Positions 1 to 64,000 of a stretch of 64,000 nucleotides of DNA are shown piece by piece. How positions within the stretch are numbered: position 1 is the stretch's first letter; every line of letters begins with the position of its first letter. The notes under the pieces were generated by a model. That model was not told the DNA's origin and ran no database searches. It was given only the letters and a program-made list of their open reading frames with translations. This DNA is from an uncultured Cellvibrio sp. (GTDB lineage Bacteria; Pseudomonadota; Gammaproteobacteria; Pseudomonadales; Cellvibrionaceae), in the NCBI GenBank assembly GCA_946480695.1, contig CAMLKG010000002.1, positions 1 through 64,000 of the forward strand, written 5' to 3'. The translations under genes and the position numbers were made by a program.

Positions 1-378
1 ATTGCCTATGCAGCAAAACCCAAAGGCAAAATGTATTTGGTGACGGACGCTATGTCCACGGTGGGTTCACCGGAAAAATCTTTCCGGATTTACGGTGAAA
101 CCATTTACGAAAAGGAGGGCTGCCTGGTGAACGCGGAAGGGCGCTTGGCGGGGAGTGCAATCGGGATGATTGATGCGGTGCGTTTGAATACCAATTGGGT
201 GGGCGTTGAACTCGCGGAAAGTTTGCGTATGGCATCGCTTTATCCCGCGGAATTTATGCGGGTCGATCATTACCTTGGCCGCATTCGCGAACATTATCGC
301 GCTGATTTGGTTCACTTTACTGAGGATTTTAAAGTGACCTGTACCTGGGTTGCTGGCGATGCGCGGCGGCACCTATAG
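1..378 (+). CDS. nagA: N-acetylglucosamine-6-phosphate deacetylase, C-terminal part (cut by window edge)
   Basis: NagA removes the acetyl group from N-acetylglucosamine-6-phosphate in the cytoplasm, giving glucosamine-6-phosphate for NagB. The reading frame is open from base 1, so the start lies outside the window and about 125 C-terminal residues remain. They contain the family's late metal-site strand (LVTDAMSTVG), the G..I....G segment and the LAGSAIGMIDAVR motif typical of NagA. The gene lies 89 bp upstream of nagB in the same direction, the usual nag operon order. The metal-binding histidines of the N-terminal part cannot be checked here. The family call is firm. Confidence 0.93.
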   Translation: MAYAAKPKGKMYLVTDAMSTVGSPEKSFRIYGETIYEKEGCLVNAEGRLAGSAIGMIDAVRLNTNWVGVELAESLRMASLYPAEFMRVDHYLGRIREHYRADLVHFTEDFKVTCTWVAGDARRHL

Positions 379-467
379 AGAACCGATGTGTTGTCTATTG
401 TGATCAGCAGGCAACACACCCTGCAATTTTTTGCGCTGTAATTCCAATCCGCTGACCGGAGTGCTTA

Positions 468-1262
468 ATGAAAGTTGTAATCCTGAAAGATGCTGCCGCT
501 GTTGCCAAATACGGTGCCGATATTTTTATTAAACACATCAACCGTAAACCGGATTCGGTTTTGGGTCTGGCAACGGGCTCCACGCCGGTTGCCTTGTATA
601 AGGAATTAATCGCGGCTTACCAAAGGAATCATGTGTCTTTCAAACAAGTTAGCAGCTTCAATCTGGATGAGTATTTGGGGCTAGGCGGGGCGCATCCGCA
701 GAGTTATCGCTATTTTATGAATCAACAATTATTTGATCATATTGATATCGATAAGGCGCAAACCGCTGTACCACCCGGCGATGCGGAAGATCCGTTTGCG
801 GCGTGCGAGCTTTACGAAAAAAGCATCAAGCAAAAAGGGGGCATTGATATTCAATTGTTGGGTATTGGTCGCAACGGCCATATAGGTTTTAACGAACCCT
901 CATCATCACTCAAATCCCGTACTCGGGTAAAAACCCTGACGCGCGCAACTATTGAGGATAACGCACGCTTTTTTGCGCCTGATGAATATCAACCGCATTT
1001 ATCCATCACCATGGGGATTGGCACTATCCTCGAATCGAAAAAGGTAGTGCTATTGGCAACGGGTGAAAATAAAGCAGAGGCTATCAAGGCAACGGTGGAG
1101 GGTCCATTAACAGCGGCGTGCCCTGCATCCGCATTGCAGTTGCATGAGCAGGTTGTGCTGGTCATTGATGAAGCCGCTGCCTCGCAGTTGGCCGATATGG
1201 ATTTCTACAAGCATATCGAAATTGAAAACCAGAAATTGCTGGATCGCCTTGGGTGTAATTGA
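468..1262 (+). CDS. nagB: Glucosamine-6-phosphate deaminase
   Basis: NagB converts glucosamine-6-phosphate to fructose-6-phosphate and ammonium, the last step of amino-sugar (chitin or peptidoglycan) catabolism, in the cytoplasm. At 264 residues it is nearly the same length as the E. coli enzyme. Visible family motifs are the sugar-phosphate-binding loop [11 protein letters not shown] (about residues 36-46), the catalytic-aspartate region FNLDEYLGL, and the ring-opening histidine in [11 protein letters not shown]. It follows nagA and is closed by a strong hairpin terminator, so nagAB is probably the end of an operon that begins outside the window. Confidence 0.96.
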
Positions 1263-1286
1263 TTTGTCCCCTTAGTGCTGTAAAAC

Positions 1287-1318
1287 AAAAGGCCAGCAGT
1301 TCAGTTTGCTGGCCTTTT
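1287..1318. terminator. Bidirectional intrinsic terminator between nagB and the LacI-type gene
   Basis: A perfect 12-bp inverted repeat (AAAAGGCCAGCA / TGCTGGCCTTTT) encloses an 8-nt loop. The A and T tracts on either side let it act in both directions, which fits its place between convergent genes. Confidence 0.9.
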
Positions 1319-1365
1319 GCTTTTATCAGGGTAGTTTTGTGGGGTGCTTAATTAGCGCATCGATT

Positions 1366-2421
1366 TTAACGCTTCGAAGGCGCCGGACAGGTGGAATCCC
1401 GCACAATTAATTGCGGATAAAACCCTTCGCTTTCCACCGCGCGATGCGCACGAATAGTTTCAATCAGCAAACTGGTGGCGCGTTCGGCGATGGTGGTGTT
1501 GGGTTGTTGGGCGGTGGTTAAATTAGGCCAGGCCTGGCGGGAAAAGGGGCTGTCTTCAAAGCCGACTATGGATAATTGCTGGGGAACATCCACACCCTGG
1601 ATACGCGCCGCAAATAAAGTGCCTGCGGCGATTTCGTCGTTACACGCAAAAACCGCTGTGGGTTTTAAATTGGATGCGAGTAACTGCCGCGTGCGCTTAA
1701 CGCCGGATTCAAATGAATATTCACCCGGTAAAATCAATTTTTTATCAATCGCAATTTTATTGGCCTTCAGTGCGGCTTTGTAACCCTCCAGGCGTTCGCC
1801 GCTGGATTTGTGCGCTTCCTCACCACCCAGGAATGCAATGGCTTTGTGGCCCAGGTCGATCAGGTATTGGGTAATTTTGTACGCGGCGGTGCGGTCGTCA
1901 ATAAAAATGCAGGGGCTTTTTTTATCCGGCGGTTGCGAGCCGGAAAGAATCCGTACGAAGGGAATTTTGCGTTTATTAAGGGCTGCCAAAACGTCCGGCA
2001 TTTCAGACATGGGGGGGGTCAGCACGAGCCCGCCCACCTGGCTGCGGTCCACCATATTCAATACTTCATCGATAATATCTTCCGCCTTGGAATCGCAAGG
2101 GTGGATAACCAATTCGTAACCCTGCCGACGGCATTCACCTAAAATTCCCTTTTGCATGTCAATTACATAATTGCTGTTGGGATTATCGTAAATAAAACCG
2201 ATTGATGAAGCGGCACCGCGCAGCAAGCGCGCAGAGAGGTTAGGTTGGTAATTCAGGGCTTTTACGGCCTGCATGACTTTACCTTGCAGTTCCTGGCCTA
2301 CGGTGCCCTCTTTATTGATTACGCGGGAAACGGTTTTAAAGGAAACTCCGGCAAGCTTGGCGACATCTTTAATGGTGGCCTTGGCTTTAGGGGCGTGCTT
2401 ATCGACACTGTTCTTTATCAT
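1366..2421 (-). CDS. LacI-family transcriptional regulator, candidate NagR
   Basis: Sugar-responsive DNA-binding regulator of 351 residues. The N-terminal helix-turn-helix is clear (IKDVAKLAGVSFKTVSRVIN, about residues 17-36), followed by the hinge helix (QPNLSARLLRG) and a periplasmic-binding-protein-like effector domain ending near SIVGFEDSPFSR. It is convergent with nagB. LacI-type NagR proteins control nag genes in several marine Gammaproteobacteria, so control of the neighbouring nag genes is a reasonable guess, but the effector cannot be read from the sequence. A 12-bp palindrome lies about 45 bp upstream of the start and could be an autoregulatory site. Confidence 0.85.
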   Translation of the reverse strand: MIKNSVDKHAPKAKATIKDVAKLAGVSFKTVSRVINKEGTVGQELQGKVMQAVKALNYQPNLSARLLRGAASSIGFIYDNPNSNYVIDMQKGILGECRRQGYELVIHPCDSKAEDIIDEVLNMVDRSQVGGLVLTPPMSEMPDVLAALNKRKIPFVRILSGSQPPDKKSPCIFIDDRTAAYKITQYLIDLGHKAIAFLGGEEAHKSSGERLEGYKAALKANKIAIDKKLILPGEYSFESGVKRTRQLLASNLKPTAVFACNDEIAAGTLFAARIQGVDVPQQLSIVGFEDSPFSRQAWPNLTTAQQPNTTIAERATSLLIETIRAHRAVESEGFYPQLIVRDSTCPAPSKR

Positions 2422-2464
2422 TCTTGGGCTGCTTCGGTCAGGTTGAAGGATTTTTATGGCATAA

Positions 2465-2476
2465 GCGGATATCCGC
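2465..2476. promoter_or_regulatory. Perfect 12-bp palindrome upstream of the LacI-type gene
   Basis: GCGGATATCCGC is a perfect dyad 44 bp upstream of the lacI-type start codon, in the 283-bp gap between two divergent genes. Many LacI-family operators are short dyads with a central CG. This one has a central AT, so an operator role is only a possibility. Confidence 0.3.
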
Positions 2477-2704
2477 GCAGCCTATTGGCTAAACTTGAAT
2501 GGTGCTTAGGGTAGAGCTTAGCCGTTGCCAGCGCAACGATTTCCCGGTCGATTCCGTTGATCAACCCCAGCGCAAGGTTTTGTAAAGTCTTTTGCGGTGG
2601 GGAAAAGCGCAATGGCACCATAAAATCTGGCGCACCCCAAGAGCAGGTGACCTATCGCCACCGTTAACCCGCAAGTTTTTACTACAACAATAAAGAGGTA
2701 CCCA

Positions 2705-3538
2705 ATGAAAACACTACCGACATTGCTCATACTGCTATCAACTTTTTTTTGTGCGTCACTCCAGGCGCAACATAAATTGACACCCTTGTGGAAAACTGCG
2801 GATTTACCGACGCCCGAATCCGTGCTTTTTGTTCCCCATAAAAAATCACCTTATTTATTGGTTTCGCTCATTGATGGCGAAGGTGCGGCGGCTGATGGTA
2901 AAGGCGGCATCGCAAAATTGGGCGTGGACGGCGCGATCATTGAAAAAGATTGGATTAGCGGCCTTAACGCACCCAAGGGCATGGCAATGACCAAAGATTT
3001 TTTATATGTGGCAGACCTTACCGAAGTTGTGGTGATCAATATAAAAAAACAGAAAATCGTAAAAAAAATTCCTGTTGAAGGCGCGGTGTTTTTAAATGAC
3101 GTGACTGCCAATTCATCCGGTATTGTTTTTGTTTCTGATACGCGGACCAATAAAGTACACCGCATCGAAAAAGATCAGCCGAGCCTTTATTTAAGTAACG
3201 TGAGCAATGCCAACGGTTTGAAAGCTATAGGTTCCAACCTGGTGGTGGGAGCAGGGCCGGAATTGTTGTTGTTCGGGGCGGATAAAAAACCGCTGACATT
3301 AGCGAAAGGTTTCGCCCAGGGAATTGATGGAATTGAAATGGTGAAACGTGGAGAGTTTATTGTGTCATGCTGGCCGGGCCTGGTTTATTACGTATACGGC
3401 GACAGCAAGATTGAATTGCTAATTGATTCACAGGCGGAAAAAATTAATACGGCGGATATAGGTTACGATCCAAAATCCAGGAACCTGTTTGTCCCTAACT
3501 TTTTCAAGAACACTGTCACCTCATATCAACTGGAGTAG
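2705..3538 (+). CDS. Secreted SMP-30/gluconolactonase-like beta-propeller protein
   Basis: A 277-residue protein with a clear signal peptide (MKTLPTLLILLSTFFCASLQAQ), so it is probably periplasmic. The rest shows repeated propeller blades of the SMP-30/gluconolactonase/LRE or NHL type: PESVLFVPHKKSPYLLVS, APKGMAMTKDFLYVAD, FLNDVTANSSGIVFVSD, NGLKAIGSNLVVG and IDGIEMVKRGEFIVSCW. Such proteins hydrolyse sugar lactones or simply bind ligands; the metal-binding residues were not mapped, so activity is open. An AAAGAGG sequence sits 7-13 bases before the ATG. It stands alone, with a strong terminator after it. Confidence 0.7.
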   Translation: MKTLPTLLILLSTFFCASLQAQHKLTPLWKTADLPTPESVLFVPHKKSPYLLVSLIDGEGAAADGKGGIAKLGVDGAIIEKDWISGLNAPKGMAMTKDFLYVADLTEVVVINIKKQKIVKKIPVEGAVFLNDVTANSSGIVFVSDTRTNKVHRIEKDQPSLYLSNVSNANGLKAIGSNLVVGAGPELLLFGADKKPLTLAKGFAQGIDGIEMVKRGEFIVSCWPGLVYYVYGDSKIELLIDSQAEKINTADIGYDPKSRNLFVPNFFKNTVTSYQLE

Positions 3539-3577
3539 CCCGGTGGGCCAGCTTCGGCTAAATTATCAGACCAAAGG

Positions 3578-3611
3578 CGCGCAGGTTAGCATTATCCTGC
3601 GCGTTTTTTTT
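3578..3611 (+). terminator. Intrinsic terminator after the SMP-30-like gene
   Basis: Stem CGCGCAGG (3578-3585) pairs with CCTGCGCG (3596-3603) around a 10-nt loop and is followed by a run of eight T. Confidence 0.92.
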
Positions 3612-3742
3612 ATCTTATTAAAATAGCGTTTCATCATTTTATGTGCAGCCAGCAGCTTTAGGTTAAGCTAACCTGTATTGAATAAAGAAACTATGCATCG
3701 GCCTTGCGCGCCAAACGATGTTGCCGCTGACAGGAAATTCGC

Positions 3743-6700
3743 GTGATTGTTTATACTCGTTGGATGAGTCGCATCCATCTGTTTTTGTACTTGCTTGTGT
3801 ATGTGTTAGCTGCGCAGGCGTTTGCCCAATCGTCCGCGCCATCAGGTAGCAGGGCAGTTCCCCATTATTCGTTTAGCCATATTCTTCCCGACCAGGTCGC
3901 GGCCATAGGTTACATCAATGCCTTGGCCCAGGATCGCGAAGGCTTTATGTGGTTTGGCGGCGCCAATGGACTAGCCCGCTTTGATGGTTATAGCTTGCGG
4001 ATTTATCGCCAGGATGACGCGGATCCCCACAGTATCAGCCACAACTACATCAATGATATCCGCCTGGATTCGGACGGCAATTTGTGGATTGCTACGCGAA
4101 AAGGGCTTAACCGTTACCAAAGCCTCACTGATAACTTCGTCACCCATATTGCCGATGACCCTACCGACGCCCTGGCAGCGGAAAATGTCATGGCAATTGC
4201 GGAAACCGGTGACGGTCTCCTTTGGCTTGCTACACGCGGTGGCTTTTTCAGTTTTGATCCGGAGGCGAAGCACTTCAGAAAATACGCGATAGCTGCCGAT
4301 TCGCAAATGGGATGGGTCCACGCCCTGGTCAAAGACCAGCAAGGTATTTTGTGGCTGGGACACCAAAGCCTGGGGGTGATCAGGTTTGATCCGGCAACCG
4401 GTGACATGCGTCAATATGGCAAGGCTGAGGGCCTTGGCTTCTCCGATATCCGCGAATTATTTGTGGATTCAGCCAATAACCTCTGGGCCGGTAGCTATGG
4501 CGCGGGCTTGTTTATGCTGGATCAAACGCGCAAAAAATTCATAGCGGTCAAACACGACAACCAGGAAAAAAGTGCGATTGTCTGGTCGGTGCTGGAGGAC
4601 CGGCAAAAGAACCTGTGGGTGGGTGATGGAAGCGCTGTCTATGTGCGTGCGCCCGGCGGCGATCAATTTGTCCGCTTTAGCAATGACGACACCAAACCCG
4701 CCTCGCCCGGCAACTATGTTGTCAATGAATTATTCCAGGACAACGCCGGCGACATCTGGTTGGGCTATTTCCCATCGGGAGTGGATGTGGTGGATCGCCA
4801 GGCCTCTATTTTTAACAACTATCGCTACAGTGCCGTCGATCCCAATTCGGTAACCGAGGGTGGGGTGCTGTCGGCGGTCAAAGACAAGTACGGCAATTTG
4901 TGGATAGGCGCCGGTTATGGCCTGAATTATTTTGAGCCCGCCCGGCAAAAATTTACGCGCTATAAGCACGACCCCAGGGTTCCCGACGGTATGAGTGGCA
5001 ACACCGTATTGTCATTGGTACTCAATGAACCCGCGCAAGAATTATGGTTGGGTATATGGGCCGGCGGACTGAACCGCCTGGACCTCGCCACCGGGAAGTT
5101 CAAACACTACCTGCCTGATCCCGCTAATCCCGCGGCTATCCGTGGCCGCGAGCCCTGGTCATTGGCACGTGATAGCAAGGGGTATTTGTGGGTCGCTACC
5201 GAAGAGGGTTTGAATCGCTATGACGCGGCAACCGATTCGTTTCGCTACTTCATCCCCACCGAGGAACAACTGGGCGGTGACAAGGTATTGTACGCGCGCG
5301 TGGTTTATGTCGATAAGCAGGACCGCGTCTGGGTGGGTGGCCTGAGCGGGCTTTATTTATTTGACCCGGTCAGTGAAACTTTTACCCGCTATCACCATGT
5401 AGATGGCGATAGCACCAGTATGAGTGCTGATTTTGTGTTTGCGCTTTATGAGGATAGCCGCGGCAATTTTTGGGTAGGCACCGACGGTGGCGGTGTAAGT
5501 TTAATGGATCGCAACACGGGGAAATTTACCGCCTATACCAGCCGTGATGGATTAGCGGACGATGTGGTTGCTGGCATCATTGAAGATAACCAGGGCTTCC
5601 TTTGGCTGGGGACGCAAAAAGGCTTGGCGCGTTTTGACAGCGTTAAAAAACAATTCCGCAATTTTGAAAAACGCCACGGTTTGAATGACAACCTGTTTAA
5701 TCGCAATTCGCCGGTGAAATTGGATTCGGGCGAATTATTTTTCGGTAACAGTAAAGGCTTTGTGCTGTTCAACCCCGCCGCGATTACCACCAACCAGCAC
5801 CAGCCCCCCGTGGTACTGACGAACTTGCTCATCCTCAACAAACCAGTGGCAATCGGGGCCGAAGGTTCACCGCTTAAACAAGCGCTTATCCATACGGGGT
5901 CGATTGAGCTTACCCATAAGGACTCGGTCTTCACCTTTGAATTTTCGGCGCTCAATTACCAAATGAGCGAAGAAAACCAATACGCGTATCGTTTACTGGG
6001 GTTTGATCGCGACTGGATCTATGTCGGCAACAAACGCACCGCCACATACACCAACCTGGATGCGGGCACTTATATCTTTGAAGTAAAAGCGAGTAATAAC
6101 GATGGTGTGTGGAGCGACAGGATGGCGCGCCTGGGCATCCACATCAAGCCGCCTTTTTGGAAGACCTGGTGGGCATACCTTATCTATGCAAGTCTGGCCG
6201 TTGCGCTTCTGCTCTGGTTTTTACGCATCCAGCGTTTGCGGTTGCAATATGAGCAACAGAAAGTGGAGCAAGAACGCTCACTGGTCCGGCGCTTGCAGCA
6301 AGTTGATAAATTAAAAGATGAGTTTTTAGCAAACACATCCCACGAATTGCGCACGCCCTTGAACGGGATTATCGGGCTGGCTGAATCCTTGCTGGATGGC
6401 GTCGGCGGGGAATTACCGGCGCAAGCGCAGAACAGTTTGCGTTTGATTAGCGCCAGCGGCCAGCGGCTCTCGGGATTGGTCAACGATATCCTCGATTTTT
6501 CCAAACTCAAGAACCAGGGCATCACACTGCATAAAACAGCGATTGACTTGCGCGTGTTGGTGGATGTGGTAATTACCTTGTCACGCCCCCTGGTGGGCAA
6601 CAAAAATATCCAGCTCAACAATTTAGTGCCCGCCGACCTGCCGGCGATCTATGCCGATGAAGATCGGTTGTTACAAATATTGCATAACCTGATCGGCAAC

Positions 6701-8284
6701 GCGGTGAAATTTACCCATGAAGGCAAGGTAGAAGTCTACGCGGAGGCCAGCGGCGACCAAATCCGCGTACAAATTGCCGATACGGGAATAGGTATTCCCA
6801 CGGAGCATCTCACCGATATTTTCCAGGCGTTCCACCAGGTAGATGGCCGCGCCGAGCGGGCATTTGGTGGTACGGGCCTGGGGCTTTCCATCACCAAGCA
6901 ATTAGTGGAACTGCACGGGGGAAGTATTTCGGTGGAGTCCACCCCCGACCAGGGATCGGTCTTCAGCGTCTATTTGCCGATATCCCTGGAGCTTCCCGCA
7001 TCGCCGCCCGATCAACAACATCCGGCAACGGCGGGCGTGGCGGAGGTGGTCGCGCTGGAGCAAATTGAAAATACGCCAAAACCGGAAAACCAGAGCCACC
7101 AGGGCCACATCCTGGTAGTGGATGACGATTCGGTCAATCGCATGGTATTGGTGAACCATTTGTCCCTACGCAACTATCGTGTAACCGAGGCATCAAGTGG
7201 GGAAGAAGCCATTGCATTGATAGAAAACCATGGCGATGTAAACCTGGTGCTGCTCGATATCATGATGCCGAAAATGTCCGGTTACGAAACCTGCAAGCGT
7301 TTGCGCCAAACCTATCGCACCTATGAATTGCCCATTATTTTCCTCACGGCGCGCAACCAAACTAATGACCTGGTGATGGGGTTTGAAGTGGGTGCGAACG
7401 ATTATTTGACCAAGCCCATTGCAAAGGAAGAATTGCTGGCGCGCGTGGATATGCATTTGCAGTTATACAGCGCAACCCAATACCTGGATAAAAAAGTTGC
7501 CGAGCGCACCGAAGAGTTGCGCAAAAAAAATGAAGGCTTGCGCCAGGCGCAGAGGGATTTGCAAATCGCTTACAGGAAGTTGGAAGAGGCGAGCTTATCC
7601 GATCCACTCACGGGCTTGCACAACCGGCGCTTCCTCAGTAAGTCCATCGGTGTTGATATTTCACTGGTGGATCGTGAGTACAAAGACTGGAGCGATGCCA
7701 ACCGTGGGCGCACGGAAGATTCCATTTTCTGGCCGCCGCCCCGCGACAATGATTTGATTTTTTTGTTGCTGGATGTCGATCACTTTAAAACAGTCAACGA
7801 TACCTACGGCCACAATGCCGGCGATAGGGTATTGGAACAATTAAGCCGATTGCTGGAAGAAGTCCTGCGCGATTCAGATTATCTGGTGCGCTGGGGCGGT
7901 GAAGAATTTTTAATTGTGGCGCGTTTTTGTTCGCGCGCGGAGGCACCGGAAATGGCCGAGCGAATTCGCCAGTCGGTAGCCAGCCATGCCTTTGATTTGG
8001 GCGATGGTTTGAGCTTGCACAAAACTGCCTCCGTGGGATTCGCGATTTATCCTTTTTATCCGCAAGATCCGGATGTGTTGAGTTGGGAGCAGGTCGTCAA
8101 TATTGCAGACCGGGCGCTTTACGCCGCCAAGAAAGCCGGGCGCGATTGCTGGGTTGGTTTTAACAGCCGGTTGAGCGATGTTGCCAGTGTAAACCCGCTA
8201 CAGGAAAACAACTTGCAGCAACTCATCGCCAACCGGGAGTTGGAAATACAATCCTCACGTCCTATAGCGCCGGAAAACCTCTAG
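3743..8284 (+). CDS. Propeller-sensor hybrid histidine kinase with receiver and GGDEF output
   Basis: A 1513-residue one-protein signalling chain. Order: signal peptide or anchor (about 1-28); two-component-regulator propeller repeats (about 45-680; recurrent WLGT, GLNRYD and GNLWIG motifs); a Y_Y_Y domain (about 700-800); one membrane helix (about 811-832); HisKA with HELRTPLNGIIGL (His near 867); HATPase with DTGIGI and GTGLGLS; a receiver (about 1122-1240; aspartate in LLDIMMPKMSG near 1171); a coiled coil; and a GGDEF domain with an intact GGEEF signature near 1384. Propeller hybrid kinases usually sense extracellular glycans and end in an AraC-type DNA-binding domain; this one should make cyclic-di-GMP instead. 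The GGDEF domain has an insert of about 25 residues before the DVDHFK metal-binding motif. It is monocistronic. Confidence 0.93.
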   Translation: MIVYTRWMSRIHLFLYLLVYVLAAQAFAQSSAPSGSRAVPHYSFSHILPDQVAAIGYINALAQDREGFMWFGGANGLARFDGYSLRIYRQDDADPHSISHNYINDIRLDSDGNLWIATRKGLNRYQSLTDNFVTHIADDPTDALAAENVMAIAETGDGLLWLATRGGFFSFDPEAKHFRKYAIAADSQMGWVHALVKDQQGILWLGHQSLGVIRFDPATGDMRQYGKAEGLGFSDIRELFVDSANNLWAGSYGAGLFMLDQTRKKFIAVKHDNQEKSAIVWSVLEDRQKNLWVGDGSAVYVRAPGGDQFVRFSNDDTKPASPGNYVVNELFQDNAGDIWLGYFPSGVDVVDRQASIFNNYRYSAVDPNSVTEGGVLSAVKDKYGNLWIGAGYGLNYFEPARQKFTRYKHDPRVPDGMSGNTVLSLVLNEPAQELWLGIWAGGLNRLDLATGKFKHYLPDPANPAAIRGREPWSLARDSKGYLWVATEEGLNRYDAATDSFRYFIPTEEQLGGDKVLYARVVYVDKQDRVWVGGLSGLYLFDPVSETFTRYHHVDGDSTSMSADFVFALYEDSRGNFWVGTDGGGVSLMDRNTGKFTAYTSRDGLADDVVAGIIEDNQGFLWLGTQKGLARFDSVKKQFRNFEKRHGLNDNLFNRNSPVKLDSGELFFGNSKGFVLFNPAAITTNQHQPPVVLTNLLILNKPVAIGAEGSPLKQALIHTGSIELTHKDSVFTFEFSALNYQMSEENQYAYRLLGFDRDWIYVGNKRTATYTNLDAGTYIFEVKASNNDGVWSDRMARLGIHIKPPFWKTWWAYLIYASLAVALLLWFLRIQRLRLQYEQQKVEQERSLVRRLQQVDKLKDEFLANTSHELRTPLNGIIGLAESLLDGVGGELPAQAQNSLRLISASGQRLSGLVNDILDFSKLKNQGITLHKTAIDLRVLVDVVITLSRPLVGNKNIQLNNLVPADLPAIYADEDRLLQILHNLIGNAVKFTHEGKVEVYAEASGDQIRVQIADTGIGIPTEHLTDIFQAFHQVDGRAERAFGGTGLGLSITKQLVELHGGSISVESTPDQGSVFSVYLPISLELPASPPDQQHPATAGVAEVVALEQIENTPKPENQSHQGHILVVDDDSVNRMVLVNHLSLRNYRVTEASSGEEAIALIENHGDVNLVLLDIMMPKMSGYETCKRLRQTYRTYELPIIFLTARNQTNDLVMGFEVGANDYLTKPIAKEELLARVDMHLQLYSATQYLDKKVAERTEELRKKNEGLRQAQRDLQIAYRKLEEASLSDPLTGLHNRRFLSKSIGVDISLVDREYKDWSDANRGRTEDSIFWPPPRDNDLIFLLLDVDHFKTVNDTYGHNAGDRVLEQLSRLLEEVLRDSDYLVRWGGEEFLIVARFCSRAEAPEMAERIRQSVASHAFDLGDGLSLHKTASVGFAIYPFYPQDPDVLSWEQVVNIADRALYAAKKAGRDCWVGFNSRLSDVASVNPLQENNLQQLIANRELEIQSSRPIAPENL

Positions 8285-8288
8285 GCCA

Positions 8289-8606
8289 TTAATCGTTTTT
8301 TTCGCTTATTACTTGCTGGAAGGCTTGCAGCTGCGCGCTGCTGGCTTCCCGCTGGTATTTCTCTTTCCATTCAGTGTAGGGTTCGCCGTAAACACGCGTA
8401 CGTACCGCTTCATAATCCAGCGGTATTTGCGCTTCTTCCGCCGCCGCCACATACCACTTGCTCAGGCAATTGCGACAAAAACCGGCGAGGTTCATCAAGT
8501 CAATATTCTGCACATCTTTGCGGCTGTCCAGGTGGGCGAGCAGGCGGCGGAACGTGGCGGCCTCAAGCGCTTGTTGTTGTTCGGCGGAAAGCTCTTCGGG
8601 TTTCAT
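8289..8606 (-). CDS. DUF1244 family small protein
   Basis: A 105-residue soluble protein matching the DUF1244 family by its core (FCRNCLSKWYVAAAEE and YEAVRTRVYGEPYTEWK). Two cysteines in CRNC could bind a metal. No function is established for the family as far as I know. It is convergent with the large kinase gene, 4 bp from its stop codon, and has no operon partner. Confidence 0.8.
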   Translation of the reverse strand: MKPEELSAEQQQALEAATFRRLLAHLDSRKDVQNIDLMNLAGFCRNCLSKWYVAAAEEAQIPLDYEAVRTRVYGEPYTEWKEKYQREASSAQLQAFQQVISEKND

Positions 8607-8737
8607 AGGGGCTCCATTGTTTACAGTGTTCGCTGTGAAAGTCGGTCAGTGTCGATGATTGGCCGATCAGGGTCAAATATCAGCGGCCTGGACGCGGGCT
8701 CCGGCTTCACCGTACCGGGCTTTAATTTCCACTTGCC

Positions 8738-8765
8738 TTGAACCTCATTTCATCCTGCCTATACT
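8738..8765 (+). promoter_or_regulatory. Candidate sigma-70 promoter for motAB
   Basis: TTGAAC (8738-8743) and TATACT (8760-8765) are separated by 16 bp, about 90 bp before motA. No FliA (sigma-28) consensus was seen, so motAB may be expressed apart from the late flagellar genes. Confidence 0.45.
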
Positions 8766-8856
8766 CAATTCGTGCCGGATGGCTGGCCAGGTTTCCATTG
8801 CTTGATATTTAGACATTTTTGCCGCTTTACGAAGCGTTCCTGCGCTGGGGGTTTGC

Positions 8857-9714
8857 GTGAATATTATCTTGGGGATCATTGTCCTCTTCGCTTGTATACT
8901 CGGGGGCTACGTATTGCACGGCGGCAACCTGCTTGCAATTTGGCAGCCCGCCGAGATTTTGATTATTTGCGGCGCTTCGCTGGGCGGGTTAATTGTCGGC
9001 AACCCGCTGTCGGTCACCCTGGGAGTTGTGAAATCGGCAGGCGCACTCATGACGCCATCCAAATTCAATAAGACGTTTTACCTGGAAATGCTGACCCTCT
9101 TGTATGACATCCTCAATAAAACCCGTCGGGAAGGTTTAATGGCTATTGAAGGTGACATCGAAGAGCCCGAGACCAGCCCGATTTTTAGTAACTATCCGGA
9201 CATACTGAAAGATCATCACATTGTTGAATTTATTTGCGATTACCTGCGCATTATGGTCGCGGGCAATATGGCGCCACACGAACTCGAATCGCTAATGGAG
9301 CAAGAATTGGAAGGCCATCACCAGGAGGGATCGCTGGTTCCGGGCGCCATTCAGAACGCCGCCGATGGCCTGCCCGGTTTCGGTATCGTGGCCGCCGTGT
9401 TGGGAGTGGTCATCACCATGGGTAAGATTGGTGGGCCTCCCTCTGAATTGGGCCACTCGGTGGCAGCGGCCCTGGTGGGTACCTTACTCGGGATTTTGCT
9501 TGCCTACGGCATCATTGGCCCCTTTGCCAGCTACCTTCACCACAAGTTACGCGATGAAACGCGAGCTTACGAATGTATCAAGGCGGTACTGGTCGCCTCC
9601 ATGAATGGTGTACCGCCGCAAGTTGCCGTTGAATTCGGACGCAAGGTCTTGTTCCACAATGCCCGCCCCAGCTTCGTGGAGTTGGAAGAGCAATATCGCG
9701 CAAGCAGGAAATAG
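8857..9714 (+). CDS. motA: Flagellar motor stator protein MotA
   Basis: MotA and MotB form the inner-membrane ion channel that drives flagellar rotation. The 285-residue protein has the family pattern: two N-terminal helices (IILGIIVLFACILGGYVLHG and the AEILIICGASLGGLIVG segment), a cytoplasmic loop, and two later helices with conserved prolines (GLPGFGIVAAVLGVVITMG and the VGTLLGILLAYGIIGP segment). The start is GTG, preceded by GGGG. motB follows 12 bp downstream, so the two are co-transcribed. No other flagellar genes are in the window, as is common for stator genes. Confidence 0.96.
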   Translation: MNIILGIIVLFACILGGYVLHGGNLLAIWQPAEILIICGASLGGLIVGNPLSVTLGVVKSAGALMTPSKFNKTFYLEMLTLLYDILNKTRREGLMAIEGDIEEPETSPIFSNYPDILKDHHIVEFICDYLRIMVAGNMAPHELESLMEQELEGHHQEGSLVPGAIQNAADGLPGFGIVAAVLGVVITMGKIGGPPSELGHSVAAALVGTLLGILLAYGIIGPFASYLHHKLRDETRAYECIKAVLVASMNGVPPQVAVEFGRKVLFHNARPSFVELEEQYRASRK

Positions 9715-9726
9715 GGGGCTTGAGCG

Positions 9727-10719
9727 ATGGAAAAAGGCGCAACCCAACAACCCATTATTATCAAAAAGAAACGAGGGCATGGCCACGGGCACCACGGTGG
9801 ATCCTGGAAGGTGGCGCTCGCGGATTTTATGACCGCGATGATGGCTTTCTTTTTGTTGATGTGGCTACTCGGCAGTACGTCAAGCGAAGAGAAAAAAGCC
9901 ATTGCGGGTTATTTCCAGGACCCGGGCAGTAAATATGTAGTGGGCGAAGGCGGCGCGGATTTGGGCTTAATCAACCAGGAGCAACCGCTAAAGCAATCGC
10001 AATCTGACCAACCGGAAGACGACACGGCGAGCGATAAGGAAGCACACAAAGACCAGGAACAGGAAATGACCGAGGACCAGGTCAAAAAAGAAATGGAAAA
10101 AATTGAAACCCAGCAACTGGAAGAATTAAAAAAACAACTGGAAACTGAAATCAACAGCCTCGATTCGGTCTTCCAGCAAATCAAGGACCAAATCCTGATT
10201 GACTTTACGGCCCTGGGTTTGCGTATCCAGATTGTCGATAAGGACCAACGGCCCATGTTTGATGTGGGCAGCGCAAATTTAAAACCCTGGTCGTCGGATG
10301 TATTACATGCACTGGCCCCGATTTTGGATAAGGTGCAAAACAAAATCAGCATCACTGGCCACACGGATGCAACGCCCTACGGTGCCGGTGCAACCTACAC
10401 CAATTGGGAGCTGTCGGCAGATCGCGCCAATTCGGCGCGGCGCGCCTTGCATGAGGGAACCTATCCGGAAGCCAAGGTGGCCACGGTGCAAGGTATGGGT
10501 TCGGCTGCACCATTATTGATTGATAAACCCAATGAACCGATAAATCGCCGTATTGCCATCATTGTTTTGAAAAAAGCAGTGGCCGATGCCCTGGGAAGCG
10601 GCGGAGGTATCAATAGCAACAACCTGATCAAAAGTGCGGACCCATTTGCGCCACCTGCGCCGAAAATTTTATCGCCCGGTGAAGTGGATGATGCAATCGA
10701 TGCGGAAAGTGCACAATAA
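9727..10719 (+). CDS. motB: Flagellar motor stator protein MotB
   Basis: MotB anchors the stator to peptidoglycan and carries the ion-binding aspartate. The 330-residue protein has a basic N-terminus with GHGHGHHGG, one membrane helix with the channel aspartate at about residue 33 (LADFMTAMMAFFLLMWLLG), a long acidic and helical linker (about 85-150), and an OmpA-like peptidoglycan-binding domain (about 170-285) with SITGHTDATPYG and NRRIAIIVLKK. The charge pattern fits proton-type MotB more than sodium-type PomB, but that is inference. A C-terminal tail of about 45 residues extends past the OmpA domain. Confidence 0.96.
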   Translation: MEKGATQQPIIIKKKRGHGHGHHGGSWKVALADFMTAMMAFFLLMWLLGSTSSEEKKAIAGYFQDPGSKYVVGEGGADLGLINQEQPLKQSQSDQPEDDTASDKEAHKDQEQEMTEDQVKKEMEKIETQQLEELKKQLETEINSLDSVFQQIKDQILIDFTALGLRIQIVDKDQRPMFDVGSANLKPWSSDVLHALAPILDKVQNKISITGHTDATPYGAGATYTNWELSADRANSARRALHEGTYPEAKVATVQGMGSAAPLLIDKPNEPINRRIAIIVLKKAVADALGSGGGINSNNLIKSADPFAPPAPKILSPGEVDDAIDAESAQ

Positions 10720-10843
10720 ATACGTAATCTGGCGACCTGTTAACGCAACAGGTCCAACCGGAACACAAAGAAAGGGCGGACGATCCGAATTGAATTCCCC
10801 TTTGACAAGCCTCCCTCCAACCCTTTAAGGTTCACCCCACTAG

Positions 10844-11042
10844 AACGTACGAACGGTCCCCGCAACCGTTAGCTTTTTTTGCGATTTTCATATTCGTAGG
10901 AAAAGTGGCGCCCGCCATTTGGCCGGGTGGAGAGGCGTAATACAAAACCCGAAAGGGGAATAGGCCCGGAGCGTTTCGTACGGCTCTAGTTGACACCCGG
11001 CTTCCAGCTACTAACTGGAGGCCGTTAACTTCAACGTACGAA
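10844..11042 (+). other. Structured non-coding segment before the 86-residue ORF
   Basis: The 332-bp gap between motB and the next ORF has unusual internal symmetry. AACGTACGAA occurs at 10844-10853 and again at 11033-11042; its core complement TTCGTACG lies at 10975-10982 and can pair with either copy. Inside the downstream pairing are a 4-bp stem (10990-10993 with 11031-11034) and a 9-bp stem (10999-11007 with 11015-11023, one G-U pair, 7-nt loop). A CCC-GAAA-GGG mini-hairpin lies at 10948-10957. The ribosome-binding sequence AGAGG (11042-11046) abuts the outer stem. A regulatory leader or small RNA is plausible; no known riboswitch class was recognised. Confidence 0.45.
10852..10880 (+). 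terminator. Intrinsic terminator after motAB
   Basis: AACGGT (10852-10857) pairs with ACCGTT (10865-10870) around a 7-nt loop, followed by AGCTTTTTTT. The first two bases overlap the upstream copy of a 10-base repeat described next. Confidence 0.6.
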
Positions 11043-11051
11043 GAGGTATTT

Positions 11052-11312
11052 ATGAACGAGCTACAGGATGCTCCACCCACCGAAAATTCCCTTCCAAACT
11101 ACAAACGCGAATTCGCTAACCTTCACGATTCCTATCGTGAATTCCAACATTATTGTGCGTTTTATTGCCAATCCACCAGTGTGATGCTCCGCCGCTATGC
11201 CTACGATTTGGATGCAGATTGCTTGGAAGGCATTGAGCGTTTTGCGCAAATGATAGTTGATAAAGCGGACGAGATTGATGTGCGGTTAAAGCGGTTGATG
11301 AATAGTATTTGA
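11052..11312 (+). CDS. Small hypothetical protein (86 aa)
   Basis: I do not recognise this protein. It is soluble, acidic and probably all-helical, with an aromatic stretch (YREFQHYCAFYCQ) and no signal peptide or membrane helix. AGAGG sits 5 bases before the ATG, directly at the foot of a predicted RNA stem, so translation may be structure-controlled. A hairpin with a T run follows the gene, so it seems to be its own transcription unit between motAB and the A+T-rich cassette. It is short but has a sensible start, ribosome site and terminator. Confidence 0.6.
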   Translation: MNELQDAPPTENSLPNYKREFANLHDSYREFQHYCAFYCQSTSVMLRRYAYDLDADCLEGIERFAQMIVDKADEIDVRLKRLMNSI

Positions 11313-11367
11313 GTATGCAAGCTAAACGCTTCCTTTGCTAAAGGCGGATATCTATCGCTAAAAAGGC

Positions 11368-11391
11368 ACTGTGTCTCAGACAGTTTTTTTT
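11368..11391 (+). terminator. Intrinsic terminator after the 86-aa ORF
   Basis: ACTGT (11368-11372) and ACAGT (11380-11384) form a short stem followed by a run of eight T. Confidence 0.6.
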
Positions 11392-11439
11392 CCTTGCGTA
11401 TGATACTTTTTCTTTTTTGGTTCTATTAGGGATGTGAGT

Positions 11440-11757
11440 ATGATTTGGTTAATAAAGTTTAAAGGTGAAATGGGAGTTTCCTCCAGTTTGAATATGGATG
11501 GCTCAGATGCTGTTTATGCAACCGGAGTCGTATTTGCAAATACAGCGGAAAGCGCTATCGCTGTACTACAGGAATATCTCCGTGCTGACCATATTAGGCT
11601 TCGTATAGATGAAGTTACCGCAGAACAATATAAGGTTGACTGTATAAAAGGTACTGAGGATGAAATTGCGGAGATAAAACAATGCGCATTGCTTGTTAAT
11701 GAAAACAATCCGGTAAAGTTGGCTAATGCCATTTCATCAGAAGCCTATGAATGTTAA
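11440..11757 (+). CDS. Hypothetical protein, first gene of an A+T-rich cassette
   Basis: A 105-residue soluble protein with no recognised family. It starts as an alternating strand (MIWLIKFKGEMG) and includes a segment on repeated exposure (VVFANTAESAIAVLQEYL) that suggests a small alpha/beta fold. The ATG at 11440 has AGGG at 11428-11431, 8 bases upstream; a GTG at 11434 in frame is a weaker choice. Codon use is A+T-rich compared with motAB and ybaL on either side, which suggests recent acquisition. The next gene begins 19 bp downstream, so it probably belongs to the toxin-like operon, perhaps as an immunity or accessory protein. That role is inference. Confidence 0.6.
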   Translation: MIWLIKFKGEMGVSSSLNMDGSDAVYATGVVFANTAESAIAVLQEYLRADHIRLRIDEVTAEQYKVDCIKGTEDEIAEIKQCALLVNENNPVKLANAISSEAYEC

Positions 11758-11776
11758 ATCGCAAAGGAAATGGTTT

Positions 11777-12304
11777 ATGGAAAACCATCAATATGTTTCA
11801 CAATTTAAAACTGTTGGCGAATTACAACAGGCCATAGAAAAACTCATTCAAGAACATCGTACAGCCAAAGGGAAAAAATTAGGTGTTCTGTTTCGGGTGG
11901 TTGTTCCGCCAAATCCGGTCACCACTTATGTGGAAGGCAGCCAAGGGCCTTATACTTTAATCCATGGTGTACGGATTGGAGATTATACTTTTGACCAAAC
12001 TTTAGAATGGGTATTACCCGATCCTGCCGCTGGTTTATCATTTTCCAAATCTTTTAGCCATTTGAAAAGCACTTGGAAAATGTTAAAAAAACACGCTAAT
12101 AAAAACAATAATCCCAGCCCTACGAATGTGGCCTCATGGATTTTGGAAACCAGGAATATTCCAAAAGGAATGGCATTTACTCAAGATTCAAAAAATAGCA
12201 ATCATTATTTTTTATCAGTAACAGAAAAAATGCATATTTCGACTCTGGTGACCAATTTAAAACTTATCGCTCATGCGATGACTATCATGAAAGATTTAAC
12301 ATGA
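11777..12304 (+). CDS. Putative Tse2-like ADP-ribosyltransferase-fold toxin
   Basis: A 175-residue protein. ATG 11777 is preferred over the upstream in-frame ATG at 11726 because AAAGGA lies 8 bases before it and the longer form would overlap the previous gene. Its C-terminal half recalls Tse2-type toxins: a PDPAAGLSFSKS motif (residues 81-92), a basic stretch, IPKGMAFTQDS (128-138), then HYFLSVTEKM (143-152) and a final helix. From memory, Pseudomonas Tse2 has the same order (PD.GG.S, IPPDLKVKQDS, HYTIMPAKPM). Tse2 is a cytoplasm-acting effector with an ADP-ribosyltransferase-like fold. No secretion gene is nearby. The following gene overlaps its stop codon, as in toxin-immunity pairs. The family call is a motif judgement, not a search. 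Confidence 0.5.
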   Translation: MENHQYVSQFKTVGELQQAIEKLIQEHRTAKGKKLGVLFRVVVPPNPVTTYVEGSQGPYTLIHGVRIGDYTFDQTLEWVLPDPAAGLSFSKSFSHLKSTWKMLKKHANKNNNPSPTNVASWILETRNIPKGMAFTQDSKNSNHYFLSVTEKMHISTLVTNLKLIAHAMTIMKDLT

Positions 12305-12318
12305 GAGAGGAGATGCCA

Positions 12319-12633
12319 ATGTTAGATTTCAGCGGAAGAGATGAAAAAGCAAAAAGTGTTTGCTTACATTATGCAAATAAGCTTGGATCAGAAGACCTGA
12401 TCGATATATTAGCTGCAAAGGCCCCCGTTACCAACAAGGAACAAGCGTTAAGGCTTTCCCGCTTTTTCTGGAAGATGGTGGATGCATCAATCAAAGACAG
12501 GGACAATGGTGTTGAGGTGCTCGGGGAATCGGATTTGCAATTTTGGATGGAACGAAATATGAATATTATTAGCGGTTACCTTTGCTCCATTGGTTATGAA
12601 GAACAATGGGAAGGGGCGAGCGATGAAGTTTAA
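12319..12633 (+). CDS. Hypothetical protein, candidate immunity or antitoxin partner
   Basis: A soluble, acidic, mostly helical protein with no recognised family. Two starts are possible. ATG 12301 overlaps the previous stop codon as ATGA. ATG 12319 has the ribosome site GAGAGGAG 6 bases before it and gives 104 residues; I prefer the latter. Either way it is translationally coupled to the Tse2-like gene. A small acidic protein next to a toxin-like gene fits an immunity protein, but it does not resemble Tsi2, and the inference rests on position alone. The shared terminator lies 25 bp downstream. Confidence 0.55.
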   Translation: MLDFSGRDEKAKSVCLHYANKLGSEDLIDILAAKAPVTNKEQALRLSRFFWKMVDASIKDRDNGVEVLGESDLQFWMERNMNIISGYLCSIGYEEQWEGASDEV

Positions 12634-12658
12634 TCTTTATACGCCGTTGGCTTTATCA

Positions 12659-12685
12659 AAAAGGGCGGATAAAAACCGCCCTTTT
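12659..12685. terminator. Bidirectional terminator between the cassette and ybaL
   Basis: Perfect 10-bp stem AAAAGGGCGG / CCGCCCTTTT with a 7-nt loop, between convergent genes. Confidence 0.9.
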
Positions 12686-12721
12686 ATTGCTGTCGATTGT
12701 TCACTTATCTAGCTAACGGTT

Positions 12722-14446
12722 TCAATGCGAATAAGATGCCGGTTCCAATTTCCCCATGCGTAACAACACATGCTCTGCCATGCCGTTGGCAAGCTGTTGT
12801 TCACTCAGGAATATCTTACCGATATTTTCCTTAACCCACAGTTCTGCTTCTTCCTCATTGTGTGTGCGGATCACCGTTTCAATTTTAGGATTCAGTTGGC
12901 GCGCGATATCGATCATTTTGCGTACGTGAAATGTGTCTGAAGTTGCCGCGACCAGCATCCCCGCGCGAGCGATGTGGGCTTGTATCAATACATTTGGATC
13001 GGATGCATCCCCACACACAGCAGGGATATTTTGCGCGCGTAATTGCTCGACGGTTTCGCGGTTAGTGTCGGCAATCACGTAGGGGATATTGCTGGAATCC
13101 AGTATTTGCGCAATACGTTTTCCCACCCGGCCATATCCTACCAATACAACCTGGCCGGAAAGGAAGGCTTCGTCGGTATTCATGGGTAATACCGCGAGGG
13201 GATCATTATTCGCTTCGAGCTTGCGTGCAAATGCCGAGTGGTGCCTGGCCCAGTGTTGGAAAGGTTCCAGGCTCGCAAACATCAATGAGTTGAGTGCAAT
13301 CGACACCAATGCGCCGGCCAGGATTAAATTTTGCCCGGTGGTGTCCATTAATCCCAGGCTCATACTGACGCCTGCGAGGATAAATGAAAACTCGCCAATT
13401 TGGGCAAGGCTCGCACCCACGGTGAGCGCGGTATTCAGCGGGTAGCGGAACATCAGTACGAGTGCGACTGCCACAATGGTCTTACCAAACATAATAATTG
13501 CCACCACCACCAACACTTTGAGTGGCTCATTAACCAGGATGTGGAAATCGAACAGCATTCCCACGGATACAAAAAACAATACGGCAAAAGCGTCACGCAG
13601 TGGCAGTGAATCATCCGCAGCGCGATGACTGAATTCAGATTCGCGCAACATCATGCCGGCAAAAAAAGCACCCAACGCAAAAGAGACATCAAACAATGCC
13701 GCAGAGCCGTATGCGACACCGACGGCTGTTGCAATAACACACAAACTGAAAAGTTCGCGCGAACCCGTACCCGCCACCCACCATAAAAGTTTCGGTAACA
13801 AACGCTTGCCCACAATTAACATAAAAGCAATAAACGCAACTACTTTACCGATGGTGAGCGCAATCGTGAGCGCAATATCGTCATCGGCGGCACCCTGGCT
13901 TGTTGCGTCATTGTTACCGCCGAGCAACACGGCAAACGGCGGCAACAGCACCAAAACCAACACCATCACCAGGTCTTCAACTACCAACCAGCCCACCGCG
14001 ATTTTTCCGTTGATACTTTCAATCACACCGCGTGCTTCCAGCGCTTTAAGTAATACAACGGTGCTCGCAACTGACAATGCCAATCCGAATACCAGGGCTT
14101 CGCCAAAGCTCCATCCCCACCACATACCTGCGCCAACACCCAATACAGTGGCGACAGTAATTTGCACAATTGCGCCGGGAATGGCGATACGTTTTACCGC
14201 GAGCAAATCATCAATAGAAAAATGCAGGCCGACGCCAAACATCAACAACATTACCCCGATTTCAGCAAGTTGCGCGGTCAATTCCATATCGGCAACAAAA
14301 CCCGGTGTGTGTGGCCCGACAATGATGCCCGCGATCAAATAACCAACCAACGGCGGCATACGCAGGCGCGTGGCCAGGAATCCGAGGATCATAGCCAGCC
14401 CCAGGCCGGCGGCGATAGTAGTGATCAAACTGATGTTGTGAGGCAT
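12722..14446 (-). CDS. ybaL: YbaL/KefB-type monovalent cation:proton antiporter
   Basis: A CPA2-family inner-membrane antiporter of 574 residues. The N-terminal part (about 1-385) has about 12 hydrophobic segments, beginning ISLITTIAAGLGLAMILGFL and including MPPLVGYLIAGIIVGPHTPG, which is typical of the YbaL branch. The C-terminal part (about 415-560) is a TrkA-N/RCK nucleotide-binding domain with VLVGYGRVGKRIAQIL (Rossmann glycines) and CGDASDPNVL. Such proteins exchange potassium for protons and are gated by ligand binding to the RCK domain. It is a single gene, convergent with the toxin-like cassette. Confidence 0.9.
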   Translation of the reverse strand: MPHNISLITTIAAGLGLAMILGFLATRLRMPPLVGYLIAGIIVGPHTPGFVADMELTAQLAEIGVMLLMFGVGLHFSIDDLLAVKRIAIPGAIVQITVATVLGVGAGMWWGWSFGEALVFGLALSVASTVVLLKALEARGVIESINGKIAVGWLVVEDLVMVLVLVLLPPFAVLLGGNNDATSQGAADDDIALTIALTIGKVVAFIAFMLIVGKRLLPKLLWWVAGTGSRELFSLCVIATAVGVAYGSAALFDVSFALGAFFAGMMLRESEFSHRAADDSLPLRDAFAVLFFVSVGMLFDFHILVNEPLKVLVVVAIIMFGKTIVAVALVLMFRYPLNTALTVGASLAQIGEFSFILAGVSMSLGLMDTTGQNLILAGALVSIALNSLMFASLEPFQHWARHHSAFARKLEANNDPLAVLPMNTDEAFLSGQVVLVGYGRVGKRIAQILDSSNIPYVIADTNRETVEQLRAQNIPAVCGDASDPNVLIQAHIARAGMLVAATSDTFHVRKMIDIARQLNPKIETVIRTHNEEEAELWVKENIGKIFLSEQQLANGMAEHVLLRMGKLEPASYSH

Positions 14447-14637
14447 GGCATTATCTTCGTGAGGGCGAGGCTAGACTATAAATGGACAAAATAACTACAT
14501 GCAACTTGCAGATTTTTTGTTTATGCCATTGAATCCCCATGAAGCGAACCCCAAATCGCATGAACCGCGAAGCTTTCGGGAATTTCGGACCATTCATCGC
14601 AAATTGTAAATTTGCGTAAAATTTATGAGGACAAACC

Positions 14638-15150
14638 ATGCTTTATGATCTTACCGTTGTGCAATTCAGCAAAATGTTAAATAACCTCAACAATTTCCTG
14701 GATAAGGGCGCTGCTTATGCAGAAGCCAAAAAATTTGATGTTAGCGTATTACTCAATTCGCGCCTGGCTCCCGACCAATTTAATTTGATTCGCCAGGTAC
14801 AGATTGCTTGCGATACCGCCAAGTTGGGTGTGGCGCGTTTAACCGGTAAGGCGGAGTCTGCCCCCGTTCACCCGGACACAGAGGCCAGCCTGCCGGAATT
14901 AAAAGCCCGCATCCAATCGGTGCTGGATTACCTTGCGAGTTTTACACCGGCAGATTTTGCAGGCGCCGCCGAGCGCCATATCAGCCAGCCGCGTTGGGAG
15001 GGCAAATACCTGACCGGTAATGAGTTCGCAATCCAGCACGCCATTCCAAATATTTATTTCCACGTCACCACTGCCTATTCAATCCTTCGACACAACGGTG
15101 TTGATTTGGGCAAAAAAGATTACCTTGGCGTTATGCCCTATAAAAGTTGA
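14638..15150 (+). CDS. DUF1993 family protein
   Basis: A 170-residue soluble protein matching the DUF1993 (DinB-like four-helix) family throughout: LYDLTVVQFSKMLNNLNNFL at the N-terminus, SRLAPDQFNLIRQVQIACD near residues 40-58, and PNIYFHVTTAYSILRHNGV near 137-155. The histidine pattern of metal-binding DinB relatives is only partly present (H in IYFHVTTAY and RHNG). Function is unknown. The gene is divergent from ybaL across 191 bp and stands alone. Confidence 0.82.
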   Translation: MLYDLTVVQFSKMLNNLNNFLDKGAAYAEAKKFDVSVLLNSRLAPDQFNLIRQVQIACDTAKLGVARLTGKAESAPVHPDTEASLPELKARIQSVLDYLASFTPADFAGAAERHISQPRWEGKYLTGNEFAIQHAIPNIYFHVTTAYSILRHNGVDLGKKDYLGVMPYKS

Positions 15151-15472
15151 TTCACCCGTCACTCCATTTGCAGTGCTATCTTGTATAGCGCTGCACATCC
15201 ATCCCATTGCGCGCGGCCAAGGCAGCATTACATCGGGCAGCAAGCGAATCGCATTACATCAATTAACCTTCCATAGTAGGTTTTAAATTAATCACACCAT
15301 TTGTAATCGCGATCTGTAGTAACGATTTGTAGCATTCGAAATGAAACGCGGCCGAGCATATATCCAAACTGGCTATAACAAGCTATGCTTCCCCAAGCGA
15401 TAATTTTCGTGCCTGATAAATTTATTCTCAGCCCAGAAATTTGGTAATACGCTCATTCCTAATAGACCAAAC
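15151..15472. other. 322-bp intergenic region with no recognised element
   Basis: I found no convincing ORF, RNA or terminator here. It precedes the YfiR-domain kinase and must hold its promoter; a TATAAC at 15374-15379 is the best -10 candidate, without a good -35. Confidence 0.3.
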
Positions 15473-17806
15473 ATGTTGACATTAACCCGGTTGCCATCAG
15501 TAGTTATTGGCTGGCGAAGTGCGTCAGCCTTCTTGCATGTAATGTTTTTTATGTTGTTTTTGGTGACAGCCTTGGGGTTCATTTCCAATTTTGCCTACGC
15601 GCTGGATAAACAAAAAATCACGGTCTCCTATCTATATAACTTTGCAAAAAATATTGAATGGCCCAACCAATCGTCCATGGCCTCGTTTGATATCGGTGTT
15701 TACGGTACCTACGATCCGGCGTTGATGGATGAGTTAATGGTGCTTAAGCAACGGGTCAAACTGCGTGACTTGCCGATCAATGTCACTCATGTCAATCGCG
15801 TGGATGCCTTGGGTAAATATCATTTGGTCTATGTGGAACAGGCAAGCGCCAGCACGATAAATACTATTTACGATGCGCTTGAAGGCAAGCCGATATTGTT
15901 GGTCACCCATGCTTATGATAATAAGCAATTGGTCATGATTAACCTGATCCCCACGGCGGATGACCGCCTTAAATTTGAAGTTAACAAATCCAACATTATC
16001 AACCATGGTTTAAAGCCGTTACCCGAATTGATTTTAAATGGCGGTACGGAAATTGATGTTGCAAAACTGTATCGCGAGGGCCAGGCATCCCTGGTCGCCT
16101 TGCAAAAGCAATTGCAAGGTCGTGAAAAGGTATTGAATGAATTAACCGCATCGATTCAAAAGCAACAGGCAACAAATGAGCAACTGCAAGTGCAAATGGC
16201 GTCACTCAACCAAAATATTCAAAAGAGTGATGCGTTGATTTCCGAACAAAAAATCCAGTTACAAAGCCAGCAAGCCCAAATTGAAAACAGCATTCGGGAG
16301 CGCGAGCATTTATTACAGGAAGTCGCCCAGCGGACGAAGGAGCTGGATGAACAACAACAGCACCTCAATAGCATCCTGAAAGAAATTGACAGCCGCGAAA
16401 AACGCCTGACTTACCTTAATAGCACTATCCAATCGCAAGAAAATATTATCCTTAAGCAAAAGGATGCGATTGTGAACCTGGATGAGCTGGTGTACTCGCA
16501 AAAAGTTGCGCTGCGTTATTTGTGGGGCTCGGTCATCCTGGGGGGCTTGCTGATTATTACGGTATTCATTGCGTACACGATAAAACGGCGCGATAACAAG
16601 CGCCTCGCCGCACATAGCCAGGATTTGCAAATGGCGCGCGACCGTTTGGCAATAGCCAAGCGCAAGGCGGAGGACGCCAGCCAGGCCAAGAGCGAATTCC
16701 TTTCACTCATGAGCCATGAGTTACGTACTCCCTTGCAAGCCATTATCGGTTATACCGAGGTAGTGATCGAAGAATTAAAACTGGCGGATGACGAACACCA
16801 CGTAAAGGATTTAACACGGGTAATTACCAACAGTGAGCGCTTGTTGAAATTAATCAATAGCGTGCTGGACCTCGCCAAAATTGAATCGGGTCGAATGGAC
16901 CTGGATTTGACCGAAGTAAAATTATCCAGCCTGGTCGATGAGGCCTTGGGTACCGTTGCGCCGCTCCTGGAGCAAAACTCGATTCGTTTGCATATGGATG
17001 TGGATGACGGTGAATTCCTGCCCAAGGCTGATCCGGAAAAGTTGCTGCATATACTGATTAACCTGTTGGGCAATGCAATTAAATTCGCTCCCAATGGCCA
17101 GGTTCGTATCAAGGCTTACCATCAGCCCAAGCGTATCTATATCAGTGTGGCGGATACCGGTATCGGCATTTCCGCCGAGCAACAAGCCTCTATCTTTGAC
17201 CCATTTAAACAGGCCGATTCCAGCACGACGCGCAAATTCCAGGGCAGTGGGCTGGGATTGTCTATCACCCGCCAGTTATGCGAGTTGATGGGCGGCAGTA
17301 TTCGCGTGGAAAGTGAATTGGGAGCGGGTGCCAAATTTATTGTGGAGTTACCCTTGCCGATTAACCCCGCTCCGACTGCGCCCAGGAAAAATGATGCGGA
17401 CGATGTTGATTCGGTGCAATCATCCAATATCCCTGCGAAACCAGGCGAGCAAGTTGTGATGATTGATGATGATCCCGCGTTCCTGGATATTATGGCACGA
17501 ACCATCCGCGCCGAAGGTTACGAAGTCCATACCGCCAGTGATGCGGAAAATGGTTGGCGTTTAATCCAATCGGTTAAGCCCGATGTGATTACCCTGGATT
17601 TGTTATTGCCGGACCAGCACGGCTGGATTTTATTTGAGCGTATAAAAGAAGATCCGGATGTGCGGGATATCCCGGTAATCGTGGTTTCCATGATTGAAGA
17701 GCGCAAGCGTTTCAATCGCCAATTACCGGAAGAATATTTAACCAAACCGGTAAAGCGTGAGACCTTGAAATTGGCCATCCAGCGTATGGCGCCGCATAAA
17801 ACTTAA
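15473..17806 (+). CDS. YfiR-domain hybrid sensor histidine kinase
   Basis: A 777-residue membrane kinase. After an N-terminal hydrophobic segment (about 20-42) comes a periplasmic YfiR/HmsC (DUF4154) domain (about 45-185), recognisable from [14 protein letters not shown] and the [13 protein letters not shown]...GKPILLVTH pattern. A long coiled coil (about 200-345) leads to a second membrane helix (about 350-370), HisKA with [14 protein letters not shown] (His near 415), HATPase (DTGIGIS, GSGLGLS) and a C-terminal receiver with DLLLPDQHG (Asp near 707). YfiR is best known as the periplasmic repressor of the diguanylate cyclase YfiN; here the domain drives a phosphorelay. The next gene is a TonB-dependent receptor of the type often linked to YfiR proteins. 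Confidence 0.9.
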
Positions 17807-17830
17807 CGCAACGGGACATTGCTTAACAGG

Positions 17831-17850
17831 ACTTTGCTTTCATGCAAAGT
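17831..17850 (+). terminator. Weak hairpin after the YfiR-kinase gene
   Basis: ACTTTGC (17831-17837) pairs with GCAAAGT (17844-17850) around a 6-nt loop. The T-rich stretch starts about 10 bases later, so termination is uncertain. Confidence 0.3.
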
Positions 17851-18013
17851 TAAACTAGTCTTATTTTTCTTGAGTGCAAAAGGCTTATTCGCTGCTTGTC
17901 TATAAATAACAGGAGCGGTGTGCAGTATCGCGGCTTATTGGTTAGTTGGGTCTATAGATTTGAGTGGTTCAGTCAGCGGAATGACGCAAACCCTTTTTTA
18001 ATAGGTTGTCATT

Positions 18014-20170
18014 ATGCGCTTGTCATATGCGGCAAAATTTTCGCTGGCATTGTTTCCCGCCGTTATCACTTTTGCAGCGCGAGCCGCGACTGATTCTGCT
18101 TCTTCCCCTGAAGATTTTTACAATTTGTCACTCGCTGAATTGGGACAAGTTGAAATTTCCATTGCGACGGGTAACAGCACTCCACTGGATCGCGCGCCGG
18201 CAGCCACGACGGTTATTACGGCCAGTGAAATCCAGGCATTGGGCGCACGCAATTTAAACGAAGTCCTGGAAACGGTACCGGGATTACATGTGGGCTTGTC
18301 CAGCTTGAGTCGCCTTGATTCGGTTTATTCCATTCGCGGAATACATACCGGGTTTAATCCGCAAGTATTATTGATGATGAATGGTGTTCCTGTGCAATCC
18401 AGCTTGCAGGGAGGGCGCCCATCGTTATTGCGTGTCCCAACCACCAGTATTGATCGTGTCGAAATTATCCGCGGCCCTGGTTCCGCAGTGTATGGTGCTG
18501 ATGCTTACGCCGGGGTTATTAATGTAATTACCAAGGATGCTTCGGTAATTGAAGCTAACCAGGCGGGCGGCGGTGCCGGTTCGTTTGGCGGGCGGGATTT
18601 GTGGCTGACCACGGCGAGCGAATGGAAAAGCTGGGGCGTCTCGCTGAGCCTCAGTTATCAGGAAAGTAACGGGGACAATAATCGTGTAGTAGCAACAGAC
18701 CTCCAATCATCATTGGATGCATTCCTTGGGACCCGTGCTTCCCTTGCTCCGGGCGCTTTGTCAACACGTTACCAAATATTGGACTCGCATGTGGCATTAA
18801 CCAATGAGCGCTCCCAAATTAACCTGTGGAGCTGGATTTCCAATGATGCCGGCATAGGTGCGGGGGGTGCCCAGGCGCTGGATTTTAAAGGGAATGATGA
18901 AAGTAATTTATTTTTAATTGATGCTACACACCACTTTGATGATGCGGGTGGCCAATGGGACAACAGCATTCGCTTGAGTTATCTCTATTACGATTTGCAA
19001 ACGCGCTTTTCGTTATTCCCCGCAGGCGCGTTGATACCCATCGGTAGCGATGGCAACGTCAATGCAATTGAACCCGCAGGTATAGTGTCGTTCCCCGATG
19101 GTTTGGTGGGGCAACCGGGACAAGAGTCGGCGGATAGCCAGATCGACCTTATTTCCATTTATTCCGGTTGGGAATCGCATCGATTCAGGATTGCTACCGG
19201 CTCCAAACATCAAACATTGGAAGCGCGGGAATATAAAAATTTTGGCCCTGGCGTTATTGATGGCAGCATTCCGGTAATTTCCGGCGTACCCGTTGATGTA
19301 AGCGATACAGATTATGTGTTCTTACCAAAAAGTTCGCGCACCATCGGTTATCTTTCGCTACAGGATGAATGGCAAATTACCTCTGCGCTGGAGTTAACCA
19401 GCGGTGTCCGTTACGACGATTATTCGGATTTTGGTGGCACAACCAATCCTCGTATTGCATTGGTATGGTCCGCAACGGAACAGCTCACCACCAAAATACT
19501 GTATGGCAGTGCGTTCCGTGCGCCATCTTTTATGGAGCAAGGGTCAAAGAATAATCCGGTTTTGTTAGGTAATCCGGATTTGGACCCTGAAAAAATAGAT
19601 ACTTTTGAGCTCTCTTTCAATTATCTCGTAACACCGGACTTGCAAACTTCCCTTACGCTATTCCATTACAAGGCGCGCGACATGATTGAATTTGTGTCCG
19701 ATAGCGTTGTAAATATTAAAACTGCGCAAAACGTACGCGATCAGGATGGTGAGGGTTTTGAATTGGAATTTAACTGGAAGCCTGCGCCAACATTACTGTT
19801 TTCCGGTAGCTATTCCTATCAGGATGCAAAAGACATTGCGTCCAACCAACCGGTTGCCGACGCACCGGGGCAACAAACAAAAATGAATATGAATTGGGAG
19901 TTTTCTCCCGCGTGGTCGCTCAATAGCCAGTTAATTTTTATTGCTGACCGCGAGCGGCGTTATGGCGATGTGCGCCCGGCAATCGATGATTACGCTTTAG
20001 TGGATGTCGCTATTAAACGTGAAAACTTACTCCCGCAATTGGACGCATCACTGGTTATTAAAAATTTGGCGAACGTTGATGCCCGCGAGCCCAGCAGCGG
20101 TGAAATTGCCGATGATTATCCGCTCGAATCCCGTAGCCTCTGGTTACAATTGAGTTATCAATTTAATTAA
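18014..20170 (+). CDS. TonB-dependent outer-membrane receptor
   Basis: A 718-residue receptor with a signal peptide (about 1-27). The short lead-in LAELGQVEISIATGNSTPLD is typical of the TonB receptors found beside YfiR-domain proteins. The plug domain (about 60-170) contains APAATTVITASEIQALGARN, SIRGIHTGFNPQVLLMMNGV and VEIIRGPGSAVYGADAYAGV; the rest is a 22-strand barrel with the late motif FRAPSFMEQGSKNNPVLLGN and an aromatic C-terminal end (LWLQLSYQFN). Its ligand cannot be read from sequence. It lies between the YfiR kinase and two citrate-synthase-like genes, 20 bp before the first, which suggests a shared transcript and perhaps an organic-acid or ferric-chelate substrate; that last point is speculation. 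Confidence 0.92.
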   Translation: MRLSYAAKFSLALFPAVITFAARAATDSASSPEDFYNLSLAELGQVEISIATGNSTPLDRAPAATTVITASEIQALGARNLNEVLETVPGLHVGLSSLSRLDSVYSIRGIHTGFNPQVLLMMNGVPVQSSLQGGRPSLLRVPTTSIDRVEIIRGPGSAVYGADAYAGVINVITKDASVIEANQAGGGAGSFGGRDLWLTTASEWKSWGVSLSLSYQESNGDNNRVVATDLQSSLDAFLGTRASLAPGALSTRYQILDSHVALTNERSQINLWSWISNDAGIGAGGAQALDFKGNDESNLFLIDATHHFDDAGGQWDNSIRLSYLYYDLQTRFSLFPAGALIPIGSDGNVNAIEPAGIVSFPDGLVGQPGQESADSQIDLISIYSGWESHRFRIATGSKHQTLEAREYKNFGPGVIDGSIPVISGVPVDVSDTDYVFLPKSSRTIGYLSLQDEWQITSALELTSGVRYDDYSDFGGTTNPRIALVWSATEQLTTKILYGSAFRAPSFMEQGSKNNPVLLGNPDLDPEKIDTFELSFNYLVTPDLQTSLTLFHYKARDMIEFVSDSVVNIKTAQNVRDQDGEGFELEFNWKPAPTLLFSGSYSYQDAKDIASNQPVADAPGQQTKMNMNWEFSPAWSLNSQLIFIADRERRYGDVRPAIDDYALVDVAIKRENLLPQLDASLVIKNLANVDAREPSSGEIADDYPLESRSLWLQLSYQFN

Positions 20171-20190
20171 ATTTTCATTGGGTGATTTGA

Positions 20191-21009
20191 ATGGACGAGC
20201 CGAAGCACGACCGGGTGCGCAGCCGCAACGAACCTTTTGTCACCAGGACAGCAACGCGGATATGGCATGAAACACCTAGCCCGGATAATCCGTATATTGC
20301 CGCCACCGCCTCCTGTTACGGTTACGACTTGTTCGAGTTAATGGACAAGCGCTCTTTTGCGGACGTGTTTTATTTATTGTTTCGCGGTGAGTTACCTTCA
20401 AACGAGGAGGGTCGCCTCTTCGAAGCCTTGATGATCGGGTTGATCAATCCGGGGCCGCGCCACCCAGCCACCCGTGCGGCGATGAATGCGGGTGTCGGTA
20501 AAACCAATGCGCTGCACATTTTACCGATCGCCAGCGCCGTTCTTGGCGGGGAGTATCTGGGGGGAGGTGACATCGAAAATGCGATGCGTTTTTTGCGCAA
20601 ACACCAATCCGCATCGCCCCAGGGAACATTGCAACAATGGCTGGCGGCCGGCGGTGTGCCAGAACAACTATCCAGCCATGGCATCTATGGTTTCGGCCAA
20701 CGCCACGGCGGCATCGATTTATTAACCCATTCCCTGGCTGAGCAGTTGCTGGCATTAGCGGGGGCTGGTGATGCGTTGCGATGGGGCCATGCCCTGGCGA
20801 CAAGTTTGCAACCCCAAGGGGCTGGATGGTCCATAACCGGAGTCGCCGCCGCTGTATTTGCCGACCTGGGATTCCAGCCGCGCGCCGGGGGTTGCCTGTT
20901 CCAGCTTCTGGGCGCACCAGGCCTGGTTGCCCATGGGCTGGAACTTGCGAATAAACCTATTACGGCCATGCCGTTTGTGAGTGATGATAATTATGTTATC
21001 GAACGCTAG
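20191..21009 (+). CDS. Citrate-synthase-like protein A (non-canonical active site)
   Basis: A 272-residue protein, much shorter than citrate synthase (about 430), that matches the fold in patches: AATASCYGYDLFELM, FADVFYLLFRGELPS, ALMIGLINPGPRHPATRA, and a GFGQRHGGID segment where citrate synthases have GFGHR.Y. At that place the catalytic histidine is replaced by glutamine (inferred by motif alignment). The HGGAN motif is also altered (LGGEYLGGGDIENAMR). It could be a citryl-CoA-lyase-like enzyme or a non-catalytic subunit. It overlaps the next gene, a second member of the superfamily, so the two may form a heteromer. It follows the TonB receptor by 20 bp. Confidence 0.65.
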   Translation: MDEPKHDRVRSRNEPFVTRTATRIWHETPSPDNPYIAATASCYGYDLFELMDKRSFADVFYLLFRGELPSNEEGRLFEALMIGLINPGPRHPATRAAMNAGVGKTNALHILPIASAVLGGEYLGGGDIENAMRFLRKHQSASPQGTLQQWLAAGGVPEQLSSHGIYGFGQRHGGIDLLTHSLAEQLLALAGAGDALRWGHALATSLQPQGAGWSITGVAAAVFADLGFQPRAGGCLFQLLGAPGLVAHGLELANKPITAMPFVSDDNYVIER

Positions 21010-21859
21010 GAACCCTTCACTTTCATCGTCTAACAGCGATTCCGCGGTTATCGATTATCTGAACCAGCAACGCGGAAAAATTATTAGCAATACCGGCGGT
21101 TGGTTTCCGGGTAAAGGGGTATTTTCCCACGGTTATTCAATGCTGGAAGAATTGGTGGGGGAGAAATCCTATTTCCAGATTTTAATTTTAAACGCGACCG
21201 GTAAATTGGTAGGCAAGGAATTGGCGGATTGGGTTGAAGCTATTTATGGTTGCCTCAGTTGGCCCGATCCGCGCATTTGGTGCAACCAGATTGGCGCGCT
21301 GGCTGGCGCGGCACGTACTTCGGTGGTTGCCGCTACAACCCTGGGTTCGCTCGCGGCCGATTCGCGCTCCTATGGCCCGTATACATTGCTGGATGGCTTG
21401 CGCTTTATACAGGATGCCCGGGCGCAGCATTTGGCCGGGGCCGATGCCGAAGAAATTGTGCGCCGCATTACGGCGGCCAATCGCGGCAAACCTTACATAG
21501 TCGGTTACATTCGCCCGATTGCCAAAGGCGATGAACGCCTGGAAGCCATGGAGCGTTACGCAAAAAAACTGGGCTTTACGATTGGACCGCATTTAATGCT
21601 TGCCTACGACATTGAAAAAGTATTGCTGCGTGAGTTCGACGAGGGCATGAACATCAATGGTTATATGTCGGCCTTTTTATCGGACCAGGGATTTACACCG
21701 GAAGAGGTTTACCAGATGTTTGCAGCAATGGTTGCGAGTGGTGTGACGGCGTGTTACCTGGATACCTATCGCCGTCCGCCGGATACATTTTTGCCGTTAC
21801 GGTGCGATGACATTGATTACCAGGGGCCCGCGCCACGAAGCGTTCCCGAGCCTGGCTGA
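20984..21859 (+). CDS. Citrate-synthase-like protein B
   Basis: About 291 residues. The gene overlaps its upstream neighbour by about 26 bp. Possible starts are GTG 20981, ATG 20984 and ATG 20993, and the exact one is unclear. Citrate-synthase/citryl-CoA-lyase features include WFPGKGVFSHGYSMLEEL, the long helical core, GYIRPIAKGDERLEAMERYA where the family has GFGHP.Y..GDPRA, and a DEGMNINGYMSAFLSDQGF segment equivalent to the late helix that carries the acid residue. The usual active-site histidine is not in place there. Tandem, overlapping, diverged paralogues of this family with a TonB receptor upstream are unusual; the reaction is unknown to me. Confidence 0.65.
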   Translation: MIIMLSNARNPSLSSSNSDSAVIDYLNQQRGKIISNTGGWFPGKGVFSHGYSMLEELVGEKSYFQILILNATGKLVGKELADWVEAIYGCLSWPDPRIWCNQIGALAGAARTSVVAATTLGSLAADSRSYGPYTLLDGLRFIQDARAQHLAGADAEEIVRRITAANRGKPYIVGYIRPIAKGDERLEAMERYAKKLGFTIGPHLMLAYDIEKVLLREFDEGMNINGYMSAFLSDQGFTPEEVYQMFAAMVASGVTACYLDTYRRPPDTFLPLRCDDIDYQGPAPRSVPEPG

Positions 21860-21887
21860 TCATCCAATCAGGCGACAAACCGGCAAT

Positions 21888-24431
21888 TTAAACCTGGGCC
21901 TGTGATGGCTCTGGTTTATTATGTTGCGCTAATAATTTTTCCACCGGCAGCGGATGGCCGATGTGGTAACCCTGCACAAAATCAACGCCCATTCCCTTCA
22001 ATATTTCCAGAATTGCTTCGTTTTCCACGTACTCTGCAACCGCTTTTTTGCCCAGCGCCTGGATAACCTGGATCATGGATTTCACCAGTGTCTGATCAAT
22101 TTGGTCGTGGTGGAGGTTCTGGATAAAGGAGCCGTCCAACTTGATGTAATCCGCCGGTAAATCTTTTAAATAGGCAAAACTGCTGAAACCCGAACCAAAA
22201 TCATCCACCGAGAAACTGCAACCCAGGTTGTGTAAATCCGCAATGACTTTTTGGGTGATGTGTAAATTGAACAGGCTGGCACTCTCCGTTAATTCAAAGG
22301 TAATACGCTTGGGATCCACACCGGTGAAGTTCAGGTTTTCCAAAATCGTGGGTACCAGGTTGGCATCTTTAAATGCTTGTGCGGACAAATTGATAGCAAT
22401 GTGGTTTAGTTCGGGATGGGCATTCAATGCGTGTATGGCCAGCTTGATGATCCAGCGATCCAGCAAATGCATTTCCCCGGCGGATTCCAATGCGGGAATA
22501 AATGTGTCCGGGCCCACAATACGGCCATCGGCTTCCCTCAGGCGCACCAGGGCTTCGTAATAGGAAATGCGATTGTTTTTGACATCGAAGATCGGCTGGA
22601 AGTAAAGCACCATGCGATCTTCGGTAATTGCCTTGCGAATTTTTTGCGAGGTATTGATGGAATGGCGCAACTCGTCGCTTTCATTGTCCAACGGATCATA
22701 TTGGTGGATTAAATTACGCCCGCGCCCTTTGGCCACATACAGGGCGATATCGGCCCGCATTAAATGCTCTTCCGCATTATTGGTGCTGCCATCGATCAGC
22801 GTTAACCCGATACTGCTGCCCAGGCTTACACGCTGCTCCTGCAATTGAAAGGTAAACTCCGCGATTATTTGCTGGATATTGCGCGCGAATTCAAAGGCTT
22901 CGTGGGCTTTAATGTCACGCAACAAAATTGCGAATTCATCACCGCCCAAGCGGCATAAAATGTCGGTACTGCGAATGCGCTTGCTCAGTAAATGCGACAT
23001 TTCGCGCAGCACCTCATCGCCTTTTTGGTGGCCGAAGGTGTCGTTGATAACTTTGAAATGATCCAGATCCAGGTAAACCAGCGCATGTTGGCGATTGTTG
23101 CGCACCGAATCAGCGGTGAGTTGCGACAACGTGGATTCAAAATAATGGCGATTGTACAGCCCGGTTAACGAGTCGTGCATTGCCAGGTATTTCAATTGTT
23201 CCTGGGATTCGCGTCGCTCGGTAATGTTATCAAGGCAAACCGTCAGGTTTCCTGCATCCTGCAATTTGCTGGAGCGGCTAACCTTGAGTTGTCCCCACAA
23301 TTTTTGGCCGCGAGCATTGCTCAGGCAGAGTTCAAATTCAGGGCAAGGGCTGCGATTTTGCAGCGCTTTGCGGATTTTATTTTTAAACAACGAATATTGC
23401 GGGAAGTCGTCGGCGGAAATAAACGTTTCCAGTGATTTCCCCAGGCATTCCGCTACCGGGAATCCCATCATGGTTTCCCATGCCTGGTTTAGATACTGGA
23501 TCTTGAAATCGGCATCCAGCTCCATTACCACCGATTGCAAATCATTTAATAATTGATGGTGGCTTTCATAGAGCGCGCGATATTCGCGCTCCCGTTCCTG
23601 CACTGTTTTAACATGGGCCGCAAATTGCGCGTTGCTAACCAAATAATCGTCGCGATGGATGGCGATGTCGCAGACTTTGCGCAATTGTTCAGCACGAAAC
23701 GGTTTGGGCAGGAAATCCACCGCACCCAGCAGCATTAATTCTTCGGCCTGGTCGATAGTGGTGTGTGCCGTCATGATGACTATCGGCTGGTTCGGGTTGA
23801 TGTTGTGGATTTCGATCAAAATATCGCGACCGGATAATTTCGGCAGCATTACATCCAATAACACCAAATCATGCCGGCCTTCGATCCAGGTGCGCAACCC
23901 GGTATCACCTTCGTAAGCAAACTCAATATCGAATGAAGAGGAGAGAATACGGCGAATCAAATCAGCGGTATCCGGTTCGTCTTCCACGACCAGCAAGCGG
24001 GGTTTGGAGGTTGCCGGTTGTTCCTTGCGGGTTAATTTTTTAACCAGCGCGGGTAATTGTTCAATATGGTCCAGCGGTAGTAACTGGTTGATGCCGTATT
24101 CGCGCGCGGTTACTTCCGCGATACGCTCACACCAGGTCTGGGCGGTAATAACGATAGGTAAATCAGCCCGGCATAGCAGGATGCCGCTGCGTACCAGGCG
24201 CGATAATCGCCAACCGTCCAGATCGGGGATATCGACATCCAGGATTAATAAATCGATGGTTTGCTGGCGCAATAAACGCAGGGCTTTTTGGGCGGAATCC
24301 ACGCAGGTTGTCGTGACCTGCGCAAGCGATTGCACGCTGGCATTGATGATTGTCAGCGCGTTGGGCTCGTTATTAACGATAAGGATGTTAATAGGCGAAT
24401 CAGGTTGATTGCCGGTGTTATGGGGTAACAC
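21888..24431 (-). CDS. Dual-receiver PAS-GGDEF-EAL cyclic-di-GMP enzyme
   Basis: An 847-residue soluble protein. Two receivers stand at the N-terminus (about 14-130, phospho-acceptor in LILDVDIPDLDG; and about 143-262, LLDVMLPKLSGRD), then a PAS domain (about 300-400), a GGDEF domain with intact RLGGDEF (about 425-580) and an EAL domain (about 600-835) with EALVRL, DDFGSGF and AEYVEN. Both catalytic halves look complete, so it may make or degrade cyclic-di-GMP depending on phosphorylation. The start is GTG 24431 with GGAG 9-10 bases upstream. It is 28 bp from the convergent citrate-synthase-like gene. No cognate kinase is adjacent. Confidence 0.93.
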   Translation of the reverse strand: MLPHNTGNQPDSPINILIVNNEPNALTIINASVQSLAQVTTTCVDSAQKALRLLRQQTIDLLILDVDIPDLDGWRLSRLVRSGILLCRADLPIVITAQTWCERIAEVTAREYGINQLLPLDHIEQLPALVKKLTRKEQPATSKPRLLVVEDEPDTADLIRRILSSSFDIEFAYEGDTGLRTWIEGRHDLVLLDVMLPKLSGRDILIEIHNINPNQPIVIMTAHTTIDQAEELMLLGAVDFLPKPFRAEQLRKVCDIAIHRDDYLVSNAQFAAHVKTVQEREREYRALYESHHQLLNDLQSVVMELDADFKIQYLNQAWETMMGFPVAECLGKSLETFISADDFPQYSLFKNKIRKALQNRSPCPEFELCLSNARGQKLWGQLKVSRSSKLQDAGNLTVCLDNITERRESQEQLKYLAMHDSLTGLYNRHYFESTLSQLTADSVRNNRQHALVYLDLDHFKVINDTFGHQKGDEVLREMSHLLSKRIRSTDILCRLGGDEFAILLRDIKAHEAFEFARNIQQIIAEFTFQLQEQRVSLGSSIGLTLIDGSTNNAEEHLMRADIALYVAKGRGRNLIHQYDPLDNESDELRHSINTSQKIRKAITEDRMVLYFQPIFDVKNNRISYYEALVRLREADGRIVGPDTFIPALESAGEMHLLDRWIIKLAIHALNAHPELNHIAINLSAQAFKDANLVPTILENLNFTGVDPKRITFELTESASLFNLHITQKVIADLHNLGCSFSVDDFGSGFSSFAYLKDLPADYIKLDGSFIQNLHHDQIDQTLVKSMIQVIQALGKKAVAEYVENEAILEILKGMGVDFVQGYHIGHPLPVEKLLAQHNKPEPSQAQV

Positions 24432-24537
24432 GCATAAGTCTCCGGTTTAATATCCTTTTAGCCTAGCATAAACCAAACCATTGCTATCTTTTCATAACGA
24501 AAAGGTTTGCCGGTTACCCTTGCAACAATACCGGGCG

Positions 24538-26349
24538 TTAGCCGCCCGGTGTCGCGGAGCCATTGACTGCCAGGCCTTTAATTCTGTCACCCATCGGGGG
24601 AACCTCATTACGGTCTATGCGAACATCAAGAAGTGTAGGCCCTTTTTTGCTGAAAAGCGCAGGATAATCCAATTGGTCCAACTGGGTTGGGCAATCGATA
24701 ACAATGCCGTCCACCCCCATGGCCTGGGCCATCTGCGCATAGTTAACCGTATTTAATTCCCAACCAATCGATTCTTGCTGGCCCAGGCGCTGGCCATGCA
24801 TCACCATGCCCATCGCCGAATCGTTAAGCACCAGGAACACCACCGGCAATTGCTGCTGGGCGGCCACGGTAATTTCCTGGGCGCTCATCAGGTAGGAACC
24901 GTCCCCCACGATACACAAGGTGGGTGCCACGCGATTGCCGATTGCCGATCCTATGGCCGCACCTATGGACCAGGCCATGGAGCCGTAACCCATGGCAATA
25001 CGGTATAGCCCTTCGCTGTTGCTGCGGCTCAGGTAATGTGTTGCCCAGGACCAGCCGTTACCGGCATCGACAAAAATACGGGTATCTTCCGGCAGGGCGC
25101 GGGAGAGGTGGGTCATCAGGCGTTGCGGTTTTACCGGGCTTGCATCGGAGTAGCATTTGGTTTCTTCCGCCAGGCTGAAGTACCCGCCATTTGCATTCTT
25201 ATGCGGATTGTTACCCGGCAAGGTCTGCCATTTACGGCCCCATTTACGGATTTCGCGTACCTTCTCTACCAGGCGGGTAAAAATCACATCGATATTGCCG
25301 AACACATGGAGATTGGCCATGGGGGAGCGGGTGAAGTGCTCGATGGATGAGTCAATGTGTACGAGTTTGGTATTGAGCAGGTCATCTTTCCAGCCGCTGG
25401 TGCCCAACTCACCCAAATCAGTACCTACCGCCAGGATCAGGTTAACTTCCTTACTCTGGAACAATTCCCGCGCGCTTTCGTGGCCGGCAAAGCCATAGAC
25501 ACCGCGGTATAACGGATGGTGTTCATCCACCCAGGTTTTGCCCATGGGGCCGGTTACAAAAGCGGCCCCGGTCAGTTCGATAAATTCCATAATCTGTTTG
25601 CTGGCTTTGCCGACCCCATTGCCGATGTACATCACCAGGTTATCCACCTTGCCCAACTTTTCGCACAGGCGGGCGATAGCCGAGTCGTCAGCCATGGCGA
25701 AATCGTGTACCAGCAAATCGCTGTGGATATGGGCCTTAATCGTGGCGGGCGAACGCAAGATATCTGCGGGAACACTGATATGAACCGGGCCATTCGGTTT
25801 GCGGTGGGCCGCCATGATGGCGGACACGAGCTTGCTCTCCAATTGCTCATGGTGCGAAATAAGGGTATTGAACTGGGTAACGTAACGGAACATCCCTACC
25901 GTATCGATGGCCGTGCAACTGGATTCCTGCAATGCGCGTTTGCCGAACTTGGGCAGCGGTGTCTGGGCAGTGATCACCAACATCGGAACTTCATCCGCCA
26001 GCGCGGAGGCGACACCGGTAATCAGGTTGGTTGCCCCGGGGCCGGTCGTCGCGCAAACCACGCCCATTTTGCCGGTTTCGCGCGTGTAGCCGTCCGCCAT
26101 AAAAGCGGCACCGCATTCATGGCGAGCAACGACCAGGCGAGGGCCACCATGGCGTTCGCTACGGGCCAGGGAATTGAGCAAGGGTTCGATGGCCCCACCG
26201 GGCACACCGAATACTGTGTCTATACCCATTTGCGCGAGGTAATCGACAATCAAATCGGCGTAAGTGGTGGTGATTTGCGGCTGTTGTTGCTCCGCCGGGT
26301 CGGGAGTTAACTCTGGGGCCAAATAAGGAAGATTGACGAGCTGTAACAT
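24538..26349 (-). CDS. Thiamine-diphosphate-dependent enzyme, acetolactate-synthase-like
   Basis: About 603 residues with the three-domain layout of the acetohydroxyacid synthase/pyruvate oxidase superfamily. Visible are the catalytic-glutamate region VVARHECGAAFMADGYTRE, GPGATNLITGVASALADEVP, the central domain (MYIGNGVGKAS), and the ThDP/Mg motif GDGSYLMSAQEITVAAQ followed by NDSAMGMVMHG. I choose ATG 26349 because AAGGTG lies 8 bases upstream; the frame opens at 26388. No regulatory small subunit follows, so ordinary branched-chain synthesis is less likely. It lies downstream of the nitrate-type importer in the same direction, but a terminator separates them. The 3' end is covered by an 8-bp inverted repeat (24530-24550). 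Substrate unknown. Confidence 0.8.
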   Translation of the reverse strand: MLQLVNLPYLAPELTPDPAEQQQPQITTTYADLIVDYLAQMGIDTVFGVPGGAIEPLLNSLARSERHGGPRLVVARHECGAAFMADGYTRETGKMGVVCATTGPGATNLITGVASALADEVPMLVITAQTPLPKFGKRALQESSCTAIDTVGMFRYVTQFNTLISHHEQLESKLVSAIMAAHRKPNGPVHISVPADILRSPATIKAHIHSDLLVHDFAMADDSAIARLCEKLGKVDNLVMYIGNGVGKASKQIMEFIELTGAAFVTGPMGKTWVDEHHPLYRGVYGFAGHESARELFQSKEVNLILAVGTDLGELGTSGWKDDLLNTKLVHIDSSIEHFTRSPMANLHVFGNIDVIFTRLVEKVREIRKWGRKWQTLPGNNPHKNANGGYFSLAEETKCYSDASPVKPQRLMTHLSRALPEDTRIFVDAGNGWSWATHYLSRSNSEGLYRIAMGYGSMAWSIGAAIGSAIGNRVAPTLCIVGDGSYLMSAQEITVAAQQQLPVVFLVLNDSAMGMVMHGQRLGQQESIGWELNTVNYAQMAQAMGVDGIVIDCPTQLDQLDYPALFSKKGPTLLDVRIDRNEVPPMGDRIKGLAVNGSATPGG

Positions 26350-26529
26350 GGACTTCACACCTTGTTGCAAAAGTGAGTGGTCCATCACGGTTGATAGGTT
26401 TTAAATATGCAGCACAATATATACCAATGATGAAAAATGTGCCAATCATATAATGATCGAATCGTATAAATATTGATCTTTTATGTCGCAAAGGTGTTAA
26501 AGAACTGCAAAGCGGGATTTTAAAGGTAT

Positions 26530-26552
26530 AAAAAAGCCCCGGTAAGCGGGGC
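26530..26552 (-). terminator. Intrinsic terminator after the nitrate-type ABC operon
   Basis: On the minus strand GCCCCG and CGGGGC pair around a 5-nt loop (26536-26552) and are followed by six T (26535-26530). Confidence 0.88.
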
Positions 26553-26643
26553 ACGAGGAGGAAAACGCAGGAGACTTCTACACACATCCTATATCCGGTT
26601 CGCGCAAGCCCTGATTAAGTGCAGCGCGAGCAGGATAGGTAAG

Positions 26644-27504
26644 TCAGGCAACACTTTTGGTTTGGGCGGACATATGTTTGCCAGCCATTTTTTCCACACG
26701 TTTGGCGGCAATGGGTTCAATTTTTTTTTGCTTATCATAAAGGAAGCGCAACACCGCGGAGCGATAACCGTTGTATTCAGCGTTGTCAGCCAGCTCCAGG
26801 CGATTGCGCGGGCGCGGTAGTTTTACCTCAAGTATTTCCCCGACAGTTGCCGCCGGTCCGTTGGTCATCATGACAATGCGATCCGACAGGAGCACAGCTT
26901 CGTCCACGTCATGGGTAATCATGACCACGGTATTTCCCAACTCGGCCTGGATCTCCATTAATGAATCCTGTAAATGGGCGCGGGTCAACGCATCCAGCGC
27001 ACCGAAGGGCTCATCCATTAATAGAACCTGCGGCTCCATGGCCAGCGCCCGGGCAATCCCGACGCGCTGTTTCATTCCACCTGATATCTCATCCGGACGT
27101 TTATGCATAGCGTGGGTCATATGGACCAGTTCCAGGTTATGTTCAATCCACTCGCGCATTTCCGCCCTGGTTTTCTTGCCCTTGAATACGCGCTTCACTC
27201 CCAGTTCTACATTTTCATACGCGGTCAACCAGGGAAGCAGTGAATGGTTTTGGAATACGACGGCGCGCTCGGGCCCGGGCTCATTCACTTCGCGACCATT
27301 AAGCACAACGCCACCGATGGTGGCCTGGTATAGGCCCGCGACAATATTCAACACGGTCGATTTACCGCAACCCGAGTGGCCGATCAACGAAACAAATTCG
27401 CCTTTTTTTATTTTCAAATCCACATCACGCAACGCACAAAACGGGCCTTTGGGGGTGGGGAATTCAATTCCAACCTTTGTTAGTTCCAGATGGATCTGGC
27501 TCAT
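26644..27504 (-). CDS. nrtC: Nitrate-type ABC transporter, ATP-binding protein
   Basis: The 286-residue ATPase of an NrtABC/NasFED/SsuB-type importer. Walker A is GHSGCGKST, the signature is ISGGMKQRVGIARAL, Walker B is VLLMDEPFGALDALTR, and the switch is MITHDVDEAV. It is a single-domain ATPase and lacks the solute-binding domain that cyanobacterial NrtC carries, so it is closer to NrtD/NasD. AGAGGA precedes the ATG. It ends the operon nrtA-nrtB-nrtC, 83 bp after nrtB. Nitrate is the most likely substrate from the binding protein's type, but cyanate or bicarbonate relatives exist. Confidence 0.87.
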   Translation of the reverse strand: MSQIHLELTKVGIEFPTPKGPFCALRDVDLKIKKGEFVSLIGHSGCGKSTVLNIVAGLYQATIGGVVLNGREVNEPGPERAVVFQNHSLLPWLTAYENVELGVKRVFKGKKTRAEMREWIEHNLELVHMTHAMHKRPDEISGGMKQRVGIARALAMEPQVLLMDEPFGALDALTRAHLQDSLMEIQAELGNTVVMITHDVDEAVLLSDRIVMMTNGPAATVGEILEVKLPRPRNRLELADNAEYNGYRSAVLRFLYDKQKKIEPIAAKRVEKMAGKHMSAQTKSVA

Positions 27505-27587
27505 GGTAGTTCCTCTGTTTAATGTTGTTTAACTGATACCTGGTCAAAAATTTTTAGCGTTACCGAAAAATCCGGTCTGTAATCCGG

Positions 27588-28565
27588 TTAACGGACAACT
27601 GCGCTTTTGTCCCAGTTCACGTAGGTTTGCAGCATGAGGATGGCGCGGTCCAACAGGAAACCAATCAAACCAATGACCAAAATAGCCAGGCAAATGCGGC
27701 TGAGTGATTCGGATGATCCGTTTTGAAATTCGTCCCATACAAATTTTCCAAGGCCGGGGTTTTGCGACAACATTTCTGCGGCAATCAATACCATCCAGGC
27801 AATACCAAGCGAAATTCGCAACCCGGTGAACATCATTGGAATTGCCGAGGGCAATACAATTTTTACTACATGGGTGAACCATCCCAATCGCAGCACACGG
27901 CTCACATTAATCAAATCTTTACTGACGCCGGCGACGCCCACAGCGGTGTTGATCATGGTGGGCCAAAGTGAACAAAGGCTGACGGTGAATAACGAAATAA
28001 TGTAGGACTTGGAAAACGCCGGCGATTCGGAAACATATACCGCACTGACCACCAGGGTTACCAGGGGAAGCCATGCCAGTGGTGACACGGGCTTGAACAA
28101 TTGGATCAGCGGATTGATTGCGCCATAGAGCGGTTGGCTTAAACCGATGACTATTCCCACCGGGATGGCGATAAGTGTCGCCATTAAAAAGCCGGAAAGA
28201 ACCGTTACCAAACTGGTTTTGATTTTGTCAAAGAAAGTCGGCCTGCCGCTGAATTCACGCGTATCCGGTTTTGCGGCGGGATCTTTCGCTAATAATTCCG
28301 CGTTGCGTTTTTCCTGGCGCTCGTAAAACTTTTCGGCGCGCTCCTTTTCGGATTCGTATTCATCCACCAAATTACCCCATTGTTCAAAAACCTGTTTGGG
28401 TTGGGGGAATTCGCCCAGGGAGGTTTTTATATTCGGCGCGAGGCTATGCCATATCGCGAGGAACACGCATATGCCCAGGGTCGGCATACTGACGCCGATA
28501 ATAAGTTCGCGCCATTTAATGGCTTTGAATTGTTCGAATTTTAATGTGGCGAGTTTGCCGGGCAT
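27588..28565 (-). CDS. nrtB: Nitrate-type ABC transporter, permease
   Basis: A 325-residue inner-membrane permease. The open frame begins at 28625, but ATG 28565 has a perfect GGAGG 9 bases upstream and gives the usual N-terminus, so I use it. The first helix (IIGVSMPTLGICVFLAIWHS) is followed by a charged segment of about 50 residues (EYESEKERAEKFYERQEKRN and on) before the core of five helices. The permease-ATPase coupling loop is visible (VAGVSKDLINVSRVLRLGWF and the IPMMFTGLRISLGIAWMVLI region). The gene is 88 bp downstream of the binding-protein gene. Confidence 0.88.
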   Translation of the reverse strand: MPGKLATLKFEQFKAIKWRELIIGVSMPTLGICVFLAIWHSLAPNIKTSLGEFPQPKQVFEQWGNLVDEYESEKERAEKFYERQEKRNAELLAKDPAAKPDTREFSGRPTFFDKIKTSLVTVLSGFLMATLIAIPVGIVIGLSQPLYGAINPLIQLFKPVSPLAWLPLVTLVVSAVYVSESPAFSKSYIISLFTVSLCSLWPTMINTAVGVAGVSKDLINVSRVLRLGWFTHVVKIVLPSAIPMMFTGLRISLGIAWMVLIAAEMLSQNPGLGKFVWDEFQNGSSESLSRICLAILVIGLIGFLLDRAILMLQTYVNWDKSAVVR

Positions 28566-28653
28566 AATAATTTTCCTCCGTTGTGCCCGCCGGGCCATAA
28601 CCTGGCAGGTGTATGTTCTGGCCAATTGGCGGGCAGTAAGCGCTTTATCAGGA

Positions 28654-30051
28654 TTAGATTTTTTCGTCGCCTTTCATACCAATTTTAAATTTGGTCAGGT
28701 ATTCGTTGGGTTTGGTTGCGTCAAATTGCACACCGTCAATCCACACTGTTTCGTCAACTTTGCGGATGCCGTTAAAGGTTTTGAAATCGGGAAAATCGCT
28801 GGCCGCTATTTTATTTTCTTCAATTAGATCGGCTGCGGCTTTTTGATAAATTTCCGGTGCGACGGCTTTTTTCGCCATCTCCATATACCATCCATCGGGT
28901 TTTGCTTCGGGAATTTGCCCCCAGCGGCGCATTTGCGTCAGGTACCAGACCGCATCGGAAACATGGGGGTAGGAGGCGTTGTAGCGGAAAAAAGTATTGA
29001 AATCCGGGGCTGGTCGAATATCTTTGCGTTCATATTCAAAAACACCGGTCATGGAGTTGGCGATAACCTTATAGTCCGCTCCCACATAATGGGAGGCAGA
29101 AATTATTTTCGCGGCTTCCTTGCGGTTCGCGTTATTGCTTTCATCCAGCCACTTGGCCGCGCGAATCAGGGCTTTAACAATACGCACACTGGTATTTGGA
29201 TTTTTTTCAATAAAATCCTTGCGCATACCAAAAACTTTATCGCCGATGTTGTTATACACGGTGATTACCGGGACACCTATGCCGCGAAATACGGCTTGCT
29301 GGTTCCAGGGTTCGCCCACGGCATATCCCTGGATAGTTCCGGCTTCCATTGTTGCCGGCATTTGCGGTGGCGGTGTTACAGACAGCAATACATCGGCATT
29401 AATTTGTCCCAGTGTATCGCCTTTATGCGGCGCATAAAGGCCAGGGTTTATTCCCCCTGCTGCGAGCCAGTAACGCAATCCCATATTGTGGGTCGAAACC
29501 GGAAATACCACACCCATGTTGATAGTTTTCCCGGCATCTTTCATGGCTTCAACAACAGGCTTAAGTGCAGCGGCGCTAACAGGATGGATTAATTTTCCAT
29601 CTGCACCCACTGGGATATTTTTCTTCATTTTTTTCCAAATGTCGTTGGAAACAGTAATTGCATAAGTGTTGTTGGTCATCGTAAACGGAAAGACCAATTC
29701 AGCCGGAGTACCGTAATTGATATTGGCGGCGACGGGTTGTGCCAGCAACATATGTGATCCATCCAGCTCGCCGGAAATGACCCGATCCAACACAACTTTC
29801 CAGTTGGCTTGTGCTTCCAGTTCAACGGTTAAACCTTCATCGTCAAAATAACCATTTTCATAAGCGACTGCCAAGTCCGCCATGTCTGTCAGCTTTATAA
29901 AACCAAATTTCAAATCGGTTTTTTCTGCCGGGCCAGTCGCGGCTTGCGCGGCAGTAATTAACGAAATACTTGCGGTGATTACACATGTTAGCGTTGCGAA
30001 TGGTTTTAGTAGTGCGGAAATTTTTGTCATTTTAATGGCGGACAATTTCAT
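28654..30051 (-). CDS. nrtA: Nitrate-type ABC transporter, periplasmic binding protein
   Basis: A 465-residue protein with a signal peptide (cleavage near AQA-AT, about residue 38). It belongs to the NrtA/CmpA/NasF family: LKFGFIKLTDMADLAVAYEN, ELDGSHMLLAQPVA, and the characteristic MEAGTIQGYAVGEPWNQQAV. Family members bind nitrate/nitrite or bicarbonate; nitrate is favoured by family similarity and the nitrogen-scavenging context, but ligand residues were not mapped. AGGAG lies 7-11 bases before the ATG. It begins the nrtABC operon. No assimilatory nitrate reductase is in the window. Confidence 0.88.
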   Translation of the reverse strand: MKLSAIKMTKISALLKPFATLTCVITASISLITAAQAATGPAEKTDLKFGFIKLTDMADLAVAYENGYFDDEGLTVELEAQANWKVVLDRVISGELDGSHMLLAQPVAANINYGTPAELVFPFTMTNNTYAITVSNDIWKKMKKNIPVGADGKLIHPVSAAALKPVVEAMKDAGKTINMGVVFPVSTHNMGLRYWLAAGGINPGLYAPHKGDTLGQINADVLLSVTPPPQMPATMEAGTIQGYAVGEPWNQQAVFRGIGVPVITVYNNIGDKVFGMRKDFIEKNPNTSVRIVKALIRAAKWLDESNNANRKEAAKIISASHYVGADYKVIANSMTGVFEYERKDIRPAPDFNTFFRYNASYPHVSDAVWYLTQMRRWGQIPEAKPDGWYMEMAKKAVAPEIYQKAAADLIEENKIAASDFPDFKTFNGIRKVDETVWIDGVQFDATKPNEYLTKFKIGMKGDEKI

Positions 30052-30540
30052 TTCTGGCTCCTGGCTTTGGTAGGGCTTTAATTAATTTTCATTGCTCACT
30101 GAAATTTCTTCACACAAAAAAATCAGCAATTTTTAGAATTTAATTCGATCGACACAAAGGTAATTATTCAAACACTATGCCAAGTTAAGTGACGCACTTT
30201 TATGGCGCAGCTATTTTTGGGTTGTAAAACGGTTTTGAATAAGGTTTGCACTTTGTCGATACACCAATAAATTGATTGCTGTTTTATGGTGCTGGAATAT
30301 TTCGCGTCGGTGTGCGCCGAATGCTACCGGCGCGGGAAAAAGGCGCACTTTTTTCGCGCAATATTTTTTTTAAGGAAAAAATGGTTTACCCAACCCGGTA
30401 GACCAGGAGGTTGGCCATTTTGGTTGCGAGGAAAAATAACCTTATAGATCTATAGCTTGGCGTAACACAGGTGGTGCGCAGGTTGGTTTGGACCGGCCTA
30501 TACTTGTTTTCACAAAAAATCTCCTTGTCGGGAAAACTCC
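30052..30540. other. 489-bp divergent control region between nrtA and a TPR lipoprotein gene
   Basis: A long A+T-rich region with two clear inverted repeats. The first is GTGCGCC (30312-30318) with GGCGCAC (30342-30348), nested with GCGCCG (30314-30319) and CGGCGC (30328-30333), and followed on the plus strand by six T. The second is AAAATGG plus CCAACC (30378-30384, 30390-30395) with GGTTGG plus CCATTTT (30409-30421); on the minus strand its T run is six long. They could be a leader attenuator for nrtA or the end of a small RNA. No ORF was accepted. Confidence 0.4.
30168..30183 (-). promoter_or_regulatory. Possible sigma-54-like promoter for nrtA
   Basis: On the minus strand TTGGCATAGTGTTTGA has a good -24 box (TGGCAT) and correct spacing, but the -12 dinucleotide is GA instead of GC. 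A GCACCA half-site lies about 110 bp upstream. Weak on its own; it gains some interest from the strong sigma-54 signals at the urea operon. Confidence 0.25.
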
Positions 30541-31701
30541 ATGAAATTACCCGTGGTGGTGATAATGTTTATCCTTTTAACACTGAGTGCCTGTTCCCCG
30601 GTGGTGCAAAAAGCGCCGTTTGCGGTAGATAAAGGCCCTTTAGCCACAGCCTTGTCCGGGGAATTAATATTGGGCCGCGGCTACCGGAGCGAAGAATTGC
30701 CCGATGTCGAGGTATTTGGCCTCACTCCCGACATGCGGGCATTTGCAGAGGCAGTGACGGCGCATGCAAAACTAAAGGACTCCAAGGCGGAAGCCCTGCA
30801 CCAAGCGCTTATGACCTCGGTTAATTCCGGCGGGCGGGGTATTACCTACAGCGCTTACAACACTAACACAGGAATAGAGGCGTTCGAGCAGCGCCAGGCT
30901 AATTGCCTGAGCTACACGCTGCTCTATGTTGCCATGGCGAGGCACCTCGGGCTTAATGCCGAGGTAAATGAAGTGATATTGCCCCCGACCTGGGATATGC
31001 GCGATGGCGATACCTACCTTTTTATGCGGCATGTGAATGCCAAGGTATTTATGCCGCGCAAACGTACCCTGCCTTGGGTGAGGCAAATGGAAACGGCCGA
31101 TGTGGGCGATATAGTCGTGGACCTGGAAATGCGCCGTTTCCGCCCGCACTACAAGCAAAAAATTATCAGCAAGGAATTGGTGGCCGCTCAATTCTATTCG
31201 AATCGGGGAATGGAACTGGCCGCTGAAGGCAAGCCTGCGGAGGCTTTTTTCCACCTGCGCAAGGCGCTGTTAATGACCGATAAGCCCAGTTACATCTGGA
31301 GTAACTTTGGCAGCTTTTATCGGCGGCTTAAGTTTTATCCGGAAGCGGAGGCTGTTTATCTGCATGGCTTGGCCATCAACCCGCGTGATTACACCATCAT
31401 GCATAACCTGGCGGGGCTTTACCTGGAGTTGGGAAATACGGAGAAATATAAGGAATACCAACAACGCGTACGCCAGCACCGCAATGCCAATCCTTATTAC
31501 ATGTATAAGCGAGCTGAAGAGCTGGTGGCTGCCGGGGATGACACCAGAGCCTTGGCCTTGTTAAAAAAAGCGATAAAAAAGGAAAAAGATGAACAACGTT
31601 TCTATCGCCTCGCCGCCGGCATATACGAGCGCAAAGGCGATACGGATAATGCTGAGTTAATGCGCGACAAAATTTATCAGTTGAGCACTATTCGTTTCTA
31701 A
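30541..31701 (+). CDS. Lipoprotein with transglutaminase-like and TPR domains
   Basis: A 386-residue lipoprotein: the signal ends in the lipobox LSAC (lipidated Cys about residue 18). Residues 85-180 look like a transglutaminase-like cysteine-protease fold (SirB1/bacterial transglutaminase type), with Cys in RQANCLSYTLLYVAMARHLG, His in FMRHVNAKVF and an acidic partner after it. The C-terminal part (about 215-385) holds four or five TPR repeats (FFHLRKALLMTDKPSYIWSN; AEAVYLHGLAINPRDYTIMH). Probably outer-membrane associated and protein-binding. Function unknown; single gene divergent from nrtA. Confidence 0.75.
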   Translation: MKLPVVVIMFILLTLSACSPVVQKAPFAVDKGPLATALSGELILGRGYRSEELPDVEVFGLTPDMRAFAEAVTAHAKLKDSKAEALHQALMTSVNSGGRGITYSAYNTNTGIEAFEQRQANCLSYTLLYVAMARHLGLNAEVNEVILPPTWDMRDGDTYLFMRHVNAKVFMPRKRTLPWVRQMETADVGDIVVDLEMRRFRPHYKQKIISKELVAAQFYSNRGMELAAEGKPAEAFFHLRKALLMTDKPSYIWSNFGSFYRRLKFYPEAEAVYLHGLAINPRDYTIMHNLAGLYLELGNTEKYKEYQQRVRQHRNANPYYMYKRAEELVAAGDDTRALALLKKAIKKEKDEQRFYRLAAGIYERKGDTDNAELMRDKIYQLSTIRF

Positions 31702-31917
31702 CAGAGGGTTTTATTGATCGCGTTGCCACTGCCGCGTGCAGGGATTCATTTGGGGAGCAGGGTTTCGGCTGGCCGAATCACTGGGTAAAGGACTGTAATT
31801 CCACAGCGAATTTCTGGACGGCAATCCGCCAAACGCCTAGGCTGCCGCCCTTATAATAATTATTGGAAAATCAACCGCATACCCTTCCTATTTATTGGCG
31901 TTAAACGAGGATTCACT

Positions 31918-32727
31918 ATGAGATTGCTGGGTTTATGTTTGTGCGGCCTGATGGCCTGCGCTCCCGTCTGGGCGGGTGATTGGAAAAACCTTTTTAACGG
32001 GAAAGATCTTTCCGGTTGGGAAACCTATGTCAGTTTCCAGCCGGAAACCAACGACTATAACCTGGTCTCCAAACATAAACCGCGCGGTGTGAACAAAGAT
32101 CCTAAAAAAGTGTTCTCGGTAGTGGATGGCATGTTGCGCGTATCGGGTGAAGAATGGGGTGGAATTACCACCCTGGAAGAATTTGAAAATTTTCATTTGA
32201 AATTCGATGTTAAATGGGGTGAAAAAAAATGGGCCCCACGTCTGGATGCCCGTCGTGATAGCGGCATTCTCTATTTTGCGGTTGGCCCCCACGGGGCGCA
32301 GAGTTCCCATTGGATGCGCAGCCACGAATTCCAGGTGCAGGAAGGTGATAGTGGTGATTACCATAGCCTTGATGGTGTCATCATCAATGTCCACGCTGTA
32401 GACGCCAATGAAGGGGATTGGAAATTCTATGCCTACGACCCCAGCGCGCCGCTGCGCAAGGATATTGCTGCGCGGGTGCTCAAGCGCGGCCTCTATGAAA
32501 AGCCACAGGGGGAATGGGATACGATGGAAGTGATCAGCGACGGCAAGACCCTGATCCATAAGGTCAATGGTCATGAGGTATTTCGCGGGTTCAATTCGCG
32601 TCAGCAGGAAAACGGGAAATATGTCCCGTTAACAGGCGGCAAATTGCAAATCCAGTCGGAAGGTGCGGAAGTTTTCTACCGCAATATCCGGATCAAAACC
32701 CTGGATAAGCCCGCTGCCGAATATTAA
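31918..32727 (+). CDS. Secreted DUF1080 (3-keto-disaccharide hydrolase-like) protein
   Basis: A 269-residue periplasmic protein with a signal peptide (about 1-20, ending PVWA-GD). The domain begins with the family's WKNLFNGKDLSGWETYV and continues through FHLKFDVKWGEKKW, DSGILYFAVGP and the final strand GAEVFYRNIRIKTL. DUF1080 has a concanavalin-like fold; members cleave or bind modified sugars, including 3-keto-disaccharides. The specific substrate is unknown. It stands alone between the TPR lipoprotein and the retropepsin gene. Confidence 0.85.
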   Translation: MRLLGLCLCGLMACAPVWAGDWKNLFNGKDLSGWETYVSFQPETNDYNLVSKHKPRGVNKDPKKVFSVVDGMLRVSGEEWGGITTLEEFENFHLKFDVKWGEKKWAPRLDARRDSGILYFAVGPHGAQSSHWMRSHEFQVQEGDSGDYHSLDGVIINVHAVDANEGDWKFYAYDPSAPLRKDIAARVLKRGLYEKPQGEWDTMEVISDGKTLIHKVNGHEVFRGFNSRQQENGKYVPLTGGKLQIQSEGAEVFYRNIRIKTLDKPAAEY

Positions 32728-33018
32728 AACGAGGCGCTGGTAACGGCACCCGAAATATAAAAAGCGACCGGCACTGTAAAAAATTATTGATTTAACCCGC
32801 GACTGCGGGCAGTCTGGGCTCATCGGTATGTCCCGCGTGGTTTTCCACACGGTGTATACATGAGCCTTTTTATTTCATCTCCACCGGGCGACTGAACGGC
32901 GCGCAGCAAAACCTGTCTCACTACGTGGGCAAGCTGATGCTTGCAGTTACCACCTGTCAATTGGGTTACGCCACAATATACGGGCCTTGGTCGCTTGTAA
33001 TTTATTACCAGAATAACG

Positions 33019-34131
33019 ATGAGCTTTAAAAAATATATTTTCATCCCGATTGCTGCATTTGGCCTGGGGTTTTATGCCAGTGAATATCGCCATAGCCAAA
33101 ACCAACAGCAAGAATTACCCGCAATTACCACAACACCTGTGGTGCCAGCCGTTTCGTCGCATAGCTTGGCGAGGACTGGGCCGAATAATTATTCGCAAAG
33201 CTCGGTAACTCAGGTGCAATCGCGAGCGACTGCCGCCTTTCCCGAATTGTCGTCATTGGAACGCGTGCGGCAGTTAATCGCTAATAACGAATTTCCGGCT
33301 GCGGTGAGTTTATTAAACCAGGTGTTGCAAAAGGAGCCGGGCAATACCGAAGCGCTACTGTTGCTTGCTCGGGTATTGGAAAAGCAGGGCCAACATGAAC
33401 AGGCTGTTGCCGCCTGGTTTCGCTATTTAAACCTGGAAATAGACGCAAGGAAAATTGAGGAAGCGCTAACCTATTTATCGCGCTATTTAATTCGTTTGGT
33501 AAATAACCCCGGCATTTTTGGCGCAAGTCGCGAATGGTTAATGACGCAGTTAAACGACCTTATCAAGCTCACACCCGATAATGGTGAATTGCATTTGCAA
33601 TTGGCTGATATGCATATGAAAGCGGCAGACCAGGAGCAGGCGCAATACCATGCGTTAATGGCCGCGAACCAGGATAACACCCGCGTACGTGCCGAAGAGT
33701 TTATGGCGAAAATGGCGGATGCGACTATCGCAGCGCAAACCGCTGACCATGAAATCCGTGTGCAGCTCATTCGCTTTGGCTCGCAGTTTCTTGTCCCGGT
33801 CGCGGTGGAAGATAAAAAAGTAAAACTGTTGCTGGATACCGGGGCTTCTATCAGTGGGTTAACCTCAAGTTTTCTTAACCGCAATTACAGCTTCGTAAAA
33901 TCCCCGAAACCCATCCAGCTCAACACCGCCAGTGGCACTGTGGACAGCTTTTTGTTTGTCGTGGATTCATTGCAAATTGCCGAATTAACTTTTAATAAGC
34001 ATATGCTGGCGCGATTGCCCATGGATAATTTTGATAGTTTTGATGGCTTGTTGGGAGTGGATATTTTGGGGCGATTTGATTTTGTCATTGATCAGGAAAA
34101 AGCCATATTACGTTTGCGTAAACGCCAATGA
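33019..34131 (+). CDS. TPR protein with retropepsin-like aspartic protease domain
   Basis: A 370-residue protein with an N-terminal membrane anchor (about 6-20). Residues 75-235 are helical TPR-like repeats (ISLNEFPAAVSLLNQVLQ-type pattern, then ALLLLARVLEKQGQHEQAV). The C-terminal part (about 250-370) is a clan AA retroviral-type aspartic protease with the active-site triplet in LLLDTGASISGL and the second-lobe pattern FDGLLGVDILGRFDFVID. Such domains act as homodimers. It probably faces the periplasm. Substrate unknown. The gene stands alone. Confidence 0.8.
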   Translation: MSFKKYIFIPIAAFGLGFYASEYRHSQNQQQELPAITTTPVVPAVSSHSLARTGPNNYSQSSVTQVQSRATAAFPELSSLERVRQLIANNEFPAAVSLLNQVLQKEPGNTEALLLLARVLEKQGQHEQAVAAWFRYLNLEIDARKIEEALTYLSRYLIRLVNNPGIFGASREWLMTQLNDLIKLTPDNGELHLQLADMHMKAADQEQAQYHALMAANQDNTRVRAEEFMAKMADATIAAQTADHEIRVQLIRFGSQFLVPVAVEDKKVKLLLDTGASISGLTSSFLNRNYSFVKSPKPIQLNTASGTVDSFLFVVDSLQIAELTFNKHMLARLPMDNFDSFDGLLGVDILGRFDFVIDQEKAILRLRKRQ

Positions 34132-34222
34132 TTATTGCTGGTTCCAATAACAGTAAATCAATATTGTGCATAAAAATAAATGAAGTATATCCGGTGGAGT
34201 TTCACGCAAAAGGAAACCAGTT

Positions 34223-34807
34223 ATGAATAATAACCAAAAAAATCCTGCACACGGGCTTGTATGGGGTAGCCAGCTCATCATTGTCGCAATCGGGGCTGCG
34301 GGTATTTGGCTGTCGGATGTGTCACCGCCGGCAGCGCATATCAATTGGATTGCGGCATCTATTTCGGGTGTTCTATTGGCTGTCATTACCTTCGGGATTT
34401 TTTTCGGCTTATATCGAGTTGGCGGTCGATTTGCACAAACATTACAGGATGATCTCCAGCGGGTAGGGGGCTTATTCAGCGGATATTCCTGGTGGAGAAT
34501 TATTTGCGTCGCCACCTTGGCGGGATTAGGTGAAGAGTTGTTATTTCGCGGGTTTTTCCAAGCCTGGATTAATAACTACCTTGCCATTAGTTGGGCCATC
34601 CTGCTGGTGTCACTGGTGTTTGCTGCCTTGCATTACCTTTCCCACGCTTATTTTATCTGCGCAGTTTTAATGAGCATTGCGTTCGGTATTGGATATTATC
34701 TAACGGGTAGTTTACTGATGGTAATTACCTGGCACGGGGTTTATGATTTGATCGCGCTGGGAATAATCATTAAATTCCCGCAGGTTATTGGCATTATTGG
34801 TAAATAA
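34223..34807 (+). CDS. CPBP-family intramembrane glutamic endopeptidase
   Basis: A 194-residue membrane protein with about six helices and the CPBP (Rce1-like) motifs: EELLFRGFFQAW (EExxxR, about residues 106-117), FAALHYLSH (about 134-142) and a terminal ITWHGVYD. It probably cleaves membrane-embedded peptides; in bacteria such proteins are often linked to bacteriocin self-protection, but nothing here shows that. It is 91 bp after the retropepsin gene and 32 bp before the flavin-type gene, so a small operon is possible. Confidence 0.82.
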   Translation: MNNNQKNPAHGLVWGSQLIIVAIGAAGIWLSDVSPPAAHINWIAASISGVLLAVITFGIFFGLYRVGGRFAQTLQDDLQRVGGLFSGYSWWRIICVATLAGLGEELLFRGFFQAWINNYLAISWAILLVSLVFAALHYLSHAYFICAVLMSIAFGIGYYLTGSLLMVITWHGVYDLIALGIIIKFPQVIGIIGK

Positions 34808-34839
34808 ATCCTTATGCGTAATAAAAAAGGAATAGTTAA

Positions 34840-35406
34840 ATGGGCAGGCGTTATAGCGAAATTTCCCAACCGTTGCAGGAATTTATCGCCCGGCAAAAAA
34901 TATTTTTTGTCGGCACGGCAACAGATACCAGTCGGGTAAATATTTCTCCTAAAGGAATGGATTCTTTACGTGTGTTAGATGCCAATCGCGTGATTTGGCT
35001 GAATGTAACCGGAAGCGGTAATGAAACCGCTACGCATATACAAACCCATCCGCGCATGACGGTTATGTTTGCCGCGTTCGAAGGCGCCCCTATGATCCTG
35101 CGTTTGTATGGTACAGCCAAAGCGGTTCATGTTGGCGACGCAGATTGGAATGAACTTTACACCCATTTTCCCGTTAACCCCGGTGCCCGGCAAATTTTTG
35201 ACCTGGCGGTAGACTTGGTGCAAACCTCTTGCGGTATGGCTGTTCCGTTTTTTGATTACGTTGAAGAACGTGAGCAGCTCAACCAGTGGGCAGTTAAGAA
35301 AGGTGATGAAGGGATTCGCGAATATTGGCTGGAGAAAAATCAGCTAAGCCTGGATGGGGTTCCAACCGGGATAGCAGAAAAAATCCAATCAAAGCCAGTG
35401 ACATAA
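34840..35406 (+). CDS. Pyridoxamine 5'-phosphate oxidase family protein
   Basis: A 188-residue split-barrel flavoprotein-like protein. Family pattern: QEFIARQKIFFVGTATDTSR, NISPKGMDSLRVLD, IWLNVTGSGNETATH and MTVMFAAFEGAPMILRLYG. Members bind FMN or F420 and act on small molecules; this subgroup (general stress/PNPOx-like) lacks a defined substrate. AGGAA precedes the ATG. It is closed by a strong terminator. Confidence 0.82.
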   Translation: MGRRYSEISQPLQEFIARQKIFFVGTATDTSRVNISPKGMDSLRVLDANRVIWLNVTGSGNETATHIQTHPRMTVMFAAFEGAPMILRLYGTAKAVHVGDADWNELYTHFPVNPGARQIFDLAVDLVQTSCGMAVPFFDYVEEREQLNQWAVKKGDEGIREYWLEKNQLSLDGVPTGIAEKIQSKPVT

Positions 35407-35438
35407 AAAAGGGTGGCCTGGAATCGGCCACCCTTTTT
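35405..35438 (+). terminator. Intrinsic terminator after the PNPOx-like gene
   Basis: Perfect 8-bp stem GGGTGGCC / GGCCACCC (35411-35418, 35426-35433) with a 7-nt loop and flanking A and T tracts; it can also serve the convergent hydroxylase gene. Confidence 0.92.
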
Positions 35439-35462
35439 ATTTGTCGCTGTGATTCGTATCGG

Positions 35463-36362
35463 TTAAAAGAAAAGCCAGTAGATCAATCCCAGATACAAAC
35501 TGTATTGCAAAATGTAATACAGCGTTTTGTTAAAGGCTTTGATTTTTTTTCCGACAATGCGTACTTGATATAAATAAGCAAACGCACGATTCAGGAACCC
35601 TACTTTATCGCCTTTTACGTTTTTAGTTGCTGAGCCAGCGACAACCAGGCGGGAAAATATTTCGTTAATCCAATCCACCCACACGAAATCTACCGGGCGT
35701 TTCACGTCCAGGAATAAAATAATCCGGTTTTGGTCGGTTTTGTTTTCCGCGTAGTGGATAAAAGTTTCATCAAACATTACGGCTTCACCATCGCGCCAGG
35801 AATATTTTTGTCCGTCCACGGAAATGTAACATCCGTCGTCATTAGGTGTAACCAAACCCAGGTGGTAGCGCAGCGAGCCCGCATAGGGATCGCGGTGTTT
35901 CCCCAGGCGGGAACCGGGGGGCAGCATAGTGAACATGGCGCCTTTCACATTGGGCAGGGAATTAATTAATTCAACTGTTTTAGGGCAAAGCTGTTCAGCG
36001 GATTTGAGGTTTGCGCCATACCATTTTAAATAAAAGCGTTTCCAGCCGGCACGGAAAAAGGAGTTGAAGCCCAAATCATCCAAATCGGCGGATGCTTTGA
36101 TGTGTGCCTCCTGGTTGAGGTTAATCGCTTCCTCACGAATGACTTTCCAATTGTCTTGCAGGATCTTTAATTCGGGGAATTTATTAACATCAATGTAAGC
36201 TGATTGGGTGTCCTTGGAAAAAAAGTAGAACAAACAATTGATAGGGGCGAGGAAATTTGAGTGGTCAGTTAATTTGCGCGTGAATTTATCGTGCTGGACT
36301 ACGCCGCGGTTCTGGACATAAAGGGCGGCAAGGATAAACAGGGCGAGAATAATTAATCCCAT
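35463..36362 (-). CDS. lpxO: Aspartyl/asparaginyl beta-hydroxylase family protein, LpxO-like
   Basis: A 299-residue Fe(II)/2-oxoglutarate dioxygenase anchored by an N-terminal helix (LIILALFILAALYV), with a second hydrophobic stretch at the C-terminus (YYILQYSLYLGLIYWLFF). The iron and co-substrate motif is HRDPYAGSLRYHLGL (HxD...RxH), with a later histidine and arginine in FIHYAENKTDQNRIIL. LpxO hydroxylates the secondary acyl chain of lipid A at the inner membrane. I use ATG 36362 with GGGAG 8 bases upstream; a TTG at 36377 is in frame. The family also includes peptide hydroxylases. Confidence 0.85.
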   Translation of the reverse strand: MGLIILALFILAALYVQNRGVVQHDKFTRKLTDHSNFLAPINCLFYFFSKDTQSAYIDVNKFPELKILQDNWKVIREEAINLNQEAHIKASADLDDLGFNSFFRAGWKRFYLKWYGANLKSAEQLCPKTVELINSLPNVKGAMFTMLPPGSRLGKHRDPYAGSLRYHLGLVTPNDDGCYISVDGQKYSWRDGEAVMFDETFIHYAENKTDQNRIILFLDVKRPVDFVWVDWINEIFSRLVVAGSATKNVKGDKVGFLNRAFAYLYQVRIVGKKIKAFNKTLYYILQYSLYLGLIYWLFF

Positions 36363-36678
36363 AGTTAAAACTCCCAAGGCTGAGCGAAGCGGGCACGATA
36401 CCGACTGGTATGTAAAAAGACAAGCTGATTAATGTCATCATTTTGTAGCCATATGTAACATTCGCGTTAAAAACGTTCATTAACTTTGTCGGTTAGGTAA
36501 CACAAATAGTAATAATGAATCGACTTTTTGGATCATTTTTAATCGGCAATGACTATAAATGAGGTTGAACATACCGATCTGTCTAAAGTTTGCCCTGATG
36601 TACACTGAGAGGGCCATAAAATGTTTCCATCCATGCAGCCCGTAGGGGCATCACTAAAATAAATATTTAGGAGTCGCT
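36363..36678. other. 316-bp A+T-rich divergent intergenic region
   Basis: It separates the LpxO-like gene and the VIT gene and must hold both promoters. A TATAAA at 36553-36558 is a possible plus-strand -10. I saw no yybP-ykoY-type manganese riboswitch and no good Fur box. Confidence 0.3.
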
Positions 36679-37374
36679 ATGCCCCATCATCATCGTGAAG
36701 GACATAAATCCCATCGTTCCGGTTGGCTGCGTGCCGCTGTCCTCGGTGCAAACGATGGCATTATTTCCACGGCCAGTTTGATGATGGGAATGGTGACGGC
36801 AGGTGTGTCCCATAGCACCATTTTATTAAGTGGTGTTGCCGGCCTGGTTGCCGGTGCAATGAGTATGGCGGCGGGTGAGTATGTTTCTGTGCGTTCGCAA
36901 GCCGATACCGAAGCGGCAGACCTTGCGCGCGAAACCCGTGAACTGGAAACAAACACCGCAGGTGAACATCGCGAGTTGGAAGAAATCTATATCGCGCGCG
37001 GATTGCAAAGTGATCTTGCCCGGGAAGTCGCGAAGCAACTCATGGAGCACGATGCGTTGGGCGCACATGCTCGCGATGAGTTGGGTATTACAGAAATTTT
37101 TGCCGCGCGGCCTATGCAGGCTGCAATTACCTCGGCGCTGACATTTTCAACCGGCGCGCTGATTCCCTTATTGGTTGTGCTGTTTTATCCAGCCCGGAAC
37201 CTTGCATTGGTAATCACCTCAATTTCATTAATTGCTTTGGCTATATTGGGTGGTGTCGCTGCAAAAGCAGGTGGGGCTAATATGATTGTCGGCGCTGCCC
37301 GCGTAAGTTTTTGGGGAACTGCGGCCATGGCATTGACCGCCGCAACGGGGCATCTGTTTGGTGTGATGGTTTAA
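36679..37374 (+). CDS. VIT1/CCC1 family Fe2+/Mn2+ transporter
   Basis: A 231-residue inner-membrane protein of the VIT family. Family motifs: HRSGWLRAAVLGANDGIIST at the N-terminus, GLVAGAMSMAAGEYVSVRSQ (helix 2), then a cytoplasmic helical metal-binding domain rich in glutamate (ADLARETRELE, HRELEEIYIARGL, the MEHDALGAHARDELG segment) and three C-terminal helices. It moves iron or manganese out of the cytoplasm. A histidine-rich N-terminus (MPHHHREGHKSH) adds potential metal ligands. The ribosome site is TTAGGAG. It is convergent with, and overlaps by 4 bp, the amidotransferase gene. Confidence 0.9.
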   Translation: MPHHHREGHKSHRSGWLRAAVLGANDGIISTASLMMGMVTAGVSHSTILLSGVAGLVAGAMSMAAGEYVSVRSQADTEAADLARETRELETNTAGEHRELEEIYIARGLQSDLAREVAKQLMEHDALGAHARDELGITEIFAARPMQAAITSALTFSTGALIPLLVVLFYPARNLALVITSISLIALAILGGVAAKAGGANMIVGAARVSFWGTAAMALTAATGHLFGVMV

Positions 37375-38072
37375 TGCGTTGCGGTATTGAGGATATAGGA
37401 AATGACCTCACTCATTGCGCAGTTGATGGAGGCAAAACGCTGTGCGTCACCCAGCATGGTATGCGCGCTTTGGGTGTAACGCGAGCCATCAATATCCCCT
37501 GCGCAATGTTCAATTAATGCCGCTGCCGATGCCGGTGTGGTTTCCAGGTGAAATTGGAAGCCGTACACCCTCTCGTTAACGACATAGGCCTGGTTTAAAC
37601 AGCCTTCACTGCGCGCGATATGTATTGCTCCGGGGGGAATAGCGAAGGTATCACCGTGCCAGTGGAATACCTCGGGATATTTCGCCAGGATGCGGGCGAT
37701 AGGGTGCGCGTTTGCCGCCGGTTGTATTTGCAATGGTAGCCAACCGATTTCCTTATAGGCATTGCGGGTGACTTTCCCTCCCAACACGTCGGCAATCAAC
37801 TGTGCGCCCAGGCAAACGCCCAACACAATTTTGCCGGCATTAATAGCCTCCTTAATAAACGCTTTTTCATCGGCCAGCCAGGGATATAAGGCTTCATCAT
37901 AAATACCCATGGGGCCGCCCATGACAATCAACGCATCAAAACTGTGCAGCTCCGGCGCTTTGTCACCGCGATACCAATGGGTGGTGGTAACCGGATAATG
38001 GCGCGCCGCAAAATCAGTCGCCATGCTGCCGATATCTTCAAAGGGGACATGTTGCAAACTATGGATACGCAT
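37371..38072 (-). CDS. Type 1 glutamine amidotransferase (GMP-synthase-like domain)
   Basis: A 233-residue class I glutamine amidotransferase standing alone. The nucleophile is in VLGVCLGAQLIADVLG (Cys near 85), with the family GGPMGIYDE loop and the catalytic histidine in YGFQFHLETTP (about 174). Such free-standing domains hydrolyse glutamine or gamma-glutamyl compounds. It may take part in polyamine or amino-acid breakdown, but no partner gene is near. A ribosome site AAGGAG lies about 8 bases before the ATG. Confidence 0.85.
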   Translation of the reverse strand: MRIHSLQHVPFEDIGSMATDFAARHYPVTTTHWYRGDKAPELHSFDALIVMGGPMGIYDEALYPWLADEKAFIKEAINAGKIVLGVCLGAQLIADVLGGKVTRNAYKEIGWLPLQIQPAANAHPIARILAKYPEVFHWHGDTFAIPPGAIHIARSEGCLNQAYVVNERVYGFQFHLETTPASAAALIEHCAGDIDGSRYTQSAHTMLGDAQRFASINCAMSEVISYILNTATH

Positions 38073-38195
38073 AAAAAACTCCTTAAACCGGGCAGGCAGA
38101 TATAAGCGGCACTGATTATGCAGAATTCTTGCCGGTTTGGCTGTTTAATTCCGCAAGAAACCCGGCCGAAGCGGCGGATTGCCAGGCGATTGGTG

Positions 38196-38201
38196 TATAC
38201 T
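38196..38201 (+). promoter_or_regulatory. Extended -10 element of the rhlB-like gene
   Basis: TGGTGTATACT provides an extended -10 (TATACT at 38196-38201). Transcription would start near 38208, which places the true start codon downstream of the first ATG of the frame at 38118. Confidence 0.4.
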
Positions 38202-38240
38202 CCGGCCATTATTTGTGCGGTACAACCGGTGGTGACGAGA

Positions 38241-39851
38241 TTGATAGGTAATTTTTTTAAGAAACTGATGGGCTCCGGGACTGACAAGCCAGCCAAGCAG
38301 GCAACTAAACAAGAAGGTGGGGGAAAAGTTCAGGATAAACCGGGTGACAAATCCCCGGGGCAGCGCAAGCATCCCCGTGAGCGCCACAACGGTCAGGGAC
38401 AAGAGCAACGCCATCGCAATGCACGCTCCCAACAACCCAAAACCGGGCAAGCGGAAAAGCCCGGCACCCGGACGGAAAAGCAACACCCATCCAAACCTGA
38501 AAAACAACACCAACCCAAGCGCGCGGTAAAAGTGGACCATGGCCCCTGGGATATCGCGCAATTCCCGGTGGAACCTATAGAGGGTAAAACCCGATTCCAT
38601 GATTTTGATTTGGAACTTCCGTTGATGCGCGGCATAGCGGACCTGGGTTTTAAATATTGCTCGCCGATTCAGGCGCAGTCTTTACCTTATGCGCTCAAAG
38701 GCAAGGATGTTGTGGGTAAAGCCCAAACCGGTACCGGTAAAACCGCCGCGTTCCTTACCGCCATTATTGATGACCTGTTAAAAAATCCCATTACTGAAAA
38801 GCGCTACGCCGGTGAAGCGCGCGCACTGGTTATTGCCCCCACACGCGAACTGGTTATTCAGATTGCCGAGGATGCAAAAGCCTTATGCAAATACACAGAT
38901 TTAAAAATACACACACTTGTCGGTGGTATGGACTACACCAGGCAACAACGTCATTTGCACGATGACCTTGTGGATATACTCGTTGCCACGCCGGGCCGCT
39001 TGCTGGATTTTTGCGGCAATAAAGATGTGTATCTGGATCAACTGGAAATACTCGTCATTGATGAAGCGGATCGTATGCTGGATATGGGGTTCATTCCGCA
39101 AGTGCGGCAGATTGTGCGCCAGACACCCAAGCGCGAAGATCGCCAGACATTATTTTTCTCGGCAACCTTTACCGATGATGTGCACAACCTGGTGCAGCAG
39201 TGGACCTACAAACCCGTTACGGTAGACATCGAACCTGAATCGGTTGCCAATGCGCGAGTGGAACAACATGTGTACCTCGTTTCCACGGAAGAAAAATACA
39301 CGCTGCTTTACAACCTGATTCAGCAAGAACATGCGGAGAGCATGATTGTGTTTGCCAATCGCCGCGATGAGTGCCGCGACCTGCACGAAAAATTATTGCG
39401 TCACGGCATTAAAGCCGGTTTGCTTTCCGGTGAAATCACGCAAAACAAACGTGTCTCTACCCTGGACTCATTCAAGGGCGGTGAAATCAAAGTATTGGTG
39501 GCAACGGATGTGGCAGGCCGTGGTATCCACATCAGCGGTATCAGCCACGTCGTAAATTTCACCTTGCCAGAAGAGCCGGAAGATTATGTGCATCGTATCG
39601 GTCGCACGGGCCGTGCGGGTAAACATGGAACCTCCATCAGCTTTGCCTGTGAAGATGACGCCCTGCGTTTGGAGCCAATTGAGCGACTTCTGGGTAAATC
39701 CATTAAATGCGAACAGCCGCCCGAGCAATTGTTGCTGGCCCCACCGGAGTTACCGCCTGCCCCGCCTCGCTCGCGTCACAATGAGCGTTATACCAATCGC
39801 TCGGTTGGTAATCGCCCTGGTGGAAGCCGAAACCGCCGGCCGCGTTCCTGA
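38241..39851 (+). CDS. rhlB: DEAD-box ATP-dependent RNA helicase, RhlB-like
   Basis: RNA helicase of the DEAD-box type, related to RhlB of the RNA degradosome. The frame opens at 38118, but the likely promoter lies inside that extension. GGTGGTGA (38228-38235) followed 5 bases later by TTG 38241 suggests a start giving (M)[13 protein letters not shown] 38229/38232 and ATG 38268 are alternatives. An N-terminal basic, low-complexity region of about 95 residues rich in Lys, Gln and His precedes the core. Core motifs: Q motif with [44 protein letters not shown], and [11 protein letters not shown] basic C-terminal tail follows. Pseudomonas RhlB proteins have a similar plan. Confidence 0.85.
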
Positions 39852-39871
39852 AAAAAATATTGGATCATTGA

Positions 39872-39891
39872 TGCCCGGTAAAAGCCGGGCA
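39872..39891. terminator. Hairpin after rhlB
   Basis: TGCCCGG (39872-39878) pairs with CCGGGCA (39885-39891) around a 6-nt loop. No T run follows on the plus strand, so terminator activity is uncertain. Confidence 0.35.
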
Positions 39892-40071
39892 ATATCCTGA
39901 TTCAGTAGCGTATCTCCCTCCCACGTAAAACGTGATTTTGGCGTTTGCCCTGTATGAATTGATTGCGCAAGCTGCGCCGGCAATAAATTGTCATTGCGCC
40001 GGATTTGGCGCGCTTTAATAAATATTGGCTACACTCAATAAATTATCCCAAGCATTTATTGAGCCGATCTA

Positions 40072-41337
40072 ATGAAAAAAATCCTCGTCGTTGAAGACAG
40101 TGAGATGGTAATGAAGGTGCTGCGTCATCTGATGCAAGCATCTCCGCTGGCTTATGAGGTCGTGTATGCAACCAGCCTGGCACAGGCAAGCGGTATCTAC
40201 GAACAACATGCCCCGGATTTTTTTGCAGCCCTGGTCGATTTGAATTTGCCGGATGCGCCTGACGGTGAAGTGGTGGATTTTACCCTCGGCAAAAAAATTC
40301 CTACTATTGTGTTAACGGGAAGTTACGACGAAAAACGCCGTGAGCAATTATTTAATAAAGGCATAGTGGACTACGTAACGAAAGAAGGGCGTTATGCCTA
40401 TAGCAAAGCGATAGGCATGATCAGTCGCCTGGAAAAAAACCAACATATCAAAGTGCTGGTCGTGGATGATTCCGACATGTCGCGCAAGCATGTGGCCAAT
40501 TTGTTCAAGCGGCATTTATTCCAGGTATTGGAAGCCGCTGACGGTGTGGATGCAATTAAAGTCTTGCTGGAAAACCCGGACGTTAAATTAGTGTTCACGG
40601 ATTACAACATGCCTAAAATGGACGGCTTTGAGTTGGTGCGCAACCTGCGCTACAAGTATGACAAAACAGACCTGATTATGATTGGCGTCTCCGGTGAAAG
40701 CAGCGAAGCGCTCTCGGCCAAATTTATCAAGCAGGGAGCTAACGATTTTCTACGCAAACCCTTCCACCCCGAAGAGTTTTATTGCCGCATTATCCACAAC
40801 ATCGAATCGCTTGAGCTTTTTGAACAAATAACTTACAACGCCCAACGCGATCATTTAACCGGTCTTTATCACCGCTCTTACTTTTTCAATGCCGCGCGTG
40901 AATTGTATCGCCAGGCAAAGGAAAAAAATTCCCCGCTATCATTCGCCGTTATCAATATCGATCATTTCAGTCATATCAACGTACAACATGGCAATGCCTG
41001 GGGAGACATTGCGTTGAAATACATTGCCGGCAGTTTACAAAATATGCTTGGGCGCTTTTTGTTGGCACGCGCGGACAGCGATGATTTTTTTGTATTAATG
41101 CCGGGACTGGACCACGAAAAGGCGGCATCGTTTTTAGCCAGGGTAAAACAATTGGTGGCTGCTGAAAGTTATCTGATTAACGGAGTGGAATCGCATTTTT
41201 ATTTCAGTGCCGGTATCTGCGACCAGCTCAACCAGAGCCTGGACCAGCAGGTGGCCCTAGCCAGCCTTTATTTGCAGCGCGCGAAGGAAGCTGGCGGGAA
41301 TATGATTGTTGATGATAACGATGAGGATGAGCGGTAA
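40072..41337 (+). CDS. Dual-receiver protein with degenerate GGDEF domain
   Basis: A 421-residue soluble protein. Receiver 1 (about 1-120) has VVEDSE and the acceptor in ALVDLNLPD (Asp56); receiver 2 (about 127-245) has VVDDSDMSR and VFTDYNMPKMDGF. The GGDEF-type domain (about 265-415) keeps the start RDHLTGLYHRSYFF and INIDHFSHINV, but the signature that should read GGDEF is DSDDF (about 334-338), with both glycines lost. It is therefore unlikely to make cyclic-di-GMP and may act as a binding or scaffold protein. The second receiver suggests phosphorelay input; no kinase is next to it. It ends 20 bp from convergent urtE. Confidence 0.88.
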   Translation: MKKILVVEDSEMVMKVLRHLMQASPLAYEVVYATSLAQASGIYEQHAPDFFAALVDLNLPDAPDGEVVDFTLGKKIPTIVLTGSYDEKRREQLFNKGIVDYVTKEGRYAYSKAIGMISRLEKNQHIKVLVVDDSDMSRKHVANLFKRHLFQVLEAADGVDAIKVLLENPDVKLVFTDYNMPKMDGFELVRNLRYKYDKTDLIMIGVSGESSEALSAKFIKQGANDFLRKPFHPEEFYCRIIHNIESLELFEQITYNAQRDHLTGLYHRSYFFNAARELYRQAKEKNSPLSFAVINIDHFSHINVQHGNAWGDIALKYIAGSLQNMLGRFLLARADSDDFFVLMPGLDHEKAASFLARVKQLVAAESYLINGVESHFYFSAGICDQLNQSLDQQVALASLYLQRAKEAGGNMIVDDNDEDER

Positions 41338-41357
41338 AGTGTTGCCGGGATGATTAA

Positions 41358-42053
41358 CTAAACACTTAAATAACGTTGCACCAGATCATCATTTAAATTT
41401 CCCATTGGCCCTGTTGCTACCACGCTGCCTTTTTCCATGATAAAAAAATCATCGGCCACGCGGCGGGCGAAGGGAAGTTTTTGTTCGACCAGTAAAACCG
41501 TTAAGCCCAACTCGCGATTAAGCTTGCGAATTACTTCACCGATATCGCGCACTACATTGGGTTGTATTCCCTCGGTGGGCTCATCAAGTATTAATAGTTG
41601 GGGGTCCAATACCAGGGCCCTGCCGATAGCGAGTTGCTGCTGTTGCCCGCCGGATAAATCACCGCCACGCCGGTGTTTCATTTCTTTTAATACCGGGAAT
41701 AATTCATAAATCAAGCCGGGAATAAAACGGGATTTGTCTTTGCGTGCGCCCAATGAAATTTTTAAATTTTCCTCGACCGTGAGCAGCGGAAAAATTTCAC
41801 GGCCCTGGGGTACAAAGCCAATGCCGCTACGGGCGCGATTCTCGGTGGAAAGTTTATTAATGTCATAACCGTTTAAGCGGATTGAACCATCGCGAACAGC
41901 TAATAATCCGGTAATACATTTCAATAAGGTAGTTTTCCCCACACCGTTACGGCCAATCAAGCAGCCACAGGTGCCTTGCTTCAGGTCCAGGGACAAATCC
42001 CACAATATATGGCTTTGGCCGTAATACTGATTGATGTTTTTTATTTCCAGCAT
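41358..42053 (-). CDS. urtE: Urea ABC transporter ATPase UrtE
   Basis: The 231-residue LivF-like ATPase of the urea importer. Walker A GRNGVGKTT, signature LSGGQQQQLAIGRALV, Walker B LLILDEPTEGI, and the UrtE-type start MLEIKNINQYYGQSHILWDL. It is the last gene of the urt cluster, 3 bp after urtD, so translation is probably coupled. Confidence 0.94.
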   Translation of the reverse strand: MLEIKNINQYYGQSHILWDLSLDLKQGTCGCLIGRNGVGKTTLLKCITGLLAVRDGSIRLNGYDINKLSTENRARSGIGFVPQGREIFPLLTVEENLKISLGARKDKSRFIPGLIYELFPVLKEMKHRRGGDLSGGQQQQLAIGRALVLDPQLLILDEPTEGIQPNVVRDIGEVIRKLNRELGLTVLLVEQKLPFARRVADDFFIMEKGSVVATGPMGNLNDDLVQRYLSV

Positions 42054-42056
42054 TTT

Positions 42057-42869
42057 CTATTCACCTAAATATACTTCAATCACCCTGGCATCGTTCTGGA
42101 CCTGGTCCATAGTACCTTCGGTTAAAACCGAACCTTGATGTAATACAGTTACCTTACGTGCAATTGAACGCACAAATTTCATATCGTGTTCGACGACTAT
42201 CACCGAGTGCTCGCCTGCGAGCGATAGCAGGAGTTCGGCGGTTTTTTCCGTTTCCTCCCCGGTCATACCCGCGACCGGTTCGTCTACCAGCAGCACTCGC
42301 GGGTTTTGCATCAGCAACATACCGATTTCCAACCATTGCTTTTGTCCATGGGACAGCGAGCCCGCATTTTTGTACCTGTATTCCGCCAGGCCAATTTGCA
42401 CCAGGACTTCATCGATACGGTATTTTTGTGTGTTGTTAAGTTGTTGCGTCAGCGTCCACCACACACGTTTATCCGCAGCGGTTGCCAACTCCAGGTTTTC
42501 ATAAACGCTCAGGGCTTCAAAAATTGTCGGCTTCTGGAATTTTCGACCGATTCCGCCGCGCGCAATTTGATGTTCGGACAGTTCCAATAAGTTGATTTGC
42601 TGGCCGAAATACACACTGCCTTCATCAGGTTTGGTTTTACCGGTAATCACATCCATCATGGTGGTTTTGCCTGCGCCGTTGGGGCCGATGATGCAACGTA
42701 ATTCACCTTCATCGATATAAAGGTTCAGATTATTCAATGCGCGGAAGCCATCGAAACTGACGGTTACGCCTTCCACATACAAAATGGTGCGGTGGGTGGT
42801 ATCCAGCGGAGCACCGAAGTTGGCATCCTTTTGACCTAGTGAATAGCGATTGTGAGAAAAAATATTCAT
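42057..42869 (-). CDS. urtD: Urea ABC transporter ATPase UrtD
   Basis: The 270-residue LivG-like ATPase. Walker A GPNGAGKTTMMDVITGKTKP and the UrtD-type signature LSHGQKQWLEIGMLLMQNP followed by LLVDEPVAGMTGEETEKTAE. The start codon overlaps the urtC stop as TAATG, so the two are translationally coupled. An extra N-terminal stretch of about 25 residues precedes the domain. Confidence 0.94.
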   Translation of the reverse strand: MNIFSHNRYSLGQKDANFGAPLDTTHRTILYVEGVTVSFDGFRALNNLNLYIDEGELRCIIGPNGAGKTTMMDVITGKTKPDEGSVYFGQQINLLELSEHQIARGGIGRKFQKPTIFEALSVYENLELATAADKRVWWTLTQQLNNTQKYRIDEVLVQIGLAEYRYKNAGSLSHGQKQWLEIGMLLMQNPRVLLVDEPVAGMTGEETEKTAELLLSLAGEHSVIVVEHDMKFVRSIARKVTVLHQGSVLTEGTMDQVQNDARVIEVYLGE

Positions 42870-44083
42870 TACACCGGCTCCTTGGCGGTAATAACACCGG
42901 CAACGGGCTTTGCTGTTATATCTCTTGTGGTATTTTCTGTGGCGATAGCGGGCCTATCGCTCTCGCGCTCCTGAATTGTATTTTTCTGTTGGCTTGCGGT
43001 TTTTTTTGCGCGCTTAAATAAACCCACCAAACCGTTGGGCAGTAACAGAGTTACTATGACAAACAAGGCTCCCAGGGCAAACAGCCAGGTTTCCGGTGAA
43101 TAGGAGGTAAAAATTGTTTTCCCATAGTTAACGGTGAAGGCACCGACAATGGCACCAAATAAAGTACCGCGTCCACCTGTGGCAACCCACACGACCAGTT
43201 CGATGGAATTGAGCGGGGAAAATTCACCCGGATTGATAATGCCGACTTGCGGCACGTAGAGCGCGCCGGCAATGCCCGCCAACATTGCAGAAAATACAAA
43301 CAACCACAGCTTATAGGATTCCACTTTATAACCGCAAAAACGCGTGCGGCTTTCCGCATCGCGAATCGAGATAATAATTTTCCCCATACGTGATGTCACA
43401 ATATAGCGGCACGCAATGTAGGCGAGGATTAGCATAAACCCGGATGCTAAAAATAAAGAAATGCGTGTACCCTCGGCAGCAATCGGTAAACCTAAAATGT
43501 CTTTAAAATCCGTCAAGCCATTATTGCCGCCAAAACCCATTTCGTTGCGAAAAAAAGCAAGCATCAATGCGTAAGTGAGTGCCTGGGTAATTATAGAGAA
43601 ATAAACACCGGTAACGCGCGAACGAAATGCCAGCCAGCCGAATACAAATGCAAGTATTCCCGGTACCGCAATCACCATCAGCATGGCGAACCAGAACATA
43701 TCAAAACCTTGCCAATACCAGGGCAATTCCTTCCAATTCAGGAATACCATAAAGTCGGGCAATACAGGGTCACCATATTGTCCGCGCGGGCCGATTTGCC
43801 GCATCAGGTACATTCCCATTGCATAACCCCCCAATGCGAAAAAAGCGCCGTGGCCCAAGGATAGGATTCCGCAGTAACCCCAGATTAAATCCACCGCAAG
43901 TGCGAGTAACGCATAACACAAGAACTTTCCGAGCAATGTTACGGTAAAGGTGGATACATGCAGTGCCGACGTTTCCGGCACTAATAAATTGCACACCGGC
44001 ACAGCGACCATGGCAATCAACACCAGCCCCAGCACAATCATGCCGCCGCGATCACTGAGTAATAAACGTTGGGTTAACATCAA
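42869..44083 (-). CDS. urtC: Urea ABC transporter permease UrtC
   Basis: The 404-residue LivM-like inner-membrane permease. About ten hydrophobic segments; family stretches include LAVDLIWGYCGILSLGHGAF, the GFGGNNGLTDF segment, and the late VGIINPGEFSPLNSIELVVW and GGRGTLFGAIVGAFTVNYGK, typical of UrtC. A polar C-terminal tail of about 45 residues follows the last helix and is longer than I would expect. It pairs with UrtB to form the channel. Confidence 0.93.
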   Translation of the reverse strand: MMLTQRLLLSDRGGMIVLGLVLIAMVAVPVCNLLVPETSALHVSTFTVTLLGKFLCYALLALAVDLIWGYCGILSLGHGAFFALGGYAMGMYLMRQIGPRGQYGDPVLPDFMVFLNWKELPWYWQGFDMFWFAMLMVIAVPGILAFVFGWLAFRSRVTGVYFSIITQALTYALMLAFFRNEMGFGGNNGLTDFKDILGLPIAAEGTRISLFLASGFMLILAYIACRYIVTSRMGKIIISIRDAESRTRFCGYKVESYKLWLFVFSAMLAGIAGALYVPQVGIINPGEFSPLNSIELVVWVATGGRGTLFGAIVGAFTVNYGKTIFTSYSPETWLFALGALFVIVTLLLPNGLVGLFKRAKKTASQQKNTIQERESDRPAIATENTTRDITAKPVAGVITAKEPV

Positions 44084-44166
44084 AATTCTCTCAAGCTATT
44101 TTTGCGTAGGTTGGGCAGGGCCAGGCAGCTAGCAGTGCCTGGCTTTCATCATCAATTTCCAGCAGA

Positions 44167-45825
44167 TCAATCCGCCGCCGCGCGACCTTTCTGCGGAAAA
44201 ATTCCCTTGGGCCGCTTTTGGATAAACAAAATTAACAAGACCAGCACCAACACTTTGGCGAGCACCGCTCCCGCGTAAGGTTCCAAAAATTTGTTGATAA
44301 TGCCGAGCCCCATGGCACCAACGAGCGTGCCCCATAAATTACCGACACCGCCAAACACCACCACCATAAATGAATCGATGATGTAAGCCTGGCCAAGGTT
44401 GGGGCCGACATTGGTTAATTGCGAAAGGGCAACCCCCGCGATACCGGCGATGCCGGACCCTAAACCGAAAGTCATTGCATCTACCCAATTGGCCCGCACA
44501 CCCACAGCGCGCGCCATGGCGCGATTTTGCGATACTGCGCGCACTTTCAAGCCGAGTGTGGTTTTTTTCAGGATGACCAGCAATGCGAAAAACACCACCA
44601 CACCAAAAATAAAAATGTATAAGCGGTTATAGGTAATGGAGAGCACCGGATTAATTTCCAGGGAGCCGCTCATCCAGGCCGGCAATTCCACGGCGCGATT
44701 CAGCGGTGAGAAAAGGCTGCGTGCCGCTTGCTGCAAAATCAAACTAATACCGAAGGTGGCGAGCAGGGTTTCCAGTGGGCGGCCATATAAAAAGCGGATC
44801 ACGCCGCGCTCAATAGCGATGCCAACCAAACCTGCCACAATAAAGGCCGCAGGTACGGCAATCATCAAGCTATAGGCGATCTGGTTAGGAAAAAATTGCT
44901 GCACAAGCCAGGTAACATAGGCGCCGATCATCATTAATTCGCCGTGGGCCATGTTAATGACACCCATGACCCCAAAGGTAATGGCGAGGCCTATAGCGGA
45001 AAGCAAAAGCACCGACCCCAAACTCAATCCGAAGAAGATATTTTCCGCGAGGCGGTATGCGGCTATGCGATCATCAATCGTGCTGAGGGCGAGTTGTGCC
45101 TGGTGTTTTATTTTCCTGTCGCTGTCATTGGCTGCTATATCACTCAGGGCAGTGCGCACTTCTTGCAATAAACTGCCGCGCAGGGTTTGGATTGCATCCA
45201 ATCTTGCTTGTTGATCATTACTGTGCAGGTTCAGTAGCGCCACAGCGCTGTTAATAGCAGTGCGCACATTTTCGTCGGGCTCGGTTTTTTGGCGTTCCTG
45301 TAAAAGCGCTATTGAACTTTCATCAACACCATCGGCAATCATGCGGTTTACCGCCTCCAGGCGCACAGCCGCGGTTTTGTGGTTTAAATTCAATTGCGCC
45401 AGCAAGCTACGCAATTGGGTGCGCATGCTGTTGTTTACCGGTACGCGTTTCAATGATTGGGTATCCCCCAGCTTTTCGCCGCTGATGGCATCGAGGTAAA
45501 TTTTTCCTGTAATGATGGCAACAGTCGGGTTTGCCCCCTTGCTTGCATATAAATTACCTTGCTGCAAAGCTTCAATAATCCGTGCAACGCGCGGATCATC
45601 CACCGCAGCTAATTTTTTTACAATTTGCGCACGTTTGGGCAGGCTGCCCTGGGTGAGGTTTTTTACCAGCTTATTAAATTCCGGCTCCGTATTTGTCGTA
45701 TCGGATTCAATATGGGGGATTAGTTGCCCGCTATTTTGCGAAAAAGCCATGGCCGAAAAGCAAATTGATAGGAGCAATACCAATTGCATATGCCAGTGGG
45801 CAAATGCCCTTACTGAGTTTCGCAT
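44167..45825 (-). CDS. urtB: Urea ABC transporter permease UrtB
   Basis: The LivH-like permease, 552 residues. The frame is open to 45969, where it would run into urtA, so I use ATG 45825, which begins a normal signal peptide (MQLVLLLSICFSAMAFS). A helical periplasmic region of about 200 residues follows (LPKRAQIVKKLAAVDDPRVA), usual for UrtB and absent from LivH. The membrane part carries GVMGVINMAHGELMMIGAYV, RAVSQNRAMARAVGVRANWV and GGVGNLWGTLVGAMGLGIIN. The gap to urtA is 119 bp. Confidence 0.93.
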   Translation of the reverse strand: MRNSVRAFAHWHMQLVLLLSICFSAMAFSQNSGQLIPHIESDTTNTEPEFNKLVKNLTQGSLPKRAQIVKKLAAVDDPRVARIIEALQQGNLYASKGANPTVAIITGKIYLDAISGEKLGDTQSLKRVPVNNSMRTQLRSLLAQLNLNHKTAAVRLEAVNRMIADGVDESSIALLQERQKTEPDENVRTAINSAVALLNLHSNDQQARLDAIQTLRGSLLQEVRTALSDIAANDSDRKIKHQAQLALSTIDDRIAAYRLAENIFFGLSLGSVLLLSAIGLAITFGVMGVINMAHGELMMIGAYVTWLVQQFFPNQIAYSLMIAVPAAFIVAGLVGIAIERGVIRFLYGRPLETLLATFGISLILQQAARSLFSPLNRAVELPAWMSGSLEINPVLSITYNRLYIFIFGVVVFFALLVILKKTTLGLKVRAVSQNRAMARAVGVRANWVDAMTFGLGSGIAGIAGVALSQLTNVGPNLGQAYIIDSFMVVVFGGVGNLWGTLVGAMGLGIINKFLEPYAGAVLAKVLVLVLLILFIQKRPKGIFPQKGRAAAD

Positions 45826-45944
45826 AGTTTTGTCTCGATAACGCAAATGTAAATAACGCGGAATATTGTTGTCATGCGCCTCACGAAGCTGCCCCAGTGG
45901 GCAACTCCGGGAAGTGCATTCGGCAGAAGTAACTACACCAATCA

Positions 45945-47240
45945 TTACTGGGCAGCAGCGCCCAAACATTTTTTGGTTTTAGTGTTGTAGTTGCCGCACT
46001 TCAATGTGGTCCAGTCAGACTCCAGGTCTTTTGAGCCATCAAGGAAATCCGACCAGGCATCGCCGGCAACCAGGCCTTCGGTTTCCCAAACGGTGAGGAA
46101 CTGGCCATCATCCTGGATTTCACCGATCAATACCGGTTTGGTGATGTGATGGTTAGGCAGCATTTTGCTGGTGCCGCCGGTCAGGTTAGGTACTTCCACA
46201 CCGACAATTGCGTCAATCACTTTATCAGGATCGGTTGACTTGGCTTTCTCAACAGCTTTTACCCACATATTGAAACCTATGTAATGGGCTTCCATGGGGT
46301 CGTTGGTAACCCGTTTTGGATTTTTGATGAACTCTTTCCATTTTTTAATAAACGCAGCGTTAGCCTCGTTCTCCACACTCATGAAATAATTCCATGCAGC
46401 GAGGTGACCAACCAATGGCTTGGTGTCGATACCGGAAAGTTCTTCTTCACCGACGGAGAAAGCTACCACTGGAATATCTTCCGCGCTCACTTTTTGGTTA
46501 CCGAGTTCGCGATAGAACGGCACGTTAGCATCGCCGTTGATGGTGGAAACCACAGCGGTTTTTTTACCGGCTGAGCCGAAACGCTTGATATCGGACACAA
46601 TGTTTTGCCAGTCGGAATGGCCAAACGGTGTGTAGTTGATCATGATGTCTTCCTGTTTTACACCTTTGGCTTTTAGATAGGCTTCAAGAATCTTGTTGGT
46701 TGTACGCGGGTAGACATAATCCGTTCCCGCTAATACCCAACGTTTTACTTCCATTTCTTTCATCAGGTAATCAACTGCGGGAATTGCCTGCTGGTTTGGT
46801 GCAGCGCCTGTGTAAAATACATTACGGGAAGATTCTTCACCTTCGTATTGCACCGGATAAAAAAGCACGCCGTTAAGTTCTTCGATTACCGGAAGAACGG
46901 ATTTGCGTGATACTGACGTCCAGCAACCGAAAATGGCATCGACTTTATCCTTGGTCAGGAGTTCACGGGTTTTTTCCGCAAACAATGGCCAGTTGGATGC
47001 GGGGTCTACAACAACTGCTTCCAGTTTCTTACCGAGTAACCCGCCTTTTTTATTTTGCTCCTCAATTAACATCAGCATGGTGTCTTTCAGCGTGGTTTCT
47101 GAAATTGCCATAGTCCCGGACAGCGAGTGGAGGACGCCCACTTTAATAGTGTCAGCAGCAACAGCGCTAAACGATGCGATCGTTAAGCCGCAGGCGACAC
47201 CGAGTGTCCCGATATGTCTTGCTATTTTCTTCAGCTTCAT
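45945..47240 (-). CDS. urtA: Urea ABC transporter periplasmic binding protein UrtA
   Basis: A 431-residue periplasmic protein with a signal peptide (cleavage after about residue 29, SAVAA-DT). UrtA-type features: IKVGVLHSLSGTMAISETTL, AIFGCWTSVSRKSVLPVIEE, FYPVQYEGEESSRNVFYTGA and the metal- or urea-site region VPVVAFSVGEEELSGI. UrtA captures urea with high affinity; it is usually induced under nitrogen limitation. AGGAG lies 8-12 bases before the ATG. The gene begins 53 bp after the GntR gene, with no clear promoter between them. Confidence 0.95.
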   Translation of the reverse strand: MKLKKIARHIGTLGVACGLTIASFSAVAADTIKVGVLHSLSGTMAISETTLKDTMLMLIEEQNKKGGLLGKKLEAVVVDPASNWPLFAEKTRELLTKDKVDAIFGCWTSVSRKSVLPVIEELNGVLFYPVQYEGEESSRNVFYTGAAPNQQAIPAVDYLMKEMEVKRWVLAGTDYVYPRTTNKILEAYLKAKGVKQEDIMINYTPFGHSDWQNIVSDIKRFGSAGKKTAVVSTINGDANVPFYRELGNQKVSAEDIPVVAFSVGEEELSGIDTKPLVGHLAAWNYFMSVENEANAAFIKKWKEFIKNPKRVTNDPMEAHYIGFNMWVKAVEKAKSTDPDKVIDAIVGVEVPNLTGGTSKMLPNHHITKPVLIGEIQDDGQFLTVWETEGLVAGDAWSDFLDGSKDLESDWTTLKCGNYNTKTKKCLGAAAQ

Positions 47241-47293
47241 GGTCTTGCTCCTGGATGGTTTTAATGGCTCAGTGGTTTTGTGGTACGTTTAAA

Positions 47294-48007
47294 TCAATCC
47301 GGATGTTGCTGCTGTGCTTCATAAAGCATATGCAAGGTAATTTTCCGCACTTCAGCCTTGCTCGCTTCAATGTGGGTTTTCAGGTAACTTTTCACGTCTT
47401 CGGCTCGTCGCTCTATAATTGTTCGCAAAATTTTTGCATGTTCATCGTAAGTTGCTTCAATGCGATTGCGTTGGGTAAAGTCAATGCGACGAATAATGCG
47501 TAAGCGCTCGGTAATGTCGTGGTGGATGCGCGCCATTTCGCGATTACCGGTAGCTTCAATCAATTGTTCATGGAAACGCTCATCCAGTGCGCAAACCGTT
47601 GGGCCGTCTTCTAGTCGATCGTCCGGCTTTACCAGCCAGATGCGTTTTAAATCCTCCAGGTTGGGGGCGGGCTCCATCTCGCACAATTTTTTAACCGCCG
47701 CTAATTCCAAAATAATGCGAACATCGTAAAGTTGTTCAAATTGTTTGAAGTCGAATGGTTTTACTTGCCAACCACTGCGAAAGGAAACATCAACAAACCC
47801 TTCGCGTTGCAAGCGCGCCAAGGCTTCGCGCACCGGTGTTCGGCTTGCAGCAACTCGCTCGGCAATTTCGTTTTCGCTAAAACGATCGCCAGGCAATAAG
47901 CGAAATGAAAAAATATCGTCCTTGATAATTTGATAGATCCGTTCTGTTAAGTTGGTGCGCGGTTCGTCGACTTTTTTTTTGTTTTTTTCGGATTTTATTA
48001 ATTTCAT
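47294..48007 (-). CDS. GntR-family (FCD) transcriptional regulator of the urea operon
   Basis: A 237-residue regulator with a winged helix-turn-helix (about 17-85; IAERVAASRTPVREALARLQ) and an all-helical FCD effector domain (about 95-225) with the metal-ligand pattern DERFHEQLIEATGN...EHAKILRTIIE..H. FCD proteins bind small carboxylates or metals and usually repress their own operon. It lies inside the gene string between urea carboxylase and urtA. A 28-bp palindrome with AATACAA/TTGTATT arms at the operon's start is its likely operator. The ligand may be urea, allophanate or a related compound; that is inference. Confidence 0.88.
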   Translation of the reverse strand: MKLIKSEKNKKKVDEPRTNLTERIYQIIKDDIFSFRLLPGDRFSENEIAERVAASRTPVREALARLQREGFVDVSFRSGWQVKPFDFKQFEQLYDVRIILELAAVKKLCEMEPAPNLEDLKRIWLVKPDDRLEDGPTVCALDERFHEQLIEATGNREMARIHHDITERLRIIRRIDFTQRNRIEATYDEHAKILRTIIERRAEDVKSYLKTHIEASKAEVRKITLHMLYEAQQQHPD

Positions 48008-48028
48008 AGTGTTACCGTCGTGTTTTCA

Positions 48029-51000
48029 TCAATTGGCTTCCAATACCAACAACAAATCGCCTGCATTGACTTGTTTCCCAGCTTGCACATGAATAGCGCT
48101 GACTTTTGCAGTGCGATCAGCATAGACCGAGAATTCCATTTTCATGGCCTCCACAATTAACAGGGGTTGATCCGCTTCAACCAACTGGCCCGGCTCAACC
48201 AAAAGTTTCCAGATATTTCCGCTGATATCCGCCGTCACGGCGTGACCGTCAACTTCAATGGGACCGGTATTGATCTTTACTTGCAAGGCGGCATCCACCT
48301 GCGCAGCTTCGTCGGCTTGCCAGAGTGCAACTTCTTTGGTAAAGGCGGCTTGTTGGCGGGTTTTAAATTCCGCAATGCTCACGGCGTTCGTTTGCAGGAA
48401 TTGCTCGTGCTCCGCGAGGCTGAAATAATCTTCTTCGATGCGCAGGTTTAAACGGCCCTCACGGAACGCTTCGCGTTGTGCGGTAAGTTCTCCTTCGCTG
48501 ACTTCGTAGTAGCGCACGCGATCAAAGAATTTGAGTAACCAGGGTTCGCCATTTTTAAACACCGGATTTTTCAAAAATTTATTCCAGATGGGCAGGGTGC
48601 GGCCTACCAATTGATAGCCGCCGGGTGAATCCATCCCATAAATACACATGTACACACCGCCAATTCCAACGGTGCCTTCGGCGGTATAAGTGCGCGCTGG
48701 ATTGTATTTTGACGTGAGCAGGCGATGGCGTGGATCAACAGGCACCGCGCAAGGAGCACCGAGGTATACATCGCCTAAACCCAATACCATATAACTGGTA
48801 TCGAAAATAATTTCCTTGACCCGGGCGATTGAATCCAGGCCGTTAATGCGACGGATAAATTCAGTATTGCTGGGTAACCAGGGGGCTGCATCGCGCACCG
48901 ATTGGCGATAGCGGGCAACCGCATCGAGTGTTGCGGAATCCTCAAATGCCATGGGTAAATGGACGATGCGACTCGGCACTTTAATATCGCGCGCATCGCC
49001 AAGGGTTTCTTCAATAACCAGTAAACGGTTAATTAATTCGCGTTGATGTATAACACGGCTGTCGTAGTTGATTTGCAACGAGCGCACACCGGGAGATAAT
49101 TCAATTACCCCTTCAATTGGGGTGGCCTTGAGTGTTTCCATCAGGGCGTGCACACGCAGGCGCAAACTTAATTCAAGGATGTTGTCGCCATACTCAAGCA
49201 AAATATATTTGTCGCCCGCCTGGCGATAGCTCACCAGTGGGCGGCTGCCTTGTGCAGGCAAGGCGGCAATAATACATTCGGAAATGGTGTTTTCCGGCGT
49301 AACTGTCGGAATGGGTAAAACAGCGGGCTGTACGCTCAGGTTTTCGATAGCGCGGTCAATCGCCAATTCCATTGCTAACGCGGTATCGAAACCCAAACGC
49401 CTGAAGCGAATTTTATCGCCCGGTTTTACCTGGCCCACTTTCCATAGTTCCGCTTTGGCAATCGTAACCGGGCAAACAAAACCACCGAGGCTGGGGCCGT
49501 CCTTCGTCAGGATAACGGGCATATCGCCGGTAAAGTTAATGGAACCGATGGCGTACTCGGTATCGTGGATGTTGGAAGGATGTAAACCCGCCTCACCGCC
49601 ATCACTACGCGTCCAGACAGGTTTCGGTCCATTCAAACGGATGCCCAAACGGTTGGAGTTGTAGTGCACTTCCCACGCGGTGGAAAAAAACATTTCTATC
49701 GCTTCGGGCTTAAAGAAATCCGGCGCACCGTGTGGACCGTAAAGCACACCGATATCCCATTCAGTTGGCGTTTCGCTTTTTGAAAAACAACCGGGAATTA
49801 ATTCGACCGGGGCGGCTGAGGCTGCGTAAATCGGCGCAGGTGTGGTACATGCCGCGATAGCGGGATTACTGATTGGCAACATATCCGTAGCGCGCAATGT
49901 GCGACCGGCGTGGCCACCAAATTGGCCCAAGGCAAATGTCGAGCGGCTGCCAAGGTAAACCGGCACATCAAAACCGTTGCGCACCGCGAGGTAGCCGCGA
50001 CAGCCTTGTTCGGCCTTGCCAATATCAAGGATTTGTCCGGCTTTAATGGCTACCGGTTGCCAGAAAGGAATTTCGTTGCCATTTATTTTCGCGGGCGAGG
50101 TGGCACCGGTGAGCGCAATAATCGCATCGCAATGGAATTTCAAGGCTGGGCCGATAATGGTGTATTCGAGTGCTGCAGCACTTTCGTGGTTGCCTACAAT
50201 ACGGTTGGCTAGACGGAACGCGTAGTCATCCATGGGGCCTGATGGCGGAACGCCGACGCTCCACAATCCCACTCGTCCCGGATAATCCTGCACACTGGTA
50301 TAAGTTCCGGGTTGCAGTACTTCTACAACGGGTGGCAAATAATTGAGGGCCGCGAGTTTATTTGTGGCTACATCGCCCGCAATGAAAAAATCAGACGCGA
50401 TAATTTGCCGCAGGTAATCCAGGTTGGTTGCGATACCGGCCGCGCGGGTTTCATTGAGGGCGGCACTCATTTTGCGAATCGCATCGGTACGGTCTTTGCC
50501 GTACACAATAATTTTTGCAATCATCGGATCGTAATAGGGGGACACTTCGGTGCCTGTGGCAACCCAGGTGTCGATACGCGCAGAGCCAGGGAAATATACG
50601 TCGGTTAATACCCCGGGCGATGGCTGGAAGTCGCGTACGGGATCTTCCGCATACAAACGTACTTCAATTGCGGCACCCTTCGGGTTAATGGCGATATCCA
50701 GTGTTGGCGGCGTACCGGCAGCGGTGAGGATCATCCATTCCACTAAATCCACGCCGGTGCAAGCTTCAGTGATGGGGTGTTCAACTTGCAAACGGGTATT
50801 GACTTCGAGGAAATAAAATTCATCCCGCGCCGGATCATAAATATATTCGATGGTTCCCGCGGAACGGTAGTTCACCCGCTTGCCAAGGCTTACCGATGCG
50901 GCCAATAATTTTTCGCGTGTCGCTGCGGGCAGGTGTGGCGCCGGCGTTTCTTCCACCACCTTTTGATTGCGGCGTTGCAATGAACAATCGCGCTCACCCA

Positions 51001-51667
51001 ATGCAATGACATTGCCCTTGCCATCACCAAAAATTTGTACCTCTACATGGCGCGCGTTATCGACGAAGCGTTCGAGGAATACGCCGGAATCGCTGAAAAA
51101 GTTTTGCCCCAAACGTTTAACACTTTCATAAGCGTTAATTAATTCTGCTTCGCTATTGCAACGTGTTAAACCTATACCGCCGCCGCCCGCTGTGCTTTTC
51201 AGCATCACCGGATAACCGAGACTTGCCGCGGCGCTGGTGGCTTCTTCCACGGAACCCAGGAGACCGGTGCCTGGTGTGAGCGGTACACCGGCTTGTTCAG
51301 CGAGTTCACGCGAGGTGTGCTTTAAGCCGAATTGGCGAATTTGCGCGGGGGTAGGGCCGCAAAAAACAATACCTTCAGTTTCACACTGCTCACAAAATGT
51401 TGCATTTTCGGATAAAAAACCGTAACCGGGAATAATCGCCTGTGCACCGCTTTCCTTTGCGGCTGCCAGGATTAAATCTGCTTTCAGATAACTTTCTGCT
51501 ACCGTATTACCCCCAAGGCATATCGCTTTATCACAGGCAATGACGTGCGCCGAGTTGCGGTCAGCATCCGAATATACAGCGACAGACTCAATGCCCATTT
51601 TTTTCAGGGTCCTGGCAATACGCACCGCAATTTCCCCGCGGTTGGCGATAAGCACGGTTTGTAACAT
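48029..51667 (-). CDS. uca: Urea carboxylase
   Basis: A 1212-residue biotin enzyme that carboxylates urea to allophanate using ATP and bicarbonate. Domains: biotin carboxylase (about 1-445; FLSENATFCEQCETEGIVF, GGGGIGLTRC, FLEVNTRLQVEHPITE); AHS2-type carboxyltransferase half (about 455-770; SVQDYPGRVGLWSVGVPPSG and the GPSLGGFVCPVTI stretch); AHS1-type half (about 815-1010); and biotin carrier with the lysine in VEAMKMEF near residue 1175. The length fits the family. Related enzymes act on guanidine; the specificity residue was not mapped, but the attached urt genes and the absence of a guanidine riboswitch favour urea. GGAG lies 8-11 bases before the ATG. Confidence 0.94.
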   Translation of the reverse strand: MLQTVLIANRGEIAVRIARTLKKMGIESVAVYSDADRNSAHVIACDKAICLGGNTVAESYLKADLILAAAKESGAQAIIPGYGFLSENATFCEQCETEGIVFCGPTPAQIRQFGLKHTSRELAEQAGVPLTPGTGLLGSVEEATSAAASLGYPVMLKSTAGGGGIGLTRCNSEAELINAYESVKRLGQNFFSDSGVFLERFVDNARHVEVQIFGDGKGNVIALGERDCSLQRRNQKVVEETPAPHLPAATREKLLAASVSLGKRVNYRSAGTIEYIYDPARDEFYFLEVNTRLQVEHPITEACTGVDLVEWMILTAAGTPPTLDIAINPKGAAIEVRLYAEDPVRDFQPSPGVLTDVYFPGSARIDTWVATGTEVSPYYDPMIAKIIVYGKDRTDAIRKMSAALNETRAAGIATNLDYLRQIIASDFFIAGDVATNKLAALNYLPPVVEVLQPGTYTSVQDYPGRVGLWSVGVPPSGPMDDYAFRLANRIVGNHESAAALEYTIIGPALKFHCDAIIALTGATSPAKINGNEIPFWQPVAIKAGQILDIGKAEQGCRGYLAVRNGFDVPVYLGSRSTFALGQFGGHAGRTLRATDMLPISNPAIAACTTPAPIYAASAAPVELIPGCFSKSETPTEWDIGVLYGPHGAPDFFKPEAIEMFFSTAWEVHYNSNRLGIRLNGPKPVWTRSDGGEAGLHPSNIHDTEYAIGSINFTGDMPVILTKDGPSLGGFVCPVTIAKAELWKVGQVKPGDKIRFRRLGFDTALAMELAIDRAIENLSVQPAVLPIPTVTPENTISECIIAALPAQGSRPLVSYRQAGDKYILLEYGDNILELSLRLRVHALMETLKATPIEGVIELSPGVRSLQINYDSRVIHQRELINRLLVIEETLGDARDIKVPSRIVHLPMAFEDSATLDAVARYRQSVRDAAPWLPSNTEFIRRINGLDSIARVKEIIFDTSYMVLGLGDVYLGAPCAVPVDPRHRLLTSKYNPARTYTAEGTVGIGGVYMCIYGMDSPGGYQLVGRTLPIWNKFLKNPVFKNGEPWLLKFFDRVRYYEVSEGELTAQREAFREGRLNLRIEEDYFSLAEHEQFLQTNAVSIAEFKTRQQAAFTKEVALWQADEAAQVDAALQVKINTGPIEVDGHAVTADISGNIWKLLVEPGQLVEADQPLLIVEAMKMEFSVYADRTAKVSAIHVQAGKQVNAGDLLLVLEAN

Positions 51668-51723
51668 GGTTCTTCTCCAACGGTAATTTGAATATCTTCC
51701 CGGTCTGCCTGTGTTCGGAAGAT

Positions 51724-53535
51724 TTATTGCTGCAAGGATTTTATATACGCCCGCCAGCCACCGAGGTGCGTAATATCTTTGGCATCCCTCACGGCAATGC
51801 CTTCACAGATAAATCCCTTTACTTCACGGCCATCTTTTAAGCTGAGCGTACCTATACCAAGTGGAGCGGGAATCAGCGCAACAAAACTGCCGAAGTGCTG
51901 GATGGGCAGATCCCACAATTCCACAATAATTTCTGCCCCTTCGCTTTCAGTGCGAATCAATCCGGGTTTGGGAGGCGTGGTATTGGGCAAAGCGAATAAT
52001 CGATAATTTTTTGCAGTGAACGTGCTTTCAACAAAAAGCGCCTTGCGCTCTTGCAATTGCGCATTGAGCGGCATTCCGGTCAGATGCGCACCTACGACGG
52101 CGAGGCGCACATAACCTTTCGGGGGTTCAGTCGGAGCGATAAATTCAGGTTGTTTTTTATCAAGTGAGCCCAGCGGTAAACGGGATGCAGCGTGCCATTT
52201 TTTTCCGAAAGCGACGAGCGCGGCGTCTTGCCAGGCGGGCGCGATCAAGGTAATACCGAAAGGCAGTCCATCAGTGCGCATTGCCGCGGGCAACGCGATA
52301 GCGCAACAATCCGCAAGGTTGACAAAATTGGTGTAAGTGCCGATCTGGCTATTGATTGTAATTGGATCGACCGTAACTTCGGCGATCGTCGGATGACGCG
52401 GTGATGTGGGCACCAATAACGCATCGAAATCATTCATTAATGTGTGGATGGCGCGAACGAGGTCCGCGCGCCGGTATTCGGCAAGAAAACTATCTGTTGC
52501 AGAAAAATTAACCGCTTTTTCGACAATAGAGCGGACGATTTCATTCATATCGTTCGCATGGTTTTTCATAAACCCGCCAATTGCCGCGTGACGCTCGGCA
52601 ATCCATGGACCGCCGTAAAGTAGTTGCGCGAGTTCAAACATCGGGGTGAAATCAATTTCAATGATATCCACGTTGAGCGCGCGCATTTTTTCCAATGTTA
52701 ATTCCCAGGCAGCCTGGGCTTTCTCGTCCTCAAACCACTTGGGCGAGGCGGGAATGGCAAAACGTGGTGATGCGGAAAAATAAATGGCGGCTAGCGGGGC
52801 TTTGCGCGAATAACTATCTGCCCCATCAAATTTTTCCATTAAAGATGCAACCAGTTCCGCATCCCCAACCGTAAGTGAAAAAATCGAAACACAATCCAGG
52901 CTGCGACACGCGGGCACTACGCCTTTGGTACTGAAACGGCCTTTGGTGGGCTTCAATCCCACAATATTGTTAAAGCCGGCGGGTACACGGCCTGAACCTG
53001 CGGTATCTGTTCCCAAACTGAACGGCACTAAACCCCTGGCGACACCGGTGGCCGAACCGGAGCTGGAGCCGCCGGAAATGTAGTCAGGGTTAAATGGATT
53101 GGGCACAGCGCCGTAAGGTGAGCGTGTGCCAACCAGGCCGGTGGCAAACTGATCGAGATTGGTTTTACCCAGTACGATCGCGCCTGCTGCTTTCAGGTGC
53201 GCAACACTGGTTGCATCCGTTGCGGGAACATAAGTAAAAGCGGGGCAGGCAGCCGTGGTGGGAATACCGGCTACGTCGATGTTGTCCTTGACGGCAAAAG
53301 GTACGGCGTAGAGCGGAAGATGTTTAGCATCACCGCCGAGGGCGTCCAGTTGTGCGTCCAACTCAGCGGCAGAAACAATGTAAATCCAGGAAGTATCCGA
53401 ACTATTTAATTGGTTATGGACTAATTGATTGCGAAGGTGATGCAGGGCTTCACGCGCATCCAACCCATTATTGCGATAGGCTTCCAACCATTCATTAATT
53501 GTCCAACCGGTTGTTATTTGCGTTGACTGCGTCAT
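51724..53535 (-). CDS. atzF: Allophanate hydrolase
   Basis: A 603-residue amidase-signature enzyme that splits allophanate to ammonium and CO2, completing urea breakdown. The Ser-cisSer-Lys triad is visible: Lys83 in PFAVKDNIDVAG, the serine-rich loop GGSSSGSATGVARG, and the nucleophile in GTDTAGSGRVPAG. A C-terminal domain (about 455-600; VRLAVVGAHLTGMPLNAQLQ and on) matches the extra domain of AtzF/DUR1. It is the first gene of the urea operon, 56 bp upstream of the carboxylase gene, and begins 25 bp from the GntR-type palindrome. Confidence 0.94.
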   Translation of the reverse strand: MTQSTQITTGWTINEWLEAYRNNGLDAREALHHLRNQLVHNQLNSSDTSWIYIVSAAELDAQLDALGGDAKHLPLYAVPFAVKDNIDVAGIPTTAACPAFTYVPATDATSVAHLKAAGAIVLGKTNLDQFATGLVGTRSPYGAVPNPFNPDYISGGSSSGSATGVARGLVPFSLGTDTAGSGRVPAGFNNIVGLKPTKGRFSTKGVVPACRSLDCVSIFSLTVGDAELVASLMEKFDGADSYSRKAPLAAIYFSASPRFAIPASPKWFEDEKAQAAWELTLEKMRALNVDIIEIDFTPMFELAQLLYGGPWIAERHAAIGGFMKNHANDMNEIVRSIVEKAVNFSATDSFLAEYRRADLVRAIHTLMNDFDALLVPTSPRHPTIAEVTVDPITINSQIGTYTNFVNLADCCAIALPAAMRTDGLPFGITLIAPAWQDAALVAFGKKWHAASRLPLGSLDKKQPEFIAPTEPPKGYVRLAVVGAHLTGMPLNAQLQERKALFVESTFTAKNYRLFALPNTTPPKPGLIRTESEGAEIIVELWDLPIQHFGSFVALIPAPLGIGTLSLKDGREVKGFICEGIAVRDAKDITHLGGWRAYIKSLQQ

Positions 53536-53559
53536 TATGGTTTCCGCTTGAATATCTTA

Positions 53560-53587
53560 AATACAATCTTGGATACAAGTTTGTATT
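53560..53587 (-). promoter_or_regulatory. 28-bp palindrome, probable GntR/FCD operator of the urea operon
   Basis: Arms AATACAA (53560-53566) and TTGTATT (53581-53587) enclose CTTG..AT..CAAG in register, so 24 of 28 bases are symmetric. It covers the predicted sigma-54 transcription start. The TTGTA/TACAA arms fit FCD-type GntR operators. Confidence 0.65.
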
Positions 53588-53588
53588 C

Positions 53589-53604
53589 AGCAGAAACTGT
53601 GCCA
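53589..53604 (-). promoter_or_regulatory. Sigma-54 promoter of the urea operon
   Basis: On the minus strand TGGCACAGTTTCTGCT has a perfect -24 box (TGGCAC, 53604-53599) and a -12 GC (53591-53590), exactly 10 bases apart as sigma-54 requires. Only the base before TGC departs from the TTGC consensus. The start would be near 53578, about 43 bp upstream of atzF. Confidence 0.7.
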
Positions 53605-53723
53605 GCTTATAACCGGCACATGTATGTAGGTAATCAAAGCGATAATTCATTTATATTCAAAGGGTTAAATAACCCAATGGTATTTTCCGGAATATCTGGC
53701 GCCGTGTTGGGAAGCAATTTTAT

Positions 53724-53770
53724 GCGCTCATGTTGTGCGACTAATTTGTTGGCGGGGACCAAATTGGTGC
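53724..53770. promoter_or_regulatory. Two NtrC-like enhancer sites upstream of the urea operon
   Basis: GGACCAAATTGGTGC (53756-53770) differs from GCACCA-N3-TGGTGC by one base. A weaker copy, GCGCTCATGTTGTGC, lies at 53724-53738. Their centres are 32 bp apart (three helical turns), the spacing known from glnA, and they lie about 150 and 185 bp upstream of the predicted start. Confidence 0.6.
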
Positions 53771-53841
53771 GGTTGGGAAAATCAGGTAGTCTAGTCACAA
53801 ATAAACGCACAGAATGAGCAAATTTATTATCGGGACATTCT

Positions 53842-55209
53842 ATGAGTATGAATTGGAACCAACTGCTATGCGCTGATCGTTTGGGTGGGCGCCCGGCAAA
53901 ACACGAGGAAGGGCGCTCGCCTTTCCATTCAGATCACGACAAAATTATTTTTTCCGGGGCTTTTCGTCGCCTCGCGCGCAAAACGCAAGTGCACCCAATG
54001 GCGTCTAATGATCACATACACAATCGCATGACTCACAGCTTGGAGGTGGCGTGTGTTGGCCGCACGTTAGGAATTCGCGTCGGGCAGGCATTGAAAAATA
54101 AAGGTGATTTACCGCAGCCTATTTTGCCCACAGACATAGGTGATATTGTCCAGGCAGCCTGCCTCGCCCACGATATAGGTAATCCTCCGTTTGGACACAC
54201 CGGTGAAGATGCGATTCGCAACTGGTTCCAAAAAGAAGGTGCGGAATTTTTGCGCGATTTGTCATCGTCCGAGCGGGACGATTTTCGTGTGTTTGAGGGG
54301 AATGCGCAGGGGCTGCGCGTATTAACGACGTCCGAATATCATCAATACCATGATGGTATGCGTTTAACCTATGCGACTTTAGCCTCATCAATCAAATACC
54401 CATGGACATCTTCACCGACGGTATTGGGCCAACGCCCGAAGAATTCCAAATATGGGATTTTCCAATCTGAATTAAATTGCTTCCACGAGATCGCGCAAAA
54501 AACCGGATTGATTGAGCGCGGTGCTGATTGGTATTGCCGGCATCCGCTCGTTTATTTAATGGAGGCGGCGGACGACTTTTGTTACGGCATTATTGACCTG
54601 GAGGATGGCCTGGAAATGGGTATCCTTAACTGGAATGAAATTTATGAATTGTTGCATCCGGTGATAGAGGATTCCGCGCAGTTAGCCGATTTGGAGCGCT
54701 TATTGAAAAAAGTTAACGACGGACGTAAACCGGCGCTTGTGCGCGGTAAAGTGATTGATGCATTTATTAATGCGGGAACGGCGGCGTTTATTAAGCACCA
54801 GGATGAATTTTTAAATGGGGAAGTCACAGGAGATTTGATTTCATTGTGCGACGGAAAAGTACGGGTTGCGGTTGAGGCTGCGAAGGAATTGGCCAAGCGA
54901 AAAATTTTCAATCATTCGCGCCGTGTCGAATTGGAAATTGGCGCCTACACCGTAATAGGAACCTTGCTCAGCACAATTTGCTCAGCGGTCTATGCTTCCC
55001 TGGGGGATGCATCGCAAATGACTTATAAAGATAATCGGGTGATGGCGCTGATTGGGGAAAACAATTTCCATCCCAATGTAATCCGGCGCGAGAAAAATTA
55101 TAAATACCTGGCGTTGATGGCGGTCATTGATTACATCAGTGGTATGACAGACAATTATGCCACTAATTTGGCCAAACAATTTAATGGTATGGGGCATTCC
55201 CAGTATTAG
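53842..55209 (+). CDS. dgt: Deoxyguanosinetriphosphate triphosphohydrolase-like protein
   Basis: A 455-residue HD-domain nucleotide hydrolase that releases tripolyphosphate from dGTP or other dNTPs. HD-superfamily metal ligands: the His in RMTHSLEVACVGRTLG, the HD pair in CLAHDIGNPPFGHTGE, and a later Asp in EAADDFCYGIIDLED. The N-terminus with ADRLGGRPAKHEEGRSPFHS and FRRLARKTQVHP is typical. ATG 53842 and ATG 53848 are both possible. It is divergent from the urea operon and followed by a strong terminator. Confidence 0.93.
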   Translation: MSMNWNQLLCADRLGGRPAKHEEGRSPFHSDHDKIIFSGAFRRLARKTQVHPMASNDHIHNRMTHSLEVACVGRTLGIRVGQALKNKGDLPQPILPTDIGDIVQAACLAHDIGNPPFGHTGEDAIRNWFQKEGAEFLRDLSSSERDDFRVFEGNAQGLRVLTTSEYHQYHDGMRLTYATLASSIKYPWTSSPTVLGQRPKNSKYGIFQSELNCFHEIAQKTGLIERGADWYCRHPLVYLMEAADDFCYGIIDLEDGLEMGILNWNEIYELLHPVIEDSAQLADLERLLKKVNDGRKPALVRGKVIDAFINAGTAAFIKHQDEFLNGEVTGDLISLCDGKVRVAVEAAKELAKRKIFNHSRRVELEIGAYTVIGTLLSTICSAVYASLGDASQMTYKDNRVMALIGENNFHPNVIRREKNYKYLALMAVIDYISGMTDNYATNLAKQFNGMGHSQY

Positions 55210-55247
55210 CGCTAACCTCAGGTATTTGATTTCGCGAGTCCTATAAG

Positions 55248-55271
55248 TCCCGGCTTACTGCCGGGATTTTT
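55248..55271 (+). terminator. Intrinsic terminator after dgt
   Basis: TCCCGGC (55248-55254) pairs with GCCGGGA (55260-55266) around TTACT, followed by five T. Confidence 0.92.
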
Positions 55272-55317
55272 ATTGCGAATTAAAAAGGTGTGGGTTTATC
55301 GGTCTTAGAGGTGTTAT

Positions 55318-56241
55318 TTGGAAAAGCGTTTGCGGTGGTTTTTACCGGTGGCCTTGTTGGTTATCTCGTCATTGTTTTTTGTTGGTGGACCGGATGCCTG
55401 GTCTCCGCTGGTTTTTCATCATGTGTGGAACCTTGGCCATGTGGTCTTTTTTTTCTGCCTGGTTTTATGGGTTCAACGCGCCAGCCCCTTACTTTTTTGG
55501 CGCGATTGGGTATGGACGATTGCCGTTGTTTTATTTATCGGGATTGCCATCGAAATCGTACAACAATTTATCGGTCGCAAAGCCAGCGTCGATGATGTCC
55601 TGCGGAATGTTTATGGGGTATTCCTCGCATTAAGTTGGAAAGGCGGAGGTATTGCGAATAGGCTGATGCGAGACGGATTCCGTATTGCCAGTGTTTGTTT
55701 ATTGCTGCCTTCACTCTGGTGGGCGGCATCGGCGGCATATGCCGATTTGCGTATGCGCGAACAATTTCCGGTAATTAATAATTTCGAAGAAAAATATGAG
55801 TTACAACAAATAGTAAGGATCGGTAGTCAAGCAACAAGGCAACAGTCTTCCAATTATGCAACCCATGGTCATTTTTCCCTTGCGGTCAATTTGGGTGCGG
55901 ATAAATATTCGGGGGTTAAATGGATGGGCCGGTATGGTGAATGGAGTAACTATAAATATTTTGCGATGGATGTTTATAACCCGGCCGGGCAATCTGTCGA
56001 TATGATACTCAAAATAGCTGACCTGCGGCATGACATGGGCGCGAATGCTATTGATGATCGTTTTAATCGGCGCATTACCCTGGTGCCCGGGCAAAATTAT
56101 TTGCGTATCGATTTGGATGATATTCGAACTGCACCAGCGAAACGAATGATGCAAATGGATGAGATCAGTTGCCTGGAATTGTTTAGTGTTGGCCTCGACA
56201 AACCTCGCCTGGTTTATGTGGATTACCTGCGCCTGGAATAG
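55318..56241 (+). CDS. VanZ-like membrane protein with extracytoplasmic beta-sandwich domain
   Basis: A 307-residue protein. The N-terminal half (about 5-150) has four or five membrane helices with the VanZ-like pattern HVWNLGHVVFFFCLVLW and IEIVQQFIGRKASVDDVLRN. The C-terminal part (about 165-305) looks like a carbohydrate-binding-type beta-sandwich (FSLAVNLGADKYSGVKW; KYFAMDVYNPAGQSVDMILK; ISCLELFSVG..PRLVYVDYLRL). The start is TTG 55318, supported by AGAGGTG 4 bases upstream. It is convergent with a diguanylate cyclase that carries a similar-looking sensor domain, which suggests related ligands. Confidence 0.7.
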   Translation: MEKRLRWFLPVALLVISSLFFVGGPDAWSPLVFHHVWNLGHVVFFFCLVLWVQRASPLLFWRDWVWTIAVVLFIGIAIEIVQQFIGRKASVDDVLRNVYGVFLALSWKGGGIANRLMRDGFRIASVCLLLPSLWWAASAAYADLRMREQFPVINNFEEKYELQQIVRIGSQATRQQSSNYATHGHFSLAVNLGADKYSGVKWMGRYGEWSNYKYFAMDVYNPAGQSVDMILKIADLRHDMGANAIDDRFNRRITLVPGQNYLRIDLDDIRTAPAKRMMQMDEISCLELFSVGLDKPRLVYVDYLRLE

Positions 56242-56264
56242 CGCCTTTACCTAAGCACGCTACA

Positions 56265-57572
56265 TCACTTGGTCGCCGCGACTACACGATTTCGCCCCGT
56301 TTCCTTAGCCTCATAAAGGGCGGTGTCTGCCGCTTTAAATAATTGTTCCAGGTTTTCATTGGTATTTAACATGGCGACACCAAAGCTCGCAGTGATTTGA
56401 ATACCTTTATGAAACTCCTTTGATGCGATCAAGCCGCGCAGTTTTTCTGCCAGTGCAAAGGCGTTGTCGATGTCAGTATCGCGGCAAACAAGCACGAATT
56501 CTTCTCCGCCCCAGCGTGCCAGTAAATCCTGGGCACGGATATGCTGGTGGATCAAGTCAGTTAATTTACTCAGGATCAAATCACCGATATCGTGACCGTA
56601 GGTATCGTTGATCTTTTTGAAATGGTCTATATCCATCATCACCAGCGACAAGGGTTTCTTGTTGTTGCGCCACTCATAAAGGCCCAGGCTGAAGGCCTCT
56701 TCCAATCCCAATCGATTAAAGGCGCCGGTAAGCGGATCTTTTTTCGCTTTGAGTTCGAGGGCTTTACTGCGGGTATCCAATAATTCATTAATTTCCATCA
56801 ATTCGGATTCGCGTTTGCGCTGTACGACCACTTCATCCTTCAATGAAATAATACGGTAGGCGAGGAAGCACAAAATAATGAATAACCAGATAACCATGAT
56901 AGTGAGATACCAATCAGCAGTACTCAGTGCCTGGCCAATAAATTCAACTTTGCGCAAACGGAAGTGATGTTCACCCAATGGACGACCTGAGCCGGTTTGC
57001 ACTTCAAAAATAGTAATATTGTCAAATTGCGGGCGGCTCAGGTGGGGAGGGATATTGTTATCAAACACCCACCAGTTGGCGACAAAAAAATCACGCAGGG
57101 AAAATTCCGCAACGCCGTTCAGCATATTCACGTTAAATTCGACCTGGTTGTATTTGGTACTTTGGCGAATTTCTTTTTTGCTGTATTGCGGATCAAAATT
57201 GCGCAGGTAGACGCGCAGGGTTTGGCTGGGACCGGTATAGTCCAGCCAGATACGGATCTTTTCGTAGTGGCGCAGATCTATTCCCTGGGTGCGCCCCGGA
57301 TCAAACAGCACTTCAAAGCCACAGAATGGGAAGTCATAGCTATCGCGCAGTATGCAATGCCATTCCATGGTGCCGGGGTTATCGAGATAAATGCTGGAGT
57401 TACCGCCGGTCTCTTTATCGTCGTATATATTCAGGCTGAGGCCCGAGTGATTATCTATAGTGAAGCGTCGCTCAAGTATTTGCTCCTGACCGGTAATGGC
57501 AAAAATGGTAATAATCACCAGGAAGCCGAGGATTATGTCAAAGTACAAACGGTGTCTGGGGGAATGCTGCAT
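56265..57572 (-). CDS. Membrane diguanylate cyclase with periplasmic beta-sandwich sensor
   Basis: A 435-residue inner-membrane protein. Helix 1 (about 10-28) and helix 2 (about 222-242) flank a periplasmic domain of about 190 residues with jelly-roll character (KIRIWLDYTGPSQTLRVYLR; FDNITIFEVQTGSGRP). A coiled coil leads to a GGDEF domain (about 280-430) with DPLTGAFNRLG, MDIDHFKKINDTYGHDIGD and an intact WGGEEF. It should make cyclic-di-GMP in response to an external, perhaps carbohydrate-like, ligand; the ligand is inferred from fold appearance only. Its 3' end lies 23 bp from the VanZ-like gene. Confidence 0.9.
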   Translation of the reverse strand: MQHSPRHRLYFDIILGFLVIITIFAITGQEQILERRFTIDNHSGLSLNIYDDKETGGNSSIYLDNPGTMEWHCILRDSYDFPFCGFEVLFDPGRTQGIDLRHYEKIRIWLDYTGPSQTLRVYLRNFDPQYSKKEIRQSTKYNQVEFNVNMLNGVAEFSLRDFFVANWWVFDNNIPPHLSRPQFDNITIFEVQTGSGRPLGEHHFRLRKVEFIGQALSTADWYLTIMVIWLFIILCFLAYRIISLKDEVVVQRKRESELMEINELLDTRSKALELKAKKDPLTGAFNRLGLEEAFSLGLYEWRNNKKPLSLVMMDIDHFKKINDTYGHDIGDLILSKLTDLIHQHIRAQDLLARWGGEEFVLVCRDTDIDNAFALAEKLRGLIASKEFHKGIQITASFGVAMLNTNENLEQLFKAADTALYEAKETGRNRVVAATK

Positions 57573-57888
57573 AACAACTGCGCTCCAGCGGTCGATTGGT
57601 TAACGCGGCGGTTAACTCTTATTATTTTCGTTCTCGTTTATGGTCCGGCGCCGTTCGCCCCTGGGGGGCTGGGTATTTTAGGTTTTATGGGTTGTGGTTG
57701 ATTTGTAGCGTCCGAACTGGCTGTAGAAGCGATCATAGAAGCTAATCTGAGGCGCAGCAATAGCAATGGTGCACTGAAATGGTAAAGATATGAAACCCGT
57801 TGCGGGCAAAAAATAAGCCGCCTTCGAGGGCGGCTGCAATGTTTTAATATTGACCGAATACCTGTTGTTCAGGCTTGTTGTTGTCTGG
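57573..57888. other. 316-bp intergenic region
   Basis: It holds the upstream region of the GGDEF gene and the terminator of the PA3496-like gene. A plus-strand frame running through it is mostly the shadow of the GGDEF gene. No other element was recognised. Confidence 0.3.
57808..57835 (-). terminator. Intrinsic terminator of the PA3496-like gene
   Basis: On the minus strand AGCCGCC and GGCGGCT (57829-57835, 57816-57822) pair around a 6-nt loop, followed by TATTTTTT. Confidence 0.85.
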
Positions 57889-58095
57889 TTAAAAATCCAG
57901 ATCAGAAATATCGCCGTAACCTAATTGTTCTTTGATGCGGCGGCGCTCAAGGCGGTCTTCAATTTTGCGACGCATTTCCAGTGTGTGCTGGCTGGCTTCT
58001 TTACCGGTGAGCTTCGGGGTTGCCTCGTCATCATCGGATTCGATGCTAACATCACCCATCAGATCAGTGTCTTGTGACTCTACATCAACTGACAT
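57889..58095 (-). CDS. PA3496-family small protein
   Basis: A 68-residue protein with an acidic N-terminal half (SIESDDDEATPKL) and a basic helix (EMRRKIEDRLERRRIKEQLG) that matches the PA3496 family, annotated as putative envelope-integrity proteins in Pseudomonas. No direct function is known to me. It is conserved and has its own terminator, so it is a real gene despite its size. Confidence 0.75.
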   Translation of the reverse strand: MSVDVESQDTDLMGDVSIESDDDEATPKLTGKEASQHTLEMRRKIEDRLERRRIKEQLGYGDISDLDF

Positions 58096-58328
58096 AAGAC
58101 TACTCCAACATTGATAGAGAGAAGGTTTGGCGTCGGTTCCCGCAAAAGGGGAGATTTTGACCCGCGCTATTTACCATAGCCCATTCAAAAAAAAAAGAAA
58201 AATCTTCAACGGGCAATAAGATTTTTCTTTTTACCTTTAACGCTAACTGGAGTACAAAGCGCGCATCTAATGCTTTGCTTGTTAGTGCTAGTGTCCCTTT
58301 TGTTCATTTGTTTCCAGGAGCCTTGCCT

Positions 58329-58793
58329 GTGGCCAATAAACAACCGGAAATTGTCGGCTGGCGTGAATGGGTTGGTTTGCCAGACCTGGGTATATCCCAC
58401 ATCAAAGCCAAGGTTGATACCGGCGCGAAAACCAGCGCATTGCATGCCTATTACGTTACGCCTTTTGATAAGGATGGCAAGCCCTGGGTGAGGTTTGGCC
58501 TGCATCCATTGCAAAAAGACAGCCTGACCTGCATCGAATGCGAAGAGCCGGTTAAGGATGTCCGCTCGGTAACAGATTCCGGTGGCCATAGCGAAGAGCG
58601 GGTAGTCATTGAGACGCGGTTACTGATTAACGGTATTGTCATGCCGATCGAGTTAACCCTGACGGACCGGGAAAATATGCGTTTTCGCATGTTGCTGGGG
58701 CGCGGTGCACTGCGGAAGGGATTTTTGGTGGATAGCAGTCAATCCTTTTTATTGGGCGGCAATAAAGATCAACCTCTAATGCCATCCATGTGA
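58329..58793 (+). CDS. rimB: RimK-linked retropepsin-like protease RimB
   Basis: A 154-residue protein of the ATP-dependent zinc protease/RimB family. The aspartic-protease-type motif is [18 protein letters not shown], followed by the conserved late strand [20 protein letters not shown] use GTG 58329 with CAGGAG 8 bases upstream; a TTG at 58275 in frame has no ribosome site. rimK follows 37 bp later. In Pseudomonas RimB works with RimK in glutamate tailing of ribosomal protein S6. The name protease is from family similarity; activity is unproven here. Confidence 0.85.
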
Positions 58794-58830
58794 ACAAAAG
58801 GAATCACTTTTCTTTTCGGTCAGTATACCT

Positions 58831-59736
58831 ATGAAAATCGCTATTTTGTCGCGCAGTTGTCGCCTTTATTCCACCCGCCGTTTGGTGGAAGCCTGCGAAA
58901 AACGCGGCCATGAGGTGAGGGTGCTCGATATCCTGAAATGCTATATCGATATCGCTTCCGCCAGCCCTGCTATTTGGTATATGGGTGAAAAGCTGGAAGG
59001 CTTTGAGGCGGTGATCCCCCGTATCGGTGCCTCGGTAACCCATTATGGGTTGGCGGTGATCCGCCAGTTTGAAATGATGGGCGTGTACTGCCTTACAGAA
59101 TCTATCGCGCTGGGACGTTCGCGCGACAAATTGCGCGCACTCCAGTTGCTATCGCGCAAAGGCATCGGCCTTCCCAAAACCAGCTTCGCTTACAACGTCC
59201 ATGACACCAAGGAGTTGATCAAGCTGGTTGGCGGCACACCCTTGGTACTCAAGCTTTGCGAAGGGACACAAGGCCGGGGGATTATCCTTGCGGAAACCCA
59301 AAAGGCAGCGGAGAGCGTCATCGAAGCCTTCCGCGAGGTGCGTGCAGAATTTTTGGTGCAGGAATTTATCAAGGAAGCCAATGGCAGCGATATCCGTTGC
59401 TTTGTAATCGGTGAGAAGGTTGTCGCTGCGATGGAGCGCAAGGCCCAGGAGGGGGAATTTCGCTCCAATTTGCATCGCGGCGGTACCGCCAGAGTTACCA
59501 AGCTCACACCGGAGGAAAGGCGCACGGCTATCAAGGCTGCCCAGACCATGGGGTTACATGTGGCGGGGGTGGATCTGCTGCGCTCCGCACGTGGACCGCT
59601 GGTGATGGAGGTAAATTCATCGCCCGGCCTCGAAGGTATCGAAGGTGCCACAAATAAGGACATCGCCAACGCGATAGTGGAGTTTGTGGAGGAACACGCC
59701 CGCCCGAATGCCAACAAAACCCGCGGAAAAGGCTAG
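58831..59736 (+). CDS. rimK: Ribosomal protein S6--L-glutamate ligase RimK
   Basis: A 301-residue ATP-grasp ligase that adds glutamates to the C-terminus of ribosomal protein S6. Family features: [73 protein letters not shown] and [15 protein letters not shown] with the Mg ligands. It forms an operon with rimB and is convergent with a GGDEF-EAL gene 17 bp away; in Pseudomonas RimK is controlled by cyclic-di-GMP. Confidence 0.94.
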
Positions 59737-59753
59737 GCGCTAAAGTGAGGGGC

Positions 59754-62072
59754 TTAAGCCCCCAGCTTCAAATGAGGTTCAATCGGGATTACCGTCCCAT
59801 CGAAATGAAAGCGACCATTGCGAAAATGGTTTTCCAGTTGTTTGGCGCTCATGGGTTTGGAGTAGAGGAAGCCTTGCGCCTGGTCACAGCCCATCTCGCG
59901 TAACCATTCGGCTTGCCGCTCGTTTTCAACGCCTTCCGCCACTACGCGCATTTGCATGTTATGGGCCAGGCCGATAATGGATTTGGCAATGGCGGCATCG
60001 TTGTGATCATCGTGGATATCGTTAATAAAGCTGCGGTCGATTTTGAGCTTTTGGATAGGGAAGCGCTGCAAATAAGCGAGCGATGAATAGCCCGTACCAA
60101 AGTCATCAATCGCCAGGAACATGCCCATCTGGTTCAACTGGTTGAGTTGGTTAATGGTCTCGCCGGCGTGTTCCATTGCGCAGCTTTCGGTGATTTCCAG
60201 TTCCAGGTGTTTGGCTTCCAACCCGGTCTCTTTAAGGATGGCTTCCACCTTGCCGGGGAAGTTTTTCTGGCGGAACTGGCGCGGCGACAGGTTTACCGCT
60301 ACTTTGCCCACTTTCTTGCCGGCATCCAGCCAGGTTTTCTGCTGGCGACAGGCTTCACGCAGGACCCATTCGCCAATAGGGACAATCAAGCCGGTCTCTT
60401 CGGCGAGTGGAATAAAATGCGCGGGGGAAACCAGTCCGCGCTCCGGATGCTGCCAGCGTACCAAGGCTTCCACACCGGTCATCTCTCCGGTTTGCAGGTC
60501 TACTTGCGGTTGGTAATAAAGCGTCAATTGTTGCTGCTCGACGGCGCGCCGCAAATCGTTTTCCAGTAGCAGGTAATTTACTGCGGTGGCATTCATGCCT
60601 TTGGTGTAGAACTGGCAGTTGTTTTTACCTGCTTCTTTCGCCTTGTACATGGCGATATCAGCGTTTTTCAACAGCTCATCGGTATCCGTTCCATCTTCGG
60701 GGAAAACACTTACGCCGATACTGACTGTAGTGGAAATTGTATGTCCGCTGATTTCCATGGGGCGCGAGAGCGTGCTTAATAATTTATTAGCGACAAACAC
60801 CACATCTTCCGTGTCATGGATGCCTTCCAGGACCACCACAAATTCATCACCACCCAGGCGGGCCACAGTGTCCATATCGCGTACGCCTTCGTTAAGCCGC
60901 ATGGCGATGGCTTTTAACAAAATATCCCCGGCATCGTGACCGAGGCTATCGTTAATAATTTTAAATCTGTCTATGTCCAGCAACATCAGTGCAACCCTGG
61001 TTTCACTGCGGCGCGCGCGCGCCAGGCCGTGATAAATACGGTCATAAAACAGCGAGCGATTGGGCAGGGAGGTCAATGAATCGTGGAAGGCCATGTAGTT
61101 CAGGCGCGATTGCTGTTCGCGCAATGCGTTCTCCGCCAGCTTCCGTTCGGAAATATCCGTTCCTATGGTGCAAACCCCAAACACATTGTTTTCTTTATTG
61201 CGTAACGGGAATTTCACCATCAAATAAGTGTGCAGGCTGCCATCTTTATGCATGAGGTCCAGCTCAACCTCATAAGTTTGTTGCTTGGTTTTGGTTGCCG
61301 CATCAATTTCCCACATGGACTGGGCAATGTCTTTAGGATAAACGTCGAACACATTTTTTCCGACAAACCCCGACTCATCGATATTGGCCATTTGCTTGAA
61401 ATGTTCGCTGGCCAGTACCACGTTACCATCCAGGTCTTTTACCGAGATTAATGCCGGTGAATAACGCAAAATCGCGTTTAGATAAGTTTCGCTTGCCCAG
61501 AGCGCTTGCTCGGCCAGCCGGAACCTTTCAGCCTGTTCCTCGTGATGCCACATATCAATGACCTGGCGCACCAGCAGGGAACTAAAGGTCCATACAGTTT
61601 CCAGTTCGCTAACTGCTTTTTGCAGCAGCCCCAATTCCTGGATGGACTCCATATAAAACACAGCGATGGTTTTATTTTTTTCGTGGATAGGATGCAGGAA
61701 ACAGGCGTTGGTGCCTTTTTGGGTAAACATGCTCCCCAATTGATGGATAGAGGTTTTATCCAGGGAGCAGGATTCCCCTGACACAAATACTTCTTGAATA
61801 TAACGGTGGGGTAAATAATTTAAACGGTTAAGCGATGTCGCTATGCCATTAACCATGGGTTCATGGGGACCGGAAGAAGCAATAGCTTCTACATATAAAT
61901 GGCTTTCACGTTCGACAATAAGTACTGCGCGGTTGATGGCGTCTTTGGCAATAACCAATTTAACCAACCGCTCGGCAATTTGTTTGTGATTTAAATCAGT
62001 AAAAAGTTGCTGGAACTTTTTTATTAATTCTATGGCAGTATTCTTTGACTGCATTGGTTCATTGTTATGCAT
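59754..62072 (-). CDS. GAF-like/PAS/GGDEF/EAL cyclic-di-GMP enzyme
   Basis: A 772-residue soluble protein. Residues 15-165 look like a divergent GAF sensor (INRAVLIVERESHLYVEAIA; ACFLHPIHEKNKTIAVFYME); a PAS domain (about 195-315) carries FSPALISVKDLDGNVVL-type sequence; then GGDEF (about 330-485; RLGGDEFVVVLEG, intact) and EAL (about 505-755; GVEALVRWQHPERG, IDDFGTGYSSLAYLQR, VAEGVENERQAEWL, all intact). It can in principle make and break cyclic-di-GMP. It is convergent with rimK; the intergenic 14-bp palindrome GGGGCTTAAGCCCC (59749-59762) overlaps its stop codon. Confidence 0.92.
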   Translation of the reverse strand: MHNNEPMQSKNTAIELIKKFQQLFTDLNHKQIAERLVKLVIAKDAINRAVLIVERESHLYVEAIASSGPHEPMVNGIATSLNRLNYLPHRYIQEVFVSGESCSLDKTSIHQLGSMFTQKGTNACFLHPIHEKNKTIAVFYMESIQELGLLQKAVSELETVWTFSSLLVRQVIDMWHHEEQAERFRLAEQALWASETYLNAILRYSPALISVKDLDGNVVLASEHFKQMANIDESGFVGKNVFDVYPKDIAQSMWEIDAATKTKQQTYEVELDLMHKDGSLHTYLMVKFPLRNKENNVFGVCTIGTDISERKLAENALREQQSRLNYMAFHDSLTSLPNRSLFYDRIYHGLARARRSETRVALMLLDIDRFKIINDSLGHDAGDILLKAIAMRLNEGVRDMDTVARLGGDEFVVVLEGIHDTEDVVFVANKLLSTLSRPMEISGHTISTTVSIGVSVFPEDGTDTDELLKNADIAMYKAKEAGKNNCQFYTKGMNATAVNYLLLENDLRRAVEQQQLTLYYQPQVDLQTGEMTGVEALVRWQHPERGLVSPAHFIPLAEETGLIVPIGEWVLREACRQQKTWLDAGKKVGKVAVNLSPRQFRQKNFPGKVEAILKETGLEAKHLELEITESCAMEHAGETINQLNQLNQMGMFLAIDDFGTGYSSLAYLQRFPIQKLKIDRSFINDIHDDHNDAAIAKSIIGLAHNMQMRVVAEGVENERQAEWLREMGCDQAQGFLYSKPMSAKQLENHFRNGRFHFDGTVIPIEPHLKLGA

Positions 62073-62443
62073 AGTCGCTCAATTTGGGTGATCGTCTCGC
62101 CAGAGGTACATTACACAATTAACCTGCGGCCACTCTTCCGGGGCCTGTTATTTCCCAAATTTTTTACTTGAATCTGCACTTTACCTGAAAAAAAGCCGTT
62201 AGAGCTTTTTTTTATGAGAATTTAGGAAGAAAACGGCGCCTGGAATAAATCCTGAACAATTACACTGTGACCGTTACCGGCGTTGGTGTTTCGAAAATTC
62301 CCAAGTGGCCGCAATTTTCGGCAAATAATGAAATATGTGCCAATATTATATTTTCACGCGCTTGAATTAAACGCAGATTGAATGAAAAAGGCACAGCGCT
62401 TATTTTGAGCGACACTAACCCCATCGTACGAGGAGGGGCTGAT
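62073..62443. other. 371-bp divergent intergenic region
   Basis: A+T-rich control region between the GGDEF-EAL gene and the STAS gene. It contains a weak A/T-rich hairpin (AAAAAAAGC 62188-62196 with GCTTTTTTT 62204-62212). No ORF or known RNA was accepted. Confidence 0.3.
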
Positions 62444-63106
62444 ATGCGCCATCAAGTTCCTTTCATTGGCGAACGCAAGGTTATTCGGGCTGATGATGAC
62501 CAGGCCCGGGTAAAGCGTACTAGCGGACGGGTAATCGACGAAATTGTTGGCGATGGCGCTACGGAGAGCAGTTGGGAAGATATAGTGCCCGCAGGCTGGA
62601 GTGATAAATCCCAACCCGATAAGCCGGCGAAAAAGAGCGTTTCCATTCCCGCATCCAAACCCCAGGTGCCTTATAAACCTGCGGGGAGGGGCCTGGCTTC
62701 CGGTACGTCAGCCAGCGCAAAAACGGCTCCCAAAAGCAGCGGCTCTTCTTCCGGCAGAATTACCCTTTCAGAAACGTCTGCCCTTGATTGGGTTCCCATC
62801 AATAATGGTCGTGGTTTGCGCGTTAATATCCACGGTTGTATCGGCCTCGAGTTGCGCAAGGAATGGCATCATTTGTTAAACCATACGGCTGAAGCCAATG
62901 TGCACGAGTTCGAGTTTAATTTAACAGACACGCCGGCGTTAAGCCTGGCCGGGTTGGGATTGCTGCTTTTATTTAAAGAACGTAAAGGCTTTGCGTGCGA
63001 TAACATTAAATTATGCAATTGCAACAAGGAAATCGAACGCTTATTGCGATGGACGGGCATGGACGAATATTTCGCCATCCACACCACGCACATTTCCAAC
63101 GAATAA
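62444..63106 (+). CDS. STAS-domain protein with disordered N-terminus
   Basis: About 220 residues. I use ATG 62444, preceded by AGGAGGGG; the frame is open from 62378. The first 125 residues are polar and low-complexity (Lys, Ser, Pro, Ala). The C-terminal part (about 130-220) is a STAS domain of the anti-sigma-factor-antagonist type: RGLRVNIHGCIGLELRKEWH, FNLTDTPALSLAGLGLLLLF with a serine where SpoIIAA-like proteins are phosphorylated, and IERLLRWTGMDEYF. It may work in a partner-switching pathway; the kinase and phosphatase are not here. Confidence 0.75.
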   Translation: MRHQVPFIGERKVIRADDDQARVKRTSGRVIDEIVGDGATESSWEDIVPAGWSDKSQPDKPAKKSVSIPASKPQVPYKPAGRGLASGTSASAKTAPKSSGSSSGRITLSETSALDWVPINNGRGLRVNIHGCIGLELRKEWHHLLNHTAEANVHEFEFNLTDTPALSLAGLGLLLLFKERKGFACDNIKLCNCNKEIERLLRWTGMDEYFAIHTTHISNE

Positions 63107-63133
63107 AATGGCCTGTTACATCACGGCCATTTT
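63105..63133. terminator. Bidirectional terminator between the STAS gene and hisC
   Basis: AAAATGGCC (63105-63113) pairs with GGCCATTTT (63125-63133) around an 11-nt loop; it lies between convergent genes. Confidence 0.85.
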
Positions 63134-63138
63134 GTTAA

Positions 63139-64000
63139 TCATTGATATTTTTTTAACGCCTCAACCAAAGCCCGCATTTGTGCGTCGGTACCTATGGTGA
63201 TACGCAAAAACTGGCTGATGCGCGGTTTATTAAAATAACGCACTAAAATTTTATGATCACGCAAATAGCGGGCTACAGCCGATGCGTCTTTCCCGACCGG
63301 TTCCGCAAATACAAAATTCGCTTGCGATGGTAAAACCCGGAATCCCAATTTTTCCAATTCAGTGACTGTCCACTCGCGGGTAGCGATAATTTTGTTACGG
63401 CATTCCTGGAAATAAGGGTCATCTTCAAAAGCCACAACAGTGGCAGCCTCGGCAATACGGTCTATCGGATACGAGTTAAACGAATTTTTTACCCTATCGA
63501 GCGCTTCGATCAATTCTTGGTGGCCCACTGCCAGGCCGACCCGCATACCGGCAAGTGAACGGGATTTGGACAGGGTTTGCACGACCAATAAATTTGGATA
63601 TCTATTAATTAACCCAATGGCTGTTTCCGCACCAAAATCCACGTAAGCTTCATCAACGACCACCACGGATTCGGTATTTTTTTTCAGCAGCGCCTCAATT
63701 TCAGCGAGCGGTTTGCCAATGGCGGTCGGCGCGTTGGGGTTTGGGAAAATGATTCCACCGTTGTCCTGCGCATAGTCGGCAAAGTCAATTGTGTAATCTT
63801 CACGCAATGGAATTGTTTTCGCTGTAATTCCGAAGAGCTTGCAATACACCGGATAAAAACTGTAGCTAATGTCGGGAAACAACAAGGGTTTTCCCTGCTG
63901 GAAAAACGCCATAAACAATAACGCGAGGACTTCATCGGAACCATTGCCGACAAATACTTGCTCGCTATTTACCTTGTAGTAATCAGCGATGGTATTTTTT
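63139..64000 (-). CDS. hisC: Histidinol-phosphate aminotransferase, C-terminal part (cut by window edge)
   Basis: A PLP-dependent aminotransferase of histidine synthesis. The minus-strand frame is open to the window end, so the N-terminus lies outside; about 287 residues remain. They include [20 protein letters not shown], the [13 protein letters not shown] segment, [11 protein letters not shown] (PLP contact), the lysine that binds PLP in [18 protein letters not shown] and the [19 protein letters not shown] end. The subgroup could also be annotated as a general aminotransferase, but the pattern fits HisC. No other his genes are visible. Confidence 0.9.

Follow-up and report, generated by a model that had tools for sequence, protein, structure and literature searches.

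The DNA analysed here, a 64-kb stretch that we call the window throughout, comes from a relative of Cellvibrio, with an AtzF 85% identical to those of the closest named loci, in Cellvibrio mixtus and Cellvibrio sp. 79. Its minus strand carries the gene order atzF-uca-gntR-urtA-urtB-urtC-urtD-urtE (Table 1), in which the true start of urtB probably lies inside the annotated frame. The control region studied (positions 53536-53841) is the whole 306-base intergenic stretch between atzF and a divergent dGTPase gene at 53842. The carboxylase is predicted to act on urea rather than guanidine, with urtABCDE encoded downstream and no guanidine-I riboswitch detected by Rfam in the 64-kb window. Riboswitch control was rejected, since Rfam gave no match near the operon.

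Table 1 Genes and predicted control elements of the urea operon (positions are those of the window)
Feature	Position	Strand	Sequence	Remarks
NtrC-like site 1	53771-53755	-	CGCACCAATTTGGTCCC	Centre 53763, about -185; 14.8 bits (P-II matrix); 81% mean column identity, 19 loci
NtrC-like site 2	53739-53723	-	CGCACAACATGAGCGCA	Centre 53731, about -153; 7.4 bits, second best of the region; 89% mean identity
IHF-like site	53655-53667		ATTCAAAGGGTTA (+ strand letters)	Between NtrC-like sites and promoter; 8/9 consensus letters, hand count
Predicted sigma-54 -24/-12 promoter	53604-53589	-	TGGCACAGTTTCTGCT	GG-N10-GC exact, 9/10 specified letters; 93% mean identity
Putative operator dyad	53587-53560	-	AATACAAACTTGTATCCAAGATTGTATT	28 bp, 12/14 pairs symmetric, centre about +5; predicted GntR-FCD site
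Predicted transcription start	53578	-		Placed from the sigma-54 site, 12 nt past the -12 C
atzF, allophanate hydrolase	51724..53535	-		Amidase and AH_C; TIGR02713 818.5 bits, cut-off 511
uca, urea carboxylase	48029..51667	-		TIGR02712 1917.6 bits, cut-off 1303.9
gntR, FCD-type GntR regulator	47294..48007	-		PF00392 and PF07729
urtA, urea ABC transporter binding protein	45945..47240	-		TIGR03407 568.8 bits, cut-off 492.8
urtB, permease	44167..45969	-		PF02653; position kept in relatives; named by order
urtC, permease	42869..44083	-		Position kept in relatives; named by order alone
urtD, ATPase	42057..42869	-		Position kept in relatives; named by order alone
urtE, ATPase	41358..42053	-		TIGR03410 336.9 bits, cut-off 285.8

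Elements of the control region

The preliminary description had placed a minus-strand sigma-54 site upstream of atzF with its -12 GC exactly 10 bases from the -24 element, and we recovered this site as a predicted promoter with exact GG-N10-GC in a TGGCAC/TTGC context. Within the 64-kb window, the sigma-54 pattern gives no signal above chance (47 matches against 46.3 expected, with up to two mismatches), and the NtrC pattern likewise shows no excess (34 matches against 31.9 expected, with up to three mismatches; site 2 is not among the 34). Because these window-only counts are at chance level, the sigma-54 and NtrC-like sites owe their credibility to conservation. Across 19 aligned loci the elements are 81-93% conserved, compared with 53% for the remainder. 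The preliminary description had itself named a lack of conservation of the palindrome and NtrC-like sites in close relatives as grounds for rejection; both proved to be conserved in the Cellvibrio group. The chance-level frequency of the two patterns in the window would suit a reading of the motifs as coincidences, or as relics of shared ancestry without function. We regard this as highly improbable in view of the conserved blocks within a diverged intergenic region, the recurrent 32-bp spacing and mirrored arm changes described below, and the recurrence of the elements down to about 53-58% AtzF identity (L003-L007 and L080, and L143 by its core). Sigma-70-like sites were absent from 53500-53860, which is weak evidence since shuffled sequences average just 1.1. 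On the minus strand at 53598-53620, a terminator-like stem (TGTGCC...GGCACA) runs across the -24 element; its left half is absent in L001 and L002.

NtrC-like sites were scored with a matrix trained only on 24 sites, themselves predicted, from 12 P-II (glnK-type) promoters of related genomes. We collected 28 P-II loci from 12 genomes, and 12 of these loci, from 11 of the 12 genomes, have a sigma-54 promoter of glnK type (a label assigned here). In all 12 promoters a pair of GGTGC half-sites with 32-bp spacing lies 90 and 122 bases from the sigma-54 site. The window shares this exact spacing before its -24/-12 element, whereas its sites start 135 and 167 bases from the sigma-54 site; their centres lie at the distance of about 150-185 bp upstream given by the preliminary description. 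Site 1 alone was equalled by 3 of 200 shuffles and the 32-bp pair (score 22.1) by none of 200. Judged against the predicted P-II sites, the pair in the window therefore resembles the NtrC sites of its lineage, and the lineage encodes the proteins concerned: among 12 genomes of relatives, NtrC is encoded in all 12, with scores over the cut-off, and RpoN in 11 (G012 gave no match).

When the matrix was applied to 39 atzF promoters, the two best non-overlapping sites were exactly 32 bp apart in 16, the window included. The spacing is 31 bp in L070, L071 and L079, 30 bp in L072 and L074, 29 bp in L066, 20 bp in L080 and 19 bp in the Alcanivorax group (L003-L007). Also outside the exact 32-bp set are the Cellvibrio-group loci L057 and L062, and in L068, L069, L073, L075, L076 and L078 the best two sites form no such pair. 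The earlier identification of the sites with NtrC is thus supported in the window, where the P-II matrix recovers both, and less generally elsewhere, because 32-bp pairs score above all 200 shuffles in only 19 of the 39 promoters. Upstream of NtrC site 1, L052-L056, L060 and L065 carry an inverted repeat (ATCTCAAT...(A/T)TTGAGAT) that was not seen in the window.

The IHF-like site (consensus used, WATCAANNNNTTR) adds an element to those first described. It lies 60-63 bases before the start of the sigma-54 site and outside the two best matches listed for the window. With the two best matches per locus counted, 16 of 19 Cellvibrio-group loci, plus L067, have a like-placed sequence 65 bases upstream of where the sigma-54 site starts. 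Such sites are mostly not significant in single loci; the block nonetheless has 88% mean identity across 19 loci.

The near-perfect 28-bp palindrome reported at the predicted start does overlie it, spanning about -9 to +19, and no other 28-mer in the 64-kb window reaches 12 symmetric pairs of 14 (mean of 0.15 such 28-mers in 20 shuffles). Taking the majority letter at each position over 25 distinct sites gives a perfect palindrome, AATACCATCTTGTATACAAGATGGTATT, in which GTAT/ATAC elements recur at positions 2-5, 12-15, 14-17 and 24-27; these repeats would make the dyad long enough for two dimers. In most loci the dyad begins 17 bases past the start of the sigma-54 site (16 in L054 and L078, 15 in L076, 14 in L079), and in L057-L059, L061-L064, L080 and the Alcanivorax group it begins 24-27 bases past it. 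At every one of these offsets the dyad touches or overlaps the predicted start, lying between about -12 and +29.

Changes in one arm of the dyad tend to be mirrored in the other. Among the sites compared, which were chosen for resemblance to the dyad of the window, we counted 17 double-changed cells against 8.0 in shuffles and scored covariation at 0.154 (0.090 in shuffles), neither value being reached in 500 shuffles; 75.4% of cells are paired, which 2 of 500 shuffles reached. Of the five covariation measures, the remaining two are not outstanding: 51 of 500 shuffles did as well for pairs with a double change, and 80 for further pair types. In a control slid by +2, double-changed cells again numbered 17, the score was 0.123 and 43% of cells were paired.

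An inverted repeat near a transcription start might instead act as RNA, in a leader hairpin or terminator, and an offset of 26-27 bases from the sigma-54 site start would allow transcription of the entire repeat. If transcription starts at 53578, however, the dyad's left end (53587-53579) would stay untranscribed in the window, as it would wherever the offset is 17 bases or less. Three terminator-like stems occur in 53500-53860 (mean of 0.2 in shuffles), the dyad not being one of them, and Rfam has no family at the dyad. An RNA role therefore seems very unlikely, and we treat the dyad as a putative DNA operator. In L059, L061, L064 and L075, an extra split dyad with a longer centre (CTTGTAT...ACAAG, or near) lies about 80-120 bases before the sigma-54 site, between it and the NtrC sites, as if it were a second GntR contact.

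Linkage of the dyad to gntR

We compared the window with 50 loci obtained by searching for AtzF in 145 C. mixtus-related genomes and in GTDB contigs; the set took 10 of the 17 GTDB-contig loci and 40 stretches from matches in the 145 genomes, with several full-length lower matches left out. gntR was scored as present at 50% identity or more, and loci without gntR are those with none within the stretch examined. All 37 loci with gntR have the dyad core within -110 to +20 of atzF, whereas none of the 13 loci lacking gntR has it. This core (TTGNATNCAA with at most one mismatch) was read off the same sites; random 130-base stretches from these loci contain it by chance about 5% of the time. L056, which has the core and no visible gntR on an 8.2-kb contig that stops within uca, short of where gntR would lie, was kept out of both counts. 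The Fisher value for this co-occurrence is overstated, because the relatives share ancestry and the counts are not independent. Single elements have been lost in some loci. L077 has atzF and urt without gntR, and there the sigma-54 site is retained and the dyad absent. L068 and L073 keep atzF-gntR and the dyad, with uca and urt absent from the stretch examined; neither has a sigma-54 site at 8/10 with GG-N10-GC, and their NtrC matrix scores were equalled by 93% and 45.5% of shuffles, respectively, in a stretch positioned from the best sigma-54-like match.

A 26-letter dyad pattern read off the sites (up to two mismatches) matched at atzF in 17 of 17 genomes and nowhere else in 15, an exclusivity specific to this search; G011 has one further place and G018 two, and P-II promoters gave no match. 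A looser search (up to three mismatches) of 16 other genomes matched at atzF in 13, with scattered extra matches, and found a second site before gntR in G040, G062 and G078. It missed atzF in G024, which has no gntR beside atzF, and in G108 and G127, where the sites are core-only.

Five loci (L069, L070, L071, L072 and L074) have a second sigma-54 site and dyad directly before gntR, again with the 17-base offset; L066 has a degenerate second copy there, set in another register by the matrix. NtrC-like sites precede the second copies in five loci, with 0.5 to 5% of shuffles scoring as high as the best site. A partner 30-31 bp away is among the best three sites in all five, that of L070 scoring just -0.1. 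The atzF copies in four of these five loci likewise have their two best NtrC-like sites 30-31 bp apart, L069 being the exception. This arrangement suggests that a promoter-operator module has been copied within the operon.

These results favour the earlier proposal that the palindrome belongs to the GntR protein encoded in the operon. The co-occurrence with gntR, the single site in 15 of 17 genomes and the second copies before gntR all point to the dyad as its probable operator, and with the mirrored arms they yield the symmetric, gntR-linked dyad that would be expected for a GntR/FCD protein. The first three observations likewise speak against activation by GntR, or ownership of the dyad by another regulator, and an operator placed over the transcription start is in the position of a repressor; we consider either possibility improbable.

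A search for this GntR across the class (369 genomes) gave three matches at E ≤ 1e-55, in G001, G314 (locus L143) and G251 (locus L142). L143, found later by way of gntR, has a sigma-54 site at 9/10, NtrC-like sites 30 bp apart and, by our own reading, the core with one mismatch (TTGTATACAT) between arms GCATA/TATGC; the dyad matrix, which was trained on the same sites that it scores elsewhere, gives it -9.2, the best of the scanned stretch. L142 encodes a 53% identical GntR relative beside different neighbour genes, and the scan found no such operator there.

The GntR protein and a model of control

D142, H146, H190 and H212 are among the residues invariant in 37 GntR orthologues and align with D, H, H and H of the FCD structures 3sxy and 3fms, which we take to be the metal ligands. 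In FCD proteins the metal ligands hold carboxylate effectors; allophanate is a carboxylate and urea is not, which makes allophanate the likelier inducer. We therefore infer that the inducer is urea or, more likely, allophanate. Membership of the HutC type was rejected: the protein has an FCD domain, no UTRA (the effector domain of HutC-type GntR proteins) was found at E ≤ 0.001, and TIGR02018 gave 24.6 bits against a cut-off of 220. PhnR, NanR and other GntR-FCD regulators are FCD-type relatives; the best NCBIfam scores were 96.1 bits for phnR_burk and 65.0 for NanR (cut-offs 271.5 and 260), so far under the curated cut-offs that the protein falls outside both families.

We conclude from these sequence comparisons that the control region is very probably (probability about 0.82) an NtrC-activated sigma-54 promoter for a urea uptake and amidolyase operon, in which the start is overlain by the operator of an FCD-type GntR repressor that is encoded in the operon and dedicated to it. 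Under nitrogen limitation, NtrC-P would bind the tandem sites 32 bp apart, and an IHF-like bend may help it to contact the sigma-54 polymerase, so that the promoter can fire. GntR, presumed to act as a repressor, would block promoter melting or escape from the 28-bp dyad until a pathway metabolite releases it. Transcription would thus need two keys, nitrogen hunger and substrate.

The same operator could serve a GntR that acts mainly as a feedback brake, binding when a pathway product accumulates instead of being released by substrate. The sequence fits an inducer or a co-repressor equally, and negative feedback would suit the position of gntR inside the operon, preceded in five loci by a separate copy of the module. 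Relief by a substrate or intermediate is nevertheless usual for catabolic GntR regulators, and we think a feedback brake unlikely. HutC with urocanate is a case of such relief (PMC12977541). A further elaboration of the repressor model, which we put forward tentatively, is that the NtrC sites, sigma-54 site and dyad form a portable promoter cassette, copied within the operon to stand before atzF and, in some lineages, before gntR-urt, and that the repressor senses the unstable intermediate allophanate through its FCD metal site. If so, the cell would gauge urea flux, not urea.

Relation to known systems

Two-signal logic is already known from HutC at hutU of Pseudomonas; the GntR subfamily, the operator and the pathway are new here. 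At hutU, NtrC acts as activator from a pair of palindromic upstream sites, and a pathway-specific GntR-family repressor leaves a footprint that overlaps the sigma-54 site (PMC12977541, PMC8871633). Both systems, the urea operon by prediction, combine a nitrogen-source catabolic operon, sigma-54, two NtrC sites and a pathway GntR protein over the promoter. HutC belongs to its own subfamily, binds TGTA-N2-TACA at many genomic sites and senses urocanate, and hutU is also under CbrB (PMC12977541, PMC8871633). The urea operon, by contrast, has an FCD-type GntR, a 28-bp dyad with core CTTGTATACAAG that has no further site in most of the genomes searched, and the urea pathway.

Urea use in Pseudomonas stutzeri is likewise under NtrC, at ureE, although through urease instead of urea carboxylase and allophanate hydrolase, and the available part of that source describes no GntR operator (PMC8443478). 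Ectopseudomonas guguanensis G3 has the same atzF-uca and urtABCDE genes with an adjoining gntR, together with an adjoining urease operon; the genes are given by annotation, and no operator or promoter is described in the part available (PMC13296017). The open-licence papers searched gave no description of this GntR or its operator, no other GntR operator for the urease-free urea pathway, and no occurrence of the core strings. The region offers a specific, testable regulator-operator pair for a urease-free urea pathway. With an operator over a sigma-54 start and each key naturally lost in different relatives, it also provides a comparative system for repressor block of a sigma-54 promoter.

Variation in the operon among relatives

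The gap between uca and gntR is 21 bases in the window and is filled by REP-like inverted repeats in L001, L050, L055 and L065. Between gntR and urtA (47241-47293) the window has about 55 bases, compared with 166-335 in 16 other Cellvibrio-group loci measured. The gap in L001, L002, L051 and L055 contains a conserved sequence block (GTGACAAC ... CAGTCACCCAC ... GCGTTACCGGAAAA), which is missing from the window. An Rfam search of the gap in L001, L051, L067 and L069 gave no match; the block may serve urt as a second promoter or as a leader RNA.

L068, L072, L073, L074 and L077 have atzF without adjoining uca. Elsewhere in their five genomes the best Uca-like proteins reach 49-53% identity (that of G080 has an internal TGA), and a second Uca-like copy in G001, at 53%, is comparable to them. 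These distant Uca-like proteins are perhaps of the guanidine type. Outside the operon, positions 10921-11010 of the plus strand of the window match the sRNA-Xcc1 family with 59.4 bits, against a gathering score of 53.
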